Assembly: GCF_009754915.1 (NCBI RefSeq)
Contig: NZ_WPIK01000002.1
Location: forward strand, 124,001 to 188,000
From: Mucilaginibacter arboris
Lineage (GTDB): Bacteria; Bacteroidota; Bacteroidia; Sphingobacteriales; Sphingobacteriaceae
Direction: 5' to 3'
DNA length: 64,000 bases
Position numbers and translations under genes: made by a program. How positions within the stretch are numbered: position 1 is the stretch's first letter; each line of letters opens with the position of its first letter. The notes beneath the pieces are model-generated. The model did no database searches, was not told the DNA's origin, and saw nothing but the letters and a program-made list of their open reading frames with translations. Positions 1 through 64,000 of this stretch are shown here, piece after piece.

Positions 1-2
1 AA

Positions 3-491
3 GAAAAAGGAAATTTTGAAGTCGAATTGCTTGATCTTGGGGAGATTAATTTACCGTTGATGAACGAACCCGTTCACCCTATGATGAGGCAATATGAGCA
101 TGAGCATACCAAACAATGGAGCGCTAAAATAGAAGAAGCAGATGCTTTTATTTTTGTTACGGCAGAATATGATTACAGTTATCCGGCCTCTCTTAAAAAT
201 GCTTTAGAATATCTTGTTCATGAATGGGCTTATAAACCAGCCGGAATAGTAAGTTATTCTATCGGCCCGTTTGCCGGTGTTAGGGCAGCATCCAGCTTAA
301 AAGGAGATTTGCTTTCGTTAAGAACTATATCATTAGCAGAAGCCGTAAATATCCCGGCAGTAAATCAATTTATTGGCGAAGACGGCTTATTTACCCCAAA
401 TGAACAATTAACTAAAGCAGCAACCGTAATGTTGACACAATTGCTTAGATGGACAAAAGGCTTAAAAGCGATAAAGGAAGATAATCTATAA
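3..491 (+). CDS. NAD(P)H-dependent FMN reductase family protein (5' truncated)
   Basis: The reading frame is open to the window edge, so the true start and the N-terminal phosphate-binding loop lie upstream. The visible part fits the flavodoxin-like NADPH-dependent FMN reductase family (PF03358): 'ADAFIFVTAEYDYSYPASLK' is the family's conserved central strand and flavin-contacting loop, followed by KNALEYL and a GxxxGVRA segment. Members are small soluble flavoproteins reducing FMN, quinones or azo compounds with NAD(P)H; the substrate here cannot be told. No partner gene is visible. The next gene is convergent, 105 bases away. Confidence 0.85.
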   Translation, partial: EKGNFEVELLDLGEINLPLMNEPVHPMMRQYEHEHTKQWSAKIEEADAFIFVTAEYDYSYPASLKNALEYLVHEWAYKPAGIVSYSIGPFAGVRAASSLKGDLLSLRTISLAEAVNIPAVNQFIGEDGLFTPNEQLTKAATVMLTQLLRWTKGLKAIKEDNL

Positions 492-596
492 TTAGAAATT
501 TTAGCAGTGGAGTTGTGATAAATATATCTTCACTGCTAAATATTTCTTATTTAAAGTGTTTTAAGGACTTTGGTCTTTAATCTAATTCATACTTCT

Positions 597-1337
597 TTAA
601 GAACCGGAAATATCACCGGAACCATGTGCTACTTTAGAAACGCTTTTTGGATGGCCACTATAATGAATATCGCCGGAACCTGAAACAGAAGCATCAAGCC
701 TTTCACTGGCATAAATATTGGCATCGCCAGAACCGGAAACCCGGATTGCTGTAGATTTAGTCATCAGGTTACCGGCATCAAAATCACCGGAACCCGAAAT
801 AGAAACAGTGGATTCATCTGCTCTTCCACCGATATTGAAATCTCCGGAACCGGAAATAGCAGCTTCCAGTGTTTTTACATTTACTTTGCCCCGAAAATCT
901 CCGGAACCACTTAAACGCAATTGCAAACTATTCGTATTAAATTCATTATCAATTTTCAAATCACCGGAACCACTCAAACCAATACTGTTTAAATCTTTAG
1001 CAACTATATAAATCACCGTTTTGCGATTGTTCCAGAAGTTGCCCGAATTCCAACCATGATTATTTTTAGAATGGATCATCAGTACGCCGTTTCTAACTTC
1101 GGTCACAATCTCATTAATTACATCTGCATCTGCTTCCACTTTTACAGATTCAGGGCCGCCTTGTCGCAATACTACATCAAACGAGCCGGATGAAGCAATG
1201 GCATGAAAGCCGGAAAGCCTTCGGTCCTGTATCTCTATTCTGCTTTTAGTTGAAAAATGAGCCGAAGCCGCAAAAGAAATTTTGCCTGTTGCCAAAAGTA
1301 AAAGCGCAATAACGAAGGTTGTAATAGGTAATTTCAT
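597..1337 (-). CDS. GIN-domain (DUF2807) secreted protein with GSGD repeats
   Basis: 246 aa with an N-terminal signal peptide (hydrophobic stretch ending SFAAS near residue 25). The body is a head-GIN domain (DUF2807, PF10988) in which the tetrapeptide GSGD recurs seven times at roughly 15-25 residue spacing; such proteins form a right-handed beta-solenoid whose turns carry the GSGD. They are common and usually exported in Bacteroidota; the function is unknown, with adhesion or envelope roles suggested by name only. The antisense of the repeats makes a spurious SPEPE-rich frame on the plus strand. It is monocistronic in appearance, 59 bases downstream of the M1 peptidase gene on the same strand. 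Confidence 0.85.
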   Translation of the reverse strand: MKLPITTFVIALLLLATGKISFAASAHFSTKSRIEIQDRRLSGFHAIASSGSFDVVLRQGGPESVKVEADADVINEIVTEVRNGVLMIHSKNNHGWNSGNFWNNRKTVIYIVAKDLNSIGLSGSGDLKIDNEFNTNSLQLRLSGSGDFRGKVNVKTLEAAISGSGDFNIGGRADESTVSISGSGDFDAGNLMTKSTAIRVSGSGDANIYASERLDASVSGSGDIHYSGHPKSVSKVAHGSGDISGS

Positions 1338-1396
1338 GGTTAAAGTTTTATATAAGATGCTGTTTAATGCCCAATGGTTACAGCAAAATCAAAAAA

Positions 1397-3058
1397 TTAA
1401 TCAATTAAAACACCAATATAATAGTTAAAAGTATCTGTTTCGATATTTTCTTTAGTGGCCGATGGCAAATTTATAGGGGTAAAAGAAGTACTTAAATTAA
1501 AAAATTGATATTCTCCGCCTTTTGTCCTGATTCTTACCGGCATCGTAAACCCGTTTACATCAGCTATCCATCTTGCTAAAAGTTGTTTATCTTGAAACTG
1601 AAACTCTAACGTAGGAATGTTTTTATAACGAAGATACTGATCGAAAATGCTGGTGAAGTTTAAGCCGGATTGTTGATTAATATAACCAACAATAGCTGCT
1701 GTGGTAACGGTTTGATGATAAAAAGTTTGGTTTAACCCGCGCAAAATCCCCCGCCATTTTGCATCATTATTGATAATGGTCCGGACCATGTTCAGCATAT
1801 TGCCGCCTTTATAATACATATCTCCCGAACCTTCTTTATTAACATTGTAAGGAGCGATAATGGGTTCATCATTTTGTATCGCTCTTCGTGTTCCGTGTAC
1901 ATATTCCTGACCGGCCTGCTTGCCATATTGCTGCTCTACATATAATGATTCCGAGTAATTCGTAAAACTTTCATGTATCCACATATCAGCTTCATCTTTC
2001 ATGGTGATGTTGTTGCCAAACCATTCATGCCCGCTTTCATGCACCACAATAAAATCCCACTTCAAACCCCAGCCCGTTCCGGAAAGATCGCGGCCGAGAT
2101 AACCGTTCTGGTAATGGTTGCCATAAGCTACGCCGCTTTGATGTTCCATACCCAAATGCGGCGTTTCGATTAGTTTATAACCATCTTCATAAAACGGGTA
2201 GGGGCCAAACCAGTGTTCAAAAGCGGTAAGCATCGGTTTAACATTATCGCCGAACTGCTTTTTAGCTTTATCAAGATTGACTGGCAAAACCCAGTAATCT
2301 AAAGTAAGCTTGCCTTTTTCACCATTAAAAACATCATCAAAATGAACATAATTGCCAATGTTAGCTTCCACATTATAATTATTGATCGGGTTTTTTACCA
2401 CCCAATCAAAACGTGTGTAACCATCATTTAATTCGGTTACTTTTCTTAATCTTCCGTTAGATACATCTTTTAAACCTTTTGGTACACTGATGCTAATCAA
2501 CATGCTGTCCACTTCATCGGATAAATGATCTTTATTTGGCCACCAGACACTTGCGCCCAAGCCTTCGCAGGCAGTGGCAACCCAGGGTTTTCCTTCACTG
2601 TCTTTGGTAAAAACAAAACCGCCATCCCAGGGTGCATGTTTAGCCACAATTGGGTTACCGGAATAATAAACTGTAAATGCTTCTTTTATGCCCCTTTTTA
2701 TGGTGTTTGGAAACGTGATGAAAACGGCATTAAATTCACGGGTAAACGGCAGGGTTTTTCCATGAAAGATTACTTTTTCTACTTTTAAATTCGCAAAAAG
2801 ATCGAACTGTAATTTCTTAAAATCCTGGGTCGCTGTAAACCTGAACTCGTTGCTGCCGCTGATGAACTTTTGATCGATATTAACCTTAACATTTAAGTGA
2901 TAATAATTAATATCGTAACAGGTACGAAGCGGCGTTAGCATGCCGCGCAAAGTATCGGCACGGGTAAAAGTTTCTTTAGGCTGAAGCAATTGTGCCGATG
3001 CGGAGCTGAAGCAACAAAAAAATGCCGGTAAAAGAAGTATCAGTTTTTTGTGGAACAT
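1397..3058 (-). CDS. Exported M1-family zinc metallopeptidase
   Basis: 553 aa, signal peptide ending near SSASAQ (residue 22). The zinc site is clear: HESGHEW around residue 338 (HExxH) followed 18 residues later by the third ligand in IHESFTNYSE. An exopeptidase loop 'GMEHQSGVAYGN', a variant of the GAMEN motif, lies about 35 residues before it. M1 enzymes are aminopeptidases that trim N-terminal residues from peptides; the leader places this one in the periplasm or on the surface. At 553 residues it lacks the long C-terminal helical domain of PepN-type enzymes, which is usual for this short Bacteroidota group. Its start is 4 bases from the stop of the upstream hydrolase gene, so the two are probably cotranscribed. 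Confidence 0.92.
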   Translation of the reverse strand: MFHKKLILLLPAFFCCFSSASAQLLQPKETFTRADTLRGMLTPLRTCYDINYYHLNVKVNIDQKFISGSNEFRFTATQDFKKLQFDLFANLKVEKVIFHGKTLPFTREFNAVFITFPNTIKRGIKEAFTVYYSGNPIVAKHAPWDGGFVFTKDSEGKPWVATACEGLGASVWWPNKDHLSDEVDSMLISISVPKGLKDVSNGRLRKVTELNDGYTRFDWVVKNPINNYNVEANIGNYVHFDDVFNGEKGKLTLDYWVLPVNLDKAKKQFGDNVKPMLTAFEHWFGPYPFYEDGYKLIETPHLGMEHQSGVAYGNHYQNGYLGRDLSGTGWGLKWDFIVVHESGHEWFGNNITMKDEADMWIHESFTNYSESLYVEQQYGKQAGQEYVHGTRRAIQNDEPIIAPYNVNKEGSGDMYYKGGNMLNMVRTIINNDAKWRGILRGLNQTFYHQTVTTAAIVGYINQQSGLNFTSIFDQYLRYKNIPTLEFQFQDKQLLARWIADVNGFTMPVRIRTKGGEYQFFNLSTSFTPINLPSATKENIETDTFNYYIGVLID

Positions 3059-3062
3059 CGCT

Positions 3063-4928
3063 TTATTTCAATACTTCAACATCAATAAAACTATCGTTAA
3101 AAACAGTTTCTGTTGCTTTGATGTAATCGCTTGCTGTTGCTTTATATGGGTTAGGCACAAATTTTTGCGGGTTGCGGGCAAACAGCGGAAAACAAGTGCT
3201 TTGAACCTGGACCATCAAACGGTGGCCTTTTTTAAATGTATGCAGCACATCTTGCAGGCGCACATTTACATCTGTTTTTTGATCAGGGACCAAAGCTTCC
3301 GGTTTTTCAAAGCTGTTGCGGAAACGCGCCGGCATTACTTCAGATCGAACCATTTGCCAGTAATTACCCATCAAAATATTTTTGTTAGGCTGATTTGGAT
3401 TATTTGGTTCATCAGGAGGATAAACATCAATCAGTTTAACAATAAAATCAGCATCGGTTCCGGTAGAAGCAATTTTTAGGTGGGACAGGATTTCTCCGCC
3501 CAAAGTCAAATCATCTTGTAAAACATCAGTTTGATAAACCAAAACATCCGGCCGGCGGCCTGCAAAACGCTGATCTTCGCTCATGTAATTGTGCGGCGTA
3601 AAACCCATCGTGGTGGTATTGTCTTCAGTGTAAGGAACTGGTTTTGCCGGATCGCTGATGTAAGACACAGAACCTGCTGAAGCAGGGGCTGACATGGCGA
3701 TCTTACCATCAGCATTCAGATATAATTTTTGGTGCGAAGCATTTGCGGCAGGCCATTGCGCAAATTCTTCCCACTCTTTTTTGCCGGTATTGTACATGTA
3801 AGCTTCGGGTAAACCTGAGTTTTTATCGCCGTTGCCTTTTAAGAAATGGTTGAAGAATTTGGCTTCAATATTTTTTTGGTAGAAAGTAGCAATGCTATCG
3901 CCAAAATAAACATTACTGTGAAAGGTATGCCCGGTTTCGCGCGACCAGCGCCCATGTCCAAACGGCCCCATTACAATTGTATTATAAGCACTTGGATCTG
4001 TCTTTTGGATCTTTTTATACATATCCAATGGGCCAGAAAGGTCTTCTGCATCAAACCAGCCACCTACAAACATTACCGCAGGTTTTACTTTACCAAAGTG
4101 GCGCGGCAAGCTGCGTTTCTGCCAGAAATCGTCATAATTGGGATGGTTGACAGTTTCCTGCCAGAAAAAATTGTCTTTGTAATATTTATCAGCATTGCTT
4201 AGCGGCCCTAAATCAAGCAGAAACTGATAGCCATCCTTAGTTCCGGCGTTAAACATTTGGTTTACATACCAGGCTTTGCTGGTAGTATCTGTTTTTTGTA
4301 CACCGAAAAGAGGGTAAGTAAAAAAGTAAGATTCTAACAAAGAACCGTTATGATGGAAGTCATCAAAAAAGAAATCAGAAATGGGTGCTTGTGGAGAAGA
4401 AGCTTTTAACGCCGGATGATTAGATAAAATACCTGCAGCCGTATAAAAACCCGGATAAGAAATTCCCCATTGTCCAACCTTGCCATTATTGTTGGCCACG
4501 TTCTTTACCAGCCAGTCAATGGTATCATAAGTATCAGAACCTTCATCTACATTTTTTTTGCTTTTTTTATTATCGATAACCGGCGTCATGTTCGTCCAGG
4601 TTCCTTCGCTTTTATAACGGCCGCGTACATCCTGGTAAACTACAATGTAACCTTCTTTCATCATTGTTTCTGATGGGCCTAAAGTTCTTGGAAACCTGTT
4701 ATCTCCATAAGGCGCAACACTGTAACAGGTGCGCTGCATGATTATTGGATATTTTTTCTGCGGAGAAGCATCTTTTGGGGTATAAATAGAAGTAAAAAGC
4801 TTAATGCCATCGCGCATGGTTATATACACATCTTTTTTAGTGTAATTTTCGCTGGCGTAATTGCTTTGTGCCGATGCAGAAAGGTTAAATAGCAAAACAA
4901 TCAGCAGGAAAAAGTATATTTTTTTCAT
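3063..4928 (-). CDS. CocE/NonD-type alpha/beta hydrolase (X-Pro dipeptidyl-peptidase S15 family)
   Basis: 621 aa with a signal peptide (residues 1-20, ending SASAQ). The nucleophile elbow is GISYPG around residue 155, following the 'GKVGQWG' strand. A conserved DVRGRYKSEG loop near residue 100 and the C-terminal jelly-roll typical of PF08530 ('LSHLKIASTGTDADFIVKLI', then DVNVRLQDVLHTFKKGHRL) complete the CocE/NonD layout. Relatives are alpha-amino-acid ester hydrolases, glutaryl-7-ACA acylases and X-Pro peptidases; substrate cannot be decided from sequence. It is first of a two-gene unit with the M1 peptidase, suggesting extracytoplasmic peptide processing. A long repeat copy (4985-5204) lies directly upstream of the start. 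Confidence 0.9.
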   Translation of the reverse strand: MKKIYFFLLIVLLFNLSASAQSNYASENYTKKDVYITMRDGIKLFTSIYTPKDASPQKKYPIIMQRTCYSVAPYGDNRFPRTLGPSETMMKEGYIVVYQDVRGRYKSEGTWTNMTPVIDNKKSKKNVDEGSDTYDTIDWLVKNVANNNGKVGQWGISYPGFYTAAGILSNHPALKASSPQAPISDFFFDDFHHNGSLLESYFFTYPLFGVQKTDTTSKAWYVNQMFNAGTKDGYQFLLDLGPLSNADKYYKDNFFWQETVNHPNYDDFWQKRSLPRHFGKVKPAVMFVGGWFDAEDLSGPLDMYKKIQKTDPSAYNTIVMGPFGHGRWSRETGHTFHSNVYFGDSIATFYQKNIEAKFFNHFLKGNGDKNSGLPEAYMYNTGKKEWEEFAQWPAANASHQKLYLNADGKIAMSAPASAGSVSYISDPAKPVPYTEDNTTTMGFTPHNYMSEDQRFAGRRPDVLVYQTDVLQDDLTLGGEILSHLKIASTGTDADFIVKLIDVYPPDEPNNPNQPNKNILMGNYWQMVRSEVMPARFRNSFEKPEALVPDQKTDVNVRLQDVLHTFKKGHRLMVQVQSTCFPLFARNPQKFVPNPYKATASDYIKATETVFNDSFIDVEVLK

Positions 4929-4984
4929 TTAATAGTAATTTAAACTGCTAATTTAAAAAAATATGCTTGTGAGGAAATAATGAG

Positions 4985-5204
4985 GTTGTTTAAACTTTTT
5001 GGTACCAATTTCAATTTGATCCTTTGGCATGCCGGGGTTTGGTGCCCATGCTTCTTTTACCGGATAAAATTGATGTTTACATTTAATCACTAAAGACCTA
5101 TAAGGTTTTCAAAACCTTATAGGTCTTTAGTGAATGGTTACATTTTTAGGCGATAAAAGAAGCATCGGCTCAGAAAAAGAGGGCCAGAAAAAAAGTTTAA
5201 ACAA
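4985..5204. repeat. Dispersed inverted repeat, long form, with 43-bp inner palindrome
   Basis: Copy of the window-wide family. Outer arms GTTGTTTAAACTTTTT (4985-5000) and its inverse (about 5189-5204) enclose ATGCTTCTTTT (5048-5058) and GATAAAAGAAGCAT (5152-5165). The loop holds a further near-perfect palindrome at 5089-5131: two 21-bp arms starting ACTAAAGACC, with one unpaired base. With the single copy at 5281 this fills much of the 530-bp gap between the hydrolase and LacI genes; no gene is seen there. Confidence 0.85.
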
Positions 5205-5280
5205 CTTCAATGAGCTTGTTACTTAAGGACAATTTTGGATAAAAAAGATTATTAGTATTGATTTCAACGATTTTTTACCC

Positions 5281-5293
5281 GTAAAAGAAGCAT
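5281..5293. repeat. Single half-copy of the dispersed repeat
   Basis: GTAAAAGAAGCAT without a recognisable ATGCTTCTTTT partner nearby. It sits about 165 bases downstream of the LacI gene's stop codon. Confidence 0.6.
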
Positions 5294-5458
5294 TAAAAAC
5301 GGAACCCAATATGATTGTTTGATATAAAATTAGTAAGCTTTACATCAATTGTTTCTCATGCTCAAGCTGCTAATATTTAGCAAAACCAATATTAGCCAAA
5401 GCTGAGAATAATATGTTTCAACAGGATTGCTTTTAAATTGGATATATTCAACCGATCT

Positions 5459-6484
5459 TTATTTTTTCAATGATGATTCTCTGATAATCAACTGTGCCGG
5501 TAAAACAATCTGGTTTTTAACGTTTGCTTTATCATCCTTTTCAGAATTAAGTTTCTTTAGTAGTATTGAAATTAAATTATCAGATAATTCTTTCATTGGC
5601 TGGGCAACAGCAGTTATCGGAGGGTTAAAAACTTTAAAAAACTCATGGTCGTCAAAAGCGATAACGCCCATATCTTCCGGGATGTTGATTTTTAAATTTC
5701 TAAGTGTTTCGAATCCTTTTATAGCCAAATAATTGGTAGCAAATAAAACTGCATCAATGTTTTTGTTATCTAAAAAGAATGTTGTAAATTGATCTCTAAC
5801 TTTTTTTGTATCCAGTTTAAAGGGGATTTTTAAGGTGTATGTAGGAAGTTTAAGCTCATCCATTGCAGATTCGTAACCTTTTAAACGCTCATTCATTTGT
5901 GTCTGTCCAGAATCAAGGGTAATAAAAGCAATATGCTTAAAGTGCTGTTCCTGAAAATGCTTTATGGCCTCATAAGTACCTTTAAAGTTATCGATGATAA
6001 CATAATCTGTACTTAATTTAGGGAAAAAGCGGTCAAAAAGCACAAATGGCAATTCCTCCTGAAGCAATTGCCTTAGTTCTTTTTCAATACCTTTTGGTGG
6101 AGTGATAATATACCCGTCAACATTTCTGCTTTTAAATAATTGTATTAATTCTCTTGTTTTTTCCAGATTATCTTCTGTACTGCAATAAATTATTTTATAA
6201 CCTTTTTGGTAAGCACTTTCTTCGATCAAGCGGGCAACACTTGCAAAAAAAGAATCTGCAATATCTTCTACAAACAAGGCAATCATTTTGGTCTTTCCGG
6301 TCCGCAAACTTTGGGCAAACTGATTTGGGTGATAGTTTTTTTCCTTCATAAAGTCATTAACTTTTTGAATGAGCTTATCACTAATCCGCATTTCTTTTGC
6401 TTTACCATTCAAAATAAAGGAAATGGTTGTAATGGAGATGTTAAGTTCCTGCGCAATATCTTTAATAGATAATTTTTTCTTCAT
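5459..6484 (-). CDS. LacI-family transcriptional regulator
   Basis: 341 aa. Residues 4-60 are a LacI helix-turn-helix plus hinge helix ('SIKDIAQELNISITTISFIL', then YHPNQFAQSLRTGKT), followed by a periplasmic-binding-protein-like effector domain (TKMIALFVEDIADSFF to VIAFDDHEFF). The family are DNA-binding proteins whose affinity changes on binding a sugar or sugar phosphate. It is encoded on the same strand just beyond the GH130 and sugar-transporter genes, so control of that glycan locus is the natural inference. The operator is not proven; a 9-bp-arm palindrome upstream of the locus's susC (15289-15314) is one candidate. Two repeat copies lie upstream. Confidence 0.93.
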   Translation of the reverse strand: MKKKLSIKDIAQELNISITTISFILNGKAKEMRISDKLIQKVNDFMKEKNYHPNQFAQSLRTGKTKMIALFVEDIADSFFASVARLIEESAYQKGYKIIYCSTEDNLEKTRELIQLFKSRNVDGYIITPPKGIEKELRQLLQEELPFVLFDRFFPKLSTDYVIIDNFKGTYEAIKHFQEQHFKHIAFITLDSGQTQMNERLKGYESAMDELKLPTYTLKIPFKLDTKKVRDQFTTFFLDNKNIDAVLFATNYLAIKGFETLRNLKINIPEDMGVIAFDDHEFFKVFNPPITAVAQPMKELSDNLISILLKKLNSEKDDKANVKNQIVLPAQLIIRESSLKK

Positions 6485-6573
6485 CCTTCGGTTGATCTCC
6501 TATTCTGCCTGGTTGAATAATAATAGAAATATAACAACGATCATGCTGGAAAATTACTATTTCTCATATAAAA

Positions 6574-6733
6574 GCTGTTTAAATTGATGCCTGCACAATT
6601 GATCATGCTTCTTTTATGCCTATAAATTTTTGTTTTGGTAGGCCATGCCTAAACAAAACGCCTGGGAAATCCCCTGTTTTTCAGGTGATAAAAGAAGCAT
6701 CAGGAAAAAATCCCGCGCAAATTTAAACAGGCC
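6574..6733. repeat. Dispersed inverted repeat with outer CTGTTTAAATT arms
   Basis: Outer arms GCTGTTTAAATT (6574-6585) and ATTTAAACAGGCC (6721-6733); inner arms ATGCTTCTTTT (6605-6615) and GATAAAAGAAGCAT (6687-6700). One of the clearest full-length short-form copies. It lies between the LacI start and the GH130 stop. Confidence 0.85.
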
Positions 6734-6741
6734 CTAATATA

Positions 6742-6816
6742 GCTGCTTCTTTGGTCGGCCTCAAATTTAACCCGCTCATTTATGCCCTGCCCATTTTAGG
6801 GCGATAAAAGAAGCAT
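6742..6816. repeat. Degenerate copy of the dispersed repeat
   Basis: Left arm reduced to GCTGCTTCTTTGG (from 6742); the right arm GATAAAAGAAGCAT (6803-6816) is intact. It directly follows the 6574-6733 copy, giving a tandem pair in the 366-bp spacer 6485-6850, which has no gene. Confidence 0.75.
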
Positions 6817-6850
6817 TCGATGGTATTATCGGCTTGGTACTATAAGATAA

Positions 6851-8026
6851 CTAATCTATAGGATCGGGCGGGGCCGGCCGGGCGGGATCATAAACTGCTA
6901 CCGCAACCCTGGAATCTGCGCAGCCATAATATAAGAACCATTTTTTTTGAAAGTAAACCATGCCTTCTATAAACACCGTGCCATTGATGTACTGGCCGCT
7001 TTTCTCAAAAGGCTCCATCGGCCTTAAAAAAGGTACATCCAAACGTGTGATTGGTTTTGAGGGATCATTTTTATCGAACAAAGCCTGGCCGGCGCAGTAA
7101 GAGTTTGCGTTAAACCGTTTATCGCCATCATCGCCGGCTTTATTCTTTCCATTATAAAAAAGGATAATTCCTTTGTCAGTTAATAAAGCCGGCGGCCCGC
7201 ATTCCGTCAACTCACTATCAAAGTAACCTTTTCTTGGGGAGATCAGCTCTTTTAAAGTTCCGTTGCTGTTAACCACCGGTTCCCAATCTACTAAGTTGTT
7301 TGAAGTAGCTGCATATACATGCAGTTCTCCCCAGTACATCCAGTATTTCCCATTTATTTTTATAATTACCTGTTTATTACCAACTAGTTTAGTGAGGATG
7401 GATGCAGATTTATGCGGGATATTTAAAAACTTTCCATGATAAGCATCTTCAAAGATAGGGCCGTGCTTGGTCCAGTTTTTTAAATCTTTGGAAGTGGCAA
7501 CGCCAAGCCTGGGGACCTCACGGTTCCACTGGGTATAAAAAACAACATAAGTGCCATTTGCGGTAACGGCAACCCTCGGGTCTTCACAGCCTCCCGGCCA
7601 TTCATACTTTTTTTGATCATCATTTGCCGGATAAAAGACAGGCGTTTTGCTTCTTGAAAAATGTAAACCATCATTACTGGCAGCGTAACCAAGCCTTGAA
7701 GTACGGAAACCTATACCCACGCCTGATCGATCTTCTGCCCGGTATAACACTACAATTTTGCCGTTTCTTATTGCAGCCGCCGGATTAAAAGTATCATTAG
7801 ATTCCCAGGCAACAGGTTTTTTTAAAATAGGATCAATAAAAGTAGCATTTGGGTCAGGAGAAATAATGGGATTGATATGGGCAGGCCTTTTAAATCCGCC
7901 AAAAGCCCAATCCGGCAATTGGTTTACCGTATTCTTTTGGGCAAAAGTATCGGCAGAAAAAATCAGCAGTACTGATAGGACTTTAAAAAACAAAGAAGCA
8001 CGGTTTAAAAATAAAGTATCTTTCAC
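6851..8026 (-). CDS. Exported GH130-like glycosidase/phosphorylase
   Basis: 391 aa with a signal peptide (to about residue 29, DTFAQ). The five-bladed propeller family PF04041/GH130 is indicated by WESNDTFNPAA near residue 75, the GGCEDPR loop near 150 (the EDPR aspartate is the proposed general acid of the family), 'TKDLKNW'-like blade repeats and a C-terminal YYGCADSRVAVA. GH130 enzymes are beta-mannoside phosphorylases or, when exported, beta-1,2-mannosidases. Export argues for a hydrolase, because phosphorolysis would waste the sugar phosphate outside the cytoplasm. It lies 20 bases downstream of the sugar transporter gene and belongs to the SusC/SusD locus at 9574-15231. Confidence 0.85.
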   Translation of the reverse strand: MKDTLFLNRASLFFKVLSVLLIFSADTFAQKNTVNQLPDWAFGGFKRPAHINPIISPDPNATFIDPILKKPVAWESNDTFNPAAAIRNGKIVVLYRAEDRSGVGIGFRTSRLGYAASNDGLHFSRSKTPVFYPANDDQKKYEWPGGCEDPRVAVTANGTYVVFYTQWNREVPRLGVATSKDLKNWTKHGPIFEDAYHGKFLNIPHKSASILTKLVGNKQVIIKINGKYWMYWGELHVYAATSNNLVDWEPVVNSNGTLKELISPRKGYFDSELTECGPPALLTDKGIILFYNGKNKAGDDGDKRFNANSYCAGQALFDKNDPSKPITRLDVPFLRPMEPFEKSGQYINGTVFIEGMVYFQKKWFLYYGCADSRVAVAVYDPARPAPPDPID

Positions 8027-8046
8027 GGAATTTTTGGTTAGAGTGT

Positions 8047-9387
8047 TTAACGACTGGTGTATAACTGTTCAATTTTTTCAAGCGGTACGCCCTTGGTTTC
8101 AAAAACATAGCGGCTCACAAAAAGGATCATGCCAAAGTTGATCAGGCCGTAGGTAAGAAATGTTAAAGCCGGGCCCAAACCCTCCAGCATAACAGGAAAA
8201 GTGAGCGAGACAATAGAGTTGGCCACCCAGTTGCCAAATACCGCAATAGAGGTTGCCGTACCCCTTATTTTATTAGGAAATATTTCTGCTACATATACCC
8301 AAAGTACCACGCCCCAACTGCAGGCAAATCCTCCTATGTAGATAAATATGCTTGCTAACACCAGGTAGTTGTCGATCTTATTTAAATAGAACAAACCAGC
8401 TAAAGTAAACATGCACAAACCCATCACCCAAGAGCCCGTAAGCAACAGTTTTTTGCGGCCAACCCTGTCAATTAACGGAAAAGCCACGATTGTAAAGATG
8501 AGGTTTACTACGCCTGTTAAAACCGTTTGAAACAGCACGCTTCCGCCTACCCGGGTCTTTTCAAATATAAGCGGGGCATAATAAAAAATAATATTGATGC
8601 CTGTAAATTGGGCAACAGATGCAAATACAAGTCCTATAATAACCACTCTTTTAAAACGCGGGGTAAACACATCGCTTAAACGCGGGGCAGATTCTGCTTT
8701 AATATCGTTTTTAACGGTTTCCACTTGCATAACAGCCTGCTCTCTGTCATAGATTTTGCTGAAGATCTTTTCTGATTCCGAATCCCTGTTTTTAGTAATT
8801 AACCAACGCGGGCTTTCCGGAACGAACAGCAATAAGATAAAAAAAACGAAGGAAGGCACTACGGCTGCTGCCAGCATATAACGCCAGTAATCTGCAGGCC
8901 CTATAAAAGAGAGTGAACCACTGTCTATGGCGTAATTGGAGATGAAAGATAAAAGAATACCGGTAACGATGGCCAGCTGCTGCAGCATGCCTAAACGGCC
9001 CCGGTACGCTGGCGGGGCCACTTCTGATATATAAATAGGTGCCAGGGTTGATGCCATGCCAATAGCAACGCCGCCAATTAAACGATAACACACCAGTTGT
9101 GTATAACTTGCGGCGATACCGCTTCCTAAAGCAGCAATAATATACAGTAAGGCTGTTACGATCATTAACTTTTTGCGGCCGAAAATATCAGCCAGCTGCC
9201 CGGCAAATAAGGCGCCAGGGATACAACCGATGGAGGCAGCAGCTACTACCAGTCCTAACTGGGCATCGTTTAAGTCAAAAACATGCTTTAGCGAGGTTAA
9301 GGTCCCTGCAATTACAGCAGTATCAAAACCAAACAAAAGGCCTCCTAAAGCTGCTACTATTGAAATAAGAATGGTATAACTTTTCAT
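8047..9387 (-). CDS. Sugar-porter MFS transporter
   Basis: 446 aa, twelve predicted membrane helices. It shows the sugar-porter (TC 2.A.1.1) signatures: GFDTAVIAG in helix 1, DIFGRKK between helices 2 and 3, RLIGGVAIGMAS with SEVAPPAYRGRLG in the first half, PESPRWL before the central loop, DRVGRKK in the repeat, and AEIFPNKIRGTA with a C-terminal FVFETKG. These carriers are proton-coupled or facilitative hexose/pentose importers in the inner membrane. With GH130 immediately downstream, mannose or a short manno-oligosaccharide is the likely cargo. A repeat copy separates it from the upstream LamG gene, so it may have its own promoter. Confidence 0.93.
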   Translation of the reverse strand: MKSYTILISIVAALGGLLFGFDTAVIAGTLTSLKHVFDLNDAQLGLVVAAASIGCIPGALFAGQLADIFGRKKLMIVTALLYIIAALGSGIAASYTQLVCYRLIGGVAIGMASTLAPIYISEVAPPAYRGRLGMLQQLAIVTGILLSFISNYAIDSGSLSFIGPADYWRYMLAAAVVPSFVFFILLLFVPESPRWLITKNRDSESEKIFSKIYDREQAVMQVETVKNDIKAESAPRLSDVFTPRFKRVVIIGLVFASVAQFTGINIIFYYAPLIFEKTRVGGSVLFQTVLTGVVNLIFTIVAFPLIDRVGRKKLLLTGSWVMGLCMFTLAGLFYLNKIDNYLVLASIFIYIGGFACSWGVVLWVYVAEIFPNKIRGTATSIAVFGNWVANSIVSLTFPVMLEGLGPALTFLTYGLINFGMILFVSRYVFETKGVPLEKIEQLYTSR

Positions 9388-9405
9388 TTAAATTACTTAA
9401 AATAA

Positions 9406-9574
9406 GGGCCCGTTTAATTTATTCGGAATGTTTGAGATGCTTCTTTTATCACCTAAAAATCGGCAAGGCCATTTGCTTTTGTAACCGGCAGCAAAGGCAA
9501 ATTTTATAGTGGTAAAAGAAGCATCAGTGCCGGTCCTGAGAATATTTTAGGACCGGCTATAATTTAAACAGGCC
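9406..9574. repeat. Dispersed inverted repeat, full-length
   Basis: Outer arms GGGCCCGTTTAATTT (9406-9420) and AATTTAAACAGGCC (9561-9574), inner arms ATGCTTCTTTT (9437-9447) and GGTAAAAGAAGCAT (9511-9524). The right outer arm touches the stop codon of the LamG gene. Another short hairpin (GCCGGTCC...GGACCGGC, about 9528-9557) sits between the inner and outer right arms. Confidence 0.85.
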
Positions 9575-10590
9575 TAAGGCTGTTCGGTTGTGTAAATAGA
9601 AAGTACTTCTGCGTCTGTTAAAGCCCTGCTGTAAAAACGGATATCATCCATAGAGCCTTTAAAATAAGACGTGCCCATCTGGCTTTTTGGCAAACTTTGG
9701 CCAATAACCAAATTTACAGGGGTTGGAAGTGTAATAGGTGTACCGGTTACGGCAGCAGTTTTTACTAATTTATCATTGATGTAAAATTTCATGGTTCCGT
9801 TGGTATAAGATACAGCGATATAGGTCCATACATCTGCAGGAACAACTCCCGGGTTACTATCCACATCATGATAGCCATCATCCGCATGTATGGTTAAGAA
9901 CAAAAAGTTGTTGCCTTGTAGCTGGAATTTAAACCCGTTATAAGTGTTTAAAGAGAACATGTAATTATCAGGGTTCGTTTCATGGCGTTTTACCCATAAA
10001 GTAATGGTAAGTTCCTTAGGGTTTAGATCGGTTGTGTAAGGCACTTCAATATTGGCGCCATTTTGAAAATCATAAGCGCTGTTGGCCTGATTAAACCGGT
10101 CCGGGATCAGTTGGGGAAGTGTGTTGCCATCAACAGGCGAAGCCCCGCTATTAATATAACCGGTCATTAAAGTTCCGTTATGGCCATGGCCGGAAGCATC
10201 ATTGGCGTTGCCGGTAAATTTCCATTGGGCAATTAAGTTATCGGCAGAAACATCCTGGATCAGCCTGGATTGAAAAGTAATTATTGCACGCCTGAGGTTA
10301 GCCGTAGCATTATCCACTTCCTGCTGGCTGTATTGCGTGGAAGCTTTTACGGCGGTAGCCAGATCTATAGCTGTTTTAAGGTCTGCACGGGACCCGACGG
10401 AATAGTTTCCGGCCCTTTTGCCCTCAACAGAATTGCTGTAAAAATTGGTAGCAGAGTCAATGGCTGTGGTGATATTTTTTTTATCAGCGTTAAAAGTCAC
10501 CTGGCTGGTGCTCTTTTTACAGGCAAAAAAACTGCATGAAAGTAAGAATGCCAACAATGCAGGAACTACGTATTTGTTATTGATCTTCAT
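9574..10590 (-). CDS. LamG-domain surface lipoprotein of a SusCD locus
   Basis: 338 aa. The N-terminus is a lipoprotein signal (LLSCSFFAC, lipid-acceptor cysteine about residue 24). Residues ~35-115 are a small helical segment rich in Ala/Thr ('YSQQEVDNATANLRRAIITF'), similar to FIVAR-type bundles. Residues ~120-335 are a concanavalin-like LamG_3 jelly roll: LIAQWKFTGNANDASGHGHNGT, LTITLWVKRHE, WTYIAVSYTNGTMKFYINDK, and YFKGSMDDIRFYSRALTDAEV. It occupies the SusE/F-like position just downstream of susD (16 bases), so a surface glycan-binding role is likely. No catalytic motif is visible. Confidence 0.88.
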   Translation of the reverse strand: MKINNKYVVPALLAFLLSCSFFACKKSTSQVTFNADKKNITTAIDSATNFYSNSVEGKRAGNYSVGSRADLKTAIDLATAVKASTQYSQQEVDNATANLRRAIITFQSRLIQDVSADNLIAQWKFTGNANDASGHGHNGTLMTGYINSGASPVDGNTLPQLIPDRFNQANSAYDFQNGANIEVPYTTDLNPKELTITLWVKRHETNPDNYMFSLNTYNGFKFQLQGNNFLFLTIHADDGYHDVDSNPGVVPADVWTYIAVSYTNGTMKFYINDKLVKTAAVTGTPITLPTPVNLVIGQSLPKSQMGTSYFKGSMDDIRFYSRALTDAEVLSIYTTEQP

Positions 10591-10606
10591 GGCTTTAATA
10601 TTTTAA

Positions 10607-12115
10607 TTATTTGCCTAATAATTTATTGGTTGAGCGCTCGCTTTGTGGGATCGGGAAAAACTTGTTGGTGGTAAAGTTGAAGTTTGGCTGATCTCTTAAC
10701 GCTGCCATGGCATAAGTGCTTCCGTAACGTATAATATCAAAGAAACGGCCGAATTCTAAAGCTAACTCAGACCTTCTTTCCCGGCGGATGATATCACGAA
10801 GCTGTGCCTGGCTAGTGGTGGTAATATCCGGCAGTAAACCTGCTGGTACAGTACCAAACCCAGTTAAGGTATTGTCGTACAGGTAACTTTCCCGCGCACG
10901 TTTCCTTATTTTGTTTAGTGGGGCCAGCGCTGCTGCACTATTGCCGGCTTCATTTAAAGCTTCGGCTTCAATCAGCAAAAGATCAGCAAAACGAAGTGCC
11001 TCCACATTCAAATTTCCGTCCCCTTTGGTTGCTGCCGGAATTTCCGACAGCGGTTGTATTTGTTTCTTGGTTACATAACCGGTAGCTGTCCAGCTTGGAT
11101 CAAACGGACTGTCAAAATAAGGATGACCTGCACGGCCAACGGTATAATCTAACCTGGGATCTACTACTCCAGCCGGGTTTTTTTCGAAGTTATCTACCAG
11201 GCTTTGCGTTGGTTGGAAGAAGCCATAACCATTTAACGGGCCTCTTGGCGCGAAAGCCTGGTTAAGTGCATTTCCTTGTTTTGGACTTAAACCTGCCGTA
11301 TGCCATATCGAGAAAATAGCTTCTGTATTGTTCTTTGTGCTTGCGGTAAAATTGTCGGTGAACTTAGCTGTGAGATTATAGATACCTAATGCTTCAACCT
11401 GCTGCGCGGTTTGGGCTGCCATGGCATATTTGCCCTCAAAAAGATAAGTTTTTGCTAATAACGTTAATGCGGCCCCTTTGGTGGCACGGCCTAAATCTGC
11501 GCCGGTCCAGCTTAACGGTAAGGCAGCGGCAGCATCCGTACAATCTTTTTCTATTTGAGCATATATTTGCGCCTGTGGAACTGCGGGCGCCTGCAGGTTA
11601 TCAGCTGTAGCAACGGTTAAACGTAATGGAATATCACCATAACTGTTAGTAAGCATAAAGTAATAATAGGCTCTTAAAAACTTAGCCTGGCCGTTTAGGG
11701 TTGCTTTTGTTGCATCCGGTATTGCAGTGTTTGCAGGTGTTAAACCGCTTAATACGAAGTTAGCTTTCGAAACGCCATCATAATATCGTCCCCAAACTGC
11801 TTCTACAGCAGAATTACTGGTGAGGATATTAAATTTATCTATATTGTCAATATCTGCCTGGTCCCCCGGCAAACCGCCCTTCACGGCATCATCAGAAGCA
11901 ACATCGCCCAGAACCCAAATTTCATTAGCAAAAGCATCGGTAAAAGTTAGAGGAACATAAGCTGCGTTTACGGCTGCATTTGCATTGGCTACCGAGGTAA
12001 AATAATTACCGGCCTGATAAGTGCCTAGCACGGGTTGGTCCAGTGATTTTTTGCAGCCAGCAGCAACAAATAGCAAACTTCCTGCTATCGCTGTAATTAT
12101 ATGTCTGTTTATCAT
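10607..12115 (-). CDS. SusD/RagB-family outer-membrane lipoprotein
   Basis: 502 aa, lipoprotein signal (SLLFVAAGCKKS). SusD features: TPR-like 'KFLRAYYYFMLTNSYGDIPL' near residue 150, 'IRKRARESYLYD' and the C-terminal 'DIIRRERRSELALEFGRFFD' followed by IRYG. SusD proteins cap the SusC barrel and bind glycan at the cell surface. It is encoded 17 bases downstream of susC and directly upstream of the LamG lipoprotein gene, forming the core of a polysaccharide utilisation locus. The glycan is inferred from GH130, not from this sequence. Confidence 0.96.
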   Translation of the reverse strand: MINRHIITAIAGSLLFVAAGCKKSLDQPVLGTYQAGNYFTSVANANAAVNAAYVPLTFTDAFANEIWVLGDVASDDAVKGGLPGDQADIDNIDKFNILTSNSAVEAVWGRYYDGVSKANFVLSGLTPANTAIPDATKATLNGQAKFLRAYYYFMLTNSYGDIPLRLTVATADNLQAPAVPQAQIYAQIEKDCTDAAAALPLSWTGADLGRATKGAALTLLAKTYLFEGKYAMAAQTAQQVEALGIYNLTAKFTDNFTASTKNNTEAIFSIWHTAGLSPKQGNALNQAFAPRGPLNGYGFFQPTQSLVDNFEKNPAGVVDPRLDYTVGRAGHPYFDSPFDPSWTATGYVTKKQIQPLSEIPAATKGDGNLNVEALRFADLLLIEAEALNEAGNSAAALAPLNKIRKRARESYLYDNTLTGFGTVPAGLLPDITTTSQAQLRDIIRRERRSELALEFGRFFDIIRYGSTYAMAALRDQPNFNFTTNKFFPIPQSERSTNKLLGK

Positions 12116-12132
12116 TTTCTTAAGTTTTGAGA

Positions 12133-15100
12133 TTAAAAATTAGCGCTAACACCTGCTGTAAATGTGCGGGCAGAAGGATATGTTCCCCAATCAATGCCTA
12201 CGGCCCTTACTCCGTCGCCGCTGGAATTGCTGTTTGTGTAGATTTCGGGATCGATGCCGGTATATTTTGTTACGGTGAATACATTTTGCGCACTTACAAA
12301 AACCCTGACTGACGTTATTTTCAATCTTTTTACCAGCTTGTCGCCAATGGTATAACCTAACTGAATATTTTTAAGCCGTAAGTAAGAACCATCTTCTAAA
12401 AACCTGGTGGAAGGGCGTTTATTATTGGTAGCGCCGTTCCAGGATAAGCGTGGAAATTCATTAGTGCTTCCTTCACCTGTCCAGCTTTCCGTTGCAGCCC
12501 TTTCTGTAATGTTAAAGGAGCGATAAAAGCCTTCAATATCGGTATTGATCTGGTTATATAATTTGTTGCCATAAACGCCCTGAAAGAATAAGCTTACATC
12601 AAACCCGGCATAAGAAAGGTTTCCGGTTAAACCATAAGTAAGTTTTGGGATCGGGCTGCCTACGTAAGTGCGGTCATATTCATCAATAATCCCATCAGGT
12701 TTTCCGTTGGGGCCGCTGATGTCTTTAAACATCACATCTCCCGGTTGTATTCCCGGGCCTTGATAGGCATGAGTAAAAACTTGCTGTGCATTCTGAAAGA
12801 TCCCTTCCTGCTGAAGTAAGTAGAATGAACCAACAGGCTGCCCTACTGCCGTTTGGGTTGCATAATAATTGTTATCTATACGGCCGCCAACTAAAGGAGA
12901 ACCGCCGGCCAAAGAAGTAACCTTGTTATTAATAACAGACAAGTTGCCAATAACACTGTATTTTACTTTTTTGCCGATGCCGTTGCGATAGTTTACTTCA
13001 AACTCAAAACCCTGGTTACGCATCGAGCCGGCGTTAACAAAAGCACTGGCAGCGCTGCCCGCACTGGTTGGCTTGGCCGGTTGCAATAGCATACCAGAGG
13101 TGTTTTTTATAAAGTAATCAGCAGAAATTTGTAAAGCGCTGTTAAACAAACCTAAATCTAAACCAATATCCGTTTGCGTGCTGGTTTCCCATCTTACATT
13201 TGGATTGCCTAAAGTATTGATGGCATTGCCTTGGTTTCCTGTTCCGTTAAAAGGATAATAACCTGCGCTCGAAATTAACGTGGCATAACTGTAATTACCG
13301 ATTTCCTGGTTGCCTAATTGCCCGATACCTGCCCTCAGTTTTAATAAGGATATGGGCTTAATATCTTTCATAAATTCTTCCTGGTCGATACGCCAGCCCA
13401 AAGAACCGCCATAAAAATTACCGTATTGGTTGCTGGGGTCTAAGCGTGATGAACCATCGCGCCTGAAATTGAAGGTAGCCAGATATTTATCGTTATAAGC
13501 GTAATTTACACGGCCAAACAAAGAAAATAAAGCCCAATGGGTTTGATTGCCGCCGTTTTGCTGGATACCCAGGCCGTTATCTAAATATTGAAAAGTTGAA
13601 CTTTGATCAGAGTAAACAGTTCTTGAGGCACTAAAAGCCTGTGTATTGCTTTTTATTAATTCGCTGCCTATTAAAAAATTAAATACATGTTTTTCTGCAA
13701 CTGTTAAATTATAGGTTGCAGTATTGGTCCAGTTGTAATCAAATTGAGTGGTATTAGATTGTGCCAGGCTGTTCGGCGAGTTTAAAAACCTGTCGATCCC
13801 CCAGGTAGCAAAAAATTGCTTATAATCCGAGATCAGGAAATTAGTGCCAAAATCACTTCTTATTTTTAAATTTTTAACAGGGTTAATTTCTAAAAATACA
13901 TTCCCTAATACCGAGTAATTGTTAAAGTTGCGGTTGTAGTTGTCGGCAAAACCAACAGGGTTCAATCCGTCGCCAAAAAATTCAGGATGATCGGGGATAT
14001 CAACATATTGCCCGTTTTGATTAAATACTGGTGTGGCCGGAGTTCTGAACAAAGCATAACGTACCACGCTTGCGCCGGGGTTTCCGGCCCCGTACCCATC
14101 GCCGGAAGTACCAACCTGGCGATTTTTTGCATAACTTAAATTAAGGTTTGTGCCTACCGTAAAAACTTTGGAAATATTACTGTTAATGGCAGTACGCAGG
14201 TTCAGCCTGTCGTAAGAGGAGTTTTGTATCAGTCCGTCCTGCGCAAAGTAATTTGAAGAAACAATATAAGTGGTATTTTCGCTTCCTCCGCTGATACCAA
14301 GTTGTACGTTGCTGATAGGAGAGGGCCTTAATACCTCTTTTTGCCAGTTAACATCTGGCAGGGTGCTAATTAAGCTTGCTGGTATTTGCGCACGCCCATC
14401 TGCAGCAGCGGCAGTGTTAAAAGCACTTACGTACTCACTTGTATTAGCCATTTTGATGAGATGTTGCGGTGTTTGTACGCCTGAATAAGCATTCAGGCTT
14501 ACTTTTGGCGGCCCTTTTTTACCTCTTTTTGTTGTAACAATCACTACCCCGTTTGCCGCCCTTGCGCCGTAAATGGCAGCAGACGAAGCATCTTTTAGTA
14601 CACTGATACTTTCAATGTCATTTGGTGATATTTCGTTGATGCCATTTTGAGTTGGGATACCATCAATCACATAGAGCGGGTTGTTGTTATTGATCGTTCC
14701 AACACCTCTGATGAGTACATTAATACCATCTCCCGGCGCGCCGGTATTTTGTGTTACTGCTACACCTGCTGCTTTTCCTTGCAGGATCTGGTCAGCGCCT
14801 CCAACAGGTAAATCTGCAATGTCGCTGCTTCTGATACTGGAAACTGCTCCTGTTAGGTCTGCCTTTCTCTGCGTTGCATAACCCACAACCAATACTTCGT
14901 TTAGGGCAGTATTTGTTGGATTTAGCCTGATCAACATGGGGTTGTTAAAATCTGCAGGTACGGTTACAGTTGTATAACCGATGCTTTTAATTTCCAGGAC
15001 GTCGCCTTGGTCCGCTTTGATGGTGAAGCCCCCATTGATATCAGTGGCTGTACCGGTTGTCGAGCCTTTAATTTGTACGGTAGCCCCAATAAGCGTTTCA

Positions 15101-15231
15101 TTGCTTTTACTGTCAACTATTTTACCGGTAACTGTTCTGCTCTGTGCATTGCTTTGAATGCTGTAAAACAATATAAAAAAGAAGCATAGAGATGATGCTT
15201 TCCATTTTGCTGATAATGTAAAATCTATCAT
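12133..15231 (-). CDS. SusC/RagA TonB-dependent outer-membrane transporter
   Basis: 1032 aa. Signal peptide to about SNAQ (residue 29), then an N-terminal carboxypeptidase-regulatory-like domain (VTGKIVDSKSNETLIGATV), a TonB-box-like 'NEVLVVGYATQRKADLTGAV', plug domain with RGVGTINNNNPLYVIDGIP and 'DIESISVLKDASSAAIYGAR', the SusC signature, and a 22-strand barrel to the terminal aromatic residue (FTAGVSANF). It imports oligosaccharide captured by SusD. First gene of the leftward locus. No DUF4974/anti-sigma partner is encoded next to it, so control by the LacI protein is more likely than by an ECF sigma pair. Confidence 0.97.
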   Translation of the reverse strand: MIDFTLSAKWKASSLCFFFILFYSIQSNAQSRTVTGKIVDSKSNETLIGATVQIKGSTTGTATDINGGFTIKADQGDVLEIKSIGYTTVTVPADFNNPMLIRLNPTNTALNEVLVVGYATQRKADLTGAVSSIRSSDIADLPVGGADQILQGKAAGVAVTQNTGAPGDGINVLIRGVGTINNNNPLYVIDGIPTQNGINEISPNDIESISVLKDASSAAIYGARAANGVVIVTTKRGKKGPPKVSLNAYSGVQTPQHLIKMANTSEYVSAFNTAAAADGRAQIPASLISTLPDVNWQKEVLRPSPISNVQLGISGGSENTTYIVSSNYFAQDGLIQNSSYDRLNLRTAINSNISKVFTVGTNLNLSYAKNRQVGTSGDGYGAGNPGASVVRYALFRTPATPVFNQNGQYVDIPDHPEFFGDGLNPVGFADNYNRNFNNYSVLGNVFLEINPVKNLKIRSDFGTNFLISDYKQFFATWGIDRFLNSPNSLAQSNTTQFDYNWTNTATYNLTVAEKHVFNFLIGSELIKSNTQAFSASRTVYSDQSSTFQYLDNGLGIQQNGGNQTHWALFSLFGRVNYAYNDKYLATFNFRRDGSSRLDPSNQYGNFYGGSLGWRIDQEEFMKDIKPISLLKLRAGIGQLGNQEIGNYSYATLISSAGYYPFNGTGNQGNAINTLGNPNVRWETSTQTDIGLDLGLFNSALQISADYFIKNTSGMLLQPAKPTSAGSAASAFVNAGSMRNQGFEFEVNYRNGIGKKVKYSVIGNLSVINNKVTSLAGGSPLVGGRIDNNYYATQTAVGQPVGSFYLLQQEGIFQNAQQVFTHAYQGPGIQPGDVMFKDISGPNGKPDGIIDEYDRTYVGSPIPKLTYGLTGNLSYAGFDVSLFFQGVYGNKLYNQINTDIEGFYRSFNITERAATESWTGEGSTNEFPRLSWNGATNNKRPSTRFLEDGSYLRLKNIQLGYTIGDKLVKRLKITSVRVFVSAQNVFTVTKYTGIDPEIYTNSNSSGDGVRAVGIDWGTYPSARTFTAGVSANF

Positions 15232-15288
15232 GTGAGTCAGTTTTATTATAAAAGGTAATTTAAGGGAATATAATAGCTAAAATGTAAA

Positions 15289-15314
15289 ATATAAGAATTC
15301 CTTCTTTCTTATAT
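15289..15314. promoter_or_regulatory. Operator-like palindrome upstream of susC
   Basis: ATATAAGAA and TTCTTATAT form two perfect 9-bp arms with an 8-bp spacer, 58 bases before the susC start. Its position would suit an operator, possibly for the LacI protein encoded at the other end of the locus, although it lacks the central CG typical of LacI operators. Confidence 0.35.
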
Positions 15315-15899
15315 TTCGCTTAGTTGCTGTTAAAGAGGCAGTTAAACCGACTCAAATGGCTATTATAAAAATTAATGGTTTTGTGGCATACGCAGCCACT
15401 GGCAAGGTAAGTTATGCACATCATGATTTATATTTTTTAATTGGTAATCCAAACCTATAAAAACTAAATTGTTTTAGCAAATTTTAAATAATATTTTTAA
15501 AAGTTGTTGATAGGGGAGTATAAACTGATCATATTGGATTATTCAAAGAAACTTCACACTTTAAGAAAGGACCTTTCTAAGCTTGATTTCGGCTCAAATT
15601 ATATTACAAGTGCCATTACATTTAAAATGTAGGAGAACATATGGATAAGTTTCTGAAAAGAAACTGACGGAGAATTAGATTGAAATGCTATTGGGAAATG
15701 CAAATAAGGATTTTACATGGATTAAATCCTGCTTTGAAATTTAAAGTAGGTTTAAATAAATTGAAGTGAGGATCAGCGTTAGTCTTTTCGTCAGTCCCGG
15801 CGTTTCCCTTAAAACTATGCCAGTTTTTTGAAAAAACCGAATAAATAAGTGCAATTAGGAGAACGATTAATATCAACAGGCATAATCGCGTAAGTTATC

Positions 15900-15933
15900 A
15901 AATGGCTTTTTTCCATGATAAAAAAAGCCATTT
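15900..15933. terminator. Hairpin with A/T runs, probable bidirectional terminator
   Basis: AAATGGCTTTTTT and AAAAAAAGCCATTT are complementary across a 7-base loop. It lies 126 bases beyond the stop of the pentapeptide gene on the minus strand and could end the rplY-pth-pentapeptide transcript. Confidence 0.6.
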
Positions 15934-16058
15934 ATCAGGCATTTTAAACTTCCGGCCCACCCCTCGGGTTAAAATTTCCAGGATTTCTTCTTTTTTACCT
16001 TGAAGGAATAGTAATAGCTTAAAAATTATTAAGAAATCTTTAATTTAGTAAGCTTTCA

Positions 16059-16637
16059 CTAATCCACAATAACCAGATTGTATTTTTCTATTAATCCCGG
16101 CAAACCCGCAACCGAAAACTTCGCCTTTTTCATTTTGTTCTTTTCCGGGTCGATGGAAAAATTATAGGCAGAAGTAAAATCAGCCTCATTTAAAATGGTG
16201 TTGTTAAAAGTAGTCCTGGTTAAATCACAATCGGCAAACACAGATCCGGTTAAATCACTTTCCATAAAACTGGCTTCCTGCAACCGGCATTTTTTAAAAA
16301 TAGTATTCCTTAATTTTTTCCTGATAAAAGAAGCATAATCGAGGATACAATTATCAAAAGAAACCGAAAAAGAAAAGTCGCGGACAGGATTAAAATCAAC
16401 CCCCAACAACTTGCAATTTTTAAACTTTACGCTGCTTAAACCGGTATTTTTAAACTTTGCCAAACTTAAATTGCAATCTTCCAAAACGCAATCCGAAAAG
16501 ATACAATTCTGAATATTGCAATTACTGAAATCTACGTTTTGAAAAGTGCATTGGTCAAATTCGCGACCTGACAACTCTTTCTCAGCATAATTTATGGCTG
16601 AAAAGGTTTTGTTTTGATGGTAAGTTTCGCTTGCCAT
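16059..16637 (-). CDS. Pentapeptide-repeat protein
   Basis: 192 aa built from pentapeptide repeats of the A(D/N)LxX/CxFxx type: FDQCTFQNVDFSNCNIQNCIF, CNLSLAKFKNTGLSSVKFKN, ASFMESDLTGSVFADCDLTRTTFNNT, EADFTSAYNF. These make a four-sided right-handed helix; some relatives mimic DNA and bind gyrase, but most have no known role. The C-terminus (MKKAKFSVAGLPGLIEKYNLVIVD) matches the common Bacteroidota subgroup with a short capping tail. It follows pth by 9 bases and probably shares its transcript. The coding strand contains ATGCTTCTTTTAT, the core of the dispersed repeat (complement 16323-16336), read as ASFI; this may be coincidence. Confidence 0.9.
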   Translation of the reverse strand: MASETYHQNKTFSAINYAEKELSGREFDQCTFQNVDFSNCNIQNCIFSDCVLEDCNLSLAKFKNTGLSSVKFKNCKLLGVDFNPVRDFSFSVSFDNCILDYASFIRKKLRNTIFKKCRLQEASFMESDLTGSVFADCDLTRTTFNNTILNEADFTSAYNFSIDPEKNKMKKAKFSVAGLPGLIEKYNLVIVD

Positions 16638-16646
16638 TTTGATAAC

Positions 16647-17207
16647 TTACTTGTTAAACCTTGTCATTGTCAATTCCGTTCCAACCATTGCAAAACTTTT
16701 AATCATTTCGATAGAACGGTCAATTAAAGCTGGCAACTCTAATTGTTCTTCTTTATCAAATCCGCTTAAAACGTAATCTATTTGCCGGCCTTTAGGAAAG
16801 TTATCGCCGATGCCAAAGCGTAAACGCGCGTATTCATTGCTGCCTAAAGTCAGTTCAATATGTTTTAAACCATTGTGCCCGGCTGCACTACCTTTAGGTT
16901 TCAAACGTAAAGTTCCTAAAGGTAAAGCCAGGTCGTCTACAATAACCAGCACATTTTCTACCGGAATTTTCAATTCTTTTATCCAATGATTCAAGGCTTT
17001 TCCGCTTAAATTCATATAGGTTGTTGGCTTTATCAAATGAAGCGTGCGTGCTTTGTAACTTACTTCAGTATAATATGCCAACTTCATATTGTAAAATTTT
17101 GCTGATTCCTGTTTGACCAGTTCATCTAAAACCATAAAACCGATGTTATGGCGCGTATCTGTATATTCAGGCCCGATGTTTCCGAGGCCAACAATTAAGT
17201 ATTTCAT
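16647..17207 (-). CDS. pth: Peptidyl-tRNA hydrolase
   Basis: 186 aa, normal for bacterial Pth. It hydrolyses the ester bond of peptidyl-tRNAs that drop off ribosomes. Diagnostic segments: MKYLIVGLGNIGPEYTDTRHNIGFMVLD (N-terminal substrate loop with the catalytic His in RHN), KPTTYMNLSGKA, VIVDDLALPLGTLRLKPKGSAAGHNGLKHIE, and LRFGIGD. The gene lies 90 bases downstream of rplY, a linkage widespread in bacteria. Confidence 0.98.
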   Translation of the reverse strand: MKYLIVGLGNIGPEYTDTRHNIGFMVLDELVKQESAKFYNMKLAYYTEVSYKARTLHLIKPTTYMNLSGKALNHWIKELKIPVENVLVIVDDLALPLGTLRLKPKGSAAGHNGLKHIELTLGSNEYARLRFGIGDNFPKGRQIDYVLSGFDKEEQLELPALIDRSIEMIKSFAMVGTELTMTRFNK

Positions 17208-17242
17208 CCCGCCAAAGGTAATACTGTTTTTACTGGCATAAA

Positions 17243-17274
17243 AAAAGCCTTCAATTTTTATGCTGAAGGCTTTT
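17243..17274. terminator. Rho-independent terminator after rplY
   Basis: AAAAGCCTTCA and TGAAGGCTTTT pair across a 10-base loop, flanked by A and T runs, in the 90-bp gap between rplY and pth on the minus strand. It may attenuate rather than stop transcription into pth. Confidence 0.7.
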
Positions 17275-17278
17275 GTTC

Positions 17279-17291
17279 GATAAAAGAAGCT
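17279..17291. repeat. Single partial copy of the dispersed repeat
   Basis: GATAAAAGAAGCT immediately next to the rplY stop codon and terminator; no inverted partner. Confidence 0.4.
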
Positions 17292-17297
17292 GATTGC

Positions 17298-17882
17298 TTA
17301 TTTTTTACCTGAAGTTGCTTCCTGCTCTGCCTGACGTAATGCACGTGACGTAGTTACAGAAACAATGGTATCTTCCGAAGAATTGGTGATAGTTAAGTTA
17401 GGCAGTTTAATTTCGCTCACTTTAACAGATTTACCAACTTCCAGTGCATCAATACTTACATCTACAGTATCTAAATGATCTTTTGGCAAACCTTTTACAC
17501 GTAATTTACGCAGTTTTTGTACTAATTTACCGCCTGTTTTTACACCCGGAGAAGTTCCGGTTAATCTTACCGGTATTTCCATCGTGATCGGTTTGCTGTC
17601 GTTTAGCAATAAAAAGTCGATATGCAGTAACTGGTCGGTTACCGGATGAAACTGCGTATCCTGAATGATCGCCTGGTTTTTTACACCTGCAATTTCTAAA
17701 TCGATGAAATGAACCTCGGGTGTGTAAATTACCGGTTTCAAATCAGCTGCAGACACAGCAAAGTGGGTTTGGGTATCCCCACCGTAAAGAACTGCAGGCA
17801 CTTTGCCTTCGTAACGCAGCTCTTTAGCGTCTCTTTTCCCTACGTTCTCTCTTGGAGAACCGCTAATAGCAATTGATTTCAT
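17298..17882 (-). CDS. rplY: Large-subunit ribosomal protein bL25 (CTC form)
   Basis: 194 aa, the long CTC/general-stress form: an N-terminal L25 5S-rRNA-binding domain (SGSPRENVGKRDAKELRYEGKVPAVLYGG, residues 7-35, with HFAVSAADLKPVIYTPEVHFIDLEI) plus a C-terminal TL5 beta-domain (IPVRLTGTSPGVKTGGKLVQ, LDTVDVSIDALEVGKSVKVSEI). It binds 5S rRNA in the 50S subunit. Located between prs and pth as in many bacteria. Confidence 0.97.
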   Translation of the reverse strand: MKSIAISGSPRENVGKRDAKELRYEGKVPAVLYGGDTQTHFAVSAADLKPVIYTPEVHFIDLEIAGVKNQAIIQDTQFHPVTDQLLHIDFLLLNDSKPITMEIPVRLTGTSPGVKTGGKLVQKLRKLRVKGLPKDHLDTVDVSIDALEVGKSVKVSEIKLPNLTITNSSEDTIVSVTTSRALRQAEQEATSGKK

Positions 17883-18008
17883 TTTTGTTGTTGTTTATTT
17901 ATTATTTGTATTTATTGTTTGTTCATTGTTGATAGTTCATGGATCATAGCCCTTTCAAACGTACTATTCTTCTACTATCATCTATTAACCATAATCTATT
18001 CGCCATTC

Positions 18009-18953
18009 TCAATCTACGTTAAAAAGCTTGCTGATTGAACCATGTTCGTTTACGTTAGCAATAGCGCTGGCAAATAATTTAGCAGCCGAAAGTATCTGTA
18101 TTTTGCTGCTTTGTTGTTTCAATGGAATGGTATCGGTAACAATCAGTTCACTTAAAGCGGAGTTTTCAATTGTGTTATAAGCATCACCAGATAAAATAGG
18201 GTGCGTACAAACCGCTCTTACGCTCCGTGCGCCACGGTCCATAATTAACCCTGCTGCTTTGGCTAAAGTACGAGCGGTATCGCACATATCATCAATTAGG
18301 ACTATATCCTGATCGGTTACATCACCAATAATGGTCATGGATTCAATTTCGTTGGCACGTTTGCGTTGTTTATCGCAGATAACTACTTCTGCATTAAAAT
18401 ATTTGGCAAAAGCACGTGCCCGGTAAGAACCGCCCATATCCGGCGAAGCAATGGTTAGGTTAGGTAAATTTAAGCTTTTGATATAAGGGACGAAAATAAC
18501 GGAAGCGTCGAGATGATCTACCGGAATATCAAAAAAGCCTTGTATTTGTGCCGCATGCAAATCCATCGTCATGATCCGGCTAATACCAGCGGCGGTAAGT
18601 AAATTAGCAACCAGTTTCGCACCGATGGCAACGCGTGGTTTATCTTTCCGGTCCTGGCGCGCCAGTCCGAAATAAGGAATTACCGCGGTAACATAATGTG
18701 CAGAAGCGCGGCGCGCAGCATCAATCATCATTAGCAGTTCCATTAAATTATCTGTAGGCGGATTGGTGGACTGGATGATAAAAACATCCGAACCGCGAAC
18801 AGATTCATTAAAATAAGGTTGGAACTCGCCATCACTAAAGCGTGATAAAATTACTTCCCCCAGTTCTTTTCCATAACATTCTGCAATTTTCCGGGAAAGT
18901 TCCAGTGTAGCTGAACCTGAAAATAATTTGATGGGATTGAACTGTATCGGCAT
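18009..18953 (-). CDS. prs: Ribose-phosphate pyrophosphokinase (PRPP synthetase)
   Basis: 314 aa, class I length. It makes PRPP from ribose 5-phosphate and ATP for nucleotide, His and Trp synthesis. Visible motifs: IKLFSGSATLELSRKIA at the N-terminus, FSDGEFQPYFNESVRGSDVF, the ATP-binding and dimer region 'ARQDRKDKPRVAIGAKLVAN', DLHAAQIQGFFDIPVDHL, and the PRPP loop VLIDDMCDTARTLAKAA. It precedes rplY on the same strand by 126 bases. Confidence 0.98.
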   Translation of the reverse strand: MPIQFNPIKLFSGSATLELSRKIAECYGKELGEVILSRFSDGEFQPYFNESVRGSDVFIIQSTNPPTDNLMELLMMIDAARRASAHYVTAVIPYFGLARQDRKDKPRVAIGAKLVANLLTAAGISRIMTMDLHAAQIQGFFDIPVDHLDASVIFVPYIKSLNLPNLTIASPDMGGSYRARAFAKYFNAEVVICDKQRKRANEIESMTIIGDVTDQDIVLIDDMCDTARTLAKAAGLIMDRGARSVRAVCTHPILSGDAYNTIENSALSELIVTDTIPLKQQSSKIQILSAAKLFASAIANVNEHGSISKLFNVD

Positions 18954-18983
18954 GGTGAGTAAAGTGTTAACAGCCTTTAAAGT

Positions 18984-19022
18984 AAAAAGCAGACAGCTGT
19001 TATTTAAGCGTATCTGCTTTTT
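18984..19022. terminator. Terminator downstream of tRNA-Gln
   Basis: AAAAAGCAGA and TCTGCTTTTT pair across a 19-base loop, 3 bases beyond the 3' end of the minus-strand tRNA-Gln gene and before prs. Confidence 0.65.
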
Positions 19023-19025
19023 AAG

Positions 19026-19096
19026 TTGCCCGACCAGGATTCGAACCTAGACAAACGGTACCAAAAACCGTCGTACTACCTTTATACTATCGGGCA
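19026..19096 (-). tRNA. tRNA-Gln (anticodon TTG)
   Basis: 71-nt cloverleaf on the minus strand: acceptor stem TGCCCGA with TCGGGCA, anticodon stem ACGGT/ACCGT enclosing loop TTTTGGT (anticodon TTG), and T-arm with GGTTCGAATCC. The discriminator base reads A. No CCA is encoded. Confidence 0.95.
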
Positions 19097-19192
19097 ATCT
19101 TCTCTTCATTTGGTATAAATACGTTCTGAAAAGGAATGCAAATATAGGATGATAAATTAAAATTCAAATGTATTTTTTCAATTTTTTATCCT

Positions 19193-19206
19193 GTTAAAAG
19201 AAGCAT
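19193..19206. repeat. Single half-copy of the dispersed repeat
   Basis: GTTAAAAGAAGCAT between tRNA-Gln and the DUF2723 gene, about 108 bases before that gene's ATG; no left partner found. Confidence 0.55.
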
Positions 19207-19313
19207 GATGCTTTTAATTGTTAAAACCTGTTAAAGTAAGTTTTATACTGCCTAAAACTTCATTATAGTTTGTTAATTTCGGCACCACATAAATATGCTT
19301 GAAATTTTACCCG

Positions 19314-22300
19314 ATGAAGTATAATAAAATTAATAATTTGTTTGGCTGGCTGGCCTTTGTTATTGCAGCCATTACGTATATTTTAACGTTAGAGCCTTTT
19401 GCCAGTTTTTGGGATTGCGGCGAGTTTATTGCCTGCGCTTATCGTTTGCAGGTAGCACATCAACCTGGTGCACCGTTGTTTACCATGATTGGCAAAGTTT
19501 TTTCACTGCTGGCGGCGGATAGGGCGCATGTGGCTTACCTGATCAACATGAGTTCTGGCCTGGCCAGCGCGGCCACAATTATGTTTTTGTTCTGGACGAT
19601 TACTGCCCTTGCTAAAAAAGTAGTGGTAAAAACAGCATCAGAACTCGATCTTACTAAAACCATCCTCATTATTGGCGCTGGTTTGGTTGGATCTTTGGCT
19701 TATGCATGGTCGGATACATTCTGGTTTTCGGCGGTAGAATCTGAAGTTTACGCACAATCTTCTTTATGTACTGCTATTGTTTTCTGGGCAATTATGAAAT
19801 GGGATGCCCATGCCGATGAGCCCGGGGCCGATAAATGGATCATTTTTATTGCTTATGTAATGGGTTTGTCCATCGGTATCCACTTGTTAAACTTGCTGGC
19901 TATTCCGGCTATTGCCTGCGTTTATTACTTCCGCAGAACACCAAAAGCAACTGCAAAAGGTACCATTACAGCGCTTATTGTAGGCGTAATTATTGTAGCT
20001 GCGGTTTTATGGGGAATAATCCAGTATGTTGTTAAAGGTGCTGCCTATGCTGACCTGCTTTTTGTAAATACTTTCAATTTTGGTTTCTGGAGCGGCGCTA
20101 CTGTATTTTTTATCCTGATCGTTATTACCATGACGGCCGGTATCCTCTATACTATCAAACCTGTAAAATCCACCATCCTGGTTGCTGCCATCGCTTTTGT
20201 TTTAGTGCTTGCTGTTAGCGGTGGGATTGTTGGTGGGATGATAGGCATTGCGATAGTTGCCTTTTTAGAATATGTAGTACACATACGTGAAAAAAGGGCT
20301 TCGCTTAACATGATACTGGTTTGTACTGTGTTCATTTTGTTTGGGTACAGTTCTTTTGCAATGCTGGTTATCCGGGCAAAAGCAAATACTAATTTAAATA
20401 ATAGTGATCCGGACAATGCTTTCACTTTATTGAGTTACCTAAACCGCGACCAGTACGGCGATACGCCTTTACTTTATGGCCAGTATTATGATTCAAAAGC
20501 AGTTGACCAAAAGGAGGGTGCAACGTTTTACCGTAAAGGGAAAGAAAAATATGAAGTATCCGGTAAGAAACAAATATTGGTTTATGACCGGAATACTATT
20601 TTTCCGCGTATGTTTAGCGACCGTGCAGACCATGTAGGGTTTTATAAAGACTGGATGCATATTGGCGAAGGCCAAAGCCCCACTTTTGCTGATAACCTCG
20701 GCTTCTTTTTTAGCTGGCAGGTTAACCAAATGTACACGCGTTATTTATTGTGGAACTTTGTGGGCCGCCAGAATGACGACGACGGGCAAAACAACAATGC
20801 CAGCGATGGCAACTGGCTTAGCGGGATTAAACCGATAGATGCTTTAAGGTTAGGTAACCAAAGCAGTTTGCCGCAATCTATCGTTGGCAGCAAATCTTAC
20901 AACCGTTTGTTTTTCCTGCCGCTTATTTTAGGTTTGATCGGTGCTTTTTATCACTTTAAAAGAAACCAGAAAGATGCCGGTGTAGTTGGTTTGCTGTTCT
21001 TTTTTACCGGAATTGCCATTTTGCTTTACCTTAACCAGGACCCGTTACAACCGCGCGAACGTGATTATGCTTATGCCGGTTCGTTTTATGCTTTTGCCAT
21101 TTGGATTGGAATCGGTACTTTGTTTATCGCCGAAAAAATGCGAAAGTTTACCAATCCGCAAATGGCTTCTATTGGCGCTACCGTAATTTGTTTGTTGGCT
21201 GCACCAATATTAATGGCTTTCCAGGAGTGGGACGACCATGACCGTTCTACCAAAACCACACCGCGCGACATGGCCTCCAATTATCTTAATTCCTGTGCGC
21301 CAAATGCTATTTTGTTTACTTATGGCGATAACGATACTTATCCGCTTTGGTACGCGCAGGAAGTGGAAAACGTCCGTCCGGATGTGCGCATCGTGAATTT
21401 GAGTTTGTTGGGAACTGACTGGTATATCCGCCAGATGAAACAAAAAATGAACGAATCAGCACCGTTGCCTATTACAATGCCGGATGAAAAATTTGAAGCT
21501 GGCATCCGCGATGTAACTTATTATAACGATTCCAAACTTCCGGGAAATGTAGAATTGAAAGATGTTTTTGATTTTATTACTTCGGATGATGCCCGTGCAA
21601 AAGTAGAATACGAAAGCGGACAAAGCGCTAACTATCTTCCAACCAAAAACCTTAAATGGACAATTAATCCGGATGCTGTAATTCAAAGCGGAACAGTTCC
21701 GGCAGCAGAAAAAGACAGGATTTTGCCAGAAATTGACTGGAAATATCCGGGAAACTATGTAACCAAAGATAACCTGGCGATGATGGATATGCTGGCACAC
21801 AACAACTGGAAACGGCCAATTTATTTTGCCATTACCGTTGGAAACGATAACATGATGGGCTTGGATAAATACATGTACAACGAAGGCTTTGCTTATCGTT
21901 TAATGCCTTTTAAACCTGATACAACAGCAGGTGCAGGCGGCGCAACAGAAAGAAGCAATACCTTGCTGATGTATAATAATGTGATGAACAAATTTAAATG
22001 GGGAAACATGAAAAATGCTACTTATTTAGATCATGAATCCAGAACGATGTTTTATCCCGTTATTTTGAGGACGTTCTTAACCCTGGCAGAAAACCTGTAC
22101 AAAGAAGGCCATCCTGACCTGGCTAAAAAAGTTCTGCACCGTTATGAGGAGGTGATGCCAGATTTGAACCCATATACCGATGTGGCTATCCGTAAGTTTT
22201 ACATGGCAGATCTGGCTTACCAGTTGGGCGAAAGAAAGTTAGGGGAGAAGATAGTGGACCAGATTACCAGTTATGTAACCGACCAGATGAACTATTTTGC

Positions 22301-22484
22301 TTCGATGAACGATGATAACAAAAGGATGTCTGGCCGGGACATACAGTTATGTATCTCCGTAATTAATGAAATGGCCAAGCTTACAAAAGATAACAAAGAG
22401 CCTGTTTTAAACCAAAAAATGACCGCTTTAATAAACGATTACCAGGTAAAGTTTGGCAATATGTTTCAGCAGCAACCTCAATAA
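19314..22484 (+). CDS. DUF2723 polytopic membrane protein (glycosyltransferase-like)
   Basis: 1056 aa from the ATG at 19314 (MKYNKINNLFGWLAF); a TTG 15 bases upstream is in frame but less likely. The first ~620 residues have about a dozen membrane helices, with the DUF2723 signature near the N-terminus: LEPFASFWDCGEFIACAYRL and QVAHQPGAPLFTMIG. The rest is a soluble, probably periplasmic region with helical-repeat character. DUF2723 proteins are nearly universal in Bacteroidota and related to TMEM260-type protein O-mannosyltransferases; the acidic D/E pair in the first loop fits a GT-C fold. Role inferred: transfer of sugar from a lipid donor to exported protein. It appears monocistronic. Confidence 0.88.
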   Translation: MKYNKINNLFGWLAFVIAAITYILTLEPFASFWDCGEFIACAYRLQVAHQPGAPLFTMIGKVFSLLAADRAHVAYLINMSSGLASAATIMFLFWTITALAKKVVVKTASELDLTKTILIIGAGLVGSLAYAWSDTFWFSAVESEVYAQSSLCTAIVFWAIMKWDAHADEPGADKWIIFIAYVMGLSIGIHLLNLLAIPAIACVYYFRRTPKATAKGTITALIVGVIIVAAVLWGIIQYVVKGAAYADLLFVNTFNFGFWSGATVFFILIVITMTAGILYTIKPVKSTILVAAIAFVLVLAVSGGIVGGMIGIAIVAFLEYVVHIREKRASLNMILVCTVFILFGYSSFAMLVIRAKANTNLNNSDPDNAFTLLSYLNRDQYGDTPLLYGQYYDSKAVDQKEGATFYRKGKEKYEVSGKKQILVYDRNTIFPRMFSDRADHVGFYKDWMHIGEGQSPTFADNLGFFFSWQVNQMYTRYLLWNFVGRQNDDDGQNNNASDGNWLSGIKPIDALRLGNQSSLPQSIVGSKSYNRLFFLPLILGLIGAFYHFKRNQKDAGVVGLLFFFTGIAILLYLNQDPLQPRERDYAYAGSFYAFAIWIGIGTLFIAEKMRKFTNPQMASIGATVICLLAAPILMAFQEWDDHDRSTKTTPRDMASNYLNSCAPNAILFTYGDNDTYPLWYAQEVENVRPDVRIVNLSLLGTDWYIRQMKQKMNESAPLPITMPDEKFEAGIRDVTYYNDSKLPGNVELKDVFDFITSDDARAKVEYESGQSANYLPTKNLKWTINPDAVIQSGTVPAAEKDRILPEIDWKYPGNYVTKDNLAMMDMLAHNNWKRPIYFAITVGNDNMMGLDKYMYNEGFAYRLMPFKPDTTAGAGGATERSNTLLMYNNVMNKFKWGNMKNATYLDHESRTMFYPVILRTFLTLAENLYKEGHPDLAKKVLHRYEEVMPDLNPYTDVAIRKFYMADLAYQLGERKLGEKIVDQITSYVTDQMNYFASMNDDNKRMSGRDIQLCISVINEMAKLTKDNKEPVLNQKMTALINDYQVKFGNMFQQQPQ

Positions 22485-22490
22485 TTACCC

Positions 22491-22606
22491 GATAAAAGAA
22501 GCATTCTGTTTTCGGGATGCTTCTTTTATCACTATAAATTTAATTGTTCAATTTGTTAAGCAGGAATTTGAAGGACACAAAGATTTTTAGGTGGTAAAAG
22601 AAGCAT
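22491..22606. repeat. Dispersed repeat, three-arm copy
   Basis: GATAAAAGAAGCAT (22491-22504) is followed after 12 bases by its exact inverse ATGCTTCTTTTATC (22517-22530), making a tight hairpin; a second right arm GGTAAAAGAAGCAT ends at 22606. The first hairpin starts 7 bases after the DUF2723 stop codon. Confidence 0.85.
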
Positions 22607-22610
22607 CAAC

Positions 22611-22644
22611 AAAAAAGCCGGTTATATGAATGACCGGCTTTTTT
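22611..22644. terminator. Bidirectional terminator between convergent genes
   Basis: AAAAAAGCCGGT and ACCGGCTTTTTT pair across a 10-base loop between the ends of the DUF2723 gene (plus) and accA (minus). Confidence 0.85.
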
Positions 22645-22664
22645 GTGAAAATCTATTTTTTAGT

Positions 22665-23654
22665 TTAACTTTTTTCTTCGGATGTTGGTTTAGGCTCATC
22701 CTCATCAATAACCACACCCATTGAACAGAATTTGTTGATCCGTTCGCTTACCAGTTCATCAACATTTTTAGCTTTTAGTTTTTCCAGGTCATCCAGTAAT
22801 ACCTGTTTTAAGGTAGTGATCATCGTATCTGGGTCCTGGTGCGCGCCGCCAAGCGGTTCTTTGATAATGCCATCAATCAGTTTGTTTTTATACATTTCTG
22901 TCGAAGTTAGTTTCAGTACTTCGGCAGCTTTTTCTTTATTGTCCCATGTCCTCCATAAAATAGAAGAACAAGATTCAGGCGAAATAACCGAATACCAGGT
23001 ATGTTCCAGCATATAAACACGGTCGCCAATACCAATACCTAAAGCACCGCCCGAAGCGCCTTCTCCAATAATCACACAAATTACCGGCACCTTTAAAACA
23101 GCCATTTCCATTAAGTTACGGGCAATGGCTTCACCTTGTCCGCGCTCTTCGGCTTCCAAGCCCGGAAAAGCGCCTGGCGTATCAATAAAAGTAATGATCG
23201 GTTTGTTAAATTTTTCGGCCATTTTCATCAGGCGCAGCGCCTTGCGGTAACCTTCGGGGTTGGCCATACCAAAGTTGCGGTACTGGCGCATTTTGGTATT
23301 GATGCCTTTTTGATGGCCGATAAACATTACCGTTTGGCCGTCAAGCGAGGCAAATCCACCTACAATTGCTTTATCGTCCCCTATGTTTCGGTCGCCGTGC
23401 ATTTCAATAAAATCAGTACTCATAGATTCGATATATTGTAATGTGTAAGGGCGTTCAGGGTGGCGGGAAATTTGAACATTTTGCCAGCCGTTTAAGTTAC
23501 TGTAAATTTCTTCTTGTTTTGCCTGAAGCTTTTCATGGAGTTCTGTGAGCGCCGGCGTCATGTCTGCCTTCGTTTTTTCTGCTACCTGCTCTACCTTTTC
23601 AATTTGCTGCTGGAGTTCTCCTAAAGGTTTCTCAAAATCAAATGTAATTTTCAT
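22665..23654 (-). CDS. accA: Acetyl-CoA carboxylase carboxyltransferase subunit alpha
   Basis: 329 aa, full-length. AccA with AccD transfers CO2 from carboxybiotin to acetyl-CoA, the first step of fatty-acid synthesis. Motifs: N-terminal coiled segment, [34 protein letters not shown], '[20 protein letters not shown]' followed by [34 protein letters not shown], and [20 protein letters not shown] (oxyanion-hole glycines). Start ATG gives the usual [11 protein letters not shown]. Stands alone, convergent with the DUF2723 gene. Confidence 0.98.
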
Positions 23655-23705
23655 GTTCAGTTAATGGGCTGCAAAGGTATAAAATCGGGTTTGTAATTAC
23701 AGGTA

Positions 23706-24236
23706 TTAATCCAGTAACAGGCTGTCATATTTTTTAATTTGCTGTCCGGTCAATATGGCTTCTGTTTTCAGGCAAGCCTGCAACAACGCATTTCGCAGTT
23801 CTCCCTGGTACAGGCCATAACGGTTGGTGTAAAAAATGAGCAAGCCGTTATTTACTTTTTTATACCTGAAAAGACTATCCATCGTCCTTTCATTGGTAAT
23901 TAAAAAACCATTCATTTCATTAACTTTTCGTTTTAATTCTTTATCTATTAAATTAATGGCAGCCATCTGCCGGTCGTTCAGTTGCAGCTCTTTTTGCCAT
24001 GATAAAACTTTTTGGGGCGATGGATAATGGTTATGATTGGCAACAGCTTGTAAGCCTGCCATGTTTTTTGATGCTTTAAAAGCCTCAAATTTTGATAAGA
24101 ACGAGTCTGGTTCAGCTACAGCTTTCAGATGTGCGGCACTATCCGATTGTGCTTTTAACGGATGGAAACTGAGCATGAGCAGCAGCAAAATAAAGATTGG
24201 TTTTATTAAAAAGTGAGTACTTGTTTTTATCCCCAT
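23706..24236 (-). CDS. Small exported protein of unknown function
   Basis: 176 aa from the ATG at 24236 (MGIKTSTHF), chosen because it starts a clean signal peptide (IFILLLLMLSFHPLKAQS); an in-frame start 32 codons further upstream would bury it. The mature part is helical and charged: WQKELQLNDRQMAAINLIDKELKRKVNEMNGF and LRNALLQACLKTEAILTGQQIKKYDSLL. The LTGQQ motif and helical hairpin layout recall Spy/CpxP (LTxxQ) periplasmic proteins, but similarity is too weak to name it. A half-copy of the dispersed repeat overlaps the start codon. Confidence 0.7.
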   Translation of the reverse strand: MGIKTSTHFLIKPIFILLLLMLSFHPLKAQSDSAAHLKAVAEPDSFLSKFEAFKASKNMAGLQAVANHNHYPSPQKVLSWQKELQLNDRQMAAINLIDKELKRKVNEMNGFLITNERTMDSLFRYKKVNNGLLIFYTNRYGLYQGELRNALLQACLKTEAILTGQQIKKYDSLLLD

Positions 24237-24247
24237 AAAAGAAGCAT
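24235..24247. repeat. Half-copy of the dispersed repeat overlapping a start codon
   Basis: ATAAAAGAAGCAT overlaps the first bases of the likely start codon of the small exported protein on the other strand, so the repeat forms its leader. Confidence 0.55.
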
Positions 24248-24361
24248 GTATAAAAAGCGAATTTTTTTGTAAAAGTATAATTAAAATAACGTATAGCCAC
24301 CGGGCAGATGGTTTAACAGCTTTCTCCAGCAAATTGTGCTGTAAAATATTTTTTTATTTTT

Positions 24362-24391
24362 TTTGAAGTTGATATTTTACTTCTATCTTCG
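24362..24391 (+). promoter_or_regulatory. Bacteroidota-type promoter of tRNA-Glu
   Basis: TTTG (24362-24365), 18 bases, then TATCTTCG (24384-24391), close to the Bacteroidota -33 TTTG / -7 TANNTTTG consensus. It would start transcription about 15 bases before the tRNA. Confidence 0.5.
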
Positions 24392-24414
24392 CCTTCCCAA
24401 AATCAAAGGAAATT

Positions 24415-24486
24415 GGCCCGTTCGTCTAGGGGTTAGGACGTTAGATTTTCATTCTAGAAACAGGGGTTCGATTCCCCTACGGGCTA
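24415..24486 (+). tRNA. tRNA-Glu (anticodon TTC), island integration site
   Basis: 72-nt cloverleaf: acceptor GGCCCGT with ACGGGCT (one G-U pair), anticodon loop TTTTCAT with anticodon TTC, T-arm AGGGGTTCGATTCCCCT, discriminator A. The gene is intact although its 3' end is the crossover region of the island to its right. Confidence 0.97.
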
Positions 24487-24488
24487 CT
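24467..24488 (+). other. attL, left 22-bp island boundary
   Basis: The last 20 bases of tRNA-Glu plus CT. TTCGATTCCCCTACGGGCTA followed by CT is repeated exactly at 34924-34945. Flanking bases differ on both sides, which defines the repeat length. Confidence 0.9.
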
Positions 24489-24503
24489 TTAAACTTATCT
24501 ACT

Positions 24504-24579
24504 CCCTTATAAATCACGTATTTATAAGGGTTTTTTGTTTTTACTGTCAGTGTTACTGTCAATAAAGATCGGACAATTA
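24504..24579 (+). repeat. Left-end repeat unit 1: hairpin plus ACTGTCA pair
   Basis: CCCTTATAAAT/ATTTATAAGGG hairpin followed by T6 (a good terminator for tRNA-Glu), then ACTGTCA at 24543 and 24555 (12-bp phase) and AATAAAGATCG. Repeated with few changes at 24781-24855. Confidence 0.8.
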
Positions 24580-24780
24580 GGGGAAAAATCAGTAAAGAAT
24601 TTTTAAAATAGAAAATTATTTTTTCTATTTTTTGCTTTTGGGTTTTGTTCTTTACGAGATTGAACCCAGTTGGTATAGCAGTCAGGGAAGATAGATCAAG
24701 GTTGTGATCTGCTTTAGGATTTGTTCTTTATGATATTTAACCCCGTTGATTCTGATGGGTGTACTACTAATTATTAAAAT

Positions 24781-24855
24781 CCCTTATAAATCAAGTATTT
24801 ATAAGGGTTTTTTGTTTTCACTGTCAATGTTACTGTCAGTAAAGATCGAATAAAT
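24781..24855 (+). repeat. Left-end repeat unit 2
   Basis: Second copy of the hairpin-T6-ACTGTCA unit; ACTGTCA at 24820 and 24832. Between the two units a shorter motif, TTTGTTCTTTA followed by AACCC..GTTG, is also duplicated (about 24650 and 24719). The 24489-25256 stretch has no gene I can support. Confidence 0.75.
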
Positions 24856-25256
24856 TTGGTTAAAATTAATTTAAAAGCTTTTAAAAAATTAAGTTAATCT
24901 GGCATATCAAGCCGGTTGTTACCCACATAAATTTATACAAGGAGTAATTGAGCAGTTTGATATGGAAAATTCCTTCAGCTAGAAACACATGAGTGCGCAG
25001 CATTAAAAAAAAAATTAACCGCAGCAGCCGAATTGACGCTACATTTTCAATGCAAAAGACGCAAGGTGCATTTTTGTATCATTTGTATTATGTAAAAAAC
25101 ATCAAAAGCAATGGTTAAAAAATATTCAGGCTCTTTGTTCGATTACATTCTGCAATAGAGAACTTGAACTATAGTTATATTGCGCTTTTAAAACTTGCGT
25201 ATATTTAAGACTTATGGGCAAGCATACAGACACAACCTACGAACCAAAAACGACAT

Positions 25257-26792
25257 ATGAGAATTAAGGCCATAAAAATCAAAAACTTTAGAAGCTACAC
25301 AGGCGAAGTCGAAATTGACTTTGGCGACTTAACTGCTTTTGTCGGAAAAAATGACATTGGTAAATCAACAGTTTTGGAGGCATTGGACATTTTTTTCAAT
25401 GACGGTAAAGGTGTAATCAAACTTGACAAGGATGATGTTAATAAGCAAGCTCTTGCATTAGGAGAAACCGAAACAGTTATTTCTGTCTGCTTCGAAGAAT
25501 TGCCAACAAGTATTGTGATAGACAGCACAAACCAAACAACTTTGCTAGCGGAATATCTTTTAAACTCAACAAATCAACTTGAGATAATTAAAAAGTATTC
25601 AAATGGTGGAAAGGAAAAAGTTTTTGTGAAAGCTAACCATCCAACAGGTAATAATTGTAAAGACTTATTACAAAAGAAAAACACTGAACTACAAAAAACT
25701 ATAAAAGATAATGTAATTACTTGTAGCAACCAAACTATAAATGCAGTAATGCGGACATCAATTTGGCAACATTTTAATTCAGACCTTCAACTAGCCGAAA
25801 TTGAGATTGATGTTACCAAAGGTGACACAAAATCCATTTGGGATAAATTACAAGCATATTTACCCCTTTATTCTTTGTTTCAATCAGACAGAAAAAACAG
25901 TGATGGCGATAATGAAGTTCAAGACCCCTTAAAAGAAGCTGTAAAACAAATTTTAAATGATGCGACATTACAAGCAAAATTCAATGAAATTGCAGTAGAA
26001 GTGAAAAGTAAGTTGCAAGATGTCGCAACAAGAACACTAGCGAAAATCCAAGAAATGAACCCTGAAATTGCAAGTAGCTTAAATCCTGTTATTCCAGCTA
26101 CAGACAGTTTGAAATGGATTGACGTTTTCAAAAGTGTTTCAATCACAGGTGACGAAAATATTCCAATCAACAAAAGAGGAAGCGGTGTAAAAAGACTAAT
26201 ACTTTTGAACTTTTTTAGGGCAGAAGCTGAAAGAAGAAAAACAGTGGAAAACATTCCAAGTATCATTTACGCAATTGAAGAGCCTGAAACATCGCAACAT
26301 ACAGAACATCAGAAAAAACTTATTAAAGCATTTTTAGAACTATCAAATACAGCAAATACGCAGGTAATTATTACTACACATAGTGCGGCGTTAGTAAAAG
26401 AATTGGAATTTCAACATCTTAGACTTGTAAAATCTAATAGCGGAGCAAAAACAATTGAAAATATTTTACCGAATAGTTTGCCATATCCATCCTTAAATGA
26501 AGTAAACTTTTTAGCTTTTTCTGAAGTAACAGAAGAATACCATAACGAATTGTATGGATACATTGAATTGGAAAACGAGATGGTAAATTATAGAAATGGA
26601 AAAGCTACTATTCCATACAACAAACTAAGAAGAGACGGAGTAACTATTGTAGTGGAAAATATAATTTTGACTGACTATATAAGACACCAAATTCATCATC
26701 CAGAAAACAAGAACAATACAAGATATACTTTTGTACAACTTAGTGAATCTATAAATTTAATGCGTTCATTTATACAAGCACTGACAGCATAA
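25257..26792 (+). CDS. OLD-like AAA ATPase, possible HEPN-type C-terminus
   Basis: 511 aa. An ABC/SMC-type ATPase of the OLD group: IKIKNFRSYTGEVEIDFGDL at the N-terminus, Walker A GKNDIGKST (residues 30-38), signature-like NKRGSGVKRLILL (~310), Walker B YAIEEPETS (~338) and the H-loop VIITTHSAALVKEL. Typical OLD nucleases continue into a TOPRIM domain with conserved acidic residues; I see none. Instead the tail (residues ~425-511) has HNELYGYIE and IRHQIHHPEN, whose R-x4-H spacing resembles HEPN ribonucleases. Likely an anti-phage effector, by family and by location beside a restriction system. The catalytic assignment is inference. Start at the ATG; no ribosome-binding sequence is evident. 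Confidence 0.75.
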   Translation: MRIKAIKIKNFRSYTGEVEIDFGDLTAFVGKNDIGKSTVLEALDIFFNDGKGVIKLDKDDVNKQALALGETETVISVCFEELPTSIVIDSTNQTTLLAEYLLNSTNQLEIIKKYSNGGKEKVFVKANHPTGNNCKDLLQKKNTELQKTIKDNVITCSNQTINAVMRTSIWQHFNSDLQLAEIEIDVTKGDTKSIWDKLQAYLPLYSLFQSDRKNSDGDNEVQDPLKEAVKQILNDATLQAKFNEIAVEVKSKLQDVATRTLAKIQEMNPEIASSLNPVIPATDSLKWIDVFKSVSITGDENIPINKRGSGVKRLILLNFFRAEAERRKTVENIPSIIYAIEEPETSQHTEHQKKLIKAFLELSNTANTQVIITTHSAALVKELEFQHLRLVKSNSGAKTIENILPNSLPYPSLNEVNFLAFSEVTEEYHNELYGYIELENEMVNYRNGKATIPYNKLRRDGVTIVVENIILTDYIRHQIHHPENKNNTRYTFVQLSESINLMRSFIQALTA

Positions 26793-26803
26793 AAAATGCC
26801 TGC

Positions 26804-26951
26804 CCTTAACAAGGTATTGCCAAAAGCGGGGTTGACGTAATAGTATAATGCTGACGGATGTTATTGAACATTGGTAATTCTATAAAATTGTAGTGCTGAA
26901 AATCCCCCCCCGGCAATACCCAACCGTTGTCAGTAAGCCTAGACAGACGTT
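26804..26951 (+). other. attC-like imperfect palindrome
   Basis: GCCCTTAAC then GGTATTGCC (about 26815-26823) and, about 100 bases on, GGCAATACC followed by CAACCGTTG and CAGACGTTATGC. The 9-bp arms are exact inverses and the outer AAC and GTT trinucleotides are placed as in integron attC sites. A small ORF begins within the last motif, the usual cassette arrangement. The core motif does not fully match GTTRRRY, so this is a resemblance. Confidence 0.35.
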
Positions 26952-27092
26952 ATGCTAAAAATAAACAACCCATTAATTTTAGGACGAGGACTGCCAATTC
27001 CATTATCGTTTAATACGCCTGCTATAATTGGTGACAATGATACTTTCAAATATCCATCTGCAGCAACACTTGCTCGTTCTGCGTCAGCCTAA
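26952..27092 (+). CDS. 46-aa ORF after the attC-like site
   Basis: MLKINNPLILGRGLPIPLSF continues to SAATLARSASA and a TAA stop. No family is recognised; there is no signal peptide or membrane helix. The start codon lies inside ACGTTATGC at the end of the attC-like palindrome, as for integron cassette genes. It could be a complete small protein or the remnant of a longer cassette gene. It lies in the 503-bp gap between the OLD-like gene and res, which otherwise shows no gene. Confidence 0.35.
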   Translation: MLKINNPLILGRGLPIPLSFNTPAIIGDNDTFKYPSAATLARSASA

Positions 27093-27295
27093 ACGATATT
27101 CTTTAAAAATCTAATCAACCGTGCTTTTCGGATACGGACTATCAGCCGGAACCCTATCAACTTCAAAGCAAGAAATCAGCACATGAAGTTACTTAACCAA
27201 CCGATAGCAGTTGGCAATTGAATTAAAGATAAAAAAAGAAATTGAACAGTATCATTATCGGTTAACTTTGAAAATTGGAGAAACTTAAGTATTAA

Positions 27296-30214
27296 ATGAC
27301 GACAAAAACAGAAACAAAACAGTTTCAATATGAAATACAAGCCTATCAAGAGGACTGCGTAAATAATATTATCGGTCTTTTTGAAAGCCTTCGCCAAAAA
27401 GCAAATTTTGGTGATGTGCTGACGGCACACCATATAAAGAACAAATACAATTTTCCGGTTCAAGAAAACAAAAACATTGACATAATGATGGAAACGGGAA
27501 CGGGTAAAACCTTCGCGTTTATCAAATCTATTTTTGAACTGAGCAAAAACTTTGGCTACAAAAAATTTATCGTTCTTATTCCAACCGTTCCAATCCGTGA
27601 AGGAACAAAAACAAACTTAGAGGACACCAAAGAGTATTTTAAAGCTTTTTACGCCAACGAAAGAGAAAAAGAAATTGAAACCTTTGTTTACGAAGGCGGT
27701 AACCTTTCTGCGGTAAAGCAATTTATAGGCACTTCGCATTTATCGGTTTTGGTAATGACACCAAGCTCATTTAACAGCAAGGACAACATTCTGAACCGTC
27801 CATTAGAACGAGAGATGAACGCACCTGAATTATTTGTAAATAATCAGGAACCACCAAAATCGTATTTGGAATGTTTGAAACGCTTAAACCCAATTGTTAT
27901 AATGGACGAACCTCACCGTTTTGAAGGCAATGCCTTTAAAACATATTTTGAGGGATTTGACAATTTTTACTTGCGTTTTGGAGCAACATTTCCAAAGAAA
28001 AAAGACAGTTTGCCTTTATCAAACGTGGCGTATGTATTAGATAGCATTTCTTCTTTCCGACAAAACTTGGTTAAGAAAATTGTGGTTTACACGCAAGACG
28101 TAATTGAAAATACAGATACACTTATTGGAATTGAAAAAGTTGGAACAGTTAATAAAGCCTTTGTAAGCACATTAACCAATGGAATTATTGCAAGACGTGA
28201 ATTAGGTGTTGGAGCAGTTTTCAACGGTAAAAGCATAAAGAAAATAAACAAAGACACCATTGTTTTGGCGGACGACACCATTGAGAAAGTTGATTATTCA
28301 TTGTCGTACGAATCATTGCGGGCAATGATTAAAGAAACAATCAAAATACATTTTGAGAAAGAAAAAACATTGTTTGAGCAAGGCGTAAAAGCACTCACTT
28401 TGTTTTTTATGGAAGCTGACACCAGTTTGTTTCGTGGCGAAAATCCAAAAGTCAAAAACATATTTGAAGAAGAATACAAAAAGCAATACACCGAAATTGT
28501 TAGCAAACTTGACCAAACAAGCGATTACTATAAATTCTTACAAAATGATTTTGACAGCGACAACACGTTGCAGGTTCACAAGGGATATTTTTCGGGCGAC
28601 AAAGGCAACGCTGACGAAAAAGTAAAAGCAGGAGTTGATGAAATTCTAAAAGACAAAAAGAAATTACTTTCGTTTGAAAGTCCTTCACGTTTCATTTTTT
28701 CAATTTGGGCTTTGCAAGAAGGTTGGGACAACCCAAATGTTTTTACTATTTGTAAACTTTCCAATCAAGGAAGCGAAATATCAAAACTGCAACAGATTGG
28801 GCGTGGTTTACGCATTTGCGTAAACCAAAACTTGCAAAGATACACACTGAAAAATCTAAATGACGACCAGGAGGAATTTTGGAAAATCAACAACCTTGAC
28901 GTAGTTGTTTCAAGCAAAGAACACGGTTTTGTTGAGGCGATTCAAAACGAAATCTTAAACAATTCATTTTTAATTTCTGAAACATTTACAGAACAAGAAT
29001 TAAAAAAAGCACTTAAAGAAAAGGGTGATTTTGATGATACAGCAGTCCGTAAAATTTATAGAGCAATGGAGGATAGTGAAATGATTATCTTCAAAGTAAC
29101 AGTTGATGGAATTGATATTTTAGAAAAATCGCCTGAGTTCTCTGCGATTTTGAAAGAACAAAATTTACCCGAAGAACAAGTAAAAGCAATTGAAAGCTTG
29201 TTTGCAACCGATACAAACACGTATGTTCAGAAAGCCGAGAAGAAAAAAGAGAAAAAGAAGGTTTTCATAAAGGCAACACACCTGCAAGAGTTCCAAAACC
29301 TATGGAATGCAATTAATAAAAATGCTTTTTATGTTTTAGAAACTTTGAGTGAAGAACAAGAAAGCCAACTGATACAAAACATAAAAGCACAAATTGAAGG
29401 CGTAAACATTGAGGAAATTTTGTTGCAGACTATTCGTGCAGAACTAAACGTGAACAAGATTGGCGAACAGGGAGCAATTACAGAAAAACTAACCGACACA
29501 GTTTCATATAAAAGCAAAGTTGATTACTTAGAATTGGTTCGCACTTTGTCCAACAACACCAAAACGCCCATTTCATTTGTGGTTAAGGTGTTCAATGCCT
29601 TGAGTGATGATTTCAAAACTAAAATGCTTTGCAACAATCCCGAACAGGCACAAAGGGAAATTTCCGAAATAATCAACAAGAACTTAGTTGCAATGCTCAA
29701 AGCAAACATTAAGTATGACGGAATTAACGGAACAGTTTTGCCAAATGTATTCAAGACCGAAAAAGGAAAAACATACTTAGACACAGGAAGCGTTGGCAAA
29801 TTTCAAAAAGAAATTGCAGGCGATTTTTCTTTGAAAACCAAATGGGTATTTGAAGAAGTGATTGAATACGATAGTGATTTTGAATTGGAAATTGTGGAGC
29901 AAGACCCCGACATTGACAGCATTGAAATTTTCGGCAAACTTCCACGCCTGAAAATCAAAACACCTTTGGGAGATTACAACCCTGATTTTTGCTATGCTAT
30001 CAAAAGCACCGAAGGCAACAAAATATTTCTTGTAGTGGAAGCCAAAGGTTATAAATCGTCAACTGCTATTCCAGTAGATGAAAAAGGAAAGATTGACTTT
30101 GCCAAAAAGTATTTTGAGGCATTAGGCGAACACTACAAAGACCAAAACATTAAAATTTCATTTAAAGAACGTATCAATAAAACGCAATTAGCGGCATTGA
30201 TAAACAACGCATAA
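27296..30214 (+). CDS. res: Type III restriction endonuclease, Res subunit
   Basis: 972 aa. SF2 helicase core: Walker A METGTGKTFAF (~residue 65), motif II IVMDEPHRFEG (~203, DEPH form), motif III-like LRFGATFP, and motif VI LQQIGRGLRICVN (~500). A C-terminal PD-(D/E)xK nuclease is visible as NPDFCYAIKSTEG...LVVEAKGYK (~890-918). Type III Res needs Mod for DNA recognition; the complex translocates from unmethylated sites and cuts about 25 bases away. The stop is 4 bases from the mod start, so expression is coupled. Here res precedes mod, the reverse of EcoP1I/EcoP15I. Confidence 0.93.
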   Translation: MTTKTETKQFQYEIQAYQEDCVNNIIGLFESLRQKANFGDVLTAHHIKNKYNFPVQENKNIDIMMETGTGKTFAFIKSIFELSKNFGYKKFIVLIPTVPIREGTKTNLEDTKEYFKAFYANEREKEIETFVYEGGNLSAVKQFIGTSHLSVLVMTPSSFNSKDNILNRPLEREMNAPELFVNNQEPPKSYLECLKRLNPIVIMDEPHRFEGNAFKTYFEGFDNFYLRFGATFPKKKDSLPLSNVAYVLDSISSFRQNLVKKIVVYTQDVIENTDTLIGIEKVGTVNKAFVSTLTNGIIARRELGVGAVFNGKSIKKINKDTIVLADDTIEKVDYSLSYESLRAMIKETIKIHFEKEKTLFEQGVKALTLFFMEADTSLFRGENPKVKNIFEEEYKKQYTEIVSKLDQTSDYYKFLQNDFDSDNTLQVHKGYFSGDKGNADEKVKAGVDEILKDKKKLLSFESPSRFIFSIWALQEGWDNPNVFTICKLSNQGSEISKLQQIGRGLRICVNQNLQRYTLKNLNDDQEEFWKINNLDVVVSSKEHGFVEAIQNEILNNSFLISETFTEQELKKALKEKGDFDDTAVRKIYRAMEDSEMIIFKVTVDGIDILEKSPEFSAILKEQNLPEEQVKAIESLFATDTNTYVQKAEKKKEKKKVFIKATHLQEFQNLWNAINKNAFYVLETLSEEQESQLIQNIKAQIEGVNIEEILLQTIRAELNVNKIGEQGAITEKLTDTVSYKSKVDYLELVRTLSNNTKTPISFVVKVFNALSDDFKTKMLCNNPEQAQREISEIINKNLVAMLKANIKYDGINGTVLPNVFKTEKGKTYLDTGSVGKFQKEIAGDFSLKTKWVFEEVIEYDSDFELEIVEQDPDIDSIEIFGKLPRLKIKTPLGDYNPDFCYAIKSTEGNKIFLVVEAKGYKSSTAIPVDEKGKIDFAKKYFEALGEHYKDQNIKISFKERINKTQLAALINNA

Positions 30215-30218
30215 GACA

Positions 30219-32156
30219 ATGGCAGAACAAGATTTTATAAAAGCAGGATTTACGGTTGTTGGAACAGAAAACAACGAGAACAAATTGTTGCGTTTTCTGA
30301 AAGAGAACTACCCCAACGTAATCCGAGACACCGAGATAAATTTAGAAGAACTAAAAACCGTTTTGGGTTTACCTATTGACGAAAAGGTAAACGGATATGG
30401 ATTGAACTTTGTAGGTAGAAACTTTGCCCGAGCTAAATATGCTCAAAAGACAGAAAAGGAATTACGCCTTAATAACACGTTAAGCAAGAATATTGATACA
30501 ACAGAAAATTTAGTGCTAAAAGGCGACAACCTCGACAGTCTGAAAATTCTAAAAAACTATTATAGCGGTCAAGTAAACTGTATTTACATTGACCCACCAT
30601 ACAATACCACAAGTGAGGAATTTGTTTACCCTGACAGATTCGATAAAGAAGAAGCTGAGGTATTAGGATTGGCAAATTTGAGCGAAGGTGATTTTGCAAG
30701 AATGGACTTTAGTTTCAAATCCAAAAAAAGCCATAATGGTTGGTTGGCTTTTATGTATCCACGTTTATTATTGGCAAGAGATTTATTGAGCAAAGAAGGT
30801 GTAATTTTTATTAGTATTGACGATAATGAACAAGCCAACTTAAAATTACTTTGTGATGATATATTTGGCGAGGAAAATTTTGTAACCACGTTTACGAGAG
30901 TAACAAAGAAAGGCGGTAAATCCTCTGATGCTACTGCAAAGAACCACGATTATGTATTGACTTATGTAAAAAACATTAGCCAAGCAAAACTACAAGGTGT
31001 TTCACATAATGATGACGGTTATTCAAATCAAGATGAATATTTTGAAGAACGAGGATTTTACAAAATCAATCAAACTCTTGATTATGACAGTTTGAGTTAT
31101 GTAAAATCACTTGATTATCCAATAGAAATTGATGGAGAAATATTCTATCCAGGAGGTGATAAAAATATTTGGGAATCAAGACAAAGCGGAAAACACGGTA
31201 GAGCAGATTGGGCTTGGAGATGGAGCAAAGACCTTTATGAATTTGGCTTAAAAAATGGCTTCATTGAAGTTAAAAGAGGGGGCAATCGCCCTCGTATTTA
31301 TACTAAAACATATCAAAATGTAAAAATTGCCAAAGATGGGAATGGATATAAAACAGTTAAAATCGAACGTTCAAAACCATTATCAACCTTAGAGTTTACA
31401 GAGAATAAATATTCAAATGACAATGCTACTAAGGCTATTGATGAAATAATCGGAAAAGGTGTTTTTGAATATACCAAACCGCCTGAATTAATTAATCAAT
31501 TAGTAAAGCTAATAAACGAAGAAGATTTTATTGTTCTTGATTTCTTTGCAGGTTCAGGGACAACAGGTCAAGCGTTAATGGAATTAAACAAAGATGGTGG
31601 TAAACGAAAATTTATACTTTGCCAAATTGACGAACCCATAGACCCTGTAAAGAAAAAAGATGCTTATGAGTTTTGCACTATAAACGACTTGCCACATTTC
31701 ATTTCAAGTATAACAATTGAACGCATAAAAAGAGCAGGAGAAAAAATTGCAAAAGAAATTGAAGAAGTAAACAGCAAACCTGACTTGTTTGAAGAAGACA
31801 AAAAACAAGTTCCTGATATAGGCTTTAAAGTATTTGACAGTGTGGAAGCACCGAAACTGAAAGTGGATGACAAAGGACAAATTTCAATAACTGAAAATGA
31901 AACAGATGCTTTAAGTCGCATTTACAATATGATTTTCACCGTTGGTTTAGACGAGCCAACACAAGTTCCCAAAGAAGTAGTGAAAGATTGCATTTACAAA
32001 ATCGGCAACCACTATTACATAACCAACAGCGAGAAAATCACGAGTGATGATTATTCAAACGCAATTAAAAACGGTAAAGTATTTATTGACGGTTGGACAG
32101 CAAGTCTAAACGGTACATTGCAGAATTATAAAGAAGATGTGAAAATTGTGTTTTAG
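30219..32156 (+). CDS. mod: Type III DNA N6-adenine methyltransferase, Mod subunit
   Basis: 645 aa. Beta-class order of motifs: catalytic motif IV DPPYNTTSEEF at residue ~124, target-recognition region in the middle (~200-400, e.g. GRADWAWRWSKDLYEFG), and SAM-binding motif I LDFFAGSGTTGQALME at ~438. N-terminal 'LENLVLKGDNLDSL'-like segment (ENLVLKGDNLDSLKIL) and C-terminal Ser/Lys-rich domain are typical of type III Mod. It methylates one strand of an asymmetric site and gives specificity to Res. No simple-sequence tract that would suggest phase variation was seen in the gene. Confidence 0.94.
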   Translation: MAEQDFIKAGFTVVGTENNENKLLRFLKENYPNVIRDTEINLEELKTVLGLPIDEKVNGYGLNFVGRNFARAKYAQKTEKELRLNNTLSKNIDTTENLVLKGDNLDSLKILKNYYSGQVNCIYIDPPYNTTSEEFVYPDRFDKEEAEVLGLANLSEGDFARMDFSFKSKKSHNGWLAFMYPRLLLARDLLSKEGVIFISIDDNEQANLKLLCDDIFGEENFVTTFTRVTKKGGKSSDATAKNHDYVLTYVKNISQAKLQGVSHNDDGYSNQDEYFEERGFYKINQTLDYDSLSYVKSLDYPIEIDGEIFYPGGDKNIWESRQSGKHGRADWAWRWSKDLYEFGLKNGFIEVKRGGNRPRIYTKTYQNVKIAKDGNGYKTVKIERSKPLSTLEFTENKYSNDNATKAIDEIIGKGVFEYTKPPELINQLVKLINEEDFIVLDFFAGSGTTGQALMELNKDGGKRKFILCQIDEPIDPVKKKDAYEFCTINDLPHFISSITIERIKRAGEKIAKEIEEVNSKPDLFEEDKKQVPDIGFKVFDSVEAPKLKVDDKGQISITENETDALSRIYNMIFTVGLDEPTQVPKEVVKDCIYKIGNHYYITNSEKITSDDYSNAIKNGKVFIDGWTASLNGTLQNYKEDVKIVF

Positions 32157-32826
32157 ATGAAGCGTACCAAGACGGGAATACCTTTCTTGATTTTCTTTAA
32201 AGTTAAAATCCATTTTATCAACTTTGATTTATCCTTTATCCAACTTAACAATTTGATTTAAAGATACTTTTAATACTTCTGCTGCATTTTATTTAGTCGG
32301 TAGTCCGATCTTATCCAAACACCGCCTCATTGTCTATTGTAAGCACCAAAAAGCGGCTGATTTTAAGATTTCCAAAAGGAAACGGAATAAATGGGCTAAG
32401 TGGCGCGATGGCACGTAGGGCAGGAAGGGGCACGAGCGTTTATGCCGTAGTCTTTTGGAAACCCGTAGGGCTTGTCTTAAAATTGGCAGGCTATCTTTGC
32501 TGCACAATTGGCATTGAGGAGGAGGTTTAACTACTTTAAAATGCAAGTCAAAATAGTTATCTTCGTTTTCTAAATCAGAAGCTGATTAAGCTTTAAAAGC
32601 ATCCCTTAACTTTACTCATAACCTTAACACCCGATAGTAGCAATGTCTATAACATGCTACATTCAGTCCCGATAGTGGGACTTTCTTTATTATCATTTTA
32701 GTAAAATTTGACCGTATTTAACAGGCTTATCATGCCCTGTTTCCGTCATGTGCAAAACCTTTCTTAACGAAAAAACCCCGTGCTTTCGCGCGGGATCTAT
32801 CTGTTTACAATGTATGTTTCTTTGGT
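32157..32826. other. Spacer between mod and the excisionase-type gene
   Basis: 670 bp without a convincing gene. A 66-codon frame (32330-32530, plus) is unsupported. The stretch 32400-32530 is markedly richer in GC than the neighbouring cargo and may be debris from another element. Two hairpins are present: AGTCCC/GGGACT at 32665-32683 and a terminator at 32770-32794. Confidence 0.5.
32770..32794 (-). terminator. Terminator of the excisionase-type gene
   Basis: CCCGTGC/GCGCGGG hairpin with a TTTC loop and, read on the minus strand, a following T run, 33 bases beyond that gene's stop. Confidence 0.7.
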
Positions 32827-33237
32827 TCAACTTCGATGCCTAAAGCCTTTCTTTTCTAAAGATTCTTCCACTTCCCGGACGCTAAAAAAACGGCCTTTGC
32901 CCATCTTTTTTCCGGTAATAATCCGCCTTTTTATCCAGTTATGAACAGTTTGCTTGCTAACCGTAAATTTTGCTGCAAGCTCTCCAATATCTAGCAGTTT
33001 TTCGTTATGGTTAATTTGTTCCTGCTTTAATTTGCTGGATTCAAACAGGTCTTCTTTTAAACCGGAAGCGTACCTTTTAAATTCTTCCTGCTGTAAACTT
33101 TGGCTCCCTTTAAGCACTCTTGTAAGTACTTCTTCGATTTTTTCTGAAATGATAATTTCCAGATAGCTAATTTTGTACTCTGTAATAATTTCTTCTTTGA
33201 TGATCCTCCGATCACCCCAAGACATTTGTTTTGACAT
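32827..33237 (-). CDS. Helix-turn-helix excisionase-type protein
   Basis: 136 aa from the ATG giving MSKQMSWGDRRI; an upstream in-frame start 34 codons earlier gives a composition unlike protein and was not used. Residues 1-80 are charged and helical with coiled-coil character (EKIEEVLTRVLKGSQSLQQE). The C-terminal ~55 residues are a MerR/excisionase HTH: LLDIGELAAKFTVSKQTVHN, WIKRRIITGKKMGKGRFF and VREVEESL. Proteins of this type in Bacteroidota islands assist excision or regulate the integrase. It lies 261 bases downstream of int on the same strand. A hairpin (CATGTGGTTG/CAACCGCATG, 33298-33327) stands upstream. Confidence 0.75.
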   Translation of the reverse strand: MSKQMSWGDRRIIKEEIITEYKISYLEIIISEKIEEVLTRVLKGSQSLQQEEFKRYASGLKEDLFESSKLKQEQINHNEKLLDIGELAAKFTVSKQTVHNWIKRRIITGKKMGKGRFFSVREVEESLEKKGFRHRS

Positions 33238-33297
33238 TTTAAAGTGTAGTCCACAGAAAGTAATACTTGGACGGGTTGCATTTATCCTAAAAGCGCG

Positions 33298-33327
33298 CAT
33301 GTGGTTGCTCTGTGGCCAACCGCATGA
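33298..33327. promoter_or_regulatory. Hairpin upstream of the excisionase-type gene
   Basis: CATGTGGTTG and CAACCGCATG are complementary apart from one pair, with a 9-10-base loop, about 60 bases before the chosen start. Role unknown; leader hairpin or operator. Confidence 0.35.
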
Positions 33328-33498
33328 AAAATGGATCATTTTTACTAATAGGACAGGTAGTCTTACGCTCGCTTTTCCTTAGTATAAGCGTGGACTGAAA
33401 AATAAGTGTTAGGCAAATTGAAACATAAACAAATTTATATTTTACCAGGTTTTATTAAAACAGACTAAAGTTTTTTGACTTAAAACCGACTTTTTTAC

Positions 33499-34740
33499 TC
33501 AGGCAACAAATAAATTTGTTTCCCATATTTTATTCATTTCAACAGATTTTACTTTATCTGTCAACTTGATATATTTCTTAAAAGATTTGTAGTCCTTATG
33601 CCCGGTAATGCTCATTACCACTTCCGGGCGCATCCCTTTTTCAAGGCAAAGCGTTACAAATGTCCTCCGGGCGGTATGCGTACCAATAAAATTATATTTC
33701 GGCTCTAAAAACTCGACCTTCTCTATACCGCGGTATTTAATGATGTGTACCATCTCGTTTAGCCCTGCCAGCTTGCCAAGTTCTTTTAACGCATCGTTTG
33801 TTTTCTGGTTAGATGCCAGTTTAGGAAGGTGTCCGTTGTTCCTTGCCAAAACCTCTTTGGCAAAGCGGTTCAATGGAATTTGTAAAAAATCCTTTGTCTT
33901 TTCTGTTTTGACCAGCACAACACCTTCTTTGATGTTCTCCGGTTTGAGGATAGAAATATCCGAATAACGCAAACCAGTAAAACAGGCAAAGCAGAAATTA
34001 TCGCGGACAATACGTAGCCGTTCTGTCATCCCTTCTTCCAGATAAACCAGTTTCATGACTTCCGCTTCGGTTAAGTAGATCAGGTCACTTTCTTCTTTAA
34101 ATACCTTAAACTTCTTGTACTGCAAGCCCGTTTTGTTATAGCCCTTATCGGTTGCAAAGTTTAAAAAGGATTTAACGACCTTCACATAACCGCCGACACT
34201 GTTGTTTAACAGGTTTCTATCTACTGTTAGGTAGTTGACGAACTTTTCGTAAAATTCGCTGTCCATCCGCTCAAAACTCAGTTCAAAGCGTTTAACTTTC
34301 CGAAAAGCCAGTAAATGGTTTAGGGTTGCTATATACCGTTTAATAGTAAGCGGTTTTATCTTACCTGCTGCCACTTCAATGTATTCATTAAAATAGCCTA
34401 TAAAATCTTTCTGCTTAACGCCAGCTTGCTTAACCTCTTTTTTATCTAAAGCACCAGAAAACTTCTCCCTTACAAAATCAAAATTGATCTTATTATAGAT
34501 CAAAAGGGATTCTTTCTGTGCATCTGTAATAATACTGTTCAGGCTGTCCAGATGGCTGTTTACAAACTGGTCTTCCTTTTCTATTACCCGGATCTGCTGT
34601 TTCTTGGTCAGCCATTGACCGGGAAAAGTCTTGTATTTTACGGAATGCCGGAACTTCTTGCCGTTGGCAAGGTAAGTCATCAGGATAGGGCATTTGCCTT
34701 CCTTGTCTGGTTTGTCGAGGTAAAAGTTTAGGGTTGCCAT
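33499..34740 (-). CDS. int: Tyrosine-family site-specific integrase
   Basis: 413 aa, the length usual for Bacteroidota island integrases. An N-terminal arm-binding domain (ATLNFYLDKPDKEGKCPILM), a SAM-like core-binding domain (~115-215) and a C-terminal catalytic domain. Catalytic residues: Arg in TGLRYSDI (~257), Lys in the VKTEKTKDF turn, His-x-x-Arg in GTHTARRTF (~353), His in TGHKDY (~378) and Tyr in FKKYIKL (~389). It should catalyse recombination at tRNA-Glu. It reads away from the right boundary, and the phased ACTGTCA motifs lie in its promoter region. Confidence 0.95.
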   Translation of the reverse strand: MATLNFYLDKPDKEGKCPILMTYLANGKKFRHSVKYKTFPGQWLTKKQQIRVIEKEDQFVNSHLDSLNSIITDAQKESLLIYNKINFDFVREKFSGALDKKEVKQAGVKQKDFIGYFNEYIEVAAGKIKPLTIKRYIATLNHLLAFRKVKRFELSFERMDSEFYEKFVNYLTVDRNLLNNSVGGYVKVVKSFLNFATDKGYNKTGLQYKKFKVFKEESDLIYLTEAEVMKLVYLEEGMTERLRIVRDNFCFACFTGLRYSDISILKPENIKEGVVLVKTEKTKDFLQIPLNRFAKEVLARNNGHLPKLASNQKTNDALKELGKLAGLNEMVHIIKYRGIEKVEFLEPKYNFIGTHTARRTFVTLCLEKGMRPEVVMSITGHKDYKSFKKYIKLTDKVKSVEMNKIWETNLFVA

Positions 34741-34772
34741 GGTTGGTTATTTATTTTGTTTTTAATGTTTTT

Positions 34773-34802
34773 ACTGGCAGTTTACTGTCAATTGTACTGT
34801 CA
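34773..34802 (+). promoter_or_regulatory. Phased ACTGTCA motifs at the right island end
   Basis: ACTGGCA (34773), ACTGTCA (34784) and ACTGTCA (34796), spaced 11-12 bases, match the pairs near the left end. They are candidate arm-type integrase sites and, lying 33-62 bases before int, could also autoregulate it. Confidence 0.55.
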
Positions 34803-34923
34803 GTTTTTATTTACTTAACTGGATTAAAGTTGGGCAACAAAAACAGTAAAAACAAAACAAATAACTGATAATCAGTAGGTTGGGTAAAGTTTAGCCTATT
34901 TCAATCAATTTGAAATAAAAACT

Positions 34924-34945
34924 TTCGATTCCCCTACGGGCTACT
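34924..34945 (+). other. attR, right 22-bp island boundary
   Basis: Exact copy of 24467-24488, the 3' end of tRNA-Glu. It represents the original chromosomal tRNA end displaced by integration. Confidence 0.9.
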
Positions 34946-34974
34946 AACTAAAGGGATTTTGTCCGGAAAACACT

Positions 34975-35002
34975 AAGGGCTGTTCTACAAAGAGCAGCCC
35001 TT
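34975..35002 (+). terminator. Hairpin beyond attR, probable original tRNA-Glu terminator
   Basis: AAGGGCTG and CAGCCCTT with a 12-base loop followed by a T-rich run, 30 bases from attR. Before integration it would have followed tRNA-Glu directly. The remaining stretch to the gntR start holds an operator-like site but no gene. Confidence 0.6.
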
Positions 35003-35199
35003 CTTTTATCTACAGTTAAGAAGTAATTAATTAAGGCAAAAGCAGGATTGATGGAAGGTGTTCTAAATACCCGGAATTAGTGTATTGATTTTCGCTAACC
35101 TCTCTCCAAATCAAACTTGCCAAGGTGTTTTCAAAATGCTTTGATATTTTGCTTTAAGTATATTAATCAAACATCAAAGTTTAAATGAGGTTAAGTATT

Positions 35200-35210
35200 A
35201 TGTAATACAT
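35200..35210. promoter_or_regulatory. GntR-type operator candidate upstream of gntR
   Basis: ATGTAATACAT, a palindrome around one central base that fits the FadR/GntR half-site pattern TGTA-N-TACA. The same 11-mer occurs at 36752 and a variant at 44740. It stands 119 bases before the regulator's ATG, consistent with autoregulation. Confidence 0.6.
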
Positions 35211-35328
35211 GATCGCTTTAACTAATTATATATATTTTTGGCAAATTTTATACTATATATATTGCTTATAGCAACTCTATTTTAAAAGCGATAAATAATT
35301 ATAGTATTTGAAACTATATATTTTATAT

Positions 35329-36036
35329 ATGAAAAATAACGATCTGATAGATAGCTTAAGAAATATTGATACCAGTTCGCTTGTAGATCGAGTGGAAAAA
35401 AACCTTCTTGAACTTTTTATAGAAAAAAATTTTAAAGTCGGCGATGCTATCCCAAAAGAGCTTGAACTAACAGAAGCTATGGGCGTTAGCCGCACGGTAA
35501 TCCGTGAAGCCCTGCTTCGCCTGCGCATGATCGGTCTAATCGAATCTAAAAAGCACAAAGGTTCTGTCATCACCAGCCCTGATCTTACTTCCATTCTTCA
35601 GAAAAGCCTGAAACCACAGATCATGGACGATGATACCCTGCGGGAAATATTTGAAATGCGCCTTTCCCTGGAAATAGGAATGGCAGATTTTATTATACAG
35701 CGTGTAACGCCTAAAGACATTGCAGAATTAAAATCAATTGTAGCATCAGAACCGAAGAAATCGCAGAACCATTTGTTCCAGATCGAACAAGAGATCAAGT
35801 TTCATGGGAAATTGTATGATATCACCGGCAACCAAACCCTAAAAAACTTTCAAAAAATGTTGTTGCCGGTTTTTGATTATGTCCATCACAGCGGGCTGCT
35901 TAAAAAACATATTGCCCTGAAAAACTTTGTTTCTCATAAAGGGCTGGTTGAACTGATCGAAAAAGGCTCTGCAGAATTGCTCCGTAACGGAATTCGGAAC
36001 CACCTTGAAAATCATTTTTCCCGTTTGTTCGATTAA
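35329..36036 (+). CDS. FadR-subfamily GntR transcriptional regulator
   Basis: 235 aa from the ATG at 35329 (MKNNDLIDSL); an in-frame TTG 7 codons upstream is less likely. Residues ~15-80 are a GntR winged helix (VGDAIPKELELTEAMGVSRT, then VIREALLRLRMIGLIESKKH) and residues ~95-230 an FCD effector domain with the metal-site pattern 'EMRLSLEIGMADFI', FHGKLYDITGNQ and NHLENHFSRLF. FCD proteins sense organic acids or sugar acids; NanR of E. coli, the sialic-acid repressor, is of this class. Sitting at the head of the sialic-acid locus, with matching operators before itself, GH20 and susC, it is the probable sialic-acid-responsive regulator. Confidence 0.9.
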   Translation: MKNNDLIDSLRNIDTSSLVDRVEKNLLELFIEKNFKVGDAIPKELELTEAMGVSRTVIREALLRLRMIGLIESKKHKGSVITSPDLTSILQKSLKPQIMDDDTLREIFEMRLSLEIGMADFIIQRVTPKDIAELKSIVASEPKKSQNHLFQIEQEIKFHGKLYDITGNQTLKNFQKMLLPVFDYVHHSGLLKKHIALKNFVSHKGLVELIEKGSAELLRNGIRNHLENHFSRLFD

Positions 36037-36049
36037 CATAAATCTTATT

Positions 36050-36375
36050 GACTGTTTAAGGGAATGTTTAAAATTTATTCCATAATTCTTTGTATGCTTC
36101 TTTTTTTGACTAAAGCCGCTACCGGTGTTTATACAACCCACGGCCTGAAGGCCGTGGCAATTTTAAAGCTTGGTTTTACGACAGATCTTGGTTTACTAAT
36201 GCTGAATTGGCCTTGTGCGACAGAACGTCCAATTATGTTCAAATGCAGTTGCCACGCCCTTTAGGCCGTGGACAAAGGATAACCGGAAACAGGTTTTAGC
36301 CAAAAAAACCAAAAAACTTAAAAAAATATAGCATAAAAGGGGCATCAAACAAAAGGGCAAAACTTAAACAGGCTC
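36050..36375. repeat. Dispersed repeat with nested CCACGGCC element
   Basis: Outer arms GACTGTTTAAG (36050-36060) and AACTTAAACAGGCTC (36361-36375); inner arms ATGCTTCTTTTTT (36094) and ATAAAAGGGGCAT (36333-36345), both slightly degraded. The loop carries a second repeat bounded by CCACGGCCTGAAGGCCGTGG (36138-36157) and CCACGCCCTTTAGGCCGTGG (36252-36271). Confidence 0.75.
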
Positions 36376-36388
36376 TGAATTATTAAGC

Positions 36389-36475
36389 ATGCTTCTTTTA
36401 TCGTACAAAAAACAGCAAATGCTTTTATAACAGGTTGAAAAACAAAATGCAAAATTATAGGCATAAAAGAAGCAT
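36389..36475. repeat. Dispersed inverted repeat, short form
   Basis: ATGCTTCTTTTATCG (from 36389) and GCATAAAAGAAGCAT (36461-36475). Third-from-start of three copies packed between gntR and the GH20 gene, a gap of 832 bp with no gene. Confidence 0.85.
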
Positions 36476-36494
36476 TATCAATTCTCACATAGAA

Positions 36495-36685
36495 ATTGTT
36501 TAAACTTTAGGGCCCAGTTTAAATTGGTACAAGATCCTTCGATATGCTTAGGATTGGTGCCATGCTTCTTTTACCGGGTAAAAATTGGTGTCTGTATTTA
36601 CTCAATCAAAAAAACAATGGTTAACATTTTTTACCTTGTAAAAGAAGCATCAACCCAAAAAAGAGAGGAAAAAAGTTTAAACAAC
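36495..36685. repeat. Dispersed inverted repeat, long form
   Basis: Outer arms ATTGTTTAAACTTT (36495) and AAAGTTTAAACAAC (to 36685), inner arms ATGCTTCTTTTACCGGG (36562) and GTAAAAGAAGCAT (36638-36650). The flank GGATTGGTGCC before the left arm matches the 4985-5204 copy, so these two form a subfamily. Confidence 0.85.
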
Positions 36686-36751
36686 TTCTATATAAATTAA
36701 ACAGGCCATGCTTTAGCATTCAATTTTCTAAGAGAAATAATATTTTTTAAT

Positions 36752-36762
36752 ATGTAATACAT
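36752..36762. promoter_or_regulatory. GntR-type operator candidate upstream of the GH20 gene
   Basis: ATGTAATACAT, identical to 35200-35210, 107 bases before the GH20 start. Confidence 0.6.
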
Positions 36763-36868
36763 AATACTAAAATATTAATTTAGCAGCTCTTGTTATAAAT
36801 CTAACCTGACTGATCCCATAAACATCAGCTGGAAAATTAGTTTGCGTGCCGCATTTTATTTTATCGAT

Positions 36869-39469
36869 ATGAAAAAGCTTGTTTTTTATACATTATTGCT
36901 GTTAACCACTGCTGTATCTGCCCAGATAAAAACACAAGGGAAGAACGATGGTGCTTTTCCTACCTTTTATCAGCAACGGTCATCGCTTTTCAGGTTATTG
37001 CCGCAAACAAAAGGTGATATTATTTTTTTGGGGAACAGCATTACCAACGGAAGCGAGTGGGACGAGCTTTTTGCTGATCCTCGTATCAAAAACAGAGGGA
37101 TAAGCGGTGATGTTACGGCTGGTGTTTTAAACCGCCTCGACGAAGTTACCGAAAGGAAACCGGCTAAAATATTTCTCCTGATCGGTATCAATGACCTTTC
37201 TGCCGGCACTGCTCCGGATACTGTGGCCAAAAACATTTTCCTGATTGCTAAAAAAGTAAGCGGGCAAACGCCAACTACGCAATTGTATGTTCAAAGTTTG
37301 CTGCCCGTTAACAATACCCTGAACAAGTTTCCTACCCATGTGAACAAAGGCGAACAGATCAAGCGGGTTAACCAGTTGCTGCGTAGCAACGCTGCTTTAT
37401 ATCATTACACTTTTGTTGATCTTTTCCCTTCATTTTGTAACGCCGAAGGGAAATTAGATACGCTTTATACCAACGATGGCCTGCATCAAAAAGGGGCAGG
37501 TTATATGCTGTGGAAGCATCTGGTCTATCCTTTGGTTTATGATCTTCAAAATAAACCCTCGCTCATACCTTTACCACAATCGCTAAAATGGAATGAAGGT
37601 TACTTCCAATTATACAATTGTAAAACAATAGTGGTAAAAGAAGCATCATTACAAAAAGAAGCACTGCGCCTGCAGCAAAAACTGCTTCAAAAAGGATTGA
37701 TCGTAAGCATAGGCCGCGCAGCAAAAAACAACGAGCCTTTTATCGAATTGCGTCTGGCCAAAACCGATGCGCCCCAGTTAAAAGAGGAAGCTTACCATTT
37801 AGAAGTTTCCGGTCAGCGGGTTTTGCTTAATGCCAATACTGCCCATGGAATATTTAACGGTCTGCAAACCCTGGAACAACTGATGCGCGACAATACCATG
37901 ATCGATGCCTGCACCATAACCGACTGGCCTGCTTTTGCCTGGCGTGGTTATATGGTTGATGTTGGAAGGAACTTCCAGTCGGTAGATCTGCTGAAGCAGC
38001 AGATCGAAATCATGGGCCGCTATAAACTTAATATTTTTCATTTTCACCTCACAGAAGATATTGCCTGGCGGCTGGCCATTAAACAATATCCGCAATTAAC
38101 AGCAGCGGAAAATATGCAGCGCAACAAAGGTGAATATTATACAGAAGAAGAGCTGAAAGACCTAATCTTGTTTTGTAAAGAACGGTACATTACGCTTATC
38201 CCCGAAATAGATATGCCTGGCCATAGTGCTGCTTTTACCAGGGCTTTTGGTATAAGCATGCAAAGTGATTCGGGCATGGTTATCGTTAAGAACATTTTAA
38301 AGGAGGTTTGCGAAACCTACGATGTGCCTTATATTCATATCGGCGCGGACGAGGTTAGGATCAGCAATAAAAATTTCGTTCCGGAAGTTACGGCTTATAT
38401 TGAAAAGCTGGGCAAAAAGGTGATCGGCTGGCAGCCCGGAGGCAATTTTACCAACACCACTATCCGGCAAATGTGGATGGACGACAATGGGAAAATAGAA
38501 AATAACTCTGAAATCAGGTATATCGATTCGCGGCATTTGTACCTCAACCACATGGACCCTTTAGAGAGCGTGGTCACTATTTTTAACCGGGAAATTGGCA
38601 ATAAGCAAAAAGGCGACAGCAGGGCTTTGGGCGGTATTATTTGCGTTTGGCCCGACAGGAGAATTGAGAACGAGGCGGATAATCTGCGCACCAATCCGGT
38701 TTACCCGGCTATGCTTGCGTTTGCAGAACGAAGCTGGCGCGGAGGCGGAATACCCGGCTGGACAGCAAAGATAGGAAGCCCGGGCAGTGAAAACGCCAAA
38801 CAGTTTGCTGAGTTTGAAGACCGCCTGATGGACCAGAAACAAGAATATTTCCGCCGCCTTCCTTTTCCTTATGTGGCGCAAGCTTCCCTTAACTGGAAAC
38901 TGTACGGGCCTTATGAGAATAACGGAGACCTTTCCAAAACATTTGCCCCGGAGGATAAAAACTTCAGCCTCAATAGTGCAACACCTGTTGTACAGGCAGT
39001 TGGAGGAACAATCGTGCTGCGGCATTGGTGGTATCCGTTAATTAGCGGGGTGATCGAAAAACCAGCGGAAAACACCACCTGGTATGCCAGCACAAGCATT
39101 TGGAGCGAGGATAACCACGTGCAGGATTTCTGGATCGGGTTTAACAACCTTTCCCGTTCTACCGCTACGGATTCGCCTAAATGGGGCACCTGGAACGATT
39201 TGCAAAGTGAAGTCTGGGTAAACGGAAAATTAATACCGCCGCCGCACTGGAAAAGGGGAGGGCAAAAAGGCAATTCCGAAACTCCGCTGACAGACGAAGG
39301 CTATGAATACCGCGAGCCAACAAAAATAACTCTGCAAAAAGGGTGGAACCAGGTATTGATTAAAGCGCCCGTGGGCAGCTTTAAAGGCAAAGACTGGCAA
39401 AACCCCGTAAAATGGATGTTTACTTTTATAACTGTTCCGGCTGGTTATTTGGGTTGGGCCGCAAACTAA
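36869..39469 (+). CDS. SGNH hydrolase - GH20 beta-N-acetylhexosaminidase fusion
   Basis: 866 aa from the ATG at 36869, chosen because it begins a signal peptide (KKLVFYTLLLLTTAVSAQ); a TTG 27 bases upstream is unlikely. Residues ~45-225 are an SGNH/GDSL esterase: FLGNSITNG (Ser block), LLIGINDLSAG (GxND) and TNDGLHQKG (Asp-x-x-His). Then a GH20b domain (IPLPQSLKWNEGYFQLYN onward) and a GH20 barrel: WRGYMVDVGRNFQ, FHFHLTEDIAWRL (~390), PEIDMPGHSAAF, and the catalytic Asp-Glu pair in HIGADEVRI (~491). The last ~180 residues look like a beta-sandwich. It should deacylate and release terminal GlcNAc/GalNAc in the periplasm or at the surface. It is preceded by an operator-like site. Confidence 0.92.
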   Translation: MKKLVFYTLLLLTTAVSAQIKTQGKNDGAFPTFYQQRSSLFRLLPQTKGDIIFLGNSITNGSEWDELFADPRIKNRGISGDVTAGVLNRLDEVTERKPAKIFLLIGINDLSAGTAPDTVAKNIFLIAKKVSGQTPTTQLYVQSLLPVNNTLNKFPTHVNKGEQIKRVNQLLRSNAALYHYTFVDLFPSFCNAEGKLDTLYTNDGLHQKGAGYMLWKHLVYPLVYDLQNKPSLIPLPQSLKWNEGYFQLYNCKTIVVKEASLQKEALRLQQKLLQKGLIVSIGRAAKNNEPFIELRLAKTDAPQLKEEAYHLEVSGQRVLLNANTAHGIFNGLQTLEQLMRDNTMIDACTITDWPAFAWRGYMVDVGRNFQSVDLLKQQIEIMGRYKLNIFHFHLTEDIAWRLAIKQYPQLTAAENMQRNKGEYYTEEELKDLILFCKERYITLIPEIDMPGHSAAFTRAFGISMQSDSGMVIVKNILKEVCETYDVPYIHIGADEVRISNKNFVPEVTAYIEKLGKKVIGWQPGGNFTNTTIRQMWMDDNGKIENNSEIRYIDSRHLYLNHMDPLESVVTIFNREIGNKQKGDSRALGGIICVWPDRRIENEADNLRTNPVYPAMLAFAERSWRGGGIPGWTAKIGSPGSENAKQFAEFEDRLMDQKQEYFRRLPFPYVAQASLNWKLYGPYENNGDLSKTFAPEDKNFSLNSATPVVQAVGGTIVLRHWWYPLISGVIEKPAENTTWYASTSIWSEDNHVQDFWIGFNNLSRSTATDSPKWGTWNDLQSEVWVNGKLIPPPHWKRGGQKGNSETPLTDEGYEYREPTKITLQKGWNQVLIKAPVGSFKGKDWQNPVKWMFTFITVPAGYLGWAAN

Positions 39470-39484
39470 GCTTCCTGATTTCTG

Positions 39485-39571
39485 ATGCTTCTTTTATCAC
39501 CTAAAAATCATCAGGTTCCCAGGCTTTTCTTCAGGATGCAAACACCAATTTTTAGGTGGTAAAAGAAGCAT
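39485..39571. repeat. Dispersed inverted repeat, archetypal copy
   Basis: ATGCTTCTTTTATCACC at 39485 and GGTGGTAAAAGAAGCAT ending 39571 extend through CTAAAAAT/ATTTTTAG to 24-bp arms with one A-to-G difference, which would still pair as G-U in RNA. It starts 16 bases after the GH20 stop. Confidence 0.9.
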
Positions 39572-39602
39572 GGCATGGCTTTCTTAACCAAAAACAACAG
39601 CA

Positions 39603-39998
39603 ATGGAAACTAAACCTAAGTTCTTCTTCGATTATATTTATTACCGAATGACCAAAGCATATTTTAAATGGGATGGAAGGACTGGCGGTACAGCAATTGT
39701 GGCCATAATGATGATTCAAATGTTATATATAATAGACGTTTTGGTTTTTATCCTGCGAGTATTTTATACCCGTAACCAGTTAAAAGATTTTAATAATTAT
39801 GGTAAAGGATTTATAATAATAATAGCTTTTATTCTTCTAATATACAACTACAGAAAATATAATGGCAGTTATAATAAACTGCGTTACTATTGGAAAGATG
39901 AAAGCAGAACCATGAGGGTATATAAAGGATTATTGGTAATTGTTTCTCTTATATTGCCCTGGGCGCCGTTAATACTGATGGGTATGTTTTGGAAATAA
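39603..39998 (+). CDS. Small three-TM membrane protein, array member 1
   Basis: 131 aa, unrecognised. An aromatic amphipathic N-terminal segment (FFFDYIYYRMTKAYFKWDG) is followed by three predicted membrane helices (~30-52, ~68-80, ~105-128) and a short positive loop (YNYRKYNGSYNKLRYYWKDE). The layout matches the four following genes, so it is probably a distant paralogue. No catalytic motif. Its ATG is in ACAGCAATGG. Function unknown; arrays of such proteins occur in other Bacteroidota genomes. Confidence 0.7.
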   Translation: METKPKFFFDYIYYRMTKAYFKWDGRTGGTAIVAIMMIQMLYIIDVLVFILRVFYTRNQLKDFNNYGKGFIIIIAFILLIYNYRKYNGSYNKLRYYWKDESRTMRVYKGLLVIVSLILPWAPLILMGMFWK

Positions 39999-40072
39999 AG
40001 GCATCTCACTTGTATCATGAATCACACATTGGTACCACTTGAATAATATGAATATGCAAGAGACCATTAATT

Positions 40073-40474
40073 ATGATAAAAAGATTTATTGAAACACTTT
40101 ACAAAGTAATGTTTAATCATTTTCTAAAAATAGATGGTGCAAAAGGAAAGCCGTCTCTAATAGCTTGTTGTGCAACAGCATTGTTTATAAATCTATTTAT
40201 GTTAAATATAAGCTGTGTTTTTAGTGTAATGCTAAACATTCCTGTTAAGGCAAATTATAACAAATTAGAAATTAACCTGTTTGTGCTGACTACATTTGGC
40301 CTTACCTATTTGCTTCTGTTTTCTGTTTTTCAATTTAAAAAAGTAGGTGATGGCGCTGATGGTTTTTTTATAATAACAGAACGTACTAAAAAAATAATCT
40401 GGTTAGTATTTTGGGGAAACTTGGTTTTAATGTTTGTATTAGCTTTATTTCGAAAATATTACTTTCATTTATAA
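40073..40474 (+). CDS. Small three-TM membrane protein, array member 2
   Basis: 133 aa. Amphipathic start (IKRFIETLYKVMFNHFLKID), then helices at ~30-55, ~68-88 and ~108-128, ending FRKYYFHL. It is closely similar to member 5 (41573-41974): FGLTYLLLFSV, KKVGDGADGFF, 'ITERTKKIIWLVFWGNLVLM' are nearly identical. About 50 bases upstream of the ATG are also shared (CTTGAATAAT, CCATTAATTATGATAAAAAG), showing duplication of gene plus leader. Function unknown. Confidence 0.72.
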   Translation: MIKRFIETLYKVMFNHFLKIDGAKGKPSLIACCATALFINLFMLNISCVFSVMLNIPVKANYNKLEINLFVLTTFGLTYLLLFSVFQFKKVGDGADGFFIITERTKKIIWLVFWGNLVLMFVLALFRKYYFHL

Positions 40475-40559
40475 GTGATAGTTAGATTTCCACAAAAGCA
40501 GTGGTTGTTTATAACTATAAACGATCATTAATTAACGGTGAAACAGGAGATTGCAATTT

Positions 40560-40964
40560 ATGTATAAACTATTTTATATCATCTACAACTCCTACTACAA
40601 ACATGGAAAATATAAAAATGACGTTCCATCGTTAACAGTTGGTGGGATATTTTGCATATTCTTTTTTAGTGTCCTGTTATCAGTAAATTGTATAATCGAG
40701 TGGATGTTCCAAGTAAATTATAGCTTGTCAAAACTTGACAGGTTCAATTCTTTTTTACTTGTTATTGCATTGGGTTTTATGGTTTACTTTGCTTTTTATC
40801 ATCACAAAAAATATCAGAAAATATATGAAAGGTATAAAGCAGATCTTTTCTTAAACAGTAAATATGGCCAATATATTGGTTTTATAATTGTATTTATGGT
40901 TATTTTATCCCCTGTATTTCTTGCATTGATCCGTAACAAGATTAATAGAGGTCATTGGTATTAA
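40560..40964 (+). CDS. Small three-TM membrane protein, array member 3
   Basis: 134 aa from the ATG at 40560 (MYKLFYIIYNSYYKHGKYKN); an in-frame TTG 9 bases upstream is possible. Same plan as its neighbours: aromatic amphipathic N-terminus, a Pro-containing entry to helix 1 (VPSLTVGGIFCIFFFSVLLS), two further helices and a basic tail (IRNKINRGHWY). More diverged than members 2, 4 and 5. Function unknown. Confidence 0.7.
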   Translation: MYKLFYIIYNSYYKHGKYKNDVPSLTVGGIFCIFFFSVLLSVNCIIEWMFQVNYSLSKLDRFNSFLLVIALGFMVYFAFYHHKKYQKIYERYKADLFLNSKYGQYIGFIIVFMVILSPVFLALIRNKINRGHWY

Positions 40965-41059
40965 TAAGCAAAATTTGAAAATGAAGTACTTTAATTGTAT
41001 TAAGAATTTTCACATTTGTACTACCTGAATTATGTGAACAGGCAAGCGACAATTAATTT

Positions 41060-41459
41060 ATGATAATAAAGAAGTTTATTGGAACACTTTATAAAGTGAC
41101 TTTTAATGCTTATGCAAAGGGGAATAATGAAAAAAATCCTTATTTATTCGCTTGGTTACTAACATCGTTATTTATTGCAGTATTATTAGTTAATCTGATC
41201 GGTAATTAGTATCGTTTTAAATACTAAAATTAAACTTAATTTTGGCGGCTTAGGCACTTGCGTTTTATTTAGTGTTATAATATATCTTACTCATATATTC
41301 CTGTTTAATATTCTTAATTTAAAAAAGATTGGGGATAATACGAACCGATATTTTTTAGTTTCTGCACGCACTGCTAAAATAATTGGGTCAGTGTATATCA
41401 TCAATTTTGTGTTAGCTTTTATTCTTCCTGTTTTAAAAAAGTATTACTTTCATTTATGA
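41060..41459 (+). pseudogene. Frameshifted array member 4
   Basis: Starts like its paralogues (MIIKKFIGTLYKVTFNAYAK) but the first frame stops at TAG after 'NLIGN' (about codon 49). The remainder continues in another frame: ISIVLNTKIKLNFGG through 'SARTAKIIGSVYIINFVLAF' to KKYYFHL and TGA. A single small indel near 41208 would restore a 133-aa protein. The upstream leader (TTTGTACTACCTGAATTAT) is shared with member 5. Confidence 0.75.
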
Positions 41460-41572
41460 TTATGGATTATATTTCGGCAAAAAACAACAGTTAATTTTAA
41501 TATTGTCGATTTGTATTACAAAATGACGTATTTGTACTGCTTGAATTATTAATAGTATGCAGGCCATTAACT

Positions 41573-41974
41573 ATGATAAAAAGATTTATTGGAACACTTT
41601 ACAAAGTAATGTTTAATTATCATTTAAAAATAGATGGTGCAAAAGTGAATCCGGCCCTGATGGCTTGTTGTGCAACAGCATTGTTTATAAATTTATTTGC
41701 TTTAAATTTAGTCACTATCTTTAGTATAATCATAAACACTCCTATTAGAGTCTATTACAATAAATTAGAAAATATACTATTAGTTCTCGCAACATTTGGC
41801 CTTACCTATGTACTTTTATTTTCTGTTTTAAAATTTAAGAAAATAGGTGATGGCGCTAAAGGTTTTTTTGCAATTACAGAACGTACTAAAAAAATAATTT
41901 GGTTAGTATTTTGGGGAAACATGGTTTTAATGTTTGTATCAGGGTTATTTCGAAAATATTATTTTAATCTATAA
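41573..41974 (+). CDS. Small three-TM membrane protein, array member 5
   Basis: 133 aa, close paralogue of member 2 (IKRFIGTLYKVMFNYHLKID at the N-terminus, FRKYYFNL at the C-terminus). Three helices at ~30-55, ~68-88, ~108-128. Divergence from member 2 is concentrated in the first extramembrane loop (SIIINTPIRVYYNKLENILL) rather than in the helices, which may mean selection on that loop. Function unknown. Confidence 0.72.
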   Translation: MIKRFIGTLYKVMFNYHLKIDGAKVNPALMACCATALFINLFALNLVTIFSIIINTPIRVYYNKLENILLVLATFGLTYVLLFSVLKFKKIGDGAKGFFAITERTKKIIWLVFWGNMVLMFVSGLFRKYYFNL

Positions 41975-42063
41975 TTGGTGTTAGCTTTCGGCAAAGAGCA
42001 GCGGTTACTTTTAACCATGATAGTTAGGAGTAGGCCATTAAATTAATTTTAATGTTTTAAGCA

Positions 42064-42468
42064 ATGTTAATAAAAAGGTACATCGAGATTTATTATAAAG
42101 TGATATTTAATCATGTACTAAAGAAACATGGTTTAATAATAAACCCCAGTTTAGCGGCCAGTTGTTTAATATCGATTTCTACACTAATGTTTACAATAAG
42201 TTTGGTAAATATATATTGTATGATTATGAAAATTCCAATCAATTTTCATAGTAATACAATGGAAAATTACGCTTTCACATTTATATTATTTTTTTTTATG
42301 TATCTGCTTTTGTTTTCTGTTTTTAAATTTAAAAAGGCAGGTGAAGGCGTAGATAAATCTTTTATGATTACTACATATGAAAAAAAAATTGTCTGGATTT
42401 TCTATTATAGCAATTTTATAATATGCCTTCTGCTAATTTTATTGCGGAAGTTCTATTTTAATTTATAA
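42064..42468 (+). CDS. Small three-TM membrane protein, array member 6
   Basis: 134 aa beginning MLIKRYIEIYYKVIFNHVLK and ending LRKFYFNL. Same fold plan; more diverged, with KKAGEGVDKSFMITTYEKKI replacing the GDGADGFFIITERTKKI segment. It lies 89 bases after member 5, giving a repeat unit near 0.5 kb. Function unknown. Confidence 0.7.
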   Translation: MLIKRYIEIYYKVIFNHVLKKHGLIINPSLAASCLISISTLMFTISLVNIYCMIMKIPINFHSNTMENYAFTFILFFFMYLLLFSVFKFKKAGEGVDKSFMITTYEKKIVWIFYYSNFIICLLLILLRKFYFNL

Positions 42469-42566
42469 GAATTACATTACTTTTAACCAAAGTAAAATAT
42501 TGACTTGGTTCGTGTCTATCATGCTGTAAATTCTAAAGAAAGGAAACCAATAATATAAATCATTCC

Positions 42567-43304
42567 TTGGAAAAAACATATAATACCCAAAGATATTTGA
42601 GTGGGAAAGCAACTTTGTGGGCATTTGCAATGTTCATATTCCTTTCATCCCTGTTAATCTTTATAGCTCTGATTTTTAAAGTTGGCGGTTCTTTTGTATT
42701 TATTGGATATGCTTTTTTATGCATTGTACCTTTTATGTTTTTACAAAGATTTAGGAAAATATTTACCAGAAATGTTATTGTGGAATTTAATAGTCAGTCG
42801 TTTTTAATTAAAGAATATGCTTTGAAGAGGGGCGATTTAATGCATGAATTCAATTGCCGGTGGGATGATATTAAATATTACAAATGTACTTTCAGCAGCA
42901 ATAAATACACTTCCATCAGTATTTATCTGAAAGATGGTGTAAATAAGAATTACGTGTTTAAAGACAATAAGGCAGAAAATGAAGCAATACAGGAAGAAAG
43001 TATTTTCAGTATCTTTTATTCATATATCAGCCGATATAATACTGACAAAACTTTTAATGAAAGAATTTTTCTTTCTCCATCATTTTTAGTTACAAGGCTT
43101 GGGACAATTTGTATAATTCTTCTTGCTATTCTGGGCATTGCTTCAGTCCTGTTTCAATTCTTGTATGCAGGTAAACTTTTGCCTCTTTCATCATTAATGG
43201 GTTTTAGTATGCTCTTGCAATTGATTATCAGGCGCGGGAACTATAAAAAGACATATAATAATATCATGAAATTGGATAATGATATTCATGAAAGTCATTC
43301 ATAA
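42567..43304 (+). CDS. Membrane protein with PH-like cytoplasmic domain
   Basis: 245 aa from a TTG start (MEKTYNTQRYLSGKATLWAF); no ATG is available upstream and the next one would cut into helix 1. Two helices (~17-38, ~42-60), then a ~100-residue soluble part (VIVEFNSQSFLIKEYALKRG, CRWDDIKYYKCTFSSNKYTS, ISIYLKDGVNKNYVF) with the beta-strand pattern of bacterial PH/YcxB-type domains, then two more helices (~175-220). Not named in any family I can state with confidence. It follows the three-TM array by about 100 bases and may be functionally tied to it. Confidence 0.65.
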   Translation: MEKTYNTQRYLSGKATLWAFAMFIFLSSLLIFIALIFKVGGSFVFIGYAFLCIVPFMFLQRFRKIFTRNVIVEFNSQSFLIKEYALKRGDLMHEFNCRWDDIKYYKCTFSSNKYTSISIYLKDGVNKNYVFKDNKAENEAIQEESIFSIFYSYISRYNTDKTFNERIFLSPSFLVTRLGTICIILLAILGIASVLFQFLYAGKLLPLSSLMGFSMLLQLIIRRGNYKKTYNNIMKLDNDIHESHS

Positions 43305-43450
43305 TATTGATTAAAAGCGATAGTATCAAAAAAGTACAGATTAGAAGTTTCTAATCATGATTGTAGTAACTATTGGCAAGGGCTTTTGCGAAGAACTGGC
43401 ATTTGAAAAACTTTTGCCAAAACCAAAGTTAAATTTATAATCAAATGCTG

Positions 43451-43461
43451 ATGCTTCTTTT
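43451..43461. repeat. Left half-copy of the dispersed repeat
   Basis: ATGCTTCTTTTACC without a clear right arm; lies in the 270-bp spacer between the membrane protein and the small minus-strand gene. Confidence 0.5.
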
Positions 43462-43575
43462 ACCAGCTAAATTTTAATCTGTCAAGCTGGAACTAAAGCA
43501 AAATAGCAAACAAAAGTTGATGTTTAATTCCATCAGCCAGTTTTGTGCCAAACTTATGTGGCTGTTCGTGCTTTA

Positions 43576-43746
43576 TCAGACATGTTGCGATTTTTTGTTT
43601 GTTCGTAAACTAGCTTTGTCTTTACGCTTAGCATTTTTTGCTTTAATGCCTTGCATGATTTTTCGAAAATCTGAGAGATCTTGCTCTGACCATGGTTCAG
43701 ACTTGGTTGACAAGTCAACGTCTATCGGTTCTCTTATTAATCCCAT
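43576..43746 (-). CDS. 56-aa protein paired with the GNAT-like gene
   Basis: MGLIREPIDVDLSTKSEPWS followed by EQDLSDFRKIMQGIKAKNAK and a basic tail ending SQHV. It starts 4 bases after the stop of the GNAT-like gene, so translation is probably coupled. Small proteins beginning MGLIREP.. DVDF are, in my recollection, frequent partners of this GNAT-like family in Bacteroidota, which suggests a toxin-antitoxin-like module; that is inference. Charge distribution (acidic first half, basic tail) is real. The plus-strand frame over this region is a shadow. Confidence 0.6.
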   Translation of the reverse strand: MGLIREPIDVDLSTKSEPWSEQDLSDFRKIMQGIKAKNAKRKDKASLRTNKKSQHV

Positions 43747-43749
43747 AGT

Positions 43750-44274
43750 TTAGTTTTTAAAATATTGTGAAATAAGCCTTAAAACAGCCTTTGTTTCAAT
43801 AAACATTCTTATTCCGCGAAAATGTGTTGCAAAAAGTGATTGTTCATAATGTTTGATCAGTGCTGTTTTTGCATCAAAAGCAATAAAGCCCTCGTAACCT
43901 TTGTTAACAGATACTTTACAAGCGTAAGCAACCAAATTTCCAGGAACGCCAAGATAAACTTTATTTTTGCCTTTGTTAAATTTTGAACTTTCGATTAAGT
44001 GCATAAATATGTGGTCTGTTTTATCTTCAATGCTTAAAAGTCCCTGAATGATTGTAGGATTGTTTATAGTTGTCAACTTAAAAACTTCCTTGTTTTCATG
44101 TTTAAGTTCTTTGTGCCAATCAAACTGCCAATCTGCTTTTTTGATCTGCCTGCTATCTGTATGCGTAAGCCTAAAAATTTCTGTATCGAAAACCTCGCCA
44201 GTTAAAACATTTTCGATTGAATTTGTCAGCTTGTCAATCTCAAAGTCAAGTCCGGTATCTTTTTGCCTTTTCAA
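43750..44274 (-). CDS. GNAT-like protein of a two-gene module
   Basis: 174 aa. The second half resembles an N-acetyltransferase core: HIFMHLIESSKFNKGKNKVY, then VPGNLVAYACKVSVNKGYEG and FIAFDAKTALIKHYEQSLFA, i.e. the strand-loop-helix where GNATs bind acetyl-CoA and the following 'HYE..LFA' strand. The N-terminal half (LTGEVFDTEIFRLTHTDSRQ) is not recognised. A complete GNAT pyrophosphate loop (Q/RxxGxG/A) is not obvious, so activity is uncertain. Partner is the 56-aa gene 3 bases downstream. Alternatives: a toxin of the GNAT class, or an orphan modifying enzyme. Confidence 0.6.
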   Translation of the reverse strand: MKRQKDTGLDFEIDKLTNSIENVLTGEVFDTEIFRLTHTDSRQIKKADWQFDWHKELKHENKEVFKLTTINNPTIIQGLLSIEDKTDHIFMHLIESSKFNKGKNKVYLGVPGNLVAYACKVSVNKGYEGFIAFDAKTALIKHYEQSLFATHFRGIRMFIETKAVLRLISQYFKN

Positions 44275-44460
44275 TCTACTAATTTACAAATTTTAGATCA
44301 ATCTTCTATACTCATTTGTCAGTTGTAAAGCATCGTTGTAGCATAATGCACAGCTCTTCGATTGCCGTAAGTGCCGTTAATACTAATACGCATCTTTTGA
44401 AAAGAAAGACAGGCATTTGCTTATCTAAAAGAAAAGTTCCAACTCCTATATAATAAAGCT

Positions 44461-44551
44461 ATACTTCTTTTAGCTGGGTAAAATTAGTTTGCTATCCGAT
44501 AGCTTTTCAACTTCGAATAACCCCCTGATTTTCATCCCCTAAAAGAAGCAT
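44461..44551. repeat. Dispersed inverted repeat, diverged copy
   Basis: ATACTTCTTTTAGC (44461) and CCTAAAAGAAGCAT (to 44551). It is the only repeat in the 500-bp gap between the GNAT-like gene and susC, which also holds the regulatory sites listed next. Confidence 0.7.
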
Positions 44552-44641
44552 ATAGGGCAGGTTTGCCAGTAACAAAAAGAAGCTTTTACATTATCATCTC
44601 AATGTAATCCACATTTACAACCCTTTTTTGAGATTTTCGAC

Positions 44642-44710
44642 TGCATTTTGCAAATGCAATCTTAAACAACTGATATTCAGCATAAAAAAATTAATGCAAT
44701 TACTTGCATT
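44642..44710. promoter_or_regulatory. Two TGCATT palindromes upstream of susC
   Basis: TGCATTT-TGC-AAATGCA (44642-44658) and AATGCAA-TTAC-TTGCATT (44693-44710) share the half-site TGCATT and lie about 51 bases apart, upstream of the susC promoter region. Placement suggests activator or repressor sites for a second regulator, for instance the ROK protein. Confidence 0.45.
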
Positions 44711-44727
44711 TAATAATCTTATTTTCT

Positions 44728-44750
44728 TAATATTGCTTTATGTATGACAT
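44728..44750 (+). promoter_or_regulatory. susC promoter -7 element overlapped by a GntR-type operator
   Basis: TAATATTG (44728-44735) approximates the Bacteroidota -7 TANNTTTG. ATGTATGACAT (44740-44750) fits the TGTNNNACA pattern of the two sites near gntR and would cover the transcription start, as expected for repression; the ATG follows 25 bases later. Confidence 0.5.
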
Positions 44751-44774
44751 AATTAAATAGTCACCAATTATATT

Positions 44775-47700
44775 ATGAACCTAAAATTTACTTTCTTCAA
44801 AACTTTGTTAACGGTGATAGGGGTAATGCTCTATACCGTTTTACATGCCCAAACGGGAACGGTTTCCGGTACGGTTACCGCAGAAAAAGACAAACAAACC
44901 CTTCCGGCCGTTTCTGTGGTGGTGAAGGGAAAACCAGGGGGCACACAAACCGGTTTGGACGGCACTTTTAAAGTCAAAGCCGACAAAGGGGATGTGCTGG
45001 TTTTTACTTCGATCGGTTTTGTAACCAAACAGGTAACCGTAGGAAGTTCCACCAATATTCAAGTGGCCCTGGCAGAAAGTTCCAACACTTTAAACGAAGT
45101 GGTAGTGGTTGGTTACGGCACGCAATCGCGCAGTACCGTAACCAGCGCTGTTGCCAAGCTGGATAACCAGGTGCTGGCCACTGCTCCGCGAGCAAACATT
45201 GGCAGCGCTTTACAGGGAACTATTTCTGGTGTCCAGGTGGTTAATTCCAGCGGTTCGCCGGGTTCATCTCCGTTAATTACCTTGCGTGGCGGCGCTTCTA
45301 TCAGCAGTTCAACTGCTCCATTGGTAGTGGTTGATGGTATTATCAGATCATATAATGATATTCCGTCGGAGGATATTGCTTCAATCGATGTTTTAAAAGA
45401 TGCTGCTGCAACGGCTATTTACGGTGCAAGGGCCAATAACGGCGTTATCCTGATCACGACCAAGCAGGGCAAATCAGGTGTTTCTCAAATTTCCTATAAA
45501 TTTACCGAAGGCTATAACAAGCAAAGGGATAATTACCATTACCTGGATGCCGGCGATTTTATTTATTATAACCGGCTGGGCAACATCAATTCCGGCAGGA
45601 CATTGGCCCAAATTAACGCCAGCCGAGGTTATGGCTTGTTAACGGATGCCGCTAACGCAGCTTCTTTTGATATTAAGGCAGAAACGCCAGCAAATATCGG
45701 ACTTTTACAGCAGGGATGGCAGGATATCGACGATCCGGCAAATCCGGGGAGTAAAATCATCTACAAAGACCATGGCCAGCAGATCCAGAACTTACTATTC
45801 AGGAACTCCCATACGCAGGACCATTATTTAAGCGCTACCGGCGGCAATGATAAAGGCAGATATTTTAGCAGCCTGGATTATTATAATGAGGACGGTGTAA
45901 TTATCGGTTCCAATTACAACCGTTACTCCGGAACACTCAATGGCTCTTATAAAGTAAAACCTAACATCGAAGTATCTTCCGGGGCCACGTTCAGCACTTC
46001 GTCCCAATTAGGCGTAGTAGGTAGTTCTGAAATAAATACGCTCTATCGTAATTTAGCTTTATGGCCAACTTTTAACCCCTGGCTGGATGCGGCAGATACC
46101 CAGCCTAACCCGGGTAATGGTGTTACGGATGGTAACCCTTTATATTGGCTGAACAAGCTTAAAAGAAGCAACGAGGTTGACAGGATAACAGCTAATGCAG
46201 CAGTTAAATGGGATATCCGCCCCGACTTATACCTGCGTGTATCCGGTAGCGGTTATTTGTATCAAACGGTAAACCAGTCTTTCCAGCAGGCAACCCAAAC
46301 TTATACCCAAATTTTCGCTGCCGTGCCATCATTTAGTACCAGCAGGGAATCGTATAACCAGTATTACAGAACTTTCCAGCAAACTTATGATGCCATTTTA
46401 AATTATACCAAAGATTTTGGAAAGCATCATATCACCGCCTTGCTTGGTGCAGAATATTATGATCAGACAGCTTTAACTATTCAGGTTGATGGTACTAATG
46501 CGCCTACAGACGCTATCCCGACAGCAAATGCTTCAACAACATTTAATGTGGGTGCTAATACAAGTTCGCAATCAGAAAACCGTATTATATCCTCTTTTAC
46601 CCGGGTAGGATATGATTATGACCGGAAATATCTTTTCAATTTTGTATTAAGGGAAGACGGCGTATCTCAATTAGCGTTTCAGAAAAGGTTAGGTTTTTTC
46701 CCGGGTATATCTGCCGGATGGGATGTGGTGAGAGAAAATTTCTTTGAAAATTCCGGTATCAGTAAAGTGGTATCTACCTTGAAACCACGAGTAAGTTATG
46801 GTACAAACGGTAATATTGCCGGTTTGGGCAATTATGATGTGCAGGGCGTTTATAGTTCTCAGACATTATATAATGGTTTGGGAACTTTCTTAAACACTGG
46901 TTTAACCAACAATAATTTGGTTTGGGAAAAAAGCAGGACTACAGATGTAGGTGCTGATATTGGCTTTTTTAAAGACAGGATCAGTTTGATATTTGATTAT
47001 TACAACCGCATCACCAGCGATCTGCTAACTAACTTATCTTTACCAAGCTACACCGGCTTTTCTACCTTAAAAACCAACTTAGGTACTTTACAGAACAGAG
47101 GGGTTGAGTTTACACTGAATGGCAATATCATCAATAACCCTAAAGGCTTTCGTTTAAGCGCAGGTGTAACGGCATCTTATGTAAGGAACAAAGTTTTGAA
47201 ACTGCCTTATAATGGAAATGTTAATAACAGGCAGGGCGGCTTGCAGGTTTATGACCCTAAATCCGGACAGGTGATTTATGTTGGGGGTTTGCAGGAAGGC
47301 CAGGAACCGGGCCAGATCTACGGTTATAAACAAGTGTCTATTTTTAAAGATGCAGCAGATGTGGCAGCGGTAGCAGGTAACCGGATTGATAATGTAGCCA
47401 ATATTACCGGGCCAAACTTGCCTGCAGGAAAAGGCGGCCATATTACGCCAGGTGATGTGAACTGGCTGGATGTGGATAAAAATGATACCATCGACTCAAG
47501 GGACCAGGTTTACTTAGGCAATATCAACCCGAGATGGCAGGGCGGTTTCAATATCAATGTTGCCTATAAAGCCCTCTCTTTATACACCCGCTTCCAGTAC
47601 AATACCGGTAATACCATTTATAATGACCTGGTTGCCCGTACTTTAGGTAATTACCAGGGAACGTTTAATTATATCGACCTGATTAAACAGGCATGGTCCC

Positions 47701-48080
47701 CAACAAACACTGTCACAGATATACCCAAAGTGTATTATGCTGATCAGGTGGTGGGCTCCAAGCAAAACTATACCCGGGGCAATAATGGCACCGCTACTTT
47801 AAATGGCAATAACTCTAATTTTTACGAAAGCGGCAATTACCTGGCCTGCCGGGAAATTACCTTGTCTTATGATTTCCCCAAAAATCTTTTGGGTAAAACT
47901 AAATTCCTGTCGGGGGCCAGGATCTACGTCAGCGGCGAGAACTTGTTTTACCTGAAAAAATTCAGCGGTCCAACACCAGAAGCTCCTATTGATCCAAGTA
48001 CCGGGTTAATTAACGGGATCTATCAGGGGACTTATCCAACGCCAAAAAGTTTTGTATTTGGTATCCAGGCATCTTTTTAA
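44775..48080 (+). CDS. SusC/RagA TonB-dependent transporter of the sialoglycan locus
   Basis: 1101 aa. Signal peptide to LHAQ (~residue 26), carboxypeptidase-regulatory-like domain (GTVSGTVTAEKDKQTLPAVS), TonB-box-like LNEVVVVGYGTQSRS, plug with 'LITLRGGASISSSTAPLVVV' and DIASIDVLKDAAATAIYGAR, and a 22-strand barrel ending in FVFGIQASF. It imports glycan fragments or free sialic acid captured by the SusD encoded 19 bases downstream; NanO of Tannerella/Bacteroides has this role. Assignment to sialic acid rests on the surrounding genes. Confidence 0.96.
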   Translation: MNLKFTFFKTLLTVIGVMLYTVLHAQTGTVSGTVTAEKDKQTLPAVSVVVKGKPGGTQTGLDGTFKVKADKGDVLVFTSIGFVTKQVTVGSSTNIQVALAESSNTLNEVVVVGYGTQSRSTVTSAVAKLDNQVLATAPRANIGSALQGTISGVQVVNSSGSPGSSPLITLRGGASISSSTAPLVVVDGIIRSYNDIPSEDIASIDVLKDAAATAIYGARANNGVILITTKQGKSGVSQISYKFTEGYNKQRDNYHYLDAGDFIYYNRLGNINSGRTLAQINASRGYGLLTDAANAASFDIKAETPANIGLLQQGWQDIDDPANPGSKIIYKDHGQQIQNLLFRNSHTQDHYLSATGGNDKGRYFSSLDYYNEDGVIIGSNYNRYSGTLNGSYKVKPNIEVSSGATFSTSSQLGVVGSSEINTLYRNLALWPTFNPWLDAADTQPNPGNGVTDGNPLYWLNKLKRSNEVDRITANAAVKWDIRPDLYLRVSGSGYLYQTVNQSFQQATQTYTQIFAAVPSFSTSRESYNQYYRTFQQTYDAILNYTKDFGKHHITALLGAEYYDQTALTIQVDGTNAPTDAIPTANASTTFNVGANTSSQSENRIISSFTRVGYDYDRKYLFNFVLREDGVSQLAFQKRLGFFPGISAGWDVVRENFFENSGISKVVSTLKPRVSYGTNGNIAGLGNYDVQGVYSSQTLYNGLGTFLNTGLTNNNLVWEKSRTTDVGADIGFFKDRISLIFDYYNRITSDLLTNLSLPSYTGFSTLKTNLGTLQNRGVEFTLNGNIINNPKGFRLSAGVTASYVRNKVLKLPYNGNVNNRQGGLQVYDPKSGQVIYVGGLQEGQEPGQIYGYKQVSIFKDAADVAAVAGNRIDNVANITGPNLPAGKGGHITPGDVNWLDVDKNDTIDSRDQVYLGNINPRWQGGFNINVAYKALSLYTRFQYNTGNTIYNDLVARTLGNYQGTFNYIDLIKQAWSPTNTVTDIPKVYYADQVVGSKQNYTRGNNGTATLNGNNSNFYESGNYLACREITLSYDFPKNLLGKTKFLSGARIYVSGENLFYLKKFSGPTPEAPIDPSTGLINGIYQGTYPTPKSFVFGIQASF

Positions 48081-48099
48081 CTATTAAATTAAGCATTAC

Positions 48100-49644
48100 A
48101 TGAAAAAATATATAAGTTTAGTTTTATCAGGATTATGTATCCTGGTATTAACCAGTTCATGCAGGAAGCAATTAGACCTGGCACCTGTTAGCAGTGTGTC
48201 AGATGCTAATTTCTGGCAGACTGCAGATCAGTTTGACGCCTTTGTTGCCGGTGTACACACGCAGTTCAGGTCAAATAATTCAGCCTTCCAGACTTTGGGT
48301 GAAATGCGTGCAGATATTTTTGCTACTGACCCAGGCACCAATGGTACTTTTACCGGAGAGGCCACTCAGGGACTGGAACGTTTATGGACACAAAATTTAA
48401 ATCTGGATAACCCAGGTATAAGTAGTTTTGGTGGATTTTACTATAACATCAATCAGCTTAACCTGCTCATATCTAAATTAAATGCTACTTCGGTTGTTAC
48501 GACTGCCAATAAAAATTATTACCTGGGAATAGCGTATGGCATGAGGGCATTTTACTATTATCAGTTATATAGGTCCTGGGGCTCAGTTATCATTCAGACA
48601 GATCCAACATCAGGGTCAACTTTAGATATATCTTCCCTGGCAAAAGCTGCTTCCCCTGCTGATGCAGTAATGGCTTTGATCAAAGCGGATATTGACAAAT
48701 CCATCAACAGTTTCGGTCCTGATTATTCGTTCCGTAACCTGAAAGGGTACTGGTCAAAATCAGCAACCCTAATGCTTAAGGCTGATGTTTACTTGTGGAC
48801 CGGAAACAGGAGCGGAGGCATAGCAGATGTTACCATAGCAAAAGCTGCTTTAACAGATATCCAGACCAACGTTCCGTCGCTGCAATTGTTGCCTTCTTTT
48901 AGCAATGTGTTTGCTTCAACAAATAAAGGGAACAATGAGATGATATTTGTAAGTCATTACCAGTTGAACGAAGCCACCATGGGTTTTGTACAAACCAGCT
49001 TTGTTCCACAAACCAGTTTGATCGTCAATTTTTATGATTCTCTTGCCAACCGGCAATTTAATGCTACTACTGATAATTGGGGCGGTCTGCTAAGGGCGCC
49101 TGTAAAAATCTCCACCTTCCGGCAGTTCAAAAGTACCGATACCCGTACCTTGGCCAGTATTCAGCCAGCCTATTCAAAATTAAGCAACGGTACTTATAAA
49201 ATTGCAGGCTGCTTTACCGATAAGTACCAGGGCGAACAAAATGCCGGTACAAGACAGATCACCAATGATTTTCCAATCTACCGTTATGCAGACCTGCTTT
49301 TGATGATGGCAGAAGCGAAAGTAGCTTTAGGCCAGGACCCCTCAACCGAGATCAATTTAGTGCGGGCAAGGGCTTACGGTACAAATTATAACGCTGCTAC
49401 ATTGGGTTTCCCCAACCAGCCCATCGATGCCAACCCACGGGAAGCCATTTTGCAGGAGCGTTTTTATGAGTTTGTTTTTGAAGGCAAGCGCTGGTACGAT
49501 CTGAGAAGGGCCGGCGACAATTATGTTTATGAACATACCACTTTACTGCCCTCACAAGCCTATGCCCTGTTATGGCCTATCGACCGCGGTTCACTTACCA
49601 ATAACAGGTTGTTGGTGCAAACCCCGGGATATGCCCAGTTTTAA
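48100..49644 (+). CDS. SusD/RagB lipoprotein of the sialoglycan locus
   Basis: 514 aa with lipobox LCILVLTSSC. SusD marks: 'YYLGIAYGMRAFYYYQLYRS' helix pair, DFPIYRYADLLLMMAEAKVA, and the C-terminal 'EAILQERFYEFVFEGKRWYD' with LRRAGDN. It forms the lid on the SusC barrel and binds the substrate outside the cell; the counterpart in sialic-acid loci is NanU. The same transcript as susC is likely, and a repeat copy follows its stop. Confidence 0.95.
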   Translation: MKKYISLVLSGLCILVLTSSCRKQLDLAPVSSVSDANFWQTADQFDAFVAGVHTQFRSNNSAFQTLGEMRADIFATDPGTNGTFTGEATQGLERLWTQNLNLDNPGISSFGGFYYNINQLNLLISKLNATSVVTTANKNYYLGIAYGMRAFYYYQLYRSWGSVIIQTDPTSGSTLDISSLAKAASPADAVMALIKADIDKSINSFGPDYSFRNLKGYWSKSATLMLKADVYLWTGNRSGGIADVTIAKAALTDIQTNVPSLQLLPSFSNVFASTNKGNNEMIFVSHYQLNEATMGFVQTSFVPQTSLIVNFYDSLANRQFNATTDNWGGLLRAPVKISTFRQFKSTDTRTLASIQPAYSKLSNGTYKIAGCFTDKYQGEQNAGTRQITNDFPIYRYADLLLMMAEAKVALGQDPSTEINLVRARAYGTNYNAATLGFPNQPIDANPREAILQERFYEFVFEGKRWYDLRRAGDNYVYEHTTLLPSQAYALLWPIDRGSLTNNRLLVQTPGYAQF

Positions 49645-49692
49645 ATGATGATTCACTTAGCAAAAGATTTTTTAAAAAAGTCAATTATCTTC

Positions 49693-49809
49693 ATGCTTCT
49701 TTTATCACCTAAAAATCATCAAGCTTCATTCGCTTTTTTACAGCCGACAGCTCCCTCTCCTCTGGAGAGGGCCGGGCTGAGGCTAATTTTACAGGGGTAA
49801 AAGAAGCAT
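49693..49809. repeat. Dispersed repeat with nested CTCCCTCTCC hairpin
   Basis: ATGCTTCTTTTATCACC (49693) and GGGGTAAAAGAAGCAT (to 49809). The loop contains GCTCCCTCTCC/GGAGAGGGCC, a hairpin of a type also found in the 57684 copy. Confidence 0.85.
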
Positions 49810-49884
49810 TACGGTTTATAAAACATACATTTCATATTATCAATTCGGACAAGTAAAATGTCCTCCAACTAAAATAGCTAATAC

Positions 49885-50826
49885 ATGAAATTTGAACATT
49901 TACAGGGATTGTTATCAGCCCCTTTTAGTCCCTTTGATAAAGAAGGAGGACTTCATGTTGAACAGATACCGGCTTATTATTCTTTTTTAAAGCAGAACGG
50001 GGTTACAGGTGCTTTTATCAATGGTTCAACCGGCGAGGGCGTTTCGCTAAGCATGAACGAAAAAAAGAAAATTGCAGAAGCCTGGGCAGCCTGCTCCAAC
50101 CATGATCCGGAATTTAAAGTGATGGCCTTTTTGGGCGGCACTTGTCTGACCGATTGTATAGAACTGGCTAAACATGCACAGCAGATCGGCTTGTATGCGG
50201 TATCTTTTACCGGCCCGTTTTATTTTAAGCCGGCAAATGTTAAAATGCTTGCCCAAGCCTGCATCGAAGTGGCCAACGCCGTACCCGACATGCCTTTTTA
50301 TTACTATCATATTCCTGTGTTGACCGGTGTGGGATATGCCATGTTTGATCTTTTAAAAGAAATAGACGGAAAACTGCCCAACTTTGCCGGGGTAAAATAC
50401 ACGCACGAGGATTTTATGGATTTTCAAAGCTGTATGACTTTTCAAAATGGTAAATACGATATGCTTTGGGGCCGCGATGAAAACATGCTTTCGGCATTGG
50501 TGCTGGGTGCAAAGGGAGCGGTTGGAAGTACATTTAATTATGCGGCGCCGCTTTATTATGAATTGATCGAAGCCTTCAATACTAATGATCTGGTAAAAGC
50601 CCGCCAGCTTCAGCAAAAAGCTATCGATATGATCCGTTTATTAGGCAAATATGGCGGAATCTCTGTCGGTAAAGCCTACATGAAACTGGTAGACATCGAT
50701 TGCGGCGAATTCAGGCTTCCGGTTGTTAACATGAGTGCCGAGCAATTTGAAAATTTTCAAGCAGACGTACAGGAACTGGGATTTGAAAGCTTTAAATCGC
50801 GGACTGAGGCAAGGGTGGAAAGGTAA
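49885..50826 (+). CDS. nanA: N-acetylneuraminate lyase
   Basis: 313 aa, DHDPS/NAL TIM-barrel family. It splits Neu5Ac into ManNAc and pyruvate through a Schiff base. Seen: carboxylate-binding loop INGSTGEGVSL (~residue 44-54), catalytic Tyr region FYYYHIPVLTG (~137), and the Schiff-base lysine in FAGVKYTHEDF (~170); the following VLGAKGAVGST strand is also conserved. NAL rather than DHDPS is supported by YYYHIP and by the sialidase and mutarotase neighbours. Cytoplasmic (no signal). Confidence 0.95.
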   Translation: MKFEHLQGLLSAPFSPFDKEGGLHVEQIPAYYSFLKQNGVTGAFINGSTGEGVSLSMNEKKKIAEAWAACSNHDPEFKVMAFLGGTCLTDCIELAKHAQQIGLYAVSFTGPFYFKPANVKMLAQACIEVANAVPDMPFYYYHIPVLTGVGYAMFDLLKEIDGKLPNFAGVKYTHEDFMDFQSCMTFQNGKYDMLWGRDENMLSALVLGAKGAVGSTFNYAAPLYYELIEAFNTNDLVKARQLQQKAIDMIRLLGKYGGISVGKAYMKLVDIDCGEFRLPVVNMSAEQFENFQADVQELGFESFKSRTEARVER

Positions 50827-50945
50827 AAGGCGGAAAGGTGAAGGGTGGAAAGGTGAAAAGGTAGTCGCCATGCTTCCCCCCTTTGAAGGGGGTTAGGGGG
50901 ATGACCTGACCTGATAAAAGAGCTTATTTAAATTAGCAGCTGGCC

Positions 50946-51206
50946 ATGCTTCTTTTACCCTATAAAAATTGATGTTTGATTTATATTTCTATAATTATAG
51001 GTTTTTGCTTGTGCTGGTTGACCGGGTTAATTTACAAACACACCCCTAACCTTTCTCAAGAAGGGAAGCATAGTTTGCTACTTTTCTATCGTTTAGAAAG
51101 GCCTGCGCCAGGTTTCCCTTCTTGAGAGAGGTTAGGGGTATGTCCTTATCAATGTTTTTGTGAAGAGATGGTCCCGATCAATATTTTTACCTCCTAAAAG
51201 AAGCAT
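50946..51206. repeat. Dispersed repeat with nested CACCCCTAACC inverted repeat
   Basis: ATGCTTCTTTTACCC (50946) and CCTAAAAGAAGCAT (to 51206). The loop holds a separate inverted repeat: CACCCCTAACCTTTC (51041) against GAGAGGTTAGGGGTA (to 51140), each extended through AAGAAGGGAA/TTCCCTTCTT. Another G/C hairpin (TTCCCCCC...GGGGGG) lies at about 50875-50905. Together these fill the 418-bp gap between nanA and nanM. Confidence 0.8.
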
Positions 51207-51244
51207 GAAAAATAAGCCGGTACAAATTCAAATAGCTTCCAAAA

Positions 51245-52426
51245 ATGAAAAATAAAGCGTTTCTAATGATTTCAATCTATACGGTCCTGGTTTCCTGTAA
51301 TCCCGTTACCAATACAAAAGACAACAAAATCACCTGGGCTACCGTGGCAAAACTGCCTGTTGTTGCCGGGATGCAAAAGCAATTAGGTGTGGCAGGTGTA
51401 TTTACCGGCGTGAGTAACGATGTATTGTTAATTGCTGGCGGTTCAAACTTTGCAGATGGTGCCAAACCTTGGCAGGGAGGCAAAAAGCTCCACCGGGATG
51501 ATATTTATATATTGAAAAAAGAGGCAGAAAACAAATTCTCCTGGCTTAAACCTCAGCCAGCACATCTCAAACAAAACGTAGCTTATGGCGCAAGCGTTAC
51601 CCTGCCAGAAGGTGTAGTTTGTGCCGGCGGTGAAACAGACAAAGCAAACAGCAGCAGGGAAGTTTTTATGATGCAGTGGGATGCCTCAAAAAACGAAGTG
51701 TTGTTTAAAGAAATGCCTTCCCTGCCCATTCCGGTAGCTAATGCCTGTATGGCAAATATCGGCAGAACGATTTACCTAATCGGAGGGGAAAGCAACGGAA
51801 AGCCATCAGCCAAATGCTTCCTGCTCGATTTATCATCTGTGCATCCGCAATGGCAGCCTTTGCCCGACCTGCCCGTGGCCATGTCACACTCGGTTGCCGT
51901 AGCGCAATCGAACGGTAATCATTCCTGTATTTATGTGATTGGCGGACGAAGCAGCACGCCATCAGGTATCAGTGATCTGCACAATACCACCTTTTGCTAT
52001 GATCCTACTTTGAAAAAATGGCTCCGGCTAAAAAGCGTGGGCGATGGAGAAAACATAACCAACCTGTCTGCAGCTACCGGAGTTTCCCATGGAAACGCTG
52101 ATATCATCGTAATTGGCGGCGATAAGGGAAATGTATTTCACCAGATCGAAACCTACAACGCCAAGATAGAAAAGGCCCAAAATGAAACAGAAAAGCAAAA
52201 GCTGCAAAACGAAAAACTGGAGCTGCTGAACAACCACCAGGGATTTAGCAAGGATGTGTATCAGTACAATACCCTGACAGACACCTGGAAAAAGATCGGC
52301 GAACTGCCTTTTTACGGGCAGGTTACCACTACTGCCGTAAAGTGGGGAAATGATATTTTTATTCCCTGCGGGGAAATAAAACCAGGCGTACGTACAGAAA
52401 ATGTGGTTCGGGGGGAATTTAAATGA
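51245..52426 (+). CDS. nanM: N-acetylneuraminate mutarotase (Kelch propeller)
   Basis: 393 aa, lipoprotein-type or exported N-terminus (FLMISIYTVLVSC). Six Kelch blades are visible through GG-hydrophobic turns: 'LLIAGGSNFADG', VVCAGGETD, IYLIGGESNGKP, IYVIGGRSSTPSG, IIVIGGDKGNVF, IFIPCGEIKPGVR. NanM converts alpha-Neu5Ac released by sialidases to the beta anomer preferred by transporters. A charged helical insert (YNAKIEKAQNETEKQKLQNE, ~300-325) lies before the last blades, as in other Bacteroidota homologues. It overlaps the transporter gene by 4 bases. Confidence 0.93.
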   Translation: MKNKAFLMISIYTVLVSCNPVTNTKDNKITWATVAKLPVVAGMQKQLGVAGVFTGVSNDVLLIAGGSNFADGAKPWQGGKKLHRDDIYILKKEAENKFSWLKPQPAHLKQNVAYGASVTLPEGVVCAGGETDKANSSREVFMMQWDASKNEVLFKEMPSLPIPVANACMANIGRTIYLIGGESNGKPSAKCFLLDLSSVHPQWQPLPDLPVAMSHSVAVAQSNGNHSCIYVIGGRSSTPSGISDLHNTTFCYDPTLKKWLRLKSVGDGENITNLSAATGVSHGNADIIVIGGDKGNVFHQIETYNAKIEKAQNETEKQKLQNEKLELLNNHQGFSKDVYQYNTLTDTWKKIGELPFYGQVTTTAVKWGNDIFIPCGEIKPGVRTENVVRGEFK

Positions 52427-53667
52427 TGAAATATTCAAAAAATTATCCCTGGATTGTAGTAGGCCTCCTTTGGGGCGTGGCCTTGTTAAATTACATGGAC
52501 AGGCAAATGCTGGCAACCATGAGGCCTGCCATGCAGATAGATATTGCAGAGTTAAAATCGGCAACGAACTTTGGTTATTTAATGGCCGTTTTTCTGTGGA
52601 TATACGGTTTTGTAAGCCCTGTTTCCGGCGTTATTGCCGATAAATTTAACCGCAAGTGGCTGATCGTTTTTAGTTTGTTTGTTTGGTCTGCTGTTACTTT
52701 TGCCATGGGCTTTGCCAACACTTTTAACCAGATCTACTGGTTAAGGGCCATTATGGGCGTTAGCGAAGCCTTGTATATTCCAGCCGGCCTGTCTTTAATT
52801 GCTGATTATCATTCTTCTAAAACCAGGTCGCTTGCAATCGGCATCCACATGACGGGGCTTTATATGGGCCAGGCTTTGGGCGGTTTTGGTGCAACCGTAG
52901 CGGCATCATTTTCCTGGCAGGCCACTTTTCATTCTTTTGGAATAGTAGGTATTTTATACGCATTGATCCTGATCGCCCTTTTAAAAGAGAAAAAAGCCGC
53001 TGTAGAAACAACATCTTCAGATCAGTTTCTGGTCAAAGAAAAAACGCCATTGTTCAAAGGATTGGCGTTGTTGTTTACCAATATCTCCTTCTGGATCATC
53101 CTTTTTTACTTTGCCGTTCCAAGTTTACCGGGTTGGGCAACCAAAAACTGGCTGCCAACACTTTTTGCGCAAAACTTAAACATCCCCATGTCCCAGGCAG
53201 GCCCATTATCCACCATAACCATTGCAGCTTCTTCGTTTTTGGGTGTGTTGTTTGGGGGGATCTTATCCGACAGGTGGGTCCAAAAAAATATTAAAGGAAG
53301 GATCTACACCAGCGCCATTGGCCTGGCCTTAACCATACCTTCCTTACTGCTGATCGGTTTTGGCCATACACTTTTCCACGTGATGGGCGCTGCCCTTTGT
53401 TTTGGCCTGGGTTACGGCATATTTGATGCGAACAATATGCCTATTCTCTGTCAGTTTGTTTCTGCAAAATACAGAGCAACTGCTTACGGGATCATGAACA
53501 TGACGGGTGTGTTCTTCGGTGCTTTTATTACCGACCTGTTAGGAAAATCCAGCGATGCCGGGCATTTGGGAAAAGATTTTGCCATGTTAGCCGGAATTGT
53601 TTTGGTTGCCCTGGCCGTTCAATTGTATTTTTTAAACCCGAAACAGAATGATTTTGCAGATGCGTAA
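52423..53667 (+). CDS. nanT: MFS transporter, probable sialic acid importer
   Basis: 414 aa, twelve helices. Features of the anion:cation symporter/hexuronate branch: LNYMDRQMLATMRPAM at the first loop, 'GVIADKFNRKWLIVFSLFVW', LRAIMGVSEALYIPAGLSLI, and GILSDRWVQKN in the second half. Overlap with nanM (ATGATG) implies translational coupling and a shared substrate, so Neu5Ac import across the inner membrane is likely; B. fragilis uses an MFS NanT in the same way. Substrate not provable from sequence. Confidence 0.88.
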   Translation: MMKYSKNYPWIVVGLLWGVALLNYMDRQMLATMRPAMQIDIAELKSATNFGYLMAVFLWIYGFVSPVSGVIADKFNRKWLIVFSLFVWSAVTFAMGFANTFNQIYWLRAIMGVSEALYIPAGLSLIADYHSSKTRSLAIGIHMTGLYMGQALGGFGATVAASFSWQATFHSFGIVGILYALILIALLKEKKAAVETTSSDQFLVKEKTPLFKGLALLFTNISFWIILFYFAVPSLPGWATKNWLPTLFAQNLNIPMSQAGPLSTITIAASSFLGVLFGGILSDRWVQKNIKGRIYTSAIGLALTIPSLLLIGFGHTLFHVMGAALCFGLGYGIFDANNMPILCQFVSAKYRATAYGIMNMTGVFFGAFITDLLGKSSDAGHLGKDFAMLAGIVLVALAVQLYFLNPKQNDFADA

Positions 53668-53714
53668 GCAAAACATTCTTTTAGCTTAGGTAACATAATT
53701 TAAAATATATCAGG

Positions 53715-53873
53715 TTCTGTCTAAATTTAGCTCAATACGATTATATGCTTCTTTTATCGGGTAAAAATCATGGTCCTTTGGCCATTACGTTTTAAAGGGG
53801 CATTATATCAACAGTACTCATTTTTTAGGCGATAAAAGAAGCATTGCGTTTTTCTGAATAAATTTAAACAGGC
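53715..53873. repeat. Dispersed inverted repeat with outer arms
   Basis: ATGCTTCTTTTATCGGG (53745) and GGCGATAAAAGAAGCAT (to 53844), with outer TTCTGTCTAAATTTAG (53715) and AATTTAAACAGGC (to 53873). Lies in the 330-bp spacer between nanT and the first sialidase. Confidence 0.85.
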
Positions 53874-53997
53874 AATTGCCAATTGTGTAAAATGAATTTT
53901 AACTATTTAAACATATTGAGCTTTTTTATCCTCCCAATAACCACTTAATGTAGAGGATTGCCTAATTCCAACTGATCAGTATAAATAGAAGAACAAA

Positions 53998-55566
53998 ATG
54001 AAACTAAAAAGATATATCAGCACTGTAATACTTCTGATTTTATTGTCAACTACGGGCTGTACCCCTAAAATCTACAATAATAAAAGCGCCGGTGCCATAA
54101 AAGTTTTAGCTGTGCCTACTGTCAACCCCATCTTTAAAAGGATAGACAACAACCCGTACCTGCGTATTGAAATTGATATTCCCCAGGGAAATAAGGAACT
54201 GGATTTTCAACAGTTCGGAGGAACCATCAATCCGGAGGCGATAAAAGACGTTTCCAGGCTGGAGTTGTATTTGGGCAATGAAAACGCTGAATTTACTACT
54301 GACAAATTGCTCGGAAGTACTGTGCCATCATCAAAAAAATTCAATATCCGATTCAATATTAGACTAAGCCCGGGCAGGCATATTTTATGGCTTAGTGTCA
54401 ATTTAAAAGATGATGCCAATATTGATGATAAACTCACTATAAAAGCTGATCAGCTAATCGGTTCGAAAGGGCTTGTTTACAAAGTTTTGCAACCAAAAAC
54501 AACCGATCGGTACCTGGGTATTGCGCTGCGTAAGCCTTATGATGAAAATGTACATACCTACCGTATTCCCGGTATAGTTACCACTGATAAAGGAACATTG
54601 ATTGCTGTTTATGACATCCGTTATGATAATGACAGAGACCTGCCAGGCAATATTGATGTAGGGATGAGCAGAAGTACAGACGGCGGTAAAAATTGGGAAT
54701 CCATGAAAAACATTATTGATATGGGCGGCCCTAAAGACAACAGTGGCGCCGGCGATCCTTCGGTATTGTTCGATCCTGTTACCAGAACGATATGGGTTGT
54801 TGCCTTATGGAGCAAAGGGAACCACTCAATTGCAGGCTCTGGCCCTGGCCTTACACCCGACGAAACCGGGCAAATTGTTATTACCAGCAGTACCGATGAT
54901 GGCATAACCTGGGCTAAACCTTACAGTATTACTGCTCAGGTTAAAAATCCGGAATGGAAGATATTCTTTCAGGGGCCCGGAAATGGAATAGCTATGCAAG
55001 ATGGCAAAATTGTTTTCCCTGCCCAATATTGGGATGCAAAAAAAGTGCCTTATTCTACACTGATATACAGCGGCGATCATGGCAAAAGCTGGAAAAGCGG
55101 AATTGGTGCAAAATCAAACACCACCGAAGCCCAACTGGTTGAAACCACTCCCGGAACCCTAATGCTAAACATGAGAGACAACAGAGGAGGGTTCAGGAGC
55201 GTGGCCACTACTAAAGATATGGGCCAAAGCTGGACCGAACATGCCACTTCCCGCAGTGCTTTACCTGATCCGGTTTGTATGGCAAGTTTAATTAAAGCAA
55301 ACGTAAATGTTCAGGGATCAGCTAAGGACCTGCTATTCTTCAGTAACCTCAATACTTCTAAAGCCCCAAGGGAACATACAACAATTAAGGCCAGTTTGGA
55401 CCTGGGCGAGACCTGGCAGCCGAATAACCAGTTGTTCTTAGATGAACGGAAATCCTATGGTTATTCTGATCTTACCAGAATAGATAAAAACACTTTGGGA
55501 ATATTGTATGAAGGAATAAGAAGTCTTCTTTTTGTGAGAATTCCTGTAAAGGACATTGTTAAATAA
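53998..55566 (+). CDS. nanH: GH33 sialidase with N-terminal accessory domain
   Basis: 522 aa, lipoprotein signal (LLILLSTTGC, Cys ~20). Residues ~35-170 form the BNR-associated N-terminal beta-domain (IDIPQGNKELDFQQFGGTIN, GRHILWLSVNLKDDANIDDK). The GH33 six-bladed propeller follows: Arg of the triad in YRIPGIVTT (~188), five Asp boxes of the SxDxGxxW type (STDGGKNWE, STDDGITWA, SGDHGKSWK, TKDMGQSWT, SLDLGETWQ) and the nucleophile region YGYSDLTRI near the C-terminus. It releases terminal sialic acid from glycoconjugates at the cell surface. First of a run with the esterase 14 bases downstream. Confidence 0.95.
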   Translation: MKLKRYISTVILLILLSTTGCTPKIYNNKSAGAIKVLAVPTVNPIFKRIDNNPYLRIEIDIPQGNKELDFQQFGGTINPEAIKDVSRLELYLGNENAEFTTDKLLGSTVPSSKKFNIRFNIRLSPGRHILWLSVNLKDDANIDDKLTIKADQLIGSKGLVYKVLQPKTTDRYLGIALRKPYDENVHTYRIPGIVTTDKGTLIAVYDIRYDNDRDLPGNIDVGMSRSTDGGKNWESMKNIIDMGGPKDNSGAGDPSVLFDPVTRTIWVVALWSKGNHSIAGSGPGLTPDETGQIVITSSTDDGITWAKPYSITAQVKNPEWKIFFQGPGNGIAMQDGKIVFPAQYWDAKKVPYSTLIYSGDHGKSWKSGIGAKSNTTEAQLVETTPGTLMLNMRDNRGGFRSVATTKDMGQSWTEHATSRSALPDPVCMASLIKANVNVQGSAKDLLFFSNLNTSKAPREHTTIKASLDLGETWQPNNQLFLDERKSYGYSDLTRIDKNTLGILYEGIRSLLFVRIPVKDIVK

Positions 55567-55580
55567 AGACTTTAACTCCT

Positions 55581-57653
55581 ATGTTTAAAAAGAAGACCAT
55601 TATAGCTTTTTTTGCAATGTTGCTGCAGCTATCGGTTACGGCACAGTCTGTAAAGGTAGCTTGCATTGGCAATTCGGTAACATATGGTTATGGCTTAAAA
55701 AATCCCGCCGGGGAATCTTATCCTGCACAACTTCAGCAAATGCTGGGAAATGCTTATCAGGTTAAAAACTTTGGGCATAGCGGCGCTACATTATTAAAAA
55801 AAGGGCATAATCCCTATTATAAAACTAAAGAGTTTACAGAAGCGATTACTTTCAAACCTGATATTGCCATTATCCATTTGGGTTTAAATGACACTGATCC
55901 CAGGGATTGGCCTGATTACAAAGGTGATTTTGAGGCTGATTATACCACACTGCTGGAAACTTTTAGAAAAGCAAATCCATCTGTTAAGCTATATGTTTGC
56001 CGGATGACGCCTATTTTCAGTGGGCACCCGCGTTTTAAATCGGGTACACGGGATTGGTATTGGCAGATACAAGCTTGCATTTCATCAGTTGCAAAAGCAA
56101 ATCATGCGCAGCTCATTGACCTCAACATACCTTTACACAACCGGCCGGATCTGTTCGCTGATAATTTGCATCCCAATGGAGAAGGCGCCGGCATTATCGC
56201 CAAAACAGTTTATCAGAGCGTGACCGGTGATTTTGGCGGATTAAAACTTCCTTCTGTTTTTAACAACCACATGGTTTTGCAGCGGCTGAAACCTATTCCT
56301 GTATATGGCAGTGCAAACGCAGGCGATGAGGTAGAAGTTACTTTTAACCATCGAAAATTAGTTGTCAGCGCTGGTCAAAACGGGCAATGGAAAGTTTTAT
56401 TCCCGGCAATGCCTACGGGCGGCCCTTATGAACTAAAAGTGCAGACAAAAAAGGCGTCCATTTTATTAACTGATATTTTAATGGGAGATGTATGGCTATG
56501 TTCAGGGCAATCGAACATGGCTTTCCCGTTAAAAAATGCGGCGACGGGAAAATCAGAATTAGAGAATGCATCCAAAAGCCCTTCTTTAAGATTGTTCAAG
56601 CTGAACTCCTTGAGTGAAACTGATAATTCGGCTTGGGATTCAGTAACCTTAGCTAAAACAAATGAGTTAAAATTCTTTTCAGGAAGCTGGCAGCGAAATA
56701 CGGCCGCTTCTGCAGCTGATTTTACAGCTGTCGGCTACTATTTTGGCAAAAGTATCTCACAGGAAGAAAAAGTACCCATCGGCTTAATTGAAGTTGCGGT
56801 AGGCGGCTCAACAACAGAATCGTGGATAGACCGGTTTACGATGGAGCAGGATAATTTACTGGTAGATGAATTGTCTAACTGGCGCAGATCTGATTTTATA
56901 CAGCAGTGGGCAAGGGAACGGGCAGATGTAAACCTGAAAAATGCCGCCAATCCTAAACAACGGCATCCTTACGGGCCGTGTTACAACTACGAGGCCGGTA
57001 TCGATTCACTCATACAGTTTCCAATTAAGGGAGTGATCTGGTATCAGGGGGAAAGCAATGCGCAGAACGTTGAATTGCACGAGCGGTTATTTACCACTTT
57101 AGTTAATAGCTGGCGGCAAAAATGGGGATATAACTTCCCGTTTTATTTCGTGCAGTTAAGCAGTATCGACAGGCCATCCTGGCCTTACTTCAGGGATTCG
57201 CAACGCAAACTGCAACTCCAGATACAAAATACCGGCATGGCCGTAATTTCAGATTTGGGTGATTCCTTAAACGTTCATCCTACCCGAAAAAAGGAAGTAG
57301 GTGAACGCCTGGCACGTTTGGCGCTGCGCGATACTTATTATCAAAACATAGAAGCTAACGGGCCTGAAGTTATCAATGCACAGCAGAAGCAACGGGAGGT
57401 CATCGTTTCTTTTAACCATGCAAAACAATTGGCAACAAGCAATCAAAAGCCTGTGTTTGGGTTTGAAGTGGTTAACGATAAAGGGATACATATTCCGGTA
57501 AACGCAAGCATCATTAAAAATACGGTACACCTTGTTTTGCCCGTAGGAGAAAAAATAAAAGCCGTTTTATATGCCTGGCAGCCTTTTACACGCGCAAATT
57601 TAGTGAACGAGGTGTCGCTGCCGGCATCTACATTTTCTATACCCTTAAATTAA
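55581..57653 (+). CDS. Two-domain sialate O-acetylesterase
   Basis: 690 aa with signal peptide (FFAMLLQLSVTAQS). Residues ~25-215 are an SGNH hydrolase: CIGNSVTYGYG (Ser ~31), IIHLGLNDTDPRDW (GxND) and DNLHPNGEG (Asp-x-x-His). Residues ~220-300 are a beta-domain, and ~300-600 a SASA-type sialate 9-O-acetylesterase: DVWLCSGQSNMAF (Ser ~310), VIWYQGESNAQN (~484) and DSLNVHPTRKKEVGERLA. It removes O-acetyl groups that block sialidase, and two independent active sites may take different acetyl positions. NanS-type dual esterases in Bacteroidota have the same pairing. It is between the sialidase and the epimerase. Confidence 0.93.
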   Translation: MFKKKTIIAFFAMLLQLSVTAQSVKVACIGNSVTYGYGLKNPAGESYPAQLQQMLGNAYQVKNFGHSGATLLKKGHNPYYKTKEFTEAITFKPDIAIIHLGLNDTDPRDWPDYKGDFEADYTTLLETFRKANPSVKLYVCRMTPIFSGHPRFKSGTRDWYWQIQACISSVAKANHAQLIDLNIPLHNRPDLFADNLHPNGEGAGIIAKTVYQSVTGDFGGLKLPSVFNNHMVLQRLKPIPVYGSANAGDEVEVTFNHRKLVVSAGQNGQWKVLFPAMPTGGPYELKVQTKKASILLTDILMGDVWLCSGQSNMAFPLKNAATGKSELENASKSPSLRLFKLNSLSETDNSAWDSVTLAKTNELKFFSGSWQRNTAASAADFTAVGYYFGKSISQEEKVPIGLIEVAVGGSTTESWIDRFTMEQDNLLVDELSNWRRSDFIQQWARERADVNLKNAANPKQRHPYGPCYNYEAGIDSLIQFPIKGVIWYQGESNAQNVELHERLFTTLVNSWRQKWGYNFPFYFVQLSSIDRPSWPYFRDSQRKLQLQIQNTGMAVISDLGDSLNVHPTRKKEVGERLARLALRDTYYQNIEANGPEVINAQQKQREVIVSFNHAKQLATSNQKPVFGFEVVNDKGIHIPVNASIIKNTVHLVLPVGEKIKAVLYAWQPFTRANLVNEVSLPASTFSIPLN

Positions 57654-57683
57654 ACCTGTTAAATTTATATCAACCTGTTTGCT

Positions 57684-57795
57684 ATGCTTCTTTTATCACC
57701 TAAAAATCATCAAACCTTCAATACTTTTCCAAACGGCTCCCTCTCCTGTGGAGAGGGTTGGGGTGAGGCTAATTTTATAGTGGTAAAAGAAGCAT
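57684..57795. repeat. Dispersed repeat with nested CTCCCTCTCC hairpin
   Basis: ATGCTTCTTTTATCACC (57684) and TGGTAAAAGAAGCAT (to 57795). Loop contains GGCTCCCTCTCC/GGAGAGGG then TTGGGGTGAGGC, very like the 49693 copy. Confidence 0.87.
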
Positions 57796-57825
57796 GCTTC
57801 ATCCTCAAACCATAATTAATTCAAA

Positions 57826-59007
57826 ATGAGTTACACACCAACAGAAATAGAACAACTAAAAACGTTTTATGAGAACCAGCTGTTAAATGATACCGTTCCT
57901 TTTTGGTTCCCGCGGTCTATCGATCAAGAGTACGGAGGCTATTTGCTGATGCGCGATCAGGATGGAACGTTGCTGGACGATGATAAAGCAGTCTGGATTC
58001 AGGGACGTGCTGCCTGGCTTTTATCTACCTTGTACAACACAGTAGAGCCGAAGCAGGAATGGCTGGATGGCGCAAGGTCAGGCATTGTTTTTTTGTTGAA
58101 CCATTGCTTCGATACAGACGGGCAAATGTTCTTCCACGTAACCCGCGACGGACAGCCTATTCGGAAACGCCGTTATTTCTTCTCCGAAACCTTTGCTGTT
58201 ATTGCCATGGCTGCTTATGCAAAGGCCAGCGGCGACCAGGATATCGCACAAAAAGCCCGGGATTTATTTGGCCAATGTATCAGGTATGCAACGGTGCCGG
58301 GTTTGCTTCAGCCTAAATTTATGCCTACACGTCCTTCAAAAGGTATCGGTACGCCCATGATTATGATCAATACTGCCCAGCAGTTAAGGGAAACGATTGG
58401 CGATGACCGCTGCGATGAATACATCAGTAAATGGATCGATGAGATTGAACGTGATTTTGTAAAGCACGAGATACAATGCGTGATGGAACAGGTGGCGCCC
58501 GATGGAAGTATCATCGATCATATTGACGGCCGTACCTTAAATCCCGGCCATGCGATTGAAGGTGCCTGGTTTATTTTGCACGAAGCAAAACATCGGAACA
58601 ATGATCCCCGCCTGATTGAACTGGGCTGCAAAATGCTCGATTATATGTGGGAACGGGGATGGGACAAAGAGCATGGCGGCATTTTATATTACCGGGATGT
58701 TTACGGAAAACCTGTACAGGAATACTGGCAGGACATGAAGTTCTGGTGGCCGCATAACGAGGTAATTATTGCAACACTTTTGGCTTATCTCATTACAGGT
58801 AACGAAAAATATAAGACTTGGCATAAAATGGTGCACGATTATGCCTACAAACATTTCCACGATCAGGAGCATGGCGAATGGTTTGGTTATCTGCACCGCG
58901 ACGGCAGCCTGGCACAAACCGCTAAAGGCAATTTATTTAAAGGGCCCTTTCATTTGCCAAGGCAGGAATGGTATTGTTTACAAATTTTAAAAGAGATACC
59001 CGCATGA
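57826..59007 (+). CDS. nanE: N-acylglucosamine 2-epimerase family protein
   Basis: 393 aa, AGE (alpha/alpha)6 barrel (PF07221). Conserved: 'DDDKAVWIQGRAAWLLSTLY' near residue 45, RYFFSETFAVIAMAAYAK, LNPGHAIEGAWFILHEA (with His of the active site), and 'MKFWWPHNEVIIATLLAYLI' (second His). It interconverts ManNAc and GlcNAc, taking the product of NanA to GlcNAc for phosphorylation. Bacteroides uses this AGE-type epimerase (in nanLET) instead of the ManNAc-6-P route. Its stop overlaps the ATG of the second sialidase gene (ATGA). Confidence 0.93.
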   Translation: MSYTPTEIEQLKTFYENQLLNDTVPFWFPRSIDQEYGGYLLMRDQDGTLLDDDKAVWIQGRAAWLLSTLYNTVEPKQEWLDGARSGIVFLLNHCFDTDGQMFFHVTRDGQPIRKRRYFFSETFAVIAMAAYAKASGDQDIAQKARDLFGQCIRYATVPGLLQPKFMPTRPSKGIGTPMIMINTAQQLRETIGDDRCDEYISKWIDEIERDFVKHEIQCVMEQVAPDGSIIDHIDGRTLNPGHAIEGAWFILHEAKHRNNDPRLIELGCKMLDYMWERGWDKEHGGILYYRDVYGKPVQEYWQDMKFWWPHNEVIIATLLAYLITGNEKYKTWHKMVHDYAYKHFHDQEHGEWFGYLHRDGSLAQTAKGNLFKGPFHLPRQEWYCLQILKEIPA

Positions 59008-60182
59008 AAAATTTAAGCTTACTGGCGGTTATATTGTTAACTGCTTTAACCGGTTATACAAAACTGCAAGCCCAGGATATTCCTGTTTATACAGCCGGAA
59101 CGGATGGCTTTAAAAGCTTCCGTATCCCTGCCATAACCAAATTGCCAAACGGGAACCTGCTGGCATTTTGCGAAGGGCGCGTTAACGGTTCGGGCGATTT
59201 CGGAAACGTAAAAATAGTGCTTAAAAGAAGCACCGATAACGGAAAAACCTGGGGTCCGTTAAAAGTAGTGGTATCAAACGATACTTTGCAGGCAGGCAAT
59301 GCCTCGCCCGTGGTAGATCTGACAGACCCCGCTTTCCCTAAAGGAAGGATTTTTTTATTTTATAATACCGGCAATGTGCCCGAGAACAAAATCCGCCAGG
59401 GTTTAGGTTTACGGGAAGTTTGGTATAAAACTTCTGCAGATGGCGGACTTACGTGGTCAAACCCTGTTAATATCACTTTGCAGGTGCATAAGCCAAAACA
59501 GCCGCAGGTTAATCAAGCCTATAATTTTCAGGAAGATTGGAGGAGTTATGCCAACGGTCCGGGCCACGCGGTGCAATTTCCTTCGGGGAAATATAAAGGA
59601 CGGATTTATGTTGCAGCTAATCATTCTGCAGGCGAACCAAAACCGCATTATGCAGATGGAAGGGCAAATGGCTTTTATACCGATGATCATGGAAAAACCT
59701 TTAAGTTAAGTGAGGATGTAACTACACCGGGCGGCAATGAATCCATGGCAACGGTATTGTCCGGAAATAAACTCATGATGAATATCCGCAATCAGTTAGG
59801 CAATATCAAAGCAAGGATAGTGGCCGTTAGCAGCAATGGCGGTAAAAGTTGGGACACGACCTACTTTGACCACCAGCTTCCCGATCCCGTTTGCCAGGGC
59901 AGTATCCTCACCATCGGGCAGTTTAAAGGAAAAAGCGTTGTGGCTTTTTGCAATGATGCTGATACTGTCAAACGAGATAATTTAACTTTGCGTATCAGCT
60001 TAGATGAAGGTAAAACCTGGGCGCTGAACAAAGTGATCGCAAAAAGCCCGGAGGGTTACAAAGGAGATTATAGTGCCTATTCTGACCTGGTTAAATTGTC
60101 GGATGCAGCAATTGGCGTTTTGTATGAAAAAGATAATTATAAAGAAATCGTATTTCAGGAATTTACCTGGAAAAACCGATGA
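59004..60182 (+). CDS. nanH2: GH33 exo-sialidase, second copy
   Basis: 392 aa from the ATG at 59004, which overlaps the epimerase stop and begins a signal peptide (LLAVILLTALTGYTKLQAQ). Propeller only, without the N-terminal accessory domain of the first sialidase. Motifs: FRIPAITKLPNGNLLAFCEGR (Arg triad ~39), Asp boxes STDNGKTWG, SADGGLTWS, TDDHGKTFK (Trp replaced by Phe), SSNGGKSWD, SLDEGKTWA, and YSAYSDLVKL with the nucleophile Tyr. Being tightly coupled to the epimerase, it probably acts on the products of the pathway with periplasmic location. Two sialidases may split linkage or substrate preference. Confidence 0.94.
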   Translation: MKNLSLLAVILLTALTGYTKLQAQDIPVYTAGTDGFKSFRIPAITKLPNGNLLAFCEGRVNGSGDFGNVKIVLKRSTDNGKTWGPLKVVVSNDTLQAGNASPVVDLTDPAFPKGRIFLFYNTGNVPENKIRQGLGLREVWYKTSADGGLTWSNPVNITLQVHKPKQPQVNQAYNFQEDWRSYANGPGHAVQFPSGKYKGRIYVAANHSAGEPKPHYADGRANGFYTDDHGKTFKLSEDVTTPGGNESMATVLSGNKLMMNIRNQLGNIKARIVAVSSNGGKSWDTTYFDHQLPDPVCQGSILTIGQFKGKSVVAFCNDADTVKRDNLTLRISLDEGKTWALNKVIAKSPEGYKGDYSAYSDLVKLSDAAIGVLYEKDNYKEIVFQEFTWKNR

Positions 60183-60234
60183 AGGCACGCTGATTATTAA
60201 AGGAAAACAAAGGTTCCACTGCCATACTTTTTTA

Positions 60235-60384
60235 GGACCTGTTTAAATTTTCTTCAGAAAGCTGTTGATGCTTCTTTTATCGGCATAAAAAACTTATTGT
60301 TGGGTTGATGCAATCCATCAGTGCCGATTTTATGCCGGTAAAAGAAGCATTGTATTTTCTCTCAATAAAACTTAAACAGGCCCT
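60235..60384. repeat. Dispersed inverted repeat, full-length
   Basis: Outer arms GGACCTGTTTAAATTTT (60235) and AACTTAAACAGGCCC (to 60384); inner ATGCTTCTTTTATCGGC (60268) and GCCGGTAAAAGAAGCAT (to 60350). One of the cleanest four-arm copies. Confidence 0.88.
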
Positions 60385-60417
60385 TATAGTTCAAAATATA
60401 ATCTCAGTTTTTTACTT

Positions 60418-60431
60418 GGTAAAAGAAGCAT
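60418..60431. repeat. Half-copy of the dispersed repeat
   Basis: GGTAAAAGAAGCAT, 34 bases right of the full copy and about 140 bases before the ROK gene; the 390-bp spacer contains no gene. Confidence 0.6.
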
Positions 60432-60572
60432 GGCAAATAACCTTATAATATCAACAAGCCTTTGGTCTATTTCATCATAAAATAAAACCTTGCACTTCTT
60501 TTTTAAATTTTTAAAAAGTTTTTTGTTTTTATCAAAAAATAAAATTAAATATGTAAAATATTAAAAAAGGAA

Positions 60573-61781
60573 ATGGGGGACAATAAGATCGATTTTTTAA
60601 TCAGCCATAGCAAAACGATCAAATGCCTGTATTATCATACGCTGTTAACCAGTACGGAAGTAAGTAACCATACCGGAAAAAGTATTCCAAATGTGATAAA
60701 GACATTGAACGAGATGATTGCAGAAGGTTATGTGGAGGAAAAAGGGTTGGCCAATTCCAAGGGTGGCCGAAAACCGTTAAATTATTCCCTTGTAGCTAAT
60801 ACGCATTACCTCCTGTCGGTTGCAATGGACCAGTTTTCGGCGCAAATGGTGCTGGTGGACATGAACAATCAATTTGTAACTGATGTGGCACGGTACGGGT
60901 TTGAGCTGCGTGACCTGCAAACAGATAAGTTTATTGAATATTTAAATCATTTTATAAAAGCTTCCGGGTTTGCCAAAAATAAGATTATAGGGATTGGGAT
61001 AACGATGCCCGGGTTTGTTGATACTGAAAAAGGTGTAAATTATACTTATTTAAAAGTAGCCGGCCAAACCCTGGTAGAATACATCCAGCAAAATATCTCT
61101 ATCCCGGTTTTTTTAGATAACGATTCCACAGCTATCGCGCTTGCCGAGCAGAAGTTTGGTGTAGCGGCTGGGATAAAAAATGTGATGGTATTAAACTTAG
61201 GCTGGGGGATTGGCCTGGGTATGATCCTGAACGATAAGATCTTCAGGGGGAACAACGGGCTTGCGGGCGAATTCAGTCATATCCCGCTTTTTAAAAACGG
61301 TAAGCTTTGTACTTGTGGCAAACATGGCTGCCTGGAAACGGAAGCTTCCTTAATTGCAGTAACGGCAATCGCTAAGCAGGGGATTGGGCAGGGGGAAATC
61401 ACCAGTCTTGCAAATTATGAAGATATAGATGCAGACATCATTATAAACGAGGCAATTAAAGGTGACAGGTTTTCAGTAAAGCTTATTTCAGAGGCCGCTT
61501 ATCATGTAGGGGAAGGTTTGGCCATACTGATCCACCTGATGAACCCGGCGGCAATTGTTTTAAGCGGTAAAGGCAGCGTTGTAGGTAAATTATGGCTGGC
61601 ACCCATACAACAAGCTATCAATGAGCATTGTATCCCCATGTTAACCAGCCATACAACGTTCATCATCTCTGAACTCAATACCAGGGCGCAGTTAATTGGC
61701 GGGGCTGCATTGGTGGTAGAAAATTTTGGTAAAAACCTGGAAAGTAAACTGAATGAGATAGAAGACCAGGTTTCTGTATAA
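60573..61781 (+). CDS. ROK-family transcriptional regulator (NagC/XylR type)
   Basis: 402 aa. Residues 1-75 are a winged HTH (TLLTSTEVSNHTGKSIPNVI, then KTLNEMIAEGYVEEKGLANS). The ROK body has GIGITMPGFVDTEKG, LDNDSTAIALAEQKFG, VLNLGWGIGLGMILN, GNNGLAGEFSHIPL and the zinc motif CTCGKHGCLE (~246). The phosphate-binding DxGGT motif of ROK kinases is replaced by VAMDQFSAQMVLVD, and GWGIG replaces GTGIG, so it is probably a sugar-sensing regulator and not the GlcNAc kinase. By position it may respond to GlcNAc or ManNAc and control this locus or the GH2 gene 196 bases downstream. Confidence 0.9.
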   Translation: MGDNKIDFLISHSKTIKCLYYHTLLTSTEVSNHTGKSIPNVIKTLNEMIAEGYVEEKGLANSKGGRKPLNYSLVANTHYLLSVAMDQFSAQMVLVDMNNQFVTDVARYGFELRDLQTDKFIEYLNHFIKASGFAKNKIIGIGITMPGFVDTEKGVNYTYLKVAGQTLVEYIQQNISIPVFLDNDSTAIALAEQKFGVAAGIKNVMVLNLGWGIGLGMILNDKIFRGNNGLAGEFSHIPLFKNGKLCTCGKHGCLETEASLIAVTAIAKQGIGQGEITSLANYEDIDADIIINEAIKGDRFSVKLISEAAYHVGEGLAILIHLMNPAAIVLSGKGSVVGKLWLAPIQQAINEHCIPMLTSHTTFIISELNTRAQLIGGAALVVENFGKNLESKLNEIEDQVSV

Positions 61782-61977
61782 ATGGCTAAACCTTGTGCAC
61801 ATGAATAAGATTTTTTTTAAATCAGCTTAAAAAAAGTGGTTATGTTGGGAAGTAACCAAAAGCTAAAATAGAAAATTAATACGGATAGGATTAGGATGAA
61901 TATACCTGCACCTGCCAGAAATAAAGGGCTAAAAGAAGCCTCTTTTAAAATTGATTATTGATTTTAAACTGAATACA

Positions 61978-64000
61978 TTGCAAAAACCAACCGGAATACC
62001 TTCCATAAAAAAATCTTTAAAAGCGGTTTTACATGCTGTTTTTATCGGTGTTTTTTTAGTGGCAAGTGCCAAAGCGCAAACTTCTTATGAGCTAAATTCC
62101 GGCTGGAAATGTACCCAGGTTACTGAAGTTAAGGCAGATGGAATTGCCTTGTCCCAGCCAAATTCTGCTACCCAAAACTGGATGCCGGCCACCGTTCCCG
62201 GAACAGTTTTAACCACGCTTCTGAACAATAAAAAAGTGCCCGATCCTTTTTACGGAATGAACAACGAGCGTATCAAGGACATCTATAATACAGGGCGAGA
62301 TTATTATACCTATTGGTTTGTAAAGGATTTTGACGAAGCTGCACCAACAAATGGCCGTCAGGTTTATCTGAATTTCCGGGGAATTAATTACAGTGCCGAA
62401 ATCTACCTGAACGGTAAAAAAGTAAACCCGAAAACGCATGTGGGCATGTTCTTGCGGGAATCTTACAACATCACTTCTTTTATCAATAAAAACGGAAAAA
62501 ACCTTTTGGCGGTACTTGTTTACCCGCCAAACCCGGTTGGAAATCCGAACGGCGGACAAGGCGGCGACGGCCGGATTGCTAAAGGTGTTGGTTTGCAATA
62601 TACTGCTGGCTGGGATTGGATCCAGCCAATGCGTGATCGTAATACCGGCATCTGGGATAAAGTTACAATTGAAAAAACCGGCGAAATCAACCTTAAAAAC
62701 CCACATGTAATTACCCTGGTTCCTGGAGTTAGGAAGATTGCAGGAATACAGCAACCAGCAATTATCAAAGCCTCGGCAGAGCTGCAAAACCCAACAAATC
62801 ATACGGTAAAAGGAGTATTACAATATGTGTTGGATGGCAGCACGGTTTCCAAATCGGTGGCCATTCAACCGCATACAACAACAGAAGTTTCGCTGGCAGA
62901 TTTCAGCCTTAAAAATCCAAAGTTATGGTGGCCAAATGGTTACGGTCCGCAAAACTTGTACAACTTAAAAATGAGTTTTTTAGTTGGGGGAAGTGTTTCA
63001 GATCAGGAAAATGTTTCGGTTGGCGTAAGGGAAATTTCTTCGGAATGGAACACGGAAACGCATAGTCGGCAGATCAACGTAAATGGACAAAAAGTTTTTA
63101 TTAAAGGCGGCAACTGGATTATTTCGGATGCGATGCTTCGTTTTTCTGATGCCCGTTACGATGCGGAAGTTCATTTTCACCGCGATATGAACCTGAATTT
63201 AATACGGGTTTGGGGCGGTGCTTTGGTAGAACGGCCGGAATTTTATGCAGCCTGCGATAAATATGGCTTGCTGGTTTTCCAGGATTTCTGGATTTCGGGC
63301 GATGCAAACGGCAAATGGGTTGACCCGGCGAAAGCCGACGACCAATGGACACGCCGCAAATATCCGGACGATCATGCTTTGTACTTAAAATCCGTTTCCG
63401 ACCAGATCAAATTAGTTAGAAACCATGCTTCACTGGCCATCTGGTGCGGCGGAAACGAAATTACGCCCCCGGAAGATATTTTGCTGGCCGTTCGTGATAC
63501 GATCATGCCCAAACTGGATGGCACGCGCTGGTTTGTGGATTATTCCAACTCCGATAAAATGTCGTTAAACACAATGGGCGGCAATGGAGATGGCCCGTAC
63601 GGCATCCAGCCACTTTCTGCTTTTTGGGTAGATCGTACCTGGCCATTTAACTCCGAAGTTGGTTCAGTTGGTGTAAGTGATTATGAATCGCTGCAACGTT
63701 TCATTCCTGAAAAAAATATGGTTGCGCCGCAATATTCAGCCGAAAAGAAAAGCAGCAAAGTTGATTCTGTTTGGGATTATCATAAATATATCGGCTACGA
63801 TGCTTCCATAGACCCATACGGAAAAGCTGAAAGTGCAAAAGATTTTGCTGCGAAAGCACAATTGGTCAATTACGATCAATACCGCGCTTTGATGGAAGGT
63901 TTCAGTTCGCATATGTGGAGCTGGTACACAGGCACGATCATCTGGAAAACGCAAAACCCCTGGACGGCGATGCGCGGGCAGATGTACGATTATTACCTCG
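61978..64000 (+). CDS. GH2 endo-beta-mannosidase-like glycosidase (3' truncated)
   Basis: About 674 codons are visible and the frame is still open at the window end. No ATG is in frame before the mature part; TTG at 61978 gives a good signal peptide (AVLHAVFIGVFLVASAKAQ), with another TTG at 61951. GH2 layout: sugar-binding beta-domain (WMPATVPGTVLTTLL, VYLNFRGINYSAEIYLNGKK), Ig-like domain, then barrel with MNLNLIRVWGGALVE and the acid/base Glu in WCGGNEITPPED (~490). The WxGGNE-x-xPP pattern matches plant/bacterial mannosylglycoprotein endo-beta-mannosidases and related exo-beta-glucosaminidases. Cutting Man-beta-GlcNAc in N-glycan cores would suit the surrounding sialidase and hexosaminidase genes. 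Confidence 0.88.
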   Translation, partial: MQKPTGIPSIKKSLKAVLHAVFIGVFLVASAKAQTSYELNSGWKCTQVTEVKADGIALSQPNSATQNWMPATVPGTVLTTLLNNKKVPDPFYGMNNERIKDIYNTGRDYYTYWFVKDFDEAAPTNGRQVYLNFRGINYSAEIYLNGKKVNPKTHVGMFLRESYNITSFINKNGKNLLAVLVYPPNPVGNPNGGQGGDGRIAKGVGLQYTAGWDWIQPMRDRNTGIWDKVTIEKTGEINLKNPHVITLVPGVRKIAGIQQPAIIKASAELQNPTNHTVKGVLQYVLDGSTVSKSVAIQPHTTTEVSLADFSLKNPKLWWPNGYGPQNLYNLKMSFLVGGSVSDQENVSVGVREISSEWNTETHSRQINVNGQKVFIKGGNWIISDAMLRFSDARYDAEVHFHRDMNLNLIRVWGGALVERPEFYAACDKYGLLVFQDFWISGDANGKWVDPAKADDQWTRRKYPDDHALYLKSVSDQIKLVRNHASLAIWCGGNEITPPEDILLAVRDTIMPKLDGTRWFVDYSNSDKMSLNTMGGNGDGPYGIQPLSAFWVDRTWPFNSEVGSVGVSDYESLQRFIPEKNMVAPQYSAEKKSSKVDSVWDYHKYIGYDASIDPYGKAESAKDFAAKAQLVNYDQYRALMEGFSSHMWSWYTGTIIWKTQNPWTAMRGQMYDYYL

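Follow-up and report, generated by a model that had tools for sequence, protein, structure and literature searches.

Polyimmunity loci are already known as a kind: as outlined in PMC3482391, they consist of tandem, co-oriented immunity genes, proposed to guard against the toxins of non-kin, and their commonest kind there belongs to the SUKH superfamily. Orphan immunity arrays of gut Bacteroidales (rAID), which have a predicted tyrosine recombinase, concern type VI effectors, their targets as described in PMC12247911. For the immunity gene bfi1, PMC6692515 gives 35 strains, always with a position inside a type VI cluster together with bfe1, and absence from immunity islands. CdzI of Caulobacter confers immunity to the glycine-zipper proteins of a type I system (toxins of 84 and 86 aa, as summarized in PMC5380434). 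The gene for an E1-type immunity protein is placed by the account in PMC9018753 downstream of a pore-forming toxin with a PF01024 domain.

The array analysed here lies in a window of 64 kb (the whole stretch of DNA that was analysed) and is formed by six genes of one small-protein family (m1–m6) and a larger gene, m7. It resembles the loci of PMC3482391, as presented there, in its same-strand tandem genes, short gaps and toxin-free interior, and differs from their SUKH kind in being built of three-helix membrane proteins plus a larger one. With the rAID arrays, as far as the account in PMC12247911 goes, it shares the orphan state, the short, co-oriented and divergent immunity genes and the phylum; rAID answers type VI effectors, whereas the partners of the array's relatives are double-glycine and Rhs proteins. 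Bfi1 is of comparable length, and its NCBIfam model (NF053699, Bfi1 family immunity protein) weakly matched nearly all of m1 and m3, but with 22.7 and 25.2 bits these scores are far under the curated cut-off of 100; m2 and m6 gave no match, and 8 of 31 family members matched at E up to 0.01 (best E 1.3e-5). CdzI is likewise described as a small inner-membrane protein with three predicted helices, a likeness of build, and according to PMC5380434 is encoded with its toxins, unlike the array. The E1-type immunity proteins against colicins and pyocin S5 also have three membrane helices in the description of PMC9018753 (here seen in the hydropathy of five members and in the m5 model); their partner has PF01024, whereas this domain was absent from the toxin-side proteins of the present family (7 sequences scanned with a limit of E 1, a further 4 with one of E 0.001).

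Organization of the locus

Seven co-oriented membrane-protein genes were found, namely five intact small ones, one frameshifted small one and then m7 (table 1). Polyimmunity layout was taken as at least four tandem same-strand genes with short gaps; the six family genes and m7 are separated by gaps of 74–112 nt. The intact small members are 131–134 aa long and are repeated at a spacing of about 0.5 kb. For m3, two starts were considered, an ATG at 40560 (134 aa) and a TTG at 40551 (137 aa). The broken copy m4 matched residues 1–46 and 42–133 of m2 in two different frames. Hydropathy gave three membrane stretches in each of the five intact members, and the model of m5 (mean pLDDT 76) contained helices at residues 2–21, 27–53, 64–93 and 103–129. 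An earlier note on this DNA had described a tandem array of five intact genes and one frameshifted gene for proteins of about 133 aa, with three membrane helices and a unit near 0.5 kb; gene calls and frame matches, hydropathy, the m5 model and the spacing agreed with this in each respect. No toxin gene was found between m1 and m7 or beside the array.

Table 1. Genes of the array; positions refer to the window.
Gene	Position	Strand	Remarks
m1	39603..39998	+	131 aa, three membrane stretches; clade with Rhs-type partners
m2	40073..40474	+	133 aa
m3	40560..40964	+	134 aa from ATG; clade without called toxin partner
m4	41060..41460	+	broken copy, two frames
m5	41573..41974	+	133 aa; structure model made
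m6	42064..42468	+	134 aa
m7	42567..43304	+	245 aa (TTG start as listed); membrane protein, polar middle

The patch is AT-rich (28% GC vs 39% across the window); of 603 segments of 3.7 kb, 2 had a GC content as low as this. The palindromic repeats on either side of the array might have been the ends of a mobile element, but this idea was rejected because they are present throughout the window.

According to the earlier note, the array ends at a membrane protein with a PH-like domain. A membrane protein is indeed found there, but the PH-like part was not upheld: the single-sequence model of m7 consisted of two helices, three strands and helices with a pLDDT mostly below 50 in the middle, and searches of Pfam and NCBIfam with a limit of E 1 matched nothing in m7.

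Relatedness of the members

A 300-nt repeat is common to m2, m5 (81%) and m6 (60%), and a 63-nt repeat surrounds the start codons of m2, m4, m5 and m6. Conserved intergenic motifs are a mark of rAID systems; here, similar leaders precede m2, m4 and m5, a likeness that duplication would explain. Amino acid identity was 74% for m2/m5 and 41% for both m2/m6 and m5/m6, and about 20% between m1 or m3 and the other members. Pairwise BLAST E values as low as 1.7e-5 (m2/m3) and 2.2e-5 (m1/m3) were obtained without composition correction and are weak alone. A family tree was built from 49 outside sequences and the members in the window, with three called family ORFs below 100 aa omitted. In this tree the only within-genome clade was that of m2, m5 and m6 (100/90), and m1 and m3 clustered with genes of other genomes. 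Judged from these comparisons, m2, m4, m5 and m6 are evidently local duplicates, and m1 and m3 evidently distant relatives with their nearest kin in other genomes; 'paralogous', as the array had been called, thus holds in the close sense for the former four and not for m1 and m3.

Segment-wise dN between m2 and m5, with membrane and loop borders of our own choice, was 0.23 in TM1, 0.30 in loop 1, 0.09 in TM2 and 0.07 in TM3; in loop 2, dN was 0.14 vs a dS of 0.09, values that rest on six changes. The two proteins had been said to differ mostly in the first loop. Loop 1 is dense in changes, but TM1 is equally among the densest segments. The dN/dS comparison along paralogues that had been proposed as a check gave 0.39 overall for m2/m5 (range between copies 0.33–0.43) and no clear positive selection; positive selection on loop 1 was considered and found no support in dN/dS.

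Distribution of the family

A profile search (E up to 0.001) of 399 genomes from the family of Pedobacter matched the small-protein family in 33, in genomic contexts that vary between genomes. Moreover, in the genus's two remaining genomes the GH20-like gene upstream of the array had none but distant matches (best 38% and 42% identity). The earlier note had named as evidence against its reading that many genomes would carry orthologues as stable single copies linked to housekeeping genes; this was not the pattern found. The profile recovered the family where searches with the single protein m5 had not: m5 gave no match in genome contigs or among plasmids or phages, and against 60 relatives nothing outside its own genome fell below E 9e-4. 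An m1-type alignment and m7 had no match among viral contigs. In the PDB, the best sequence match had E 0.096, the fold search returned two matches at E 9.7, a second comparison reached a best Z of 3.8, and no solved relative was found; PADLOC matches had E 0.003 or worse and were regarded as chance.

Toxin-like partners

Elsewhere in the family of Pedobacter, relatives of the small proteins lie directly 3' of toxin-like genes (offset −42 to +67 nt). The toxin-like proteins have a hydrophobic, glycine-rich C-terminal domain that either follows a double-glycine leader (A2) or ends an Rhs protein (A3). Exporter genes were found near such loci, namely C39 ABC (L118, L104, L181), HlyD (L118, L181) and outer-membrane efflux genes (L118). 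The relative of m7 in L181 begins at the final base of a double-glycine toxin-like gene. Models of the two toxin types were built from 4 and 3 sequences, whose source proteins were first noticed beside family genes; hhalign relates the two models only weakly (P 0.003, probability 4%). In matches outside the model-building set, a called family gene was directly 3' of 9 of 17 toxin-domain matches vs 9 of 1,922 other ORFs (at least 49 aa, same 45 loci; Fisher p 1e-15), and 8 of the 17 had no called family gene behind them. No Pfam toxin domain was found in the toxin-side proteins scanned, and only the Fer4 and Rhs-core parts of two toxins exceeded a Pfam or NCBIfam cut-off. From its hydrophobic, glycine-rich sequence, the C-terminal domain is predicted to form pores. 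The VasX-like toxin Bte2 (PMC12718326, as presented there) was considered as the toxin type, but we saw no ground for equating the two.

In the tree, a called toxin partner was absent for 33 of the 49 outside relatives. When rooted at the midpoint, with a weak root split (79/82) and several long terminal branches, all 6 genes with A3 partners fell on the side of m1 (own clade 100/99) and all 10 with A2 partners on the side of m2, m5 and m6 (within a clade at 100/98). The A2 label required 7 changes vs 9.4 in shuffled trees (12 of 500 shuffles as low), the A3 label 6 vs a shuffled mean of 5.8, i.e. no extra clustering, and all labels together 16 vs 19.8 (0 of 200 shuffles as low).

Both toxin models had 0 matches in the array's own genome, as had the C39 peptidase (control positive in 8 of 14), the Rhs core (control positive in 2 of 14) and the m7-type toxin, the last searched without a positive control. 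The toxin-model, C39 and Rhs-core searches thus found neither the toxin nor the exporter that self-protection would lead one to expect in the same genome, and the earlier remark that no toxin is in view proved correct both beside the array and, for the toxin models, genome-wide.

Proposed function and alternatives

Relatives often follow toxin-like genes and no toxin was found at home, and for these reasons we consider the array very probably an orphan polyimmunity locus that blocks foreign membrane toxins at the inner membrane. The excess of family genes behind toxin-like genes, with a relative of m7 in the same position, argues for the immunity or conflict role suggested earlier. We infer that the small proteins, each made of an N-terminal helix followed by three membrane helices, would reside in the inner membrane. 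Within the membrane or at it, they would engage the toxin's hydrophobic C-terminal domain as it arrives and keep it from forming a pore, broadly in the manner of E1-type immunity proteins against pore-forming colicins. By the partners of their relatives, m1 may answer the Rhs-borne type, m2, m5, m6 and formerly m4 the double-glycine-leader toxins, and m7 a further double-glycine toxin. Protection would be aimed at the toxins of other bacteria, since no such toxin was found in the own genome. The genes may have been collected from several lineages, with one group later duplicated and one copy then broken.

That the array serves self-protection against a cognate toxin encoded elsewhere in the genome, too divergent for the models, is quite unlikely: the models were built from few sequences and the m7-type search had no control, but neither toxin model, C39 nor the Rhs core had a match, and nothing toxin-like stands beside the array. 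The weak NF053699 matches would fit immunity to Bfe1-like type VI effectors instead of double-glycine or Rhs toxins; set against the cut-off of that model and the neighbours observed for the relatives, such a role is unlikely. The broken m4 and the missing home toxin might also mark a relic, in which immunity genes have outlived their toxin and now drift, but m7 and five of the small genes remain intact, the dN/dS between copies is low, and we regard this as improbable. An envelope or stress function would agree with the many relatives that have no called toxin partner; it is very unlikely in view of the strong excess of family genes behind held-out toxin matches and the patchy distribution.

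Beyond the polyimmunity reading of the array, we lean slightly towards a wider one, in which one glycine-rich membrane-toxin domain, so far undescribed, is common to Bacteroidota and passes from one delivery head to another (double-glycine/C39, Rhs and possibly also ferredoxin-like and HINT ones), with two unrelated families of membrane immunity proteins to counter it; the array would be a pure-defence collection of both, with no matching weapon found in the genome. A literature search, largely of papers free of subscription, found no description of the immunity family, the toxin domain or their pairing. For the family of Pedobacter, the array suggests a defence aimed at toxins with a double-glycine leader and at Rhs toxins, and it yields candidate toxin–immunity pairs in which neither the toxin domain nor the immunity family has a Pfam or NCBIfam match above cut-off. 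If the reading is true, it can be asked directly whether the toxins of other genomes are blocked by the orphan copies that a genome carries, and how a three-helix protein recognizes a membrane-active domain.

The neighbours of the array, as read from translations, are GH20-like and SusC-like genes.

Tandem array and its setting

The six related small genes that the earlier note had described (m1–m6, with m4 broken), followed on the same strand by the larger gene m7, were borne out and were spaced by 74–112 nt. DNA repeats were common to m2, m4, m5 and m6, and some extended into the leaders. GC content was 28.3% for the array stretch against 39.3% for the window; among 603 segments 3.7 kb long, 2 had a value as low as this. 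For the 174-aa ORF, no Pfam match and no PADLOC match was obtained. The best identities of the GH20-like gene in the two other genomes of the genus were 38% and 42%. The 12-mer ATGCTTCTTTTA occurred 43 times in the window (at most one mismatch; 1.2 expected), often in inverted pairs about 70–110 nt apart; this palindromic element is abundant throughout the window (e.g. 36389-36475, 39485-39571, 44461-44551 and 49693-49809).

Positions of the array genes and adjoining features
Feature	Position	Strand	Remark
GH20-like gene	36842-39469		one side of array; named by eye from translation
m1	39603-39998	+	
m2	40073-40474	+	
m3	40560-40964	+	
m4	41060-41460	+	broken
m5	41573-41974	+	
m6	42064-42468	+	
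m7	42567-43304	+	larger gene
174-aa ORF	43750-44274	-	behind array
SusC-like gene	44775-48080		other side of array; named by eye from translation

Distribution of relatives

As a single query, m5 gave nothing convincing beyond the window's own genome, and m3 gave one clear relative (E 2e-17); one weak match led to a tandem set located behind a toxin-like gene. Within the taxonomic family, a profile built from eight family members (A1) had matches at E up to 0.001 in 33 of 399 genomes, spread over 8 of 25 genera; the two other genomes of the genus had no family match. With a wider profile (A4; best 12 candidates scored per genome), 5 of 345 genomes sampled across the phylum were positive at E up to 1e-4, the window's included; for two of the four others the loci were inspected by eye, and neither had an adjoining toxin-like gene. 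In genome G137, locus L100 (7626-10867) held another row of family members with no called toxin; of its six called ORFs, those of 61 and 96 aa were short. In Pedobacter steynii (L172, 5469-7895), two m1-type genes stood among two other small membrane-protein genes, perhaps as another orphan immunity row.

Toxin-like neighbours

In relatives, the ORF directly upstream of a family gene was repeatedly toxin-like, with a C-terminal domain that was hydrophobic and rich in glycine. The first set of these ORFs started with a double-glycine leader (L064, L104 and L118, later L144, L145 and L158); genes for C39 peptidase-containing ABC transporters lay near L118 and L104, and HlyD and outer-membrane efflux genes also near L118. 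The second set consisted of Rhs proteins or fragments (L106, L113 and L114, later L175 by eye), of which L106 matched the Rhs core model with E 1e-19. C-terminal-domain profiles were built for the first set from four sequences (A2) and for the second from three (A3), and matched in 12 and 9 of 399 genomes, respectively; the alignment between the two was colinear but weak (P 0.003, probability 4%). At L107 (7466-8110, start provisional; genome G402), the A2-type domain stood behind a ferredoxin-like part in one fused protein; this part carried 4Fe-4S motifs and matched Pfam Fer4 (E 4e-11), and a family gene lay 10 nt behind the ORF. In a Bacteroidales MAG (L176, 351-2398), the ORF just before an m1-type gene encoded a protein matching pretoxin HINT (E 2.5e-7), which may be a further delivery head.

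Seventeen matched ORFs outside profile building were scored for whether a family gene had been called downstream, at -45 to +70 nt, and 1,922 other ORFs of at least 49 aa from the same 45 loci served for comparison. Such a gene followed 9/17 toxin-domain ORFs and 9/1,922 others (Fisher p 1e-15), the background rate being raised because many of the loci were chosen for holding a family gene. Among the eight misses, L147 and L148 5458-6705 were followed by uncalled proteins resembling family members by eye, L146 (49 aa) and L152 (58 aa) were fragments, L150 and L151 were spurious-looking matches, and L155 and L156 2571-2975 had no called partner. Genome G089 held five toxin-domain matches (L147, L148 and L149), three of them consecutive in L148, with a called family gene behind three and a look-alike behind two.

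Relatives of m7 were found in 4 of 301 genomes, the window's included (E up to 0.001). At L181 the first base of the relative coincided with the final base of a toxin-like gene of the double-glycine kind, adjoined by HlyD and C39 ABC genes; at L153 it followed a family gene, itself just after an A3 fragment; and at L065 some 3.5 kb separated it from a family gene. m7 probably belongs with the small family genes.

Toxin search and history of the array

The earlier note had no toxin in view, and in the whole genome (completeness 99.34% as listed) A2 and A3 had no matches. C39 peptidase and Rhs core searches also gave none there (controls positive in 8/14 and 2/14 genomes), nor did a search for an m7-type toxin, run without a positive control. 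A divergent toxin may be encoded in this genome.

A tree was built from 54 sequences, 49 of them from outside the array (10 with an A2 partner, 6 with an A3 partner, 33 without a called partner). m2, m5 and m6 formed a clade (100/90) nested in a clade of 15 (100/98) with two A2-partnered genes; m1 belonged to an 11-member clade (100/99) that included four A3-partnered genes; and m3 was joined (91/68) by four genes for which no partner was called. These placements argue that the row was gathered from several lineages, with later duplication within one. The midpoint root separated all A3 from all A2 partners, at a weak split (79/82) with several long end branches, and the A3 label required as many changes as in shuffles. 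In the dN/dS check proposed earlier for the paralogues, values were 0.39 (m2-m5), 0.43 (m2-m6) and 0.33 (m5-m6); the intact copies look retained, and clear positive selection looks absent.

Protein shape and possible mode of action

Hydropathy gave three membrane regions each in m1, m2, m3, m5 and m6, and the m5 model (12 sequences, mean pLDDT 76) had an N-terminal helix followed by three long ones. Loops were oriented by the positive-inside rule. K and R were commoner in the second loop than in the first in 4 of the 5 small proteins (in m6, 1 versus 0, with three acidic residues), which would place the first loop on the periplasmic side. In m7, hydrophobic stretches (13-62 and 167-222) flanked a polar middle; the PH-like domain once assigned to it was not recovered, the model being too poor for such a call (mean pLDDT 56).

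Three membrane helices are shared with the immunity proteins of E1-type pore-forming bacteriocins (PMC9018753) and with Caulobacter CdzI, which acts against type I-exported glycine-zipper proteins (PMC5380434). By direct contact within the inner membrane, the array proteins would keep a toxin from forming pores. Groupings of orphan immunity genes have been described as polyimmunity loci (PMC3482391) and as AID and rAID arrays (PMC12247911). The NCBIfam immunity family Bfi1 was tried and rejected as a home for the array because its weak matches to m1 and m3, and to 8 of 31 members overall, scored far under the cut-off; the array proteins may be distant Bfi1 relatives.
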